Origin: a virus
DNA: 25,478 nucleotides
Strand: one strand, 5' to 3'
Virus record (IMG/VR): IMGVR_UViG_3300010430_000421
Span: 1 to 25,478 of that record
In this document: piece by piece, positions 1 through 25,478 of the stretch
How positions within the stretch are numbered: the first letter of the stretch is position 1
Layout: the number at the start of each line of letters is the position of its first letter
Notes under the pieces: generated by a model
Databases searched by the model: none
What the model was told of the DNA's origin: nothing
What the model saw: the letters and a program-made list of their open reading frames with translations, nothing else
Translations under genes and position numbers: made by a program

Positions 1-26
1 AATTCTTTTTCAAGTTTGGTTTTCAT
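1..26 (-). CDS. Partial leftward ORF, cut by window edge
   Basis: An ATG on the minus strand at 26 opens a frame reading MKTKLEKE, which runs off the left edge. It starts two bases past the stop of the next leftward gene (29-226). That spacing matches the rest of this cluster. Only eight residues are visible, so no function can be given. Confidence 0.5.
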
Positions 27-28
27 GG

Positions 29-226
29 TTAATAATCCTCTGGACCCCAGGCCTCGCCGTTAAGCTCGGCCTCGCGGCGCCAATCGGTGCCGGCGTGTAT
101 TTTCTCGCATTTAGAGCACAACCAGGGCGTACCATGCGGCGAAGTATTCCCGCAGCGGACCGTGATCTCTTTGTAATCGTAACCCCTGGGCACATACTCT
201 TGCATTTTTTTACCGCAACCAGCCAT
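29..226 (-). CDS. Small zinc-ribbon-like phage protein (65 aa)
   Basis: This 65-residue product has Cys4, Cys25, His31 and a CSKC pair at 37-40. That layout could coordinate one zinc ion, as in the small treble-clef or ribbon proteins common in phage early regions. A strong AAAGGAG site lies before the ATG at 226. It is the fifth of six short leftward genes read from the promoter at 1181-1210. The family was not recognised; the zinc binding is inferred from Cys/His spacing only. Confidence 0.65.
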   Translation of the reverse strand: MAGCGKKMQEYVPRGYDYKEITVRCGNTSPHGTPWLCSKCEKIHAGTDWRREAELNGEAWGPEDY

Positions 227-230
227 AAAA

Positions 231-431
231 TTAATCTCCTTTTAATTTATAATCCTGCATTTCCTTGATAACCGAGCGCAGCCCAGGGTGGCGATTGATT
301 TTGTCCTGCAGATCATGGTTAGCCGAGTGGATTTCATCGAGGGCCCTTTTAAATAGGGATTTGACATACCAATCTGGATGCTCGAAATTATCGTTAAAAT
401 ACTTAGTGAGATAGTCGAAACTGCTACTCAT
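231..431 (-). CDS. Hypothetical phage protein (66 aa)
   Basis: A 66-residue, largely helical, charged protein with no cysteines, signal or membrane segment. The start at 431 is preceded by a purine-rich AAAGGGGGTG site. The stop lies four bases before the next leftward gene begins. No family was recognised. Its place in the short leftward operon suggests an early accessory role, possibly host takeover or regulation, but this is inference from position alone. Confidence 0.6.
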   Translation of the reverse strand: MSSSFDYLTKYFNDNFEHPDWYVKSLFKRALDEIHSANHDLQDKINRHPGLRSVIKEMQDYKLKGD

Positions 432-465
432 CGATTCACCCCCTTTAAATTGTATTTGGCAACCC

Positions 466-485
466 CGCGCCGGCGGACCGGCGCG
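466..485. other. Perfect GC-rich hairpin between leftward genes
   Basis: An 8-bp stem (CGCGCCGG at 466-473, CCGGCGCG at 478-485) with a CGGA loop lies in the 81-base gap between two leftward genes. No T-run follows on either strand, so it is not a standard intrinsic terminator. It may stabilise or separate transcripts. Confidence 0.55.
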
Positions 486-512
486 AACGCACAGGGCCTA
501 ATGCCACCCTGC

Positions 513-755
513 CTAATATCCTAATTCCTTGATAAGCTGATCGTGCCGATCCTCTACCCCCATCGGCAGATCAAGGCCGTCCTTGTAATCCTGGCGGGCC
601 TGGATCCGGTCAAGCATGGTCTTTTTTAAATGCCACTTTAGATAAGGCAGCGGCGGGTGAACCATGCCCAGGTGATAATTATACTCGTTAAGATTGCCGT
701 CGGCCTCGGCCTGGCGTTTCCATTCGGTTAAAATAGCGTCTGAAATTTGTTCCAT
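513..755 (-). CDS. Hypothetical phage protein (80 aa)
   Basis: An 80-residue protein rich in aromatic and charged residues, with a PPLPYLKWHLKK segment near the middle and a helical C-terminal half. The start at 755 has an AAAAGGATT site upstream and lies four bases from the stop of the preceding leftward gene (760-936). No domain was recognised. It belongs to the leftward operon driven from 1181-1210. Confidence 0.6.
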   Translation of the reverse strand: MEQISDAILTEWKRQAEADGNLNEYNYHLGMVHPPLPYLKWHLKKTMLDRIQARQDYKDGLDLPMGVEDRHDQLIKELGY

Positions 756-759
756 TGGA

Positions 760-936
760 TTAATCCTTTTGCGTGTAGGTTATTATTGCCGAATAACCGC
801 AACCAGGTAAAAAATGAGTTTCAACCGATATAATGGTGGCGTGTGCGGCCTCAAGCTGCACTATCTCGGTATTGATCTTTTTTTCCTGGCCGTTATTCAT
901 GTGGTCCGCCTCGATCATTTTAACTCTTGTTTTCAT
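760..936 (-). CDS. Short 58-aa protein, faint Cse60-like pattern
   Basis: This 58-residue frame begins with ATG at 936, two bases after the stop of the leftward gene 939-1142, and ends with TAA at 760-762. A short helical start is followed by alternating hydrophobic segments (ATIISVETHF and GYSAIITYTQ), giving a helix-strand-strand pattern. The ending resembles the roughly 60-aa Cse60 sporulation-protein family, where a conserved FSAMIIY-type strand closes the fold. That similarity is weak and from memory. The tight spacing supports it being a real gene. Confidence 0.55.
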   Translation of the reverse strand: MKTRVKMIEADHMNNGQEKKINTEIVQLEAAHATIISVETHFLPGCGYSAIITYTQKD

Positions 937-938
937 TT

Positions 939-1142
939 CTATACCTCGTAATAGATTTGCACGATCCAGCCCTTAAAGGCCAGTGCGGCCATGATGTTTA
1001 CCGGATCCGCGCATTTAATGGTTAATGTTTTGCGTTTTTGGGTAACGCTATGCTGCACCCTAAACCTGTATGACATTCGATCCCCCTTTCCTGTTGGTTG
1101 ATATTGTTTCATCTTATTATCTGTATCGGCATTTTGTTTCAT
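939..1142 (-). CDS. First gene of leftward operon, hypothetical (67 aa)
   Basis: A 67-residue basic protein, promoter-proximal in the leftward transcript. The start at 1142 has AAGGAC upstream. An internal Met (MKQYQPTG, residue 11) is an alternative start. The second half alternates strands and a helix (RKTLTIKCAD, then NIMAALAFKGWIVQIYYEV), suggesting a small alpha/beta fold. No family was recognised. Confidence 0.55.
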   Translation of the reverse strand: MKQNADTDNKMKQYQPTGKGDRMSYRFRVQHSVTQKRKTLTIKCADPVNIMAALAFKGWIVQIYYEV

Positions 1143-1180
1143 ATACTTTAGTCCTTTTTATACGACTTTGACGTACTACA

Positions 1181-1210
1181 ATTATACACTGCAAAATTTA
1201 TTTATGTCAA
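1181..1210 (-). promoter_or_regulatory. Leftward sigma70 promoter, perfect -35 and -10
   Basis: Read on the minus strand, TTGACA (1210-1205) is followed by an 18-base spacer and TATAAT (1186-1181). Both hexamers match the sigma70 consensus exactly. The promoter faces the leftward genes, whose first start codon is about 39 bases downstream of the -10 box. It is the strongest promoter seen in the window and fits a strong early promoter. Neighbouring TTTGAC/GTCAAA half-sites could be operators for the regulator at 1290-1505; this is inferred. Confidence 0.8.
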
Positions 1211-1225
1211 ATGATTTGTTTAAGA

Positions 1226-1254
1226 TTGACAAAGATATTTAATCCCTTTAGTAA
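1226..1254 (+). promoter_or_regulatory. Candidate rightward promoter for regulator/replication operon
   Basis: TTGACA at 1226-1231 is a perfect -35 box. At 17 bases spacing the -10 candidate is TAGTAA (1249-1254), which is weak. TAATAA at 1252-1257 has a 20-base spacer. It points toward the HTH gene at 1290 and is back to back with the leftward promoter, as in phage control regions. The weak -10 would suit an activated or repressible promoter. Confidence 0.5.
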
Positions 1255-1289
1255 TAAGGTAAACCATAAAACCAGGAGGATTTTTAAGG

Positions 1290-1505
1290 ATGAAAGTCGA
1301 GGCTTATCATAATTGGGAATTAGAAAAAGCGATTAGAGAATCCGGATTACAGGCTTTAGAGATAGCCCAAAAGGCCGGTATCGATAGTGCGAAACTTTCA
1401 CACATTAAACGCGGCCGGATGCGGCCCACAGATGAGGAAGAAAAGGCGATCTCGGCAGCCCTGGGTATTGCGGTCCATAAATTATTTATAAACAAAACTG
1501 ACTAA
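1290..1505 (+). CDS. Cro/CI-type helix-turn-helix regulator (71 aa)
   Basis: The protein is a single HTH_3/Cro-CI-type domain. LQALEIAQKAGIDSAKLSHI (residues 20-39) contains the two helices of the motif, and a basic KRGRMRP stretch follows. Helices with LGIAVHKLF close the domain, as in XRE-family regulators. There is no dimerisation or autocleavage domain, so the size is Cro-like. AGGAGG lies ten bases before the ATG. Adjacent to divergent promoters, it most likely represses or switches transcription there. That role is inferred from position and family. Confidence 0.85.
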   Translation: MKVEAYHNWELEKAIRESGLQALEIAQKAGIDSAKLSHIKRGRMRPTDEEEKAISAALGIAVHKLFINKTD

Positions 1506-1519
1506 GCGAGGGGTGTAAA

Positions 1520-2452
1520 ATGGCGGACCAGGGCGCCCCGCAAGTCGAGGACGGTTATACTCGATATGCCAACGAATTATTAGAGGCACTTTGCAAATTA
1601 AAATGCCGAAATATAGATCGGCGGTTAATCGATGCGGTGGCCAGGCTAACGTATGGGATCTATGGCCGGAAAAAGGCCAGGATTGAAAATACCGAGCTGG
1701 CAGATATGACCGGCCTAACAATTTCAAAGGTATGCGAGGCGCGAAAACGCCTGGTAGAAATGAATATTTTAATTATTACCGCCCGCGGTAATAGCCGAGC
1801 ATTAAGTTATGGGATTAATAAACATTATCGCACCTGGAAAGAGTTACCGCCGGCGGTAAAGAAACCCGCGGGCAGTACTGATAAGACCGCCGGCGGTAGT
1901 AGTGCACCCGCGGGCGGTACAAGTGATACCGCCGGCGGGAATGACACCTTATTAAAAGAAAATAATAAGAAAACTGAAAGAAAGGATAGCGCGGGCGAAC
2001 CGCCCGCCCCACCACCGCCGGCTAAAAAAATAATACCTTACAAAAAAATAATCGAATATCTGAACCTATTAACCGGATCCAGCTTTAACCATCAAAACGA
2101 ATCGACCAGGGGCCAGATCCGAGCTCGATTCAAAACCGGCTATACGGAAAAAGATTTTTATGATGTAATTGCCGTTAAAACCGATCAATGGTTAGGCGAT
2201 TCTAAAATGAATCAATATTTAAGGCCGGATACACTATTTCGGCCGCGAAAATTCGACGCCTATTTACAGGAGGCCAAGAGGTCAAAAACCCTGGCCAAGT
2301 CGGAGAAACAAAGAGTAAGGGAGCGCCGTTATAAAATAGCGGCCGGCATATTGCGGGAGTCTGGCCAGGAGGCCTGCCTGCGATATTGCGAGGATAACAA
2401 AATTGATGCAGAGGATTTTAAACTATGGATCTCGAAACTTACCGAGAATTGA
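1520..2452 (+). CDS. Phage replication initiator, lambda O-like N-terminus with phage C-terminal domain
   Basis: Residues 1-100 form a winged-helix region (NTELADMTGLTISKVCEARK) of the Phage_rep_O type, which binds origin DNA. Residues about 110-145 are a Pro/Ala/Gly/Thr-rich linker whose codons contain iteron-like repeats. Residues about 175-255 match the conserved phage C-terminal domain known as Phg_2220_C (IIEYLNLLTGSSF, RPDTLFRPRKFDAYL). That domain occurs in phage initiators that recruit a helicase loader. GAGGGG precedes the start, and the next gene overlaps the end by 28 bases. By analogy with lambda O-P, it would bind the in-gene origin and recruit the product of 2425-2874. Confidence 0.85.
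   Translation: MADQGAPQVEDGYTRYANELLEALCKLKCRNIDRRLIDAVARLTYGIYGRKKARIENTELADMTGLTISKVCEARKRLVEMNILIITARGNSRALSYGINKHYRTWKELPPAVKKPAGSTDKTAGGSSAPAGGTSDTAGGNDTLLKENNKKTERKDSAGEPPAPPPPAKKIIPYKKIIEYLNLLTGSSFNHQNESTRGQIRARFKTGYTEKDFYDVIAVKTDQWLGDSKMNQYLRPDTLFRPRKFDAYLQEAKRSKTLAKSEKQRVRERRYKIAAGILRESGQEACLRYCEDNKIDAEDFKLWISKLTEN
1844..1990. repeat. Candidate replication origin: five iteron-like palindromes plus AT-rich tract
   Basis: Five related GC-rich units begin with ACC at 1846, 1864, 1886, 1906 and 1928, that is 18, 22, 20 and 22 bases apart. Units 1, 3 and 5 share the core ACCGCCGGCGG; units 2 and 4 share ACCCGCGGGC. TTACCGCCGGCGGTAA at 1844-1859 is a perfect 16-base palindrome. A purine-rich AT tract (1941-1990) follows. 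Iterons beside an AT-rich stretch, inside the initiator gene, is the architecture of lambda ori. Function is inferred from that parallel. Confidence 0.65.
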
Positions 2453-2874
2453 TTAATGAATTTTATGAATCGACCGCGATCGACAAGCCACCCCAGGCGG
2501 CGATCGATAGCTGGTTTGACCACCTTTCCAGCTATTCCTTACAAGTCTTATCCGGCGCCCTTAATCGGTTAAAAACCGAGCTCGCCAGGCGCCCTTTCAA
2601 TATGCTTTTCACAATTAAAGAATCCATCATAATGTTTATGAAAGAAAATCCGGAAATGGTAAACGATCCGGAGTATGGCGAGTGCGCGGAGTGCAACGGC
2701 GAGGGTATATTTTTTGTTAAATACGCGAGTAACGGCGATAAAGAGAAACGAAACTCGGCCATTATCCTATGCGGATCCTGCGAAAACTGGCGCAAAAAAT
2801 ACGGATCCACCCAGGGAAAGCTAAGAATGAAGAAATTTGAGGCCGAATATCAAGGGTATGAAATCCAAAAATGA
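2425..2874 (+). CDS. Probable helicase loader with zinc-binding C-terminus
   Basis: Residues 1-85 are helical and fit the pattern of SPP1 G39P-type helicase loader/inhibitor domains (WFDHLSSYSLQVLSGAL, then a segment leading to FTIKESIIMFMK). A CAECNGEG motif at about residue 91 and a CGSC motif at about residue 114 form four cysteines like one DnaJ zinc unit. The gene overlaps the end of the initiator and occupies the position of lambda P. The likely role is loading replicative helicase at the origin. The assignment rests on context plus weak similarity; a zinc-binding accessory protein is the alternative. Confidence 0.6.
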   Translation: MDLETYRELINEFYESTAIDKPPQAAIDSWFDHLSSYSLQVLSGALNRLKTELARRPFNMLFTIKESIIMFMKENPEMVNDPEYGECAECNGEGIFFVKYASNGDKEKRNSAIILCGSCENWRKKYGSTQGKLRMKKFEAEYQGYEIQK

Positions 2875-2886
2875 AAGGCGGTTAAA

Positions 2887-3318
2887 ATGGAAAACCATGA
2901 ATTAATCCACAAGCTGCAGCTGGCCGAAAAAGTGGCCTGGTCACTTCACGGCCTGCCTTATCGATGGGGCGGATCCGATACGATCGAGGGATTTGATTGC
3001 AGCGGTATGTGTATCGAAATCCTTAAATCGGTCGATCTCCTGCCCAGGTCCGGAGATTGGACCGCCCAGGGCCTTTACGATAAATTTGATAGCGAGCGAT
3101 CCGGAGCTCAATTAGGATGCCTGGCTTTTTGGTGGAATTCCAACAAAACTAAAATTATCCATGTTGAATTTTGCCTCGATACTAAGCACACAATGGGCGC
3201 CAGCGGCGGCGGATCCAGAACGACCAGCGAGGCGGCCGCGGCAGCCCAGGACGCATATATTAAAGTCCGGCCTATCCGGTTGCACAACCTGGCCGGCTTT
3301 AGGGATCCTTTTAGATGA
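2887..3318 (+). CDS. NlpC/P60 cysteine peptidase, candidate endolysin or virion hydrolase
   Basis: Hallmarks of the NlpC/P60 peptidoglycan endopeptidase fold are visible: YRWGG at residues 25-29, FDCSGM with catalytic Cys38, and IIHVEF with catalytic His92. The third polar residue is probably in the following strand. At 143 residues it is a bare catalytic domain without signal peptide or wall-binding domain. It would cut the peptide stem of peptidoglycan. It lies in the replication region rather than beside the holin (8825-9259), which is unusual for an endolysin. Its stop overlaps the next start (ATGA). Confidence 0.85.
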   Translation: MENHELIHKLQLAEKVAWSLHGLPYRWGGSDTIEGFDCSGMCIEILKSVDLLPRSGDWTAQGLYDKFDSERSGAQLGCLAFWWNSNKTKIIHVEFCLDTKHTMGASGGGSRTTSEAAAAAQDAYIKVRPIRLHNLAGFRDPFR

Positions 3319-3893
3319 TACGACCAGGCCCGCAAGTTAATCCGGAAAATCGTTATATTGGCACGTTATGTATTCGCGGGCATGAGTACTTAAACACTGG
3401 AAAATCATCACGATATAAAAGTACAGGAACTTGTGTAGTTTGCGCTAACAATAATAGAAAAAAGGCCAATTATAAACACTCAAAAATACAAAGGCGGCGA
3501 TATAATAGAAAATACCGCGAAAAAAACAGGGTAAAACTACGCATATCCCAGGCGCTATATCAGAAAAAAAACAGGCCGAGAATAGTTTTAGCCAATAAAA
3601 AGGGGCGGGATGAATTAAACGACAATTATATAAAAACCTTGATTTATGCGGCTACTGGATTGCGAACCAATAACAAGGAATTAATCCAGTTTAAAAGAGA
3701 ACAATTAATTTTATACCGCGAGATCCGGAAAGCAAAGGCAGAAATAAAAGAGGCGGACAAATTAAACCAAAAAATAGAAGTGGTCAAAAAATGGAGCGGG
3801 GAGGTAGAAAATTTAATCGAAAAGGAGATTGATAATAATGGGCATGATTGTAACCGAGATAAACGAATTAAGAAAACTCTTAGCGAATTTTAG
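3315..3893 (+). CDS. Basic zinc-finger phage protein, possibly HNH-derived
   Basis: Near the N-terminus, Cys19, His23 and a CVVC pair (residues 40-43) form a zinc knuckle resembling the start of HNH nucleases or their degenerate relatives. A strongly basic stretch follows (residues 47-100). The C-terminal half is helical, with an ELIQFKREQLILYREI segment like those fused to zinc knuckles in other phage accessory proteins. No clear HNH catalytic triad is visible, so nucleic-acid binding is more likely than cleavage. The start overlaps the previous stop (ATGA); the end overlaps the next gene by 56 bases. Confidence 0.6.
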   Translation: MIRPGPQVNPENRYIGTLCIRGHEYLNTGKSSRYKSTGTCVVCANNNRKKANYKHSKIQRRRYNRKYREKNRVKLRISQALYQKKNRPRIVLANKKGRDELNDNYIKTLIYAATGLRTNNKELIQFKREQLILYREIRKAKAEIKEADKLNQKIEVVKKWSGEVENLIEKEIDNNGHDCNRDKRIKKTLSEF

Positions 3894-4116
3894 GGATGGC
3901 GAGATAACCAGGGATGATCTAAACGCGCAAATATCAGTATATAAGCAAGTGGATAATCGGGCCAAAAGTGCATTAACCTTTGTTTCATTATTAATTCGGG
4001 CGGGCCTAAAAAGAGAGGCAAAAAAAGCACTGCGCGGCGATCTTTTGGGCGATACCGAAAGCATAAACGATGAATTGCCACTATATGATCGCACAAAAGA
4101 CAGGGGTACGGAGTGA
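3838..4116 (+). CDS. Hypothetical helical phage protein (92 aa)
   Basis: The ATG at 3838 is preferred because AAGGAG lies ten bases upstream; an in-frame TTG at 3829 sits too close to it. The product is about 92 residues, helical and charged, with no cysteines or membrane segment. INELRKLLANFRDGEITRDD resembles an N-terminal helical hairpin seen in small phage accessory proteins. The stop overlaps the GTG of the next gene (GTGA), indicating coupled translation. Confidence 0.6.
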   Translation: MGMIVTEINELRKLLANFRDGEITRDDLNAQISVYKQVDNRAKSALTFVSLLIRAGLKREAKKALRGDLLGDTESINDELPLYDRTKDRGTE

Positions 4117-4652
4117 AGCCGATCCGGATAGATCTAACCGAGGATGATTTGTATTATTCACTAAAGTTAGGTAAATTTAGATATGGTCCTTTTAAGTCCG
4201 CAAAAAAAGATGGGATCCAGGGAAATACAAAAAATAGCCAGAATTTTTATGAGGACAAGGCGCCCTGGTACCGCAGCTTTATAGGCGCGATTGGTGAGGT
4301 AGCTTATTCAAAATGGACCGGCTGGCCGATAGTCGAAACGACCTGGAATAAGGGCGATAGTGTAGAGGACGGCACCGACTTTCCGGATGGATCCAATACA
4401 AAGTCCTCGGCCGAAGATTATAAACCTAATCTGTTAATTCCGGTTGTCCACTATAAAAAATGGATCCCAAAGTCTTATGTTTTGGCCTGGGTGAAATTGC
4501 GCCGGCGCGAGTGTTTTCTTTTGGGAAAGATCTCGCGGATAAAGGCCGACGAGGTTAAATATTGCGTTAAAAAGGGCGATCGGAAAATGAAAGTTAATAC
4601 CTATTGGATCGAGCGGCAGCACCTAACCATAGCAGATCTGTATCCGTTTTGA
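4113..4652 (+). CDS. PD-(D/E)XK-like nuclease-fold protein
   Basis: The arrangement fits a PD-(D/E)XK nuclease core: a helix ending GAIGEVAYSKWTG with Glu62, then EDGTDF with Asp89, then SNTKSS with Lys97, followed by strands YVLAWVKL and CFLLGKISR. In phage versions the second part usually reads (D/E)-x-K; here Asn95 replaces the acidic residue, so activity could be reduced. Substrate is unknown; relatives act in recombination or host DNA degradation. GTG start overlaps the previous stop; its own TGA overlaps a TTG start for the AT-hook frame. Confidence 0.55.
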   Translation: MKPIRIDLTEDDLYYSLKLGKFRYGPFKSAKKDGIQGNTKNSQNFYEDKAPWYRSFIGAIGEVAYSKWTGWPIVETTWNKGDSVEDGTDFPDGSNTKSSAEDYKPNLLIPVVHYKKWIPKSYVLAWVKLRRRECFLLGKISRIKADEVKYCVKKGDRKMKVNTYWIERQHLTIADLYPF

Positions 4653-4729
4653 AAAAGCGCGGACCAGGCCGGCCCAGGAAATATCCTGTTACCATCGATG
4701 AGATTATCAAGGTGGTGATGGATTTGTGA
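4649..4729 (+). CDS. AT-hook peptide ending at an in-frame TGA (26 aa)
   Basis: TTG at 4649 overlaps the stop of the preceding gene (TTGA), like other junctions in this operon. The 26-residue product opens KKRGPGRPRKYP, a textbook AT-hook (GRPRK core) that binds the minor groove of AT-rich DNA, followed by a short helix. It stops at TGA 4727-4729. The same frame continues without another stop to 4957, so this may be the first part of a 102-codon gene broken by, or read through, that TGA. Confidence 0.45.
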   Translation: MKKRGPGRPRKYPVTIDEIIKVVMDL

Positions 4730-4768
4730 GATAAAAAAATCGAGCTCGCGGTCGGTGAGCTGGCCCAG

Positions 4769-4957
4769 GTGCTCGAAAAGGATAACGCGGCCCAGGGCGA
4801 GGCGATTTTAACGGCATTTTTAAAAGCGATCGATAAGGGGATTGACGGCCACCAAAAGAAATGGCACCCCATTTGCGATCCAAAGGAGTTGGATCAAACC
4901 TTAAAAGCTCTAAGATCCTATTGGGAGCAGCAAAGGAGGTCCAACGATGAACGGTAA
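4769..4957 (+). CDS. Hypothetical helical protein, possibly the back half of an interrupted gene
   Basis: A 62-residue helical protein starting at GTG 4769. The frame is open upstream to the TGA at 4727-4729 and codon choice there (GAG CTC, GAG CTG GCC CAG) matches its neighbours, so coding probably extends further left. No good ribosome site precedes GTG 4769. It overlaps the next gene by 11 bases. No family was recognised. Confidence 0.5.
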   Translation: MLEKDNAAQGEAILTAFLKAIDKGIDGHQKKWHPICDPKELDQTLKALRSYWEQQRRSNDER

Positions 4958-5276
4958 ATTTAAGATAATTGCCGGCACGATCTTAACAGTTTTCGCCCTA
5001 TTCGGCGCGGTATGGGGCCTTAATGACCAGTTTACACCGAGGGAAGTGCACGAACTATGGGTATCAGATCTGCAGAAACAAATGATCCAGATCCAGCGCA
5101 ACAATCAGCTATCCGCGGCACAAAACCAGCTGTATTACTGGCAGCGCCAGGTAGAGGCCTTAACCGATCGATGCGCGAAAAACCCAGGCGATCAATATTG
5201 CAGATCCCAATTAACCGATGCCAGGAAACAACGTGATTTTTGGCAGCGCGAAGTGCATAAACTTTTAAATCAATAG
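4947..5276 (+). CDS. Membrane-anchored coiled-coil protein, spanin-like
   Basis: A single N-terminal membrane segment (residues about 7-25, IIAGTILTVFALFGAVWGL) follows a short basic stretch, giving an inside-to-outside anchor. The remaining 80 residues are Gln/Arg-rich helix with heptad character and two cysteines near residues 76 and 85. This layout resembles inner-membrane spanins (Rz-like) or other phage membrane proteins acting in the periplasm. AAAGGAGG precedes the ATG. No lysis gene is adjacent, so a spanin role is only tentative; superinfection exclusion is another option. Confidence 0.55.
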   Translation: MNGKFKIIAGTILTVFALFGAVWGLNDQFTPREVHELWVSDLQKQMIQIQRNNQLSAAQNQLYYWQRQVEALTDRCAKNPGDQYCRSQLTDARKQRDFWQREVHKLLNQ

Positions 5277-5283
5277 GTGATTT

Positions 5284-5514
5284 ATGTTTCAAGATCCGAG
5301 CGAGCCAGGTATTAGAGATTCAATCCGCGAGATCCACTTTTTTTTAAACGGACATATCGAGGGCCAAGAGGCCAAAGGCAAGCCCGAAAAATGGGAGGGC
5401 CTGGATCCCACCCACTTAGAGGCCCTTGATTGCGTTTTGAAATACCTGGACGAGTGGGCGGATATTAAAACACAGATCGAAAAAGGGAAAGGAGATCCTA
5501 AAGATGTTAAATGA
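5284..5514 (+). CDS. Hypothetical phage protein (76 aa)
   Basis: A 76-residue, acidic, helical protein with a central WEGLDPTHLEALDCVLKYL helix. It starts seven bases after the previous stop with a weak AGGTG site, and overlaps the next gene by 11 bases. No domain recognised. Close coupling to the Tad1-like gene is the only clue to a role. Confidence 0.6.
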   Translation: MFQDPSEPGIRDSIREIHFFLNGHIEGQEAKGKPEKWEGLDPTHLEALDCVLKYLDEWADIKTQIEKGKGDPKDVK

Positions 5515-5887
5515 GGAAGAAAGGCCGGTACCGACCACCGAGGCGGAGCTGGCCGAAATGAAAGTAGCGCCGATGGAATTCTTTAGCGAGCACTGGATCG
5601 ATGCAGATGGAAATCCAGCCGGCGGCGTATCAAGTGGCCTGGGATTTACTATATCCTGGCAGATGGGCCCCCTGGGGCGCGGTGACGATCGGAGGATCCC
5701 GAATGGCGCTTTTGTCGAAAAAATTATCTATGCGGCTATTGACCGGATCCAATTTTATCAAAAATCTAAATTCGCTTGTGACGAAAACGCGGCAGCCCTT
5801 TTATATCTCAAAGATGCCCTGGATGCTCTTGAAACCAGGACCGCGAATCGAGAACAGCGGGGAGTCGAGGGCACCCATGACGATTGA
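5504..5887 (+). CDS. Tad1/Acb2 hairpin-domain-like protein, candidate anti-defence sponge
   Basis: The middle (GFTISWQMGPLGRG, GAFVEKII) and the C-terminal hairpin (KFACDENAAAL, then RTANREQRGVEGTH) match a phage family that I recall carrying the Acb2/Tad1 hairpin domain. Tad1 proteins bind the cyclic-ADP-ribose signal of Thoeris defence; related Acb2 proteins bind CBASS cyclic nucleotides. Using remembered cbTad1 numbering (F82, N92, R109, R113), the spacing is reproduced as Tyr85, Asn95, Arg112 and Arg116, with Tyr in place of Phe. AAAGGAGATC precedes the start. The family match is good; the ligand is not known. Confidence 0.65.
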   Translation: MLNEEERPVPTTEAELAEMKVAPMEFFSEHWIDADGNPAGGVSSGLGFTISWQMGPLGRGDDRRIPNGAFVEKIIYAAIDRIQFYQKSKFACDENAAALLYLKDALDALETRTANREQRGVEGTHDD

Positions 5888-6203
5888 ATTTAAACTGGCA
5901 TTTCCTTACGAAATCCATGTAATACCAACGGTTAATGGTGGCGTTATCGCAAGAGTTGGATGCGCCGAGCTCACATTTCAATCAACAAATAAACTTTTAA
6001 CGGCCATGCGCGAGTATTTCGCGGATCCGGAGGAAGTCGAAAAGGCCTATCATGCTGCAAGAAAGGCCTCACATGGTCCAATGGCCTGTAATGGAAACCT
6101 GGGCGCGGGCTCGGTAGTTGAGCAATTAGATCCGCCAGGGCCCGAAGTGGCCAGCGAGGAAACCGCGATCGCTGATGGATCCGAAAGGACCGAACCAGGG
6201 TGA
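5877..6203 (+). CDS. Hypothetical phage protein (108 aa)
   Basis: ATG at 5877 is chosen because it overlaps the previous stop by 11 bases and follows a GGAGTCGAGGG stretch; the longer frame upstream merely shadows the Tad1-like gene. The first 55 residues form strands and a helix (EFKLAFPYEIHVIPTVNGGV, LTAMREYF), a small alpha/beta domain. The C-terminal 35 residues are Gly/Pro/Glu-rich and probably disordered. No family recognised. Confidence 0.6.
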   Translation: MTIEFKLAFPYEIHVIPTVNGGVIARVGCAELTFQSTNKLLTAMREYFADPEEVEKAYHAARKASHGPMACNGNLGAGSVVEQLDPPGPEVASEETAIADGSERTEPG

Positions 6204-6397
6204 AATTGTCTTACGTCCAAACGTGCCCCAAGTGCCTGGCCGATCGGCCATTTATCAGTGATAGGCGAGAGATCGCGCCAGGCACAACTGAACAGGCGGA
6301 GTGCCGAAAGTGTAAGGCGCTTATTGACGTTATCCACGGCCACCATGCCACGGTGATAAAGAAAAGCACCGATAAACAACGGAAATTATTTGATTGA
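6200..6397 (+). CDS. Zinc-ribbon mini-protein (65 aa)
   Basis: Two CxxC knuckles, CPKC at residues 9-12 and CRKC at 35-38, make a classic four-cysteine zinc ribbon, with HGHH just after it. Such ribbons usually bind nucleic acid or protein partners in phage early regions. The GTG start overlaps the preceding stop, and its TGA overlaps the next TTG start, so translation is coupled on both sides. Partner unknown. Confidence 0.6.
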   Translation: MKLSYVQTCPKCLADRPFISDRREIAPGTTEQAECRKCKALIDVIHGHHATVIKKSTDKQRKLFD

Positions 6398-6585
6398 AAC
6401 GCTATGTTTACTATTGGGCGAATAATCCGGTACGGCGCCGGCTAAAAGGGCGCCTATGCCGGATCCTGGCCACCGGAAAATTAAATTCCGCTTTAGTGGA
6501 ATTCCTCGATAATAAAGAATTGATTTTAACTGACCGGCGGGCAATCCGTCGGACGCCTGGGCGGCCGCAACGTAATCCCCAATAA
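6394..6585 (+). CDS. Small basic phage protein (63 aa)
   Basis: TTG start overlaps the preceding stop (TTGA). The opening KRYVYYWANNPVRRRLKGRL and the closing DRRAIRR are features I associate with a widespread unnamed phage mini-protein family, often next to zinc-ribbon genes. The middle (NSALVEFLDNKELILTD) forms two strands. Strong positive charge suggests RNA or DNA binding. Function unknown. Confidence 0.55.
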   Translation: MKRYVYYWANNPVRRRLKGRLCRILATGKLNSALVEFLDNKELILTDRRAIRRTPGRPQRNPQ

Positions 6586-6632
6586 GGAAAAGGACGCGGC
6601 GGACCGCCCAGGCCTGCTTTTTAGGAGGATTT

Positions 6633-6899
6633 ATGGCCAATATATTAAAAATGCAGAAGATAAAAGAGAACGCGCTCGCCACGATCGGCCGGTATTTCGA
6701 TATATATACCGATCAAATTGACCAGGCGTACAAAAATGGCGATCGAGAGGTAAAGGTCGGTTTTGCCGTAACGGTGAAAATGGATAAGGGCCAGGTTAAG
6801 CAAAAGACCGAGATCAATTTTATCAAAACGCGGGTAAAAGACGGCATGACGGTGAAATACGATCCGGATCAAATTTTATTCGACTTTGAGGAAAAATGA
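6633..6899 (+). CDS. Hypothetical phage protein (88 aa)
   Basis: A strong TAGGAGG site lies before the ATG. The product begins with a helix and continues with paired strands (VKVGFAVTVKMD, KQKTEINFIKTRV), ending DPDQILFDFEE. This compact alpha/beta pattern recurs in unnamed phage early proteins. The gap before it (6586-6632) contains a short palindrome and CTTTTT, which may be a weak terminator. Its stop overlaps a 39-aa membrane ORF. Confidence 0.6.
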   Translation: MANILKMQKIKENALATIGRYFDIYTDQIDQAYKNGDREVKVGFAVTVKMDKGQVKQKTEINFIKTRVKDGMTVKYDPDQILFDFEEK

Positions 6900-7015
6900 A
6901 AAAGCAAAAATTATATGCAATCGTTTTTATATGGTCGATTATCGGCGCGGCGGTGATACTCGGCATTTGGTTGACGCCGATCGCGTTAGAGTGGTGGGAA
7001 AGGTGGGTAACATGA
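6896..7015 (+). CDS. 39-aa single-pass membrane peptide
   Basis: ATG at 6896 overlaps the previous stop (ATGA), and its own TGA (7013-7015) overlaps the ATG of the next gene. After KKQK, residues 6-27 are hydrophobic (LYAIVFIWSIIGAAVILGIW), giving one membrane span with a basic inner end, followed by a Trp-rich tail (WWERW). Perfect coupling on both sides supports translation despite the length. Small phage membrane peptides of this kind can be holins, antiholins or exclusion factors; nothing decides between these. Confidence 0.6.
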   Translation: MKKQKLYAIVFIWSIIGAAVILGIWLTPIALEWWERWVT

Positions 7016-7203
7016 TAAAAAAATGGTGGGGAAAATTTTTGTGCTTAATTGGCGATCACGAATGGACCGGTGATGCCTTAGAGGGGATTCCACCGAGCGC
7101 CGAGGTTATGGATTTGGCCGGAAAGGATCCGCTCGCGGGTTTTAAGAAGTTTTCGGCCATGTATTGTAAACGATGCGGCCGCGAGTCTGATTATTCGCTT
7201 TAA
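7012..7203 (+). CDS. DUF1660-like zinc-binding phage protein (63 aa)
   Basis: The ATG at 7012 is preferred to an upstream TTG because it overlaps the stop of the membrane peptide. The layout, Cys11 followed by GDHEW, an EGIPP segment, then MYCKRCG near the end, resembles the short prophage DUF1660 family. A Cys/His/CxxC set suggests one bound zinc. A 97-base gap follows that holds only a short CTGGCC/GGCCAG inverted repeat without a T-run. Confidence 0.6.
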   Translation: MIKKWWGKFLCLIGDHEWTGDALEGIPPSAEVMDLAGKDPLAGFKKFSAMYCKRCGRESDYSL

Positions 7204-7300
7204 AATCTAAACTCTGAATTGTCCGGCGCCTGGCCAAGAGCGGGCCAGACCGCCGGCCACTTCACAGTTTATATTTTACGCTTGTGCAGGAGGTACAATT

Positions 7301-7501
7301 ATGAATAAGGATCAAAAGGAATGGATTGACAATGCCAGCTATTACGCATTGATGAACAGGTGGCGCTTTGCTAAAAGTGGGGATCTCATTTTTCAAGGCG
7401 AGGCCGGCAAGTATTACAAAGAGGTTATGGCCAAAATGCGGGCCCAGGTGGGAAACGCGGAGCACGTTAGGGTAAGCAAGAATTTAGGGTTTAAAACATG
7501 A
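7301..7501 (+). CDS. Conserved unnamed phage protein (66 aa)
   Basis: A strong AGGAGG site precedes the ATG. The sequence IDNASYYALMNRWRFAKSGD followed by FQGEAGKYYKEVM is typical of a small phage family of unknown function found among early accessory genes. It is helical, without membrane or metal motifs. Its stop overlaps the next start (ATGA). Confidence 0.65.
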   Translation: MNKDQKEWIDNASYYALMNRWRFAKSGDLIFQGEAGKYYKEVMAKMRAQVGNAEHVRVSKNLGFKT

Positions 7502-7758
7502 TTAAGCTGGTATTGGATTTGAGGCAAGAGTCGACGCCACAAACTTATGCAGAATATCAACCGGAGGCCAGGAAGTTTTTTAACGCGCAGCAGATCGCCG
7601 GCCAGGTGGTACTGGTCGAGGTTAAGGTTTATGCCGATGAGAAAGATAGATTTGATCTTGATATTATGCAGAAACATTTAGAGGCGCGAGGCGCTAAAGC
7701 GGTTGAATTTCATTATAACGAATACGAAAGGAGCGAAAATGGGCAAGGGAAACGGTGA
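7498..7758 (+). CDS. Hypothetical phage protein (86 aa)
   Basis: ATG at 7498 overlaps the previous stop. The protein alternates strands and helices: IKLVLDLRQ, then QVVLVEVKVYADE, then a helix and AKAVEFHYNEYE. This suggests a small ferredoxin-like alpha/beta fold. It overlaps the next gene by 20 bases. No family recognised. Confidence 0.6.
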   Translation: MIKLVLDLRQESTPQTYAEYQPEARKFFNAQQIAGQVVLVEVKVYADEKDRFDLDIMQKHLEARGAKAVEFHYNEYERSENGQGKR

Positions 7759-8143
7759 CGATAAGAGCGTACAGGATGCTAAAAACCAAATGGCATTTTT
7801 AGACGAGGTTAAAAAGCTGGCAAAGCAACACGGTATTAAAATCGGCGGCGATCAAGCGGGCCTGGATCCGTTAAGGCAGAGCAAAGATCTAAAGGTCCAG
7901 GTAATGACCCGCGACGATAAAATTATTATTGATTTCGGGCAATCGGTATCATGGATGGCCATGAACGCGCAGCAGGCAACCAAATTTGCGGCCACGGTTA
8001 TTAAACAGGTTCAAAACATTCAAAGCATAGGCGCAACCGGCGGGCAGAGCTCGGATCCGGAGCATTATAAGGATTTGGTAGACGGCGGCCGCGAGGGTGA
8101 GGATCCGGACGCTGAAAAAAAAGACGTTGACAAACCCGAATAA
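7739..8143 (+). CDS. Hypothetical phage protein (134 aa)
   Basis: ATG at 7739 is chosen over an upstream TTG because AAAGGAGCG lies just before it. A lysine/glycine-rich start is followed by a helix (FLDEVKKLAKQHGIKIGG), a strand pair (KVQVMTRDDKIIIDFGQ) and another helix. The final 35 residues are acidic and probably disordered. The strand-strand-helix centre is common in phage proteins of unknown role. It is the last gene before the terminator at 8241-8277. Confidence 0.6.
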   Translation: MGKGNGDDKSVQDAKNQMAFLDEVKKLAKQHGIKIGGDQAGLDPLRQSKDLKVQVMTRDDKIIIDFGQSVSWMAMNAQQATKFAATVIKQVQNIQSIGATGGQSSDPEHYKDLVDGGREGEDPDAEKKDVDKPE

Positions 8144-8240
8144 TTAGCTTTACCATGTTGCCTGCTATCCTGAGTCACATTGGAACGTAGGCGGGCGACA
8201 AAATGGATCAACCAATTTATTCAATCTTCTTTTGCAAGAG

Positions 8241-8277
8241 GCCTGGGGTTTGACCACCCCCAGGCTTTCTGTTTTTT
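8241..8277 (+). terminator. Rho-independent terminator ending the early operon
   Basis: An 8-bp GC-rich stem (GCCTGGGG at 8241-8248, CCCCAGGC at 8258-8265) with a nine-base loop is followed directly by TTTCTGTTTTTT. It lies about 100 bases after the last accessory gene and about 35 before the GTG of the next gene. The reverse strand lacks an equivalent T-run. It would separate early from lysis/late transcription. Confidence 0.8.
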
Positions 8278-8311
8278 GGGGATCCGGAAATGGAAATCGA
8301 GGCCTATATCA

Positions 8312-8812
8312 GTGGATTTAAAGAACTTACACATTATTGTGGAAATAGGTATTGTTGGAATTGTGGCAGCTGCAGCGGTCCTGGGTACGGTAAGATATGC
8401 GATCCCCAATCTAAAGGAAAATTTAAGTAAACACGCCAGGAGGCTTAAAGAATTGGAGGACAAATTGCCGACGCTGGTAACGCTGGAAAGTTTCGAGGCA
8501 GTGACAGGCCGGCTGGATGAAAATTGCGCGACCCACCGGACCCACTGCCAGGCGCTTGTGTGCGATCGAATCGATACAGTGCGCGACGATTTAAAAGGCA
8601 TGGATCAAAGCAGAGAGCGGGCCCGAAATGCCAGGATATTTGCCTGGGATGAATTCAAAAAGGAAATTGTACCCCGCAACGATTTTAACGAGTACAAAGA
8701 CGAAATGAAAGGCCATGTAACCGCGATCGAAGTCAAGATGGACCGGCAATCCGAATTATTAGCGCGGCTGGATGAGCGGATTAAGATATTTATCAAATCT
8801 AACGGCAATTAA
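8312..8812 (+). CDS. Membrane-anchored coiled-coil protein at head of lysis cassette
   Basis: GTG at 8312 is chosen: GAGG lies nine bases upstream, and an earlier TTG would make the gene run through the terminator. Residues about 8-28 form a membrane span (IIVEIGIVGIVAAAAVLG). The rest is long helix with coiled-coil character and three clustered cysteines (NCATHRTHCQALVC). The gene starts a block with a holin and a lipoprotein, so a role as inner-membrane spanin or holin partner is plausible. Not assigned to a named family. Confidence 0.6.
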   Translation: MDLKNLHIIVEIGIVGIVAAAAVLGTVRYAIPNLKENLSKHARRLKELEDKLPTLVTLESFEAVTGRLDENCATHRTHCQALVCDRIDTVRDDLKGMDQSRERARNARIFAWDEFKKEIVPRNDFNEYKDEMKGHVTAIEVKMDRQSELLARLDERIKIFIKSNGN

Positions 8813-8824
8813 GGAGGTAAACCG

Positions 8825-9259
8825 ATGGATGAGCCAACCCTAATGCAACAGCTTTTGCAGATCATAATTCCATTTGCAGTGGCGGCCGTATCGGCCTTGA
8901 CAACCTGGGCCCTGTACGAGCTCAAAAAATGGATTAAGCAGAGAACCGATAACGAGGCGGTAAACGAGGCGGTGGGGATCCTTTCCCAGGTGGTGCAAAC
9001 GACCGTAACCAAATTAAATGAAACGGTTAAGCAGGCCGGCGCCGATGGGATCATTACCCAGGAAGAAGCGCAGAAACTAAAATCCGCGGCGGTCCTGCAG
9101 ATCAACCAGCAAATACCCGACGCCACCAGGAAAATTTTAAATCTTGGAATTAAAAACCTCGATGATTATATTTCTGGCCAGATCGAGCTGGCCGTAATTG
9201 TTACAAAGAGGATGAAAACCGATGCCGGCATAGTTGAACCCAGGATGCCGGCGCAATAA
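8825..9259 (+). CDS. Phage holin, LLH-type
   Basis: A membrane span at residues about 10-30 (IIIPFAVAAVSALTTWALYE) is followed by KKWIKQRTDNEAVNEAVGIL and a helix with ADGIITQEEAQKLKSAAVLQ. This order, one span then a conserved helical region with a G-x-(I/L)-T-x-EE-like turn, is typical of the Holin_LLH family. AAGGAGG lies just upstream. The protein would form membrane lesions at lysis. The endolysin candidate is far upstream (2887-3318). Confidence 0.75.
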   Translation: MDEPTLMQQLLQIIIPFAVAAVSALTTWALYELKKWIKQRTDNEAVNEAVGILSQVVQTTVTKLNETVKQAGADGIITQEEAQKLKSAAVLQINQQIPDATRKILNLGIKNLDDYISGQIELAVIVTKRMKTDAGIVEPRMPAQ

Positions 9260-9277
9260 AGGAAAGGAGGCCTTTAA

Positions 9278-9661
9278 ATGGTGAAGCAAATTAGAAATGA
9301 AATCTTTGATAGCCTGGCGCCCTTTATCGCACTTGCTATAGCACTTGCAATAGCCGGCTGCGCGGCGGGGCAATTCCAGGGCAACCCCATTCCGGATACC
9401 GCGATCGGTAAATATGTCACGGCCCGCAAGTTTTACAACGACCAGCTGGAAAGCCTAACGGTGTACGGTGCATTATTGACGGCCGAGGAAAAGGCAGATC
9501 TTAAAAAAGATCTCGATCCGGTATTCGACGCGATCGAAACCACCCTCGATGGATGGAAGATAGCTCTAATGGATCCGGCCAAAGATCCGACGGCCTATAA
9601 CGGCGCCTGGTTGAAATTGAGGCAGAAAATGGTGGTGACAATAGCCAAATACCTTGATTAA
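9278..9661 (+). CDS. Lipoprotein, possible outer-membrane spanin partner
   Basis: Residues 1-28 are a lipoprotein signal ending in the lipobox IAGC, with Cys28 as the lipidated residue. The signal is unusually long at the N-side (MVKQIRNEIFDSLAPF). The mature part is helical (YNDQLESLTVYGALLTAEEK) without an enzyme motif. AAAGGAGG precedes the ATG. Following a membrane coiled-coil protein and a holin, it could be the outer-membrane half of a two-component spanin, although o-spanins are usually shorter. A structural or exclusion lipoprotein is an alternative. Confidence 0.65.
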   Translation: MVKQIRNEIFDSLAPFIALAIALAIAGCAAGQFQGNPIPDTAIGKYVTARKFYNDQLESLTVYGALLTAEEKADLKKDLDPVFDAIETTLDGWKIALMDPAKDPTAYNGAWLKLRQKMVVTIAKYLD

Positions 9662-9709
9662 GGCCGGCCAGGGCCCCGAAACAACAACCTAAACCAGGAG
9701 GTTAATACA

Positions 9710-9889
9710 ATGGGAGCAGCAGAATTAACCATCATGTTATCGTTTTTAGAGGCGGGCATAAGGCTTTATGAGAAAACGACCGCCGGTAAGACCGAGGCGG
9801 AGTTAGAGGCTATGGCCACCGACGAGGAACTAAGAACCAAAACCGCCAGGGCAGCTTTTAACGCCGAGTTTGGCGGGGATCCCGAATAA
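9710..9889 (+). CDS. Small hypothetical protein (59 aa)
   Basis: CCAGGAGG lies eight bases before the ATG, a strong site shared by many late genes here. The 59-residue product starts with a hydrophobic helix (ELTIMLSFLEAGIRLYEKT) and ends in an acidic helix. It is too short to be a clear membrane protein. It lies between the lipoprotein and packaging genes. No family recognised. Confidence 0.6.
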   Translation: MGAAELTIMLSFLEAGIRLYEKTTAGKTEAELEAMATDEELRTKTARAAFNAEFGGDPE

Positions 9890-9910
9890 ACCCCCAGGCA
9901 GAACGTAACG

Positions 9911-9937
9911 GCCCAGGGGCCAGTGGCGCCCCTGGGC
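9911..9937. promoter_or_regulatory. Perfect 10-bp hairpin before ribosome site
   Basis: GCCCAGGGGC (9911-9920) pairs exactly with GCCCCTGGGC (9928-9937) around a seven-base loop. The stem ends four bases before GAGG and sixteen before the ATG at 9953. No T-run follows, so it is not a standard terminator. A transcript-stabilising or processing hairpin is more likely. Confidence 0.6.
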
Positions 9938-9952
9938 GCAGAGGATGGTAAA

Positions 9953-10342
9953 ATGATATTGACCACTGATAAAATAGGCGCACTTATTCATGCGGCGATT
10001 AGAAGTTTTAACGAATTGGCCAATCCGGTTACACCTATCGAGGCTTTTGGGGATCTTTCCGACGGCGAAAAGGCCCTTTTTAATTCACAAATGGCCCAAA
10101 TGGTTGAAAATATTAAGCTGGATCCCCATGAGTTACATGATAAATGGAAAGTAACCGCCCAGGAAATGATCGACGCCGGCACCATTTCGCAGGATTTAGT
10201 TGCCAATTTAGAAACTTATATGCTACCGTTTAGAGAATTGCCAGTATGGAAGAAAACCGAATACCGGTTACAACTCCAACTGGCCAGAACCCTATTGAGG
10301 CATAATCGAAATGTCGAAAGGGCAGAAAAACGGCAACGGTAA
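9953..10342 (+). CDS. Hypothetical protein, weakly RyR-domain-like
   Basis: ATG at 9953 with GAGG eight bases upstream is preferred over GTG at 9923, which lies inside the hairpin. The N-terminal half (KIGALIHAAIRSFNELANPV, then HELHDKWK) faintly follows the RyR-domain pattern seen in small phage proteins. A second helical part ends in a basic tail (RHNRNVERAEKRQR). It overlaps the small-terminase gene by 32 bases, so a packaging role is possible. Confidence 0.5.
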   Translation: MILTTDKIGALIHAAIRSFNELANPVTPIEAFGDLSDGEKALFNSQMAQMVENIKLDPHELHDKWKVTAQEMIDAGTISQDLVANLETYMLPFRELPVWKKTEYRLQLQLARTLLRHNRNVERAEKRQR

Positions 10343-10943
10343 TGGCAACGGTTATCCGGTCGAAGTGTGGCAAGAGATCAAACAGGAGTACATATTAGGC
10401 CAGCTATCTATCGCTGCAATATCGCGCACTTACGGACCCACCCGCCAGGCCATTATGAAGCAGGCCGACAAAAACGGATGGGCCAGGAACATGGCCGACG
10501 ATGTACGCGCCTCGGTAAAAAAGAAAACGATCGAGGCCGAGTTACAGCAAGAGGTTACACCGGAGAACTACACAGAGGCGATTGATAAGTATGGCGAGCT
10601 CGGCGCAGGAGTGATCGGCGCTCACAAGGTTTTATTCCATAAAATTTTGCGGCGGTGTGATGTAACCCTGGACCGATTGATAAGAGGCGATATAATAATG
10701 GACGAGCTCGCGGCCGGCAAGCGCATAAGAAAAAATTTAGTGGTGGCAGCCACCCTGGCCTTGAAAGATCAAAACACTACCTTGAAAACTGTATCCGAAG
10801 TGGTGGCCAAAATAGTGCCCCTGCAGCGCCAGGCATTTAACATCGATGAGGATGGATCCGGCGCCGATAAGATAACTTACTACATTGTGGGCGACTTAGA
10901 GAAACCGGCCGATGCGGGAATGTCCAGGCAAATAACCGCCTAA
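10311..10943 (+). CDS. Terminase small subunit
   Basis: After a Gly/Asn-rich start, residues about 20-60 form a helix-turn-helix (LSIAAISRTYGPTRQAIMKQ) followed by NGWARNM, the typical DNA-recognition domain of phage small terminases. The remainder is helical for oligomerisation (residues 85-180), with a short C-terminal tail that could contact the large subunit. The 210-residue length is usual. The large subunit follows about 500 bases later. It would recognise the packaging site and recruit TerL. Confidence 0.7.
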   Translation: MSKGQKNGNGNGNGYPVEVWQEIKQEYILGQLSIAAISRTYGPTRQAIMKQADKNGWARNMADDVRASVKKKTIEAELQQEVTPENYTEAIDKYGELGAGVIGAHKVLFHKILRRCDVTLDRLIRGDIIMDELAAGKRIRKNLVVAATLALKDQNTTLKTVSEVVAKIVPLQRQAFNIDEDGSGADKITYYIVGDLEKPADAGMSRQITA

Positions 10944-10986
10944 AATCAAGGTACTCTGACCCCTCGGTATGGTCCGATCGTTTAAT

Positions 10987-11013
10987 CTCGCGCAAATAGC
11001 GAGGCCGTTTTTT
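10987..11013 (+). terminator. Possible weak intrinsic terminator
   Basis: CTCGC (10987-10991) and GCGAG (10999-11003) form a 5-bp stem with a seven-base loop, then GCCG and six T residues (11008-11013). It follows the small-terminase stop by 44 bases. The stem is short and the T-run is offset by four bases, so termination would be partial. Confidence 0.5.
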
Positions 11014-11048
11014 GCGTAATTTCACCCAAATAGCCCATTTTATGAAAA

Positions 11049-11411
11049 ATGCTTGAAAATCACTTGAAAATAAATAGGCGTAAGTTTTTGCAGCTGGCCA
11101 CCCTGGGCACCCTGGGCCTGGCCCTGGGGATCGAGGCGGTACCAGCTGCAGCGCAAAAGGCGCCGGCAGCGGCCGGCATGAATCCAATTTTTACAGGCGC
11201 CCTGGGTAGGTATGAGGGCGTTTCCATTATTCATAGCCCTGGCGATTGGCTGGACGAGGCGGCCGAGATCGATAGAAAGTTTTTCGAGGGCGATCAATGG
11301 AGCAAAGCGCAGCGCGAACTATTAACCCGCGGATCCACGGCGATCAAGGTCAATCGCACTAAAGCACGATGGATCCCATTTAACAAAATGAACCACCCAG
11401 GAGGGTGGTAG
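11049..11411 (+). CDS. Chimeric ORF: Tat-like signal plus capsid-like and portal-like fragments
   Basis: Three parts are visible. Residues 8-36 look like a twin-arginine signal (NRRKFLQLA, a hydrophobic stretch, then PAAAQ). Residues 45-58 (NPIFTGALGRYEGV) match a segment of this phage's own major capsid protein (NPIFKGALGMYNNV). Residues 78-98 (FFEGDQWSKAQRELLTRG) match the portal segment FYDGDQWEEDDKTELKDRG. At 120 residues it holds neither full domain. The ATG has no clear ribosome site. It may be a recombination scar or a real small protein; confidence in expression is low. Confidence 0.45.
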   Translation: MLENHLKINRRKFLQLATLGTLGLALGIEAVPAAAQKAPAAAGMNPIFTGALGRYEGVSIIHSPGDWLDEAAEIDRKFFEGDQWSKAQRELLTRGSTAIKVNRTKARWIPFNKMNHPGGW

Positions 11412-11444
11412 CAAAAGGAGAGGAAAGCCGATGCGGAGATTGAA

Positions 11445-12929
11445 TTGTCAAACGCAATACCACAACCGGTTGCCGGTGAGGAAAGCGTTACCTATGACGC
11501 GATACCAACACTAAGGCAATTCCACAAGTCCGGTGCAGCAATCCGCGGCGTAGTCGGTCCGGTCGGATCCGGAAAGACAACCGGCGCCACCTGGGAAGTG
11601 TGCCACCTTATACCCTGGCATCTTTTCAATAAATTCAATATCAAAGAGTGCAAATTTGTTGTTGTCCGCAATACCTATGCCGAGCTCCGAGATACCACGC
11701 AAGCGACGATTTTCGAGTGGTTTCCTTTCGGCACCTTTCTAAAGCAGGAACAGAAGTACACCATTAAGCATCCCGACGGCCCTACCGTAACCCTTTTATT
11801 TAGATCATGCGATCGAGAGGCGGACGTAAAGAAGTTTAAGAGCCTGGAAATAACAGGCTATTGGATCGATGAGTCTATCGAAGTGGCCGACGCTATCAAG
11901 AGGATGCTTAAAAACAGGATCGGCCGATTTCCTAAGATGAAAAAGGCCCTGCAGTGGTATAAGGAAAGATACGGCGAGATCCCGCCCGAATGGATCATCG
12001 ATGGTGAGGAAACATTCCCCCTACCTCGATTCGGTATAGAAACGACGAACCCGCCCGATATTGAAATGCCCACCTATCATCAATTTGCCTGGCAGAACGA
12101 TGTACCAGGGCCCATAGCGGAAATTGAACCACTGGCCAACCATGAGGGATTTTGGCAGCCACCCAGGGAAAACGAGAAGTATCTCCGCCCAGGTTATTAC
12201 AACGATTTGATTCTGGATTATAAGGACACACCGGATTGGATCGAGATGTACGTCGATGGAAAGCCTGGCGTCCTGGTCAAGGGCAAGCTGGTTTATTATA
12301 ATTTCCGGCGCGATATGCACCAGGCCAGCGCCCCTTTGATATGGTCCGGACCTGGCACCCTGTATCGAGGATGGGATAATTCGGGGAATGTACCAGCTGC
12401 GCTTGTAGTGCAAAACCCCTCGCCTATGCGGTTTCATGTGATGCGCGAGTTTTGTCACGATAAGATGGGGATCATTGATTTTACTAAGTGGGTGAAAGAA
12501 AAATGCAACGTCGAGTTTCCTAATGCCGAGTGGGTAGATTATGGGGATCCGGCCGGCGCAGCCAAGTTTAGTAAGAAAGAGGGCGGATTTACCAGCAACG
12601 CCATTTTAATGGCCGGCGAGGGCGTGACCGTCGAGAGCTCGGAGCAAAACTTTACGGCCAGAACGCAGGCCGTCGATGGGATCCTGGCGCGTATCGATGG
12701 ATGCTTGATCGATCCCAGGTGTATCAGGCTATTAAATGGATTCTTAGGCGGATACCATTACAAAGAGATAATGAACACCGGCGAGTATTTTGACGATCCG
12801 GAAAAGAACCGGTTTAGCCATATCCATGATGCCTTTCAATATGTCATGGTCCGCCTGGTGGGCAACAAAACCAAGAAACGCGGCGCCGAGAAGTGGAAAC
12901 GTCGACGCCGAACCGCTATGAGCGTATAG
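11445..12929 (+). CDS. terL: Terminase large subunit (packaging ATPase and nuclease)
   Basis: Walker A is GPVGSGKTT (residues 38-46, Lys44), and Walker B is YWIDE with Asp142-Glu143. The RNase H-like nuclease domain begins near YRGWDNS (Asp311) and includes WVDYGDP (Asp365, Asp368). At 494 residues it is a full-length TerL that pumps DNA into the procapsid and cuts the concatemer. The YDAIPTLRQFH lead-in before Walker A is typical. The start is uncertain: only TTG 11445 is available, while the best ribosome site fits an out-of-frame ATG at 11431. The gene name follows function. Confidence 0.92.
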   Translation: MSNAIPQPVAGEESVTYDAIPTLRQFHKSGAAIRGVVGPVGSGKTTGATWEVCHLIPWHLFNKFNIKECKFVVVRNTYAELRDTTQATIFEWFPFGTFLKQEQKYTIKHPDGPTVTLLFRSCDREADVKKFKSLEITGYWIDESIEVADAIKRMLKNRIGRFPKMKKALQWYKERYGEIPPEWIIDGEETFPLPRFGIETTNPPDIEMPTYHQFAWQNDVPGPIAEIEPLANHEGFWQPPRENEKYLRPGYYNDLILDYKDTPDWIEMYVDGKPGVLVKGKLVYYNFRRDMHQASAPLIWSGPGTLYRGWDNSGNVPAALVVQNPSPMRFHVMREFCHDKMGIIDFTKWVKEKCNVEFPNAEWVDYGDPAGAAKFSKKEGGFTSNAILMAGEGVTVESSEQNFTARTQAVDGILARIDGCLIDPRCIRLLNGFLGGYHYKEIMNTGEYFDDPEKNRFSHIHDAFQYVMVRLVGNKTKKRGAEKWKRRRRTAMSV

Positions 12930-12940
12930 GAGGATACCTT

Positions 12941-13633
12941 ATGCACAGGCTAAAAACGATTTTCGTAATTTTCTTAATCGTCATGCTGGCAGGATTCGCC
13001 CAGGCCGGCGAGAAACAATTAACTTTTGAATGGCAGCAAGAGGCCGATGATCTTCCGGACTTGGCCAAGTGGGAATTATTTATGTCACTGGATCCCGATA
13101 TACCTTTTGACCAGTGGGCCCTGCAGGGCGATATTGTTTACGATGGTAATCCGGCCAGCTGGTACGATGCCACCTTTACAATCACAGTGCCCGACGGCCA
13201 GGAAACGCCGACCTATTTCAAAATGACGGCGATCGACCATGCCGGCAACGATAGCGATCCATCCGACTTGCAAGAGGGCGCCCCTACCGTTATTGATTTC
13301 AAGCCACCGGCCGCGGTGGCGGACCTGGCCGGCGTATATGCCAACCAGGCTAAAACGGTAACTCTAACCTGGTCAACAGATCCGGCCGATACCGATATAG
13401 CCAAACAGGAAGTATTTAAGGCCTCGGCAGCCGGCGGGCCTTATGCCTCGATCGGTACCGGATCCAGCCCATTTGTGTACCAGCTGGCGCCGTCGGATTC
13501 TGGCAAGTGGATTTATTTTGTGGTGGTCCTAACCGATAACGACGGCAATTTTTCAGCCAACAGCAACGAGGCCGCGGTTAAGTTGTCGATGGGTGTACCG
13601 TTTGGATTGCGCGTGACCGTCCAGGCCCAATAA
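12941..13633 (+). CDS. Secreted two-domain fibronectin type III protein
   Basis: ATG at 12941 is chosen because AGGAGG lies seven bases upstream and it gives a clean signal peptide (KTIFVIFLIVMLAGFAQAG, residues 5-23). Two Fn3-like beta-sandwich domains follow: about 25-115 (YFKMTAIDHAGNDSD) and about 120-215 (KTVTLTWSTDPADTDIAKQE, YFVVVLTDNDGNFS). Fn3 domains in phages usually decorate virions and bind carbohydrates, but an export signal is unusual for a virion protein. Located between terminase and portal, it may be a moron that alters the host surface. Confidence 0.75.
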   Translation: MHRLKTIFVIFLIVMLAGFAQAGEKQLTFEWQQEADDLPDLAKWELFMSLDPDIPFDQWALQGDIVYDGNPASWYDATFTITVPDGQETPTYFKMTAIDHAGNDSDPSDLQEGAPTVIDFKPPAAVADLAGVYANQAKTVTLTWSTDPADTDIAKQEVFKASAAGGPYASIGTGSSPFVYQLAPSDSGKWIYFVVVLTDNDGNFSANSNEAAVKLSMGVPFGLRVTVQAQ

Positions 13634-13649
13634 CCAGGAGGTTATTAAA

Positions 13650-14051
13650 ATGGCAGAGATTAGATCCGAGCTCGGATATTTTGATAGGCAGCCGGTAATA
13701 TGCCTGGCGCCCAAAGTCGAGCGAACCAGCAACAAAGGAATGAGGTTTTTAATCGGCATGAACCAGCTTTACGAGTACTCAGAGGACCATAACGCCACGT
13801 TTGAGCAGCACATGAGGCGAGTATCCCAGGCGGTTTTGGAGCGTTTTGATCTCGGAGAGCCAACTATCAAGAAAATGGCAGAAATTGCGGCCGTGATTCA
13901 AGCGAGGATTGACGATCTATTGAAGATGCCACCCCTTGCACCCGAAAAAAAGGCGGTGGCCTCGGCCATTGTAAGGATCGACGGCACACCGTTTCACCAT
14001 GAAATAAGCGAGGATACCAATGCCGGATATATCCAATACACCAGCGGTTGA
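13650..14051 (+). CDS. Hypothetical protein upstream of portal (133 aa)
   Basis: CCAGGAGG precedes the ATG. The first 35 residues include strands (YFDRQPVICLAPKV); the middle is a helix-rich stretch (FEQHMRRVSQAVLERFDLGE, then KKMAEIAAVIQARIDDLLKM). It overlaps the portal start by 32 bases, suggesting coupled translation and a packaging or head role. No family recognised. Confidence 0.6.
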   Translation: MAEIRSELGYFDRQPVICLAPKVERTSNKGMRFLIGMNQLYEYSEDHNATFEQHMRRVSQAVLERFDLGEPTIKKMAEIAAVIQARIDDLLKMPPLAPEKKAVASAIVRIDGTPFHHEISEDTNAGYIQYTSG

Positions 14052-16326
14052 GCCGGACCGATTTAACGATCCGGATTATGGTTACAACCAGGGCCTATCC
14101 CAAGAGGAAGAATTAGCAATAGCCGGTTTTACAGACGCCGAAACCCGCGACACTGAAAAGCATCCCTATGATTATGATCCTAAAGTGCTCACCAGGTACC
14201 GCCGGCTAAATGGATGGTACAAACGAGAGCGCCAGCTGCAGGGCGATTTTCGTATCGAGCAAATGAAAGATCATAAGTTTTATGACGGCGATCAATGGGA
14301 GGAAGATGATAAAACCGAGCTCAAAGATCGCGGGCAAAAGGCCACGGTTTTTAATCAGATCAAGCCCACTTGTGATTGGGTGATCGGTACCGAGAAAAGA
14401 ACGCGGATCGATTATCTGGTATTACCCAGGGGCAAAGAGGACCGGCCCCTGGCCGAAACGAAAACCAAGATCCTTAAATATGTATCCGATATTAATAAAG
14501 AACAATTCCACCGGTCCAGGGCCTTTGAGGATTCGGTTAAATCTGGCCTCGGATGGTTAGAGGCCGGCGTTAAATCTGATATAGACGATGATCCGGTATT
14601 CGTAAGGTGGGAAGATTGGCGCAATATTTGGTGGGATACCCTGCACGTTGAGCCCGATTATACCGACGGCCGCTATTTATTCAGATCCAAATGGGTGGAT
14701 TTCGATGTAGCGGCCTCGATGTTTCCGGACCGCCTGGGCATTGTCCGCCTGGCAGTGCAAAAGGATGATCTGTATTGGCAGGAAGAAGATCAACAGATCG
14801 ATGTTGATCCGGTCGAGGGCGAGGCAGGATTCGCGCTGGAATTGTCCGGAGATACCGGCGTAACCACCTGGGCCCGCAACCGCGTCCGCCTAATTGAAGC
14901 CTGGTATAAAGAGCCGATGCGCGGCAAGATAATGAAAGGCAAGGATATTGGCACCCTAAACGGCGTCATGTACGACGAGCAAAGCGAGAACCACCAGGCG
15001 TTAGTGCAAGAGGGCCTGGCCAGTACGGTGGATGCAATCCGGATGGGCGTTAGGATAATGATCTTCTGCAGCAGGGGCATCTTGCACGACGGCCCGACGC
15101 CTTATAATCACAACCGTTTTCCTTTCGTGCCCATTTGGGCAAACCGCAAAAAGGTTGACAATTCACCTTATGGAATGATCCGGCAGCTGCGCGATCCCCA
15201 GGAAGATCTAAACAAGCGCCGATCGAAAGCCCTGCATATTCTCAATACTCGCCAGGTTGTAGCCGATGAAAACGCCACCGATGATTGGGATGATATTAAG
15301 CAGGAAGTGGACCGACCCGACGGCCTCATCCGAGTTAAGCAAGGCACCCGATTTGATTTCCAGACCGATACGCAGCTGGCCGGCGAACATATTATGCTGA
15401 TGAACCAGGACGCCGAGTATATCGAGCGGACCGGCGGCGTTAATGATGAAATGATGGGCAGGCAAACAAACGCGGTTAGCGGCAAGGCGATAACGGCCCG
15501 CCAGGAGCTCGGTACCACCTTAACCATGACCATGTTTGACAATCTCCGCCTGGCCTTTCAGCTGATAGGCGAGCTAAAACTTTCCCTGGTCGAACAATTT
15601 TACACCGAAGAAAAAACAATCCGGATCCAGGGGGCCCCGAATGAGTGGGATTTTGTCGATCTCAATTACCAGGATCCGGAAACCGGCGAAATGACAAACG
15701 ATATAACGGCCAGCCAGGCCGATTTTGTTATCGATAGCCAGAACTTTACGGCCTCGATGCGCCAGGCAGCCTTTGAGCAATTAACCTCGATGCTCGAAAA
15801 ATTACCGCCCGAATTAGCTATGGCCATGCTCGATATTATTGTCGATATGTCCGATGTACCGCTAAAGGAAACTTTAGTGCAGCGGATCCGCGATATAACA
15901 GGGCAAAAGGATCCGAGCAAGGATCCCCAGGATCCGGAGGAAGTGGCCAAAGAGCAGGCCAAAGCAGAGGCCGAGGCCAAACAAAAGGAATTGTTAGAGG
16001 CCATTCAGATGTTAGAGATTCGATTTAAGGAGGCCCAGGCCGAGAAATTGGAAACCGACGCGGCGGCCACTTCATTAAAGATGGAAGTCGAGGCCGATAA
16101 GGTGGGATCCGAGGTTGAAAAGATCGAGGCGGAAACAATGTCGATCGAGAGCTCGGTAGAACTGGCCGACGAGGAATTAGATTTTAAAAAGACCGACGCG
16201 GCAGCCGGCCGGCAGATCGATAGGGCCAAAGTCTTAGCGGATATTGAGGCCTCTAAACGCTCGGAAATGACAGCACAACGACCGGCACCAAAGCAACCAG
16301 CTAAAAAACCAGCCAAGAAAGGATAG
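14020..16326 (+). CDS. Portal protein, P22-type
   Basis: A 768-residue portal. After an acidic start, HKFYDGDQWEEDDKTELKDRG and NQIKPTCDWVIGTEKRTR (residues about 85-130) are the portal entry motif of this family. The core continues with WEDWRNIWWDTLH, FPFVPIWANRK and MIRQLRDPQEDLNKRRSKAL, and GGVNDEMMGRQTNAVSGKAI marks the wing/crown region. From about residue 630 the C-terminus is a Lys/Glu/Ala-rich coiled coil ending in PAKKPAKK, matching the long helical barrel of P22-like portals. It forms the dodecameric DNA gate at one capsid vertex. Confidence 0.9.
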   Translation: MPDISNTPAVEPDRFNDPDYGYNQGLSQEEELAIAGFTDAETRDTEKHPYDYDPKVLTRYRRLNGWYKRERQLQGDFRIEQMKDHKFYDGDQWEEDDKTELKDRGQKATVFNQIKPTCDWVIGTEKRTRIDYLVLPRGKEDRPLAETKTKILKYVSDINKEQFHRSRAFEDSVKSGLGWLEAGVKSDIDDDPVFVRWEDWRNIWWDTLHVEPDYTDGRYLFRSKWVDFDVAASMFPDRLGIVRLAVQKDDLYWQEEDQQIDVDPVEGEAGFALELSGDTGVTTWARNRVRLIEAWYKEPMRGKIMKGKDIGTLNGVMYDEQSENHQALVQEGLASTVDAIRMGVRIMIFCSRGILHDGPTPYNHNRFPFVPIWANRKKVDNSPYGMIRQLRDPQEDLNKRRSKALHILNTRQVVADENATDDWDDIKQEVDRPDGLIRVKQGTRFDFQTDTQLAGEHIMLMNQDAEYIERTGGVNDEMMGRQTNAVSGKAITARQELGTTLTMTMFDNLRLAFQLIGELKLSLVEQFYTEEKTIRIQGAPNEWDFVDLNYQDPETGEMTNDITASQADFVIDSQNFTASMRQAAFEQLTSMLEKLPPELAMAMLDIIVDMSDVPLKETLVQRIRDITGQKDPSKDPQDPEEVAKEQAKAEAEAKQKELLEAIQMLEIRFKEAQAEKLETDAAATSLKMEVEADKVGSEVEKIEAETMSIESSVELADEELDFKKTDAAAGRQIDRAKVLADIEASKRSEMTAQRPAPKQPAKKPAKKG

Positions 16327-16329
16327 ATC

Positions 16330-16986
16330 ATGCCAGCAGCAGCAGCAAGAGTCGGACGGTTAAAGAAAGGCGCCCAACGCGGCGGCGGCGGCCTGCGAAT
16401 GGGCGCACAATCGCAAATGGCCGGCCCGCTTAAAATGGGTGCTCGGAGTAGAGGACCGATTAAACAAGGCGCGGTAAGATCGGCTATGGAAACTGCCAGG
16501 GGCGGACCAGGGGATCGAGGCCCAGGCGGCATACCAGGCCAGGAATTATCCGGCTTACACGGCGGACCCAGGATGCCCCAGGCAAACGCCGGCCAGCCCG
16601 AAATGGCAACCGGCGCCCAGGGCCCCGCGGTTATGCCGGCCGAACCGGTGGCCGCACCGATCCCGACCGGCGGATCCGGAAAAAGCGCCGACGTCGGCAG
16701 CGGCGGAGCTGGCGTTATGGATATGGGCCCGACTCCGAAAGGCGTACAGGATGCAGGCGCCGGCGGTGGCGGTCGATTATTGAGGCCAGGAACCGGCCTT
16801 ATTAGTCCGGCCGCGCCGATCCGGCCCCTGGATGGTGGCGAGAGTGTACCAGCTGCAGTACCGCCACCAGGAGCACAGGCGGAAGTCGCGCCTATGGCAA
16901 AAATGATGGCCTCGCGTCAACCTATGTCTGGATTTCAACCGCGGCGGAAACCCAAGTCACGGCCAGGCTATTTTACAGGAGCATAA
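16330..16986 (+). CDS. Gly/Pro/Ala-rich disordered basic protein (218 aa)
   Basis: Low-complexity throughout: glycine, proline, alanine and methionine dominate. Basic patches lie at the N-terminus (RVGRLKKGAQRGGGGLRMGA) and C-terminus (QPRRKPKSRPGYFTG). The segment MGAQ/MGAR recurs near residues 24-40. No folded domain is apparent. It begins four bases after the portal stop and opens a run of small basic genes, so a virion-internal or assembly role is likely. No family recognised. Confidence 0.6.
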   Translation: MPAAAARVGRLKKGAQRGGGGLRMGAQSQMAGPLKMGARSRGPIKQGAVRSAMETARGGPGDRGPGGIPGQELSGLHGGPRMPQANAGQPEMATGAQGPAVMPAEPVAAPIPTGGSGKSADVGSGGAGVMDMGPTPKGVQDAGAGGGGRLLRPGTGLISPAAPIRPLDGGESVPAAVPPPGAQAEVAPMAKMMASRQPMSGFQPRRKPKSRPGYFTGA

Positions 16987-16989
16987 ACG

Positions 16990-17199
16990 ATGGGCGTATC
17001 ACGATCAAAAGGATGGACCGAGGACGATATTAACAAAGATGATCCGGAGGCCTATCACGGCGGCGGTATCGTAACCGCGGAGATAAGGGCCCGCGAGGAA
17101 CAGGAAAAGCTAAAGAAAAAGCGAAAGAAACGGATCAATGCTACCCAGGAATTTATCGAGGGCATGAAAAACCGCAAAGAAATGAACGAGGTACTATAA
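16990..17199 (+). CDS. Small Lys-rich protein (69 aa)
   Basis: CAGGAGC precedes the ATG. An acidic first part (WTEDDINKDDPEAYHGGGIV) is followed by a charged helix with KKKRKKRIN (residues 43-51). The stop overlaps the next start (TAATG). The Glu/Lys helix could be a coiled coil. Part of the basic cluster between portal and scaffold. Family not recognised. Confidence 0.6.
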   Translation: MGVSRSKGWTEDDINKDDPEAYHGGGIVTAEIRAREEQEKLKKKRKKRINATQEFIEGMKNRKEMNEVL

Positions 17200-17507
17200 T
17201 GGGAGCACCACCACCGACGAATAAAACGGCTAAGATGGGCAGCAGTACTAAAATGGCCAAGTCGACCACGGACAAAACCGGCGCGATCCAGGCAAGTCGA
17301 GATCGAACCAAAGCACAAACGGCGCCAGGCACCGACTACAAGGCAAAAAAGGCAGCCCAAAAGGGAAAGGGCGGCGGATATGTGGCGGCAAAGTCCGGCG
17401 AATCGGCCGAGGAAAAGCGCAAGACGCGCCTGGCCAAAATGAGAGAGATAACGACTAAAGCCCGCGAGCTCCGTAAAAGTCGATCATCGATGATAACAGG
17501 CCTTTAA
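17199..17507 (+). CDS. Histone-tail-like Lys/Ala/Thr-rich protein (102 aa)
   Basis: Roughly a quarter of the residues are lysine or arginine, with few hydrophobics until a short C-terminal helix (RLAKMREITTKARELRKS). Segments such as YKAKKAAQKGKGGG look like histone H1 tails. Likely disordered and DNA-binding in vitro. The start overlaps the previous stop. A role in DNA condensation inside the capsid, or in assembly, is inferred from composition and position. Confidence 0.6.
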   Translation: MGAPPPTNKTAKMGSSTKMAKSTTDKTGAIQASRDRTKAQTAPGTDYKAKKAAQKGKGGGYVAAKSGESAEEKRKTRLAKMREITTKARELRKSRSSMITGL

Positions 17508-17509
17508 TT

Positions 17510-17722
17510 ATGAGGGATGCAGACCAGGGCAAAAGTAGCCAGCTACCGAGTTTCGGCACCGTTATTCGGTATGCAGGCGGTAAGCGTAAAAAGAAAAAGC
17601 GCGGTCCGGATCCGGAGCAGGCGGCAAGGATTCACGCTTTACAGGCCGAAAATATGGCCAGACGATCGTTAATGAGTCCGCAAGGGCCCAGGGGTGATAT
17701 TAACCCCTGGAATAAATCTTAG
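17510..17722 (+). CDS. Small basic protein with KRKKKKR patch (70 aa)
   Basis: ATG at 17510 follows the previous stop by two bases. A GGKRKKKKRGPDPE stretch (residues 24-37) leads to a helix (QAARIHALQAENMARRSL), and the end is Pro/Gly-rich. Its basic patch and position match the rest of the cluster. No family recognised. Confidence 0.55.
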   Translation: MRDADQGKSSQLPSFGTVIRYAGGKRKKKKRGPDPEQAARIHALQAENMARRSLMSPQGPRGDINPWNKS

Positions 17723-17733
17723 GAGGTATCACT

Positions 17734-17931
17734 ATGTCAGGCGAGGGAACAGCACCGAGTTACCAGGGGCGAAAACCCCAAAAGGATGATATGAGCGGCA
17801 AACCGGCTGGCAGCCAGACCGCCAGGGCAACAGCAACCGACAAGGGCAGCGGAACGTCCAAAGGCCGCAGCCCAAGCAAAAAGGATATGCCAGGTAAAAA
17901 TCCAGTAAAGGATCGCACCGACAAATATTAA
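17734..17931 (+). CDS. Disordered Lys/Gly/Ser-rich protein (65 aa)
   Basis: TAGGAGG lies eight bases before the ATG. The 65 residues are almost entirely polar (Lys, Gly, Ser, Thr, Asp), with no hydrophobic core, so disorder is expected. KKDM recurs in modified form (QKDDM, KKDM). Its strong ribosome site suggests abundant product. Function unknown. Confidence 0.55.
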   Translation: MSGEGTAPSYQGRKPQKDDMSGKPAGSQTARATATDKGSGTSKGRSPSKKDMPGKNPVKDRTDKY

Positions 17932-17941
17932 GAGGTAGGCC

Positions 17942-18124
17942 ATGCCTTTGACTAAAAAAGGCCGCAAGATTATGTCGGCCATGAAAGGCCAGTACGGCGA
18001 GGACCAGGGCGAGCGCGTGTTTTACGCCAGCAGGAATAAAGGCACGATTTCGGGTGTAGATAAAGCCCGCAATAAAAATAAGAAACATCAAATCTATATG
18101 CGCGGCCGATCGCGCATGAATTAA
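17942..18124 (+). CDS. Conserved phage mini-protein of the MPLTKKG type (60 aa)
   Basis: The sequence MPLTKKGRKIMSAMKGQYG followed by GERVFYASRNKGTISGV is a pattern I recognise from many phage and metagenomic genomes, often near the portal and capsid genes. It is an unnamed family with a conserved FYAS(R/K)NKG signature. The 60-residue length is usual. The C-terminus is basic (KNKKHQIYMRGRSR). This is the only clearly conserved member of the basic cluster. Its function is not known to me. Confidence 0.75.
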   Translation: MPLTKKGRKIMSAMKGQYGEDQGERVFYASRNKGTISGVDKARNKNKKHQIYMRGRSRMN

Positions 18125-18136
18125 GGAGGCCCCAAC

Positions 18137-18460
18137 ATGGCAGACGATGAAAAGAAAAAAAAGAACCCAGGCCTGGTACAAAACGTCAAAGATATTTATG
18201 GTATGGGCAAAAAGCTGTATGGCCACTACATGAAAAAGCGCAAGCAAATGTCGGAAGTTAAGCCACCGACCGGCCCGACAATGCGTCAGATCGTACCGCC
18301 TAAACCGCCCGAAAAGGAACCAGGCGGCGATATGAAAAAACCGATTTCGCAGCAACCGCCCAAAAAGAAAAAGGAAAAGAAACCCCGCGGCGGAGTGGGC
18401 GGCGTACTCGATAAGATCCAAGAGCGCAAGGACCGGATGCGCGAGGCCCTTGAAGATTAA
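18137..18460 (+). CDS. Lys/Pro-rich protein (107 aa)
   Basis: AAGGAGG precedes the ATG. The N-terminal half has a helix (LVQNVKDIYGMGKKLYGHYM) after DEKKKK. The second half is Pro/Lys-rich (KPPEKEPGGD, PPKKKKEKKP) and ends in a charged helix (DKIQERKDRMREALED). It is the last member of the basic cluster before the scaffold gene. No family recognised. Confidence 0.6.
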   Translation: MADDEKKKKNPGLVQNVKDIYGMGKKLYGHYMKKRKQMSEVKPPTGPTMRQIVPPKPPEKEPGGDMKKPISQQPPKKKKEKKPRGGVGGVLDKIQERKDRMREALED

Positions 18461-18488
18461 CCCTTAACAAAGACCAGGAGGCATTACT

Positions 18489-19448
18489 ATGAACGCAAAA
18501 GCCGAGGAACAGGCAAAGGCAGTAAAAAGCGACGGCCGGACCGATAAGGAAAAGCTGGCCGATATTGGTTTATCTCCGGAAGAAACCGCGGCCTTAGAGG
18601 CCGACGATACCGACACAGGCGCCGAGGGCGCCGATAAGGACGCAGCCGGCAAGGATGCCGACAAGTCCGGCGATAAGGGGGCCACCGATGCCAAAGATGA
18701 GAACGAGGCCGATAAGGCCGCGGCGGCGGAGGCCAGCGGCGGCGAGGGTGACGAGAAAGCCGGCGATACTCAACCGTCGGAAAAAGTACCCGACCATTTC
18801 ATCCCAATGGCGGAAACATTAACCGATGAAGATCTAACGCAGATTTCAACAGATCTTGAAACCCTTAAAACTCAATTTGATGATGGTGATATTGATTACG
18901 AGAAATATACCGACGGCCGTTTAGAGCTCGAAAAGCTGATATGGCACCATGAGCAAGCGGAAATGACAAATATTAACGCCGTCGAACAACGCTGGCAGTG
19001 GGAACGCGATTGGTATCTGCAATCAAATGCGGAGCTCAATAACTCCCAGGTGATATACGGTGCCTTTGCGGCCCAGGTAAACGCGCTTTTAGCCGACGAT
19101 GAATGGAATACCGCCCCAGGTTTTGACCTTTTGACCGAGGCGCACAGGCGCGTATCATCCGAGATCGATAGCCTGGCGGGCCCAGGATCCGGATCGACCG
19201 ACAACGGCCGACCAGCTGGCGGCGATAAATTGAGCGCCGACGAGAAAGCGGCCGATGCCCTTAAAAAGGCAAAGGCGGCAGAGTCCGGCAAGCGGCCACC
19301 GGAAACCCTGGCCGGCAAACCGTCGGCCGAGAAACATACCGATGAGAGCAAATTTGCCTATCTCGATAATTTAGAGGGCGAAAAGCTGCAGGCCGCGATC
19401 GATAAACTCAGCCCGACCGAGTTAAAAGAGTACGAGGACCACCACTAA
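18489..19448 (+). CDS. Probable capsid scaffolding protein
   Basis: The 319-residue protein is highly acidic and Ala/Asp/Glu/Lys-rich in residues 1-100 and again in the last 100, with a helical middle (EDLTQISTDLETLKTQF, EHRRVSSEIDSL-like). The composition and location just before the capsid genes are those of phage scaffold proteins. CCAGGAGG precedes the ATG. It would guide coat assembly and then leave or be cleaved. Identification rests on composition and synteny rather than a named domain. Confidence 0.65.
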   Translation: MNAKAEEQAKAVKSDGRTDKEKLADIGLSPEETAALEADDTDTGAEGADKDAAGKDADKSGDKGATDAKDENEADKAAAAEASGGEGDEKAGDTQPSEKVPDHFIPMAETLTDEDLTQISTDLETLKTQFDDGDIDYEKYTDGRLELEKLIWHHEQAEMTNINAVEQRWQWERDWYLQSNAELNNSQVIYGAFAAQVNALLADDEWNTAPGFDLLTEAHRRVSSEIDSLAGPGSGSTDNGRPAGGDKLSADEKAADALKKAKAAESGKRPPETLAGKPSAEKHTDESKFAYLDNLEGEKLQAAIDKLSPTELKEYEDHH

Positions 19449-19909
19449 TGGAAGTAGTTTATCCGGATAATTGGGATCCGAGCGCAAAAGTTGAAAAGGC
19501 CGAGATCGATAAAACGGTATTGATAGCGCCATTTGCCTATATCATGGCCGGCGCGAGCATAGGGCCCTGGTGCATCATAGGCGCCTATTCGATGATCGGT
19601 GAAACCTGTATCCTGGCCGAGAACGTGCAAGTAATGGCCCATGTAACCATGCAGGCGGCCGAGATCGAGCGCGACGTTTTTATCGGCCCAGGCGTCCGGA
19701 TCCTAAATGTCAAGCACCCGCAGGCCACCTTTGAGGATCCCAAAGAGGATCCAGTTTGCATTTGTGAGGGCGCGATTATCGGCGGCGGTGCAACCATCCT
19801 GCCAGGCGTTACCATAGGCCCGCGGGCCAAAGTGGGCGCCGGCGCGATCGTTACCAGGGATATGGCAGCCGGCGAGCAAGTGAAAGGCCAGGCGGCCACG
19901 GTCTTTTAA
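19448..19909 (+). CDS. Left-handed beta-helix (hexapeptide-repeat) acyltransferase
   Basis: Repeating I/V-G-x-x hexapeptides (GASIGPWCIIGAYSMIGETC; IIGGGATILPGVTIGPRAKV; GAGAIVTRDM) wind a left-handed beta-helix. The order NVQVMAHVTMQ, IERDVFIGPGV, VKHPQATF resembles WbpD/WlbB-type sugar N-acetyltransferases, which acetylate UDP-amino sugars and work as trimers. At 153 residues it is a little shorter than those enzymes. Its ATG overlaps the scaffold stop (TAATG), placing it in the capsid operon. It may modify a sugar nucleotide or, less likely, serve structurally. Confidence 0.8.
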   Translation: MEVVYPDNWDPSAKVEKAEIDKTVLIAPFAYIMAGASIGPWCIIGAYSMIGETCILAENVQVMAHVTMQAAEIERDVFIGPGVRILNVKHPQATFEDPKEDPVCICEGAIIGGGATILPGVTIGPRAKVGAGAIVTRDMAAGEQVKGQAATVF

Positions 19910-19927
19910 AACTAATGGGGCGGAAAT

Positions 19928-20095
19928 GTGGCACTCTTAACCGACGTATCGAAAACCGAAATAGTGCACCTTGACCTGGCGGACGATACGAAAATCACGC
20001 TGCGCGTTATCAAAAAGAGCGGCAAAAAGGTTAGGATCTGCATTGACGCGCCTAAAACAGTGAGCATATCCAAAAAGGATTTGCCAAGAAAATAA
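19928..20095 (+). CDS. CsrA-family RNA-binding protein, divergent (55 aa)
   Basis: The GTG-started 55-residue product aligns along its length with CsrA. The best stretch, VRICIDAPKTVSISKKDL (residues 35-52), corresponds to E. coli VRIGVNAPKEVSVHREEI; ITLRVIKKSGKK matches the preceding strand. CsrA is a dimer that binds GGA motifs in mRNA leaders. Key RNA contacts differ: E. coli R6/R7 align with Asp6/Val7, and R44 aligns with Lys49. It ends 147 bases before the major capsid gene, whose leader carries GGA triplets. Family is likely; RNA binding is unproven. Confidence 0.75.
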   Translation: MALLTDVSKTEIVHLDLADDTKITLRVIKKSGKKVRICIDAPKTVSISKKDLPRK

Positions 20096-20242
20096 GGCCC
20101 CAGGTTCAAATATAGCCACCTGTTAAAACAGAGCAGGGTAAGAGGCCGGCGGACGGTGCCAACGATAGGCGCCGGCAACGTGCAGGAGTGAATTAAAACC
20201 TGTAACTTACTCTAATCTTATTCTGAACAGGAGGCTATTAAA
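20096..20242 (+). promoter_or_regulatory. Structured untranslated leader of the major capsid gene
   Basis: This 147-base gap is the longest in the head module. It contains a CTGTT-AA-AACAG hairpin (20120-20131), a GCCGGCG/CGCCGGC stem (20145-20151 with 20170-20176), and GGA triplets at 20151, 20185 and 20230. The last is within the ribosome site CAGGAGG (20228-20234). CCTGT (20199-20203) and CCTGTT (20119-20124) can each pair with the ACAGG of that site. The elements could support translational control; that is inferred. Confidence 0.5.
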
Positions 20243-21379
20243 ATGGCACAAACCATCATAGGGGTTAATGACCCAAAAGCAGTAAAGAAATATTCGGCGT
20301 TTCTGGCCGTCGATGTTGCGCGTACTTCATATTGGAGTCGCAAGTTTTTTGGCCAGGGCGTAGAATCCGGTATGCCGATCCACCAGCTTAACGAGCTGGA
20401 AAACGATGCCGGCGAGTACATTTCCTTTGATCTTTCCATGCAGCTGAAAATGCAACCGGTCGAGGGTGACGATGTACTCGAAAACAAAGAGGAAGAACTG
20501 AAGTTTTACACCGACGGCGTGTATATCGATCAAATGCGCGGCGGTGTAAACTCAGGCGGCCGCATGACGCGGAAACGGACCATCCACAATTTACGCAAAG
20601 TGGCGCGTAAGCGTCAATCCGAGTGGTGGGCCAGGGTATTTGATGAGCTGCATTTCATGTACCTTTCCGGAGCTCGCGGCGTAAATGCCGAATTTGTTTT
20701 TCCGGCAACCTATTCCGGATTTGCGGGCAACGCCTTTACCGCACCGGACGCGGAGCATATCCAGTACGCGAACAACAAAACAAAGGCAACCATTGTTGTT
20801 GGTGACGTTATGAACCTTACCGAGATCGATAAGGCGAAAGCGGTTGCCACCATGATGGGCGGCGGATCCGGCGGCGGGGATGCCGGCAGCGACGGCAATA
20901 CCCAAACGCCTAAAATCATGCCGATTATGATTAACGGCGAGAATCACTTTGTTACGGTGATGAATTCCTGGCAGGTTTATGATGTACGGACCTCGACCAG
21001 TACCGGCCAGTGGCTCGATATTCAGAAAGCCGCAGCGGCAGCCGAGGGCAGGAACAACCCCATTTTCAAGGGCGCCCTGGGTATGTATAACAATGTGGTA
21101 TTGCATGAGCATGAAAATCCGATCCGGTTTAATGATTACGGATCCGGCGGCGATGTTGAGGCCTGCAGGGCCCTTTTCCTCGGTGAGCAAGCGGCCGTTT
21201 GTGCGTTTGGATCCCCAGGAACCGGATTGCGTTTCGGGTGGTTTGAAGAAACCCGCGACAATGGCAATCAGCTGGTTATCTCGACCCATTCCATTTTCGG
21301 GATCAAGAAAACCACGTTTAATGGTAAGGACTATGGCATCATGGCCATTGATACAGCTGCCAAGAACCCGACCACCTAA
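20243..21379 (+). CDS. Major capsid protein, N4-gp56 family
   Basis: A 378-residue HK97-fold coat protein of the N4-gp56 type. Recognisable segments are WSRKFFGQG, IHQLNELENDAGEYISFDLS, LKFYTDGVYIDQMRGGVNSG and NPIFKGALGMYNNVVLHEHE, which forms the conserved late strand. It sits after scaffold and before head-completion genes. CAGGAGG lies eight bases before the ATG, after the 147-base structured leader. It forms the capsid shell. A 14-residue segment reappears in the chimeric ORF at 11049-11411. Confidence 0.9.
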   Translation: MAQTIIGVNDPKAVKKYSAFLAVDVARTSYWSRKFFGQGVESGMPIHQLNELENDAGEYISFDLSMQLKMQPVEGDDVLENKEEELKFYTDGVYIDQMRGGVNSGGRMTRKRTIHNLRKVARKRQSEWWARVFDELHFMYLSGARGVNAEFVFPATYSGFAGNAFTAPDAEHIQYANNKTKATIVVGDVMNLTEIDKAKAVATMMGGGSGGGDAGSDGNTQTPKIMPIMINGENHFVTVMNSWQVYDVRTSTSTGQWLDIQKAAAAAEGRNNPIFKGALGMYNNVVLHEHENPIRFNDYGSGGDVEACRALFLGEQAAVCAFGSPGTGLRFGWFEETRDNGNQLVISTHSIFGIKKTTFNGKDYGIMAIDTAAKNPTT

Positions 21380-21407
21380 ACGGCCGTAACCATTAACCTT
21401 TAATATT

Positions 21408-21443
21408 TGTAAAATCTTAACTGCATTAAACCGATATTTTACA
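21408..21443 (+). promoter_or_regulatory. Long-loop inverted repeat before ribosome site
   Basis: TGTAAAAT (21408-21415) is matched by ATTTTACA (21436-21443) around a 20-base loop, in the gap after the major capsid gene. The second arm runs into the AGGAGG ribosome site of the next gene. It is AT-rich and weak, so it may be a processing site or coincidence. Confidence 0.4.
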
Positions 21444-21456
21444 GGAGGAAAAAACC

Positions 21457-21930
21457 ATGACCGAGTATATTGCAAATATGGCAGGGGAAAAGGCCCCAGG
21501 CAAAAGCCCTCATTCCGCGGGCGAGGTTTATGTATCCGATGGATATATCGATCTCACGGTAGCATTAGAGGAAGATGATCTTGTTTCTCTGTGCATTTTA
21601 CCGCCCAAGTGCGTACCGCTCGGATTTGCGATCGAGTGCGAGGATCTGGACACCGGCACCACGATTACCTTGACCGGTGGCCTCAAAACTCGCGCCGGTA
21701 CCGACCTGATCGCGGACCACGATTTTTTTGTGGATTCAGCAGTGGGCCAGGCCGGCGGGTTACAGGGCAAGGAATGGATCGCAGGAAATTTTGATAATCT
21801 GCGAGTGGCCTATTCTCAGACCGAGGAAACCCTTGTCGCGCTCAAAGTCACGGCCGCCCCAACCGGCGGCGGAGTCGGCGGAGTGCGCGGCGCCTTGACC
21901 TATCGCGCCCAGGAGCAGCAGGACTATTAG
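21457..21930 (+). CDS. Probable capsid decoration or minor head protein
   Basis: A 157-residue protein with beta-rich pattern (GYIDLTVALEEDDLVSLCIL, TTITLTGGLKTRAG) and a glycine-rich tail (PTGGGVGGVRGALTY). Strong CAGGAGG site; lies directly after the coat gene. This position and size are typical of head-decoration or capsid-stabilising proteins that bind the shell exterior. No specific family recognised, so the call is positional. Confidence 0.55.
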   Translation: MTEYIANMAGEKAPGKSPHSAGEVYVSDGYIDLTVALEEDDLVSLCILPPKCVPLGFAIECEDLDTGTTITLTGGLKTRAGTDLIADHDFFVDSAVGQAGGLQGKEWIAGNFDNLRVAYSQTEETLVALKVTAAPTGGGVGGVRGALTYRAQEQQDY

Positions 21931-21973
21931 GCGCGATTGAATTCATCCTTTAGTTTACCACGCGATTAACCCA

Positions 21974-21998
21974 GGGGCCCCTGGCAGGCAGGGGCCCC
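21974..21998. promoter_or_regulatory. Perfect 10-bp GC hairpin before gene start
   Basis: GGGGCCCCTG (21974-21983) pairs exactly with CAGGGGCCCC (21989-21998) around a five-base loop. No T-run follows. It lies 25 bases before the ATG at 22023 and just upstream of ACAGGAGG. It resembles the hairpin at 9911-9937 in stem length and in the CAGGGGC stem word, suggesting a repeated mRNA element. Confidence 0.6.
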
Positions 21999-22022
21999 GC
22001 AACCAATAGGACAGGAGGCCTT

Positions 22023-22661
22023 ATGCTTATTAAATGCACGATGCGAGAGGGAATAACCGAGGCGGATATAGAGGGGTACCGATACACTTTCCGGCCGGAT
22101 GCGGCCGGCAATCCGCTTTGCAACGTAACCAAAGAGGGCCATATTAAGCAGCTTTTGAACATGGGCTCGCACTGTTACGTCGAATTTAAGCCGAAAGTAC
22201 CTTATGAACAGATGAGCGCAGCCGAAATTTTCGCACTACCCGACGGCGAGGCCGAGGACCATAAGGCCAGAATTCGGGAAGAACAAGCGCGAGCGGACGC
22301 GATCGAGGCCGAGAAAAAGGATAAGGCGGCCCAGGATCCGGAGGCCAGGATAAAAGCCCTGGAAGATAAACAGAAAGATACAACGCCACCGGTACAACAG
22401 AGCGCAGCCGCGAACCTGGCAGAAACCAGGATAACCGAGATCATTAACAGCTTTAGAACGCTATCTAAAAAGAGATTTGAAAGCTGGCTCGAAAATAACC
22501 GCGATCAAATAAAGATGATGCCGATCGATGTTAAGGCAGCCCTGGCTAAAAAGATAATTAAAACCTGGCCAGGCAAAGATCCGGAGATCGACGGCCTCAA
22601 TTTGGAGCAATATGCCACAAGCACCGACGCCACCAATAAAGGACATAGTAATAACAAGTAA
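22023..22661 (+). CDS. Hypothetical head-region protein (212 aa)
   Basis: N-terminal beta-like domain (residues 1-60: DIEGYRYTFRPDAAGNPLC, SHCYVEFKP), then an acidic/Lys-rich coiled-coil stretch (residues 80-125), then a helical C-terminal part (RITEIINSFRTLSKKRFESW, DVKAALAKKIIKTWPGKD). ACAGGAGG lies upstream. It overlaps the fibre gene by 50 bases. Lead-in domains like this occur in head-completion proteins of unnamed phages; role not established. Confidence 0.55.
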   Translation: MLIKCTMREGITEADIEGYRYTFRPDAAGNPLCNVTKEGHIKQLLNMGSHCYVEFKPKVPYEQMSAAEIFALPDGEAEDHKARIREEQARADAIEAEKKDKAAQDPEARIKALEDKQKDTTPPVQQSAAANLAETRITEIINSFRTLSKKRFESWLENNRDQIKMMPIDVKAALAKKIIKTWPGKDPEIDGLNLEQYATSTDATNKGHSNNK

Positions 22662-23964
22662 GGATCCGGAGCTGGTCGAGATCTTGAAAGAGATCAAGCA
22701 AACCCTGGATATACGCGAGGGGCGCCTGGGTGATACTGGTTTTAGATTCATAGATTATTATGAACTTATCGAGCTCCTGGCCGGTGATGAAACCATAACG
22801 ATTACGGTTTTACCTGGCGCCCACAACCACCCGCATAATGATTTATCCACGATCCAGGGCGGCACCACCGACGAGTATTATCATTTAACCCTGGCCGAAC
22901 ATGGGGCCCTGGGCACAATTCCGGATCATAACGACCTGGGCGCGATCCAGGGCGGTACCGCCACCGAGCGGTATCATTTGACCGCAGCCGAGCATGGCGC
23001 CCTGGGCACCCATCCGGACCATAACGACCTGGCCAATATCCAGGGCGGATCCGGATCCGAGCGATACCATTTGACCGCGGCCGAGGCCGGCAATTTACAC
23101 GCGCCTAATCTAATCGAGCAGTTAAATAGCAAAGTCGAGGTGCTTGACGCCGGCACCGGATCCATTAAGGCCTATGTGGATGGCGGCGAGCGCCTTGAAT
23201 TATTGGCCAATAGCCAAACTTTCGGCTGGATCCTCGGTGAGTCTATCGAGGTTCAACAGGCCTCTAACTGGATAAAATTTAAAATTGGGGCCAACGATGA
23301 ATTAATTATCGATGGTACCAGGATCCAGCTACCGACCGGATTAATTGAAACCAATACCAGTGCCCCTTTAGATTTAACCATTGATTGCGGCACCGATAAA
23401 ACTATCGTACTCGCGGATACCGTTTGGGATGATGTAAAAGTAACCCCAGGCGCCTTTCAATTTTCCGGATCCGGCGATCCGACCTTGATAAATTGGCAGC
23501 CAGGCGGCGCCGGCGCCACCTTTAAAATTTATGCGTTTTCAAAGAATGACAATGTTTTCGCAGTGGTTCAGATGCCCCACAAATACAAAGAGGGCACCGA
23601 TCTTGAATTTCATATCCATTGGACCCCGCACAACAGGGGCATAGCAGAGAGCGGCAACGCGGTAGGCTGGAAAGTCGATTATTCGATCTCAAATATTAAC
23701 GGTACTTTTCCGGCGTCCAGCACCGCGGATCTAAGCGATCTTACAACCGGCACCGACGATAAGCACGAAATAACGAGCTCGGTTGTGGTGAGCGGTACCG
23801 GATTGACCATATCTCATGTAATTATGCTCCGGATCTATCGCAGCGATACCGGCGCCGATGATACCTGGTCCGGTGTGACGGCCGCGCAATCGCCGGCGCT
23901 ATTGGAAATGGATATTCATTTCGAGATTGATACAATGGGATCCAGGCAGAATATAGTCAAATAG
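22612..23964 (+). CDS. Repeat-containing tail fibre or spike-like structural protein
   Basis: After about 75 residues, three 31-residue repeats follow (NDLGAIQGGTATERYHLTAA is the second), a motif typical of phage fibres, where GG-x-x-x-E-R-Y-H-L-T forms beta-turn trimers. A central region and a beta-sandwich C-terminus (LEFHIHWTPHNRG, SHVIMLRIYRSD) follow. At 450 residues it is a short fibre. Its place among head-completion genes suggests a head or neck fibre. Start overlaps the previous gene by 50 bases. Confidence 0.7.
   Translation: MPQAPTPPIKDIVITSKDPELVEILKEIKQTLDIREGRLGDTGFRFIDYYELIELLAGDETITITVLPGAHNHPHNDLSTIQGGTTDEYYHLTLAEHGALGTIPDHNDLGAIQGGTATERYHLTAAEHGALGTHPDHNDLANIQGGSGSERYHLTAAEAGNLHAPNLIEQLNSKVEVLDAGTGSIKAYVDGGERLELLANSQTFGWILGESIEVQQASNWIKFKIGANDELIIDGTRIQLPTGLIETNTSAPLDLTIDCGTDKTIVLADTVWDDVKVTPGAFQFSGSGDPTLINWQPGGAGATFKIYAFSKNDNVFAVVQMPHKYKEGTDLEFHIHWTPHNRGIAESGNAVGWKVDYSISNINGTFPASSTADLSDLTTGTDDKHEITSSVVVSGTGLTISHVIMLRIYRSDTGADDTWSGVTAAQSPALLEMDIHFEIDTMGSRQNIVK
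22837..23115 (+). repeat. Three tandem 93-base repeats in the fibre gene
   Basis: Units begin at 22837, 22930 and 23023, each coding NDL followed by IQGG and (E/R)YHLT. Spacing is exactly 93 bases (31 codons). Units 2 and 3 are the most alike early on; unit 3 diverges at its end (AGNLHAPN). Exact length conservation suggests duplication, which may allow repeat-number change. Confidence 0.75.
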
Positions 23965-23974
23965 GAGTCTAAAA

Positions 23975-24637
23975 ATGTCAGTAATCACAGTGGGCAGCGC
24001 AATAGATCAATTTGAAAGAAAGATCCTCGATGAGGGGAATGAGGATTGGACCGAGGCGGAAAACGTAACCTTGTTTAATAACGTAATCCGCACCATGATT
24101 AATTTAGTGCCCAAACTTCACAGCAAAACCGAGGCCGTCTTATTGGCGCCTGGCGTCCTGCAGTTTTTGCCGGCAAAAGGTATGGAGCTGGTTGATATTC
24201 CCTTGAATATGGGCGAAACCGGCCAGACCCCAGGATCCCCACCGCGAGAAACCACCCTAAAGATTTTTAACGATGTTTATCCGCAGTGGGCCCAGGCGCC
24301 GGAAGATACCGAGATCGAGCACTACATGAAAGACGATAACGAGGAACGCCGGTTTTATGTTTATCCACCGGTGCACAGCACGACGCCTGTATATGTCTTA
24401 ATCCAAATGAGCACTTTACCCGATCCGGTAGTCTATGACGTTTCAAACGATTGGAAATTGCTAACAATACCGGTCGAGGATCAATATATCGATGCGATTC
24501 ACAATGGTATGCTTTATATGTTTTACGACGATGATAGCGATAATCCAGGCAATACCCCGCGATCGCAAATGTATTATCAAAGATTTCAAACCGCCCTGCA
24601 GATCGAAACGGTTAAGCCCAGGCAGCGGCAATCCTAA
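23975..24637 (+). CDS. Probable head-tail adaptor protein
   Basis: A 220-residue protein with a helical start (IDQFERKILDEGNEDWTEAE, NVIRTMINLVPKLH) followed by strand-rich regions (GVLQFLPAKGMELVDIPLN, ERRFYVYPPV) and a helical end. This order resembles phage adaptor proteins of the DUF6682 type found downstream of N4-gp56 capsids, which sit under the portal. GGAGT lies ten bases before the ATG. The DUF assignment is from memory and needs a profile search. Confidence 0.6.
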   Translation: MSVITVGSAIDQFERKILDEGNEDWTEAENVTLFNNVIRTMINLVPKLHSKTEAVLLAPGVLQFLPAKGMELVDIPLNMGETGQTPGSPPRETTLKIFNDVYPQWAQAPEDTEIEHYMKDDNEERRFYVYPPVHSTTPVYVLIQMSTLPDPVVYDVSNDWKLLTIPVEDQYIDAIHNGMLYMFYDDDSDNPGNTPRSQMYYQRFQTALQIETVKPRQRQS

Positions 24638-24650
24638 AGGAGTGTAGGCC

Positions 24651-25097
24651 ATGACAACAGTTTTATATAGGGTAAACGGCGGCGAGGTTGTCAAGATCTC
24701 GCCTACTAACCAGCAATTCGATCAAGTGGATTCTAATTATTGGGCGGTGGCCGCGGATCCGGCCTTTCCGGATGGTACCGAGCTCCGCCAGGACGAATCC
24801 GGCCCGATGCGCGTCCTGGGATACGCTAAGATCATGGACGGCGGCAGCTGCAGGAACGCAACGCAGCCCGAAATTGATGGATTCGCGGCCCTGGAAACGG
24901 CCGACGAAAACCTAATGGACCGCGACGGCGCAAAGGATCTCTTTCAAGCGCACCCGCGATTTAGAAAAATGATGATCGCCTTTGCCGATATTCTGAAAGA
25001 TGAGATCAATATTTTGCGAGCTGAACACGCTTTGCCGGCCCGCACTCTTAACCAGCTGAAAACGGCCATGCTAAACCGAATGAGCGAGAACGATTAA
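24651..25097 (+). CDS. Hypothetical structural-region protein (148 aa)
   Basis: AAGGAG precedes the ATG. N-terminal strands (TVLYRVNGGEVVKIS, NYWAVAADPAFPDG) lead to a helical C-terminal half (KDLFQAHPRFRKMMIAFADI, TLNQLKTAMLNRM). The latter ends with a motif common in short virion-associated or fibre-accessory phage proteins. One base separates its stop from the next start. No family recognised. Confidence 0.6.
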   Translation: MTTVLYRVNGGEVVKISPTNQQFDQVDSNYWAVAADPAFPDGTELRQDESGPMRVLGYAKIMDGGSCRNATQPEIDGFAALETADENLMDRDGAKDLFQAHPRFRKMMIAFADILKDEINILRAEHALPARTLNQLKTAMLNRMSEND

Positions 25098-25478
25098 ATG
25101 TTTACTCCAAGATCATACCCAACGGTAGAGGTTGCCGTCGATGTAGAAAACCGGCCGCCCGAATACAAGCAAGAGGGCGATATTGCCACGATCCGGCAGC
25201 CCTATATCGGCATAGGCTTAAAAGAGGCCAAAAATCGGATATGGCTTTTAGTCGATGGTTTAGAACAGCTTGAATTTGGCGATTTTCACTATTCGGTTTT
25301 AGAACCATTTGATCCGACCGGCGCCTATTCGCCTAAAGAAAATTACACGCGATTTGACCGCCGGCGCTATTGTGTGCCCCTGGCCAGGCTTAACCAGGTT
25401 TTTACGATCGATCTCAACAGGGCCAAGGATATGAACGATGCCTATCAACCGTTTTACACGATGGACGAGGATAATCAT
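25098..25478 (+). CDS. Partial structural protein, runs off right edge
   Basis: ATG at 25098 follows the previous stop; the frame is open for 127 codons to the window end. The visible part is beta-rich (GDIATIRQPYIGIGLKEAKN, RIWLLVDGLEQLEFGDFHY, RRRYCVPLARLNQVFTID). This could be an interface or neck protein that follows an adaptor, but no family can be named. Confidence 0.65.
   Translation, partial: MFTPRSYPTVEVAVDVENRPPEYKQEGDIATIRQPYIGIGLKEAKNRIWLLVDGLEQLEFGDFHYSVLEPFDPTGAYSPKENYTRFDRRRYCVPLARLNQVFTIDLNRAKDMNDAYQPFYTMDEDNH

Follow-up and report, generated by a model that had tools for sequence, protein, structure and literature searches.

A predicted two-state leader RNA of a phage major capsid gene as a candidate target of the CsrA-like protein encoded upstream

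Background

The leader of the major capsid gene analysed here is probably a two-state switch that serves as the dedicated target of a CsrA-like protein made by the phage itself from the gene directly upstream; this protein would act by opening the ribosome site (SD) of the capsid gene. On this reading, drawn from sequence comparison and fold prediction, the phage would time capsid synthesis by means of its own CsrA. The role of phage csrA was described as untested until recently (PMC11879866), and phage CsrA genes have so far been read as morons reprogramming the host, whereas the comparative evidence reported here points to a phage-internal target. The predicted target site is precise and is present in the cultured phages JC1, DC1, BcepMigl, Skulduggery, Itty13, Parlo, Pavtok and LASTA. 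If the reading is correct, it would explain the occurrence of csrA-bearing phages in hosts lacking csrA, show how translation could set the time of capsid synthesis, and offer a set of natural CsrA-RNA pairs with coordinated changes at residue 44 and the loop base.

In the proposed mechanism, the unbound leader would hide the capsid SD, in most relatives within a hairpin preceding the ATG and, in the subgroup to which the window belongs, within a long-range helix formed with the bases that immediately follow the stop codon of the csrA-like gene. A dimer of the CsrA-like protein would recognise hairpin loops of the type A-N-G-A in the leader. In most relatives such a hairpin has an arm in common with the SD-hiding hairpin, so that its binding should release the SD and turn capsid synthesis on, in a manner akin to CsrA at ymdA. 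We infer both the binding of the protein to the leader and its activating, rather than repressing, effect. Predicted SD sequestration, the alternative folds, a covarying hairpin, linkage to csr and protein-RNA covariation are supported by comparison and controlled fold prediction.

Gene order and features of the window

The window, meaning the whole stretch of DNA analysed, is a 25,478-base virus record with a P22-type portal, terminase, a scaffold-like ORF, a hexapeptide-repeat gene, a CsrA-like gene and a capsid gene. As the sequence-only reading had noted, the leader directly follows the CsrA-like gene, with ORFs at 19928-20095 and from 20243. The features of this region are as follows.

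18489-19448, + strand: scaffold-like ORF, 319 aa, between the portal region and the csrA-like gene (phrog_8246, E 1.2e-26, function unknown)
19928-20095, + strand: CsrA-like protein, 55 aa, GTG start (PF02599, PDB profile and Foldseek matches)
20096-20242, + strand: leader of the major capsid gene, predicted two-state RNA (folds and comparative support)
20243-21379, + strand: major capsid protein (Phage_capsid_3), the proposed regulated gene (PF13252, E 1.5e-56; phrog_334, E 1.9e-102)

The hexapeptide-repeat (acyltransferase-like) gene, at 19448-19909, separates the scaffold-like ORF from the csrA-like gene. The nearest cultured relatives by capsid, about 50% identical, are Itty13, the Lessieviruses (DC1, JC1), Pavtok, Skulduggery, LASTA and others. 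Against Rfam 15, neither the window nor the capsid leaders from 18 loci gave a match at or above the gathering threshold, and only tRNAs matched elsewhere. The leader was also searched for promoters; no promoter-like site was found inside it, and such sites in the region were at chance level.

The window CsrA-like protein scored 28.1 bits against PF02599, above the curated cut-off of 27, and its PDB profile matches were CsrA/RsmE. The proteins of several relatives also scored above the cut-off, while those of LASTA and Pavtok scored below it. The AF2 monomer of the window protein had a pLDDT of 88.9, and the top 14 Foldseek matches of this model were all CsrA/RsmE chains, with probabilities of 0.93-1.0 and E-values of only 0.06-0.3. 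Arginine 44 of CsrA reads the first G of GGA (PMC7366521). The window protein has K at residue 44 in place of this Arg, and across 120 phage proteins position 44 was K in 46, R in 26 and another residue in the remainder.

Alternative folds of the window leader

The structures described below are thermodynamic predictions. The elements of the leader are as follows.

20096-20147, + strand: local state of the 5' half folded alone, with P1 (20096-20099/20144-20147), P2 (20103-20106/20114-20117) and P3 (20119-20124/20132-20137)
20112-20124, + strand: anti-SD arm AUAGCC-a-CCUGUU, 5' arm of the long-range helix
20154-20174, + strand: P4 hairpin CGGUGCC-AACGAUA-GGCGCCG with A-N-G-A in the loop; compensatory change in L010
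20180-20190, + strand: GUGC-AGGA-GUG, conserved AGGA site (AGGA 20184-20187, GGA 20185), which aligns with the family hairpin
20199-20203, + strand: CCTGT, minor competitor, paired with 20181-20187 in the best fold; not conserved
20226-20238, + strand: SD arm AACAGG-a-GGCUAU, 3' arm of the long-range helix, holding AGGAGG at 20229-20234

A 12-bp long-range helix (20112-20124/20226-20238) is predicted to cover the capsid SD. The pairing of CCTGTT with the ribosome site, first suggested by the sequence-only reading, was thus borne out as far above chance and longer than claimed, with a helix energy of -24.5 kcal/mol against -11.4 ± 2.4 kcal/mol for shuffled 5' arms (p < 0.002). For the whole leader, the state with the SD hidden is the more stable one, by about 12 kcal/mol (-52.2 versus -40.6). 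When the 5' half is folded alone, as it would first be transcribed, P1 (GGCC/GGCC) forms around P2 and P3 and is followed by P4. P2 and P3 occupy the bases of the anti-SD arm, so the SD helix and the local state are mutually exclusive, and the decisive competition is that between the long-range SD helix and this set of local hairpins. The P2 and P3 loops are of the UUCAAnnAUAG type, a motif that recurs before the same capsid family.

T-loop-like UUCAAnnAUAG hairpins, single or in tandem and with varying stems, were found upstream of the capsid ATG in the window (20103-20137) and at L008, L011-L020, L047-L050 and L350-L389. An exact 15-mer scan for this hairpin returned 57 sites, 17 of them just upstream of the same capsid family; exact-pattern scans give many chance sites, and a site was counted only if it had a csr or capsid context. 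Phages with no csr beside the capsid gene also have such hairpins in their capsid leaders.

Conservation in the window subgroup

In all 14 relatives folded (L001, L003, L005-L010, L061, L011, L014, L016, L018 and L020), the best fold paired the region of the ribosome site with the upstream leader. The two helix arms change together, as GUACC/GGUAC in L011 and L014, GAUCC/GGAUC in L016, AGAGCC/GGCUUU in L010 and CCUGGUUCAAA/UUUGAAUUAGG in L008. The mean pairing energy was -21.5 kcal/mol for arms of the same leader versus -12.4 kcal/mol for arms combined across subgroups. One outer pair of the helix is broken in L006 and one in L007, and the helix of L014 was not significant by itself (p = 0.18).

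Relatives thus keep the hairpin site as well as the pairings, for which the sequence-only reading had advised comparison, and all positions given by that reading were correct (GGA at 20151, 20185 and 20230; CCTGTT at 20119-20124; AACAGG at 20226-20231; CCTGT at 20199-20203). The number of GGA triplets on which it drew is uninformative, as three in 147 nt is what chance would give (shuffle mean 2.8, P = 0.61). The GGA at 20185, kept in 9/9 relatives, is the sole conserved GGA site outside the SD, whereas that at 20151 is missing at the site in 3/9 (L003, L005 and L008). The GCCGGCG/CGCCGGC stem proposed beside the latter does form in the window's own minimum-energy fold, but the conserved stem of the window subgroup is GGYGCC/GGYRCC (20155-20160/20168-20173); GGA 20151 and the former stem were rejected because they are not conserved. 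CCTGT at 20199, offered as a second competitor, is not kept intact (for example in L005, L009 and L010) and was rejected as a main one. What survives of the suggested CsrA-controlled or switch-like leader is the pairings, the hairpin and the csr/capsid linkage, which on comparative grounds favour such control, and a putative A-N-G-A loop replaces the argument from GGA. In this candidate recognition loop the first G of GGA varies.

The classic tetraloop hairpin of the wider family is absent from the window subgroup, where P4 and the AGGA site at 20180-20190 are present instead. GCAGGA was found at this site in 10/10 window-group leaders, with a weak stem in the window subgroup, and the N of the P4 loop differs among relatives of the subgroup.

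An A-N-G-A hairpin across the wider family

A csrA-like ORF before the capsid gene recurred in many of the first 80 capsid loci fetched, and a short, strand-specific leader element, GCGC-ANGA-GUGC, was common to those loci. A blind 14-mer scan also landed between the csr-like and capsid genes. Loci L204-L211 were excluded from the analysis. The strict form of the hairpin (C-ANGA-G with at least 4 pairs) was present in 75/121 leaders with a csr-like ORF and in 3/17 without, among 138 non-redundant leaders. Two of these three csr-less leaders proved to be csr-positive, L269 by a csr profile, itself built from the loci analysed, and L021 by eye, its csr being a divergent ORF that ends 72 nt before the capsid ATG. 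No recognised ANGA hairpin was found in about a quarter of the csr-positive leaders.

Because the motif was defined after the first 80 loci had been viewed, those fetched later were counted separately. Among them, 60/67 csr-positive leaders carried the tetra- or pentaloop hairpin within 100 nt, against a background of 1.2% in random windows of the same loci. Sites selected by CANGAG occurred at 0.92 per leader versus 0.078 expected, and stems of at least 4 pairs accompanied 83% of these leader sites compared with 8% of control sites. Other loop tetramers of equal degeneracy were mostly near background, with GNAA (0.15) and ANCA (0.12) mildly raised and NGGA, which overlaps the A-N-G-A motif, at 0.37. 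In an alignment of 59 sites built without a stem criterion, the covariation score of the stem was 0.318; shuffles scored 0.135 ± 0.016, and slid registers no more than 0.133.

Elements were also seen in other positions. At L095 3308-3343, and also at L086, L093, L098 and L139, GGCGCATGAGTGCC stands in front of a different gene (103 aa, MALPQVHV...), and a csr-like ORF lies some hundreds of bases upstream. Long ANGA-loop hairpins lie downstream of the capsid gene at L024 (+1640), L052 (+1153) and L213 (+1134), relative to the capsid ATG; some are terminator-like, and one is followed by TTTT.

Sequestration of the ribosome site

The mean probability that the SD is unpaired was 0.19-0.25 in csr-positive capsid leaders (shuffles 0.40) and 0.459 in 150 other genes from the same loci (shuffles 0.448), a difference with p = 3.7e-14. 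SD-hiding capsid leaders also exist without csr. In the wider family, the predicted SD-hiding hairpin lies just before the ATG and its 5' arm begins with GAGUGC, a stretch made up of the 3' arm of the ANGA hairpin and the two loop bases before it. Of 75 leaders, 84% reuse four or more of the GAGUGC bases in the SD hairpin (mean z -2.6), as in L307 (GAGTGCTC..GGAGCACTC) and L264 (GAGTGCGTTCC..GGAGCGCATTC). With one arm common to both, only one of the two hairpins can form in most relatives, and the ANGA hairpin is therefore positioned as an anti-sequestor.

Linkage with csr and covariation of protein and RNA

In JC1, DC1, BcepMigl, Skulduggery, Itty13, Parlo, Pavtok and LASTA, a csrA-like gene precedes the capsid gene and the hairpin is present, often with a five-base loop (AGGAG, AGGAU, AAGAC or AUGAC; UGGAU in Skulduggery). 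Atu_ph08, PBC5 and POI1126 have the hairpin and no csr beside it; in each of them a csr-like protein is encoded at another position. In L287 (a 10-kb fragment) and L294 (a Methylovorus prophage) the hairpin is present, and the search for a csr-like gene came up empty.

Position 44 was basic in 38/43 proteins paired with an AGGA loop versus 20/53 otherwise (p = 3e-7), and in 11/12 versus 3/17 when one protein per 50%-identity cluster was taken (p = 1e-4); the leaders share descent, and p-values that assume independence, that is, all except the clustered ones, are inflated. The association with the loop base is of comparable strength at positions 4 and 36, so that shared ancestry contributes to the signal, and position 44 was singled out because of its published role. 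The K44 of the window protein is consistent with its AGGA site.

PTXU04, F116 and 8P were rejected as models, as their csrA-like genes are not adjacent to the capsid gene. Knockdown of the csrA homologue shrinks the plaques of PTXU04 (PMC11879866); this gene lies by the lysis genes and not by the capsid gene. Pseudomonas phage F116 (NC_006552) has two csr-like matches, at 33378-33500 (+) and 16469-16582 (-), the former not near the capsid gene and in a region of structural and hypothetical genes.

A possible second target

In 12/81 csr-positive loci, the gene preceding csrA has its start codon within the loop of a GCGC-AUGA-GUGC hairpin, compared with 0/489 other genes (p = 3e-11). Because this is the same kind of loop, the CsrA-like protein could, in this minority of relatives, repress the scaffold-like gene while activating the capsid gene. 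The ORF is taken as a putative scaffold gene from its position. In the window, the scaffold-like ORF has an ordinary start and no such loop.

Alternative explanations

A broader reading, which we hold only tentatively, is that regulator and target form a self-contained pair in the head module, in which a divergent CsrA reads A-N-G-A, opens the capsid SD and closes the scaffold start, thereby setting the order or ratio in which scaffold and capsid are made; this code would be separate from the GGA code of the host, and a widespread family of tailed phages would carry the pair. The opposite sign of control appears unlikely to us. The CsrA-like protein would then bind the ANGA hairpin near the SD, block ribosomes and delay capsid synthesis, and would also bind the scaffold-start loop where there is one, with the SD-hiding fold either adding to repression or being stabilised by binding. 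CsrA most often represses, competing with ribosomes (PMC7492729), and the end of the ANGA hairpin only about 20-40 nt before the ATG, as well as the scaffold start codon in a loop in 12 relatives, would suit a repressor. In most relatives, however, the ANGA and SD-hiding hairpins cannot coexist, so that binding of the former would be expected to open the latter. The window itself does not show which way the switch turns, and its sequence does not make clear how binding would tip P1-P3 against the SD helix; the direction of action is hence least certain in this subgroup.

We consider it improbable that the leader answers to some other ligand or signal (scaffold or capsid protein, an RNA, temperature or transcription kinetics) and that the neighbouring csrA-like gene acts on host mRNAs. 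The SD-hiding leaders and T-loop-like hairpins of phages without csr would fit such a view, as would the description of csrA as a moron gene by the authors of JC1, who found one csrA peptide in virions (PMC9144972). The associations between hairpin, csr and loop residue argue against it, and csrA is reportedly missing from Burkholderia cenocepacia, one of the hosts in which csr-bearing phages occur (PMC7366521). That the GGA triplets and pairings are functionless products of chance is very improbable and was already disfavoured; the number of GGA triplets is indeed at chance level, but covariation, position and specificity for the SD hold across many diverse phages.

Comparison with known systems

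In Lessievirus and related phages (JC1, DC1, BcepIL02, CSP3, LASTA and Itty13), a csrA-like gene lies directly or nearly directly before the capsid gene, as in the window, and the same leader hairpin is present in those examined. Their csrA has been published only as a moron or host-regulating gene, and no earlier description of the leader element was found in the literature searched, in which coverage of subscription papers was thin. Scaffolding autoregulation in P22 is a case of post-transcriptional control of a head-assembly gene, the effector being the scaffolding protein itself. The window resembles P22 in its P22-type portal and in the proposed control of a head gene, and differs in the proposed effector.

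The phage proteins are like the CsrA/RsmA family (PF02599) in domain and length, may be like it in predicted fold, and differ from it in having a hydrophobic residue for R6, D or E for T5, and a variable position 44. In E. coli, CsrA opens an SD-hiding leader hairpin of ymdA and activates translation, as seen by footprints and toeprints (PMC7492729), and RsmA of Pseudomonas activates phz2 by opening an SD-hiding hairpin (PMC3933668). As in these leaders, the SD of the phage leader would lie in a leader hairpin with candidate CsrA-family sites beside or within it; in the window, prediction and covariation place it in a stable leader structure. Compared with the GGA-in-loop sites of ymdA, AGGA at 20184-20187 is conserved in a weak stem, and the family loop is A-N-G-A, with its first G not fixed. 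The regulator of ymdA and phz2 is a chromosomal global protein using GGA, whereas the phage would employ a dedicated protein encoded beside its target, together with a covarying anti-sequestor hairpin carrying an A-N-G-A loop, through which translation would be activated.
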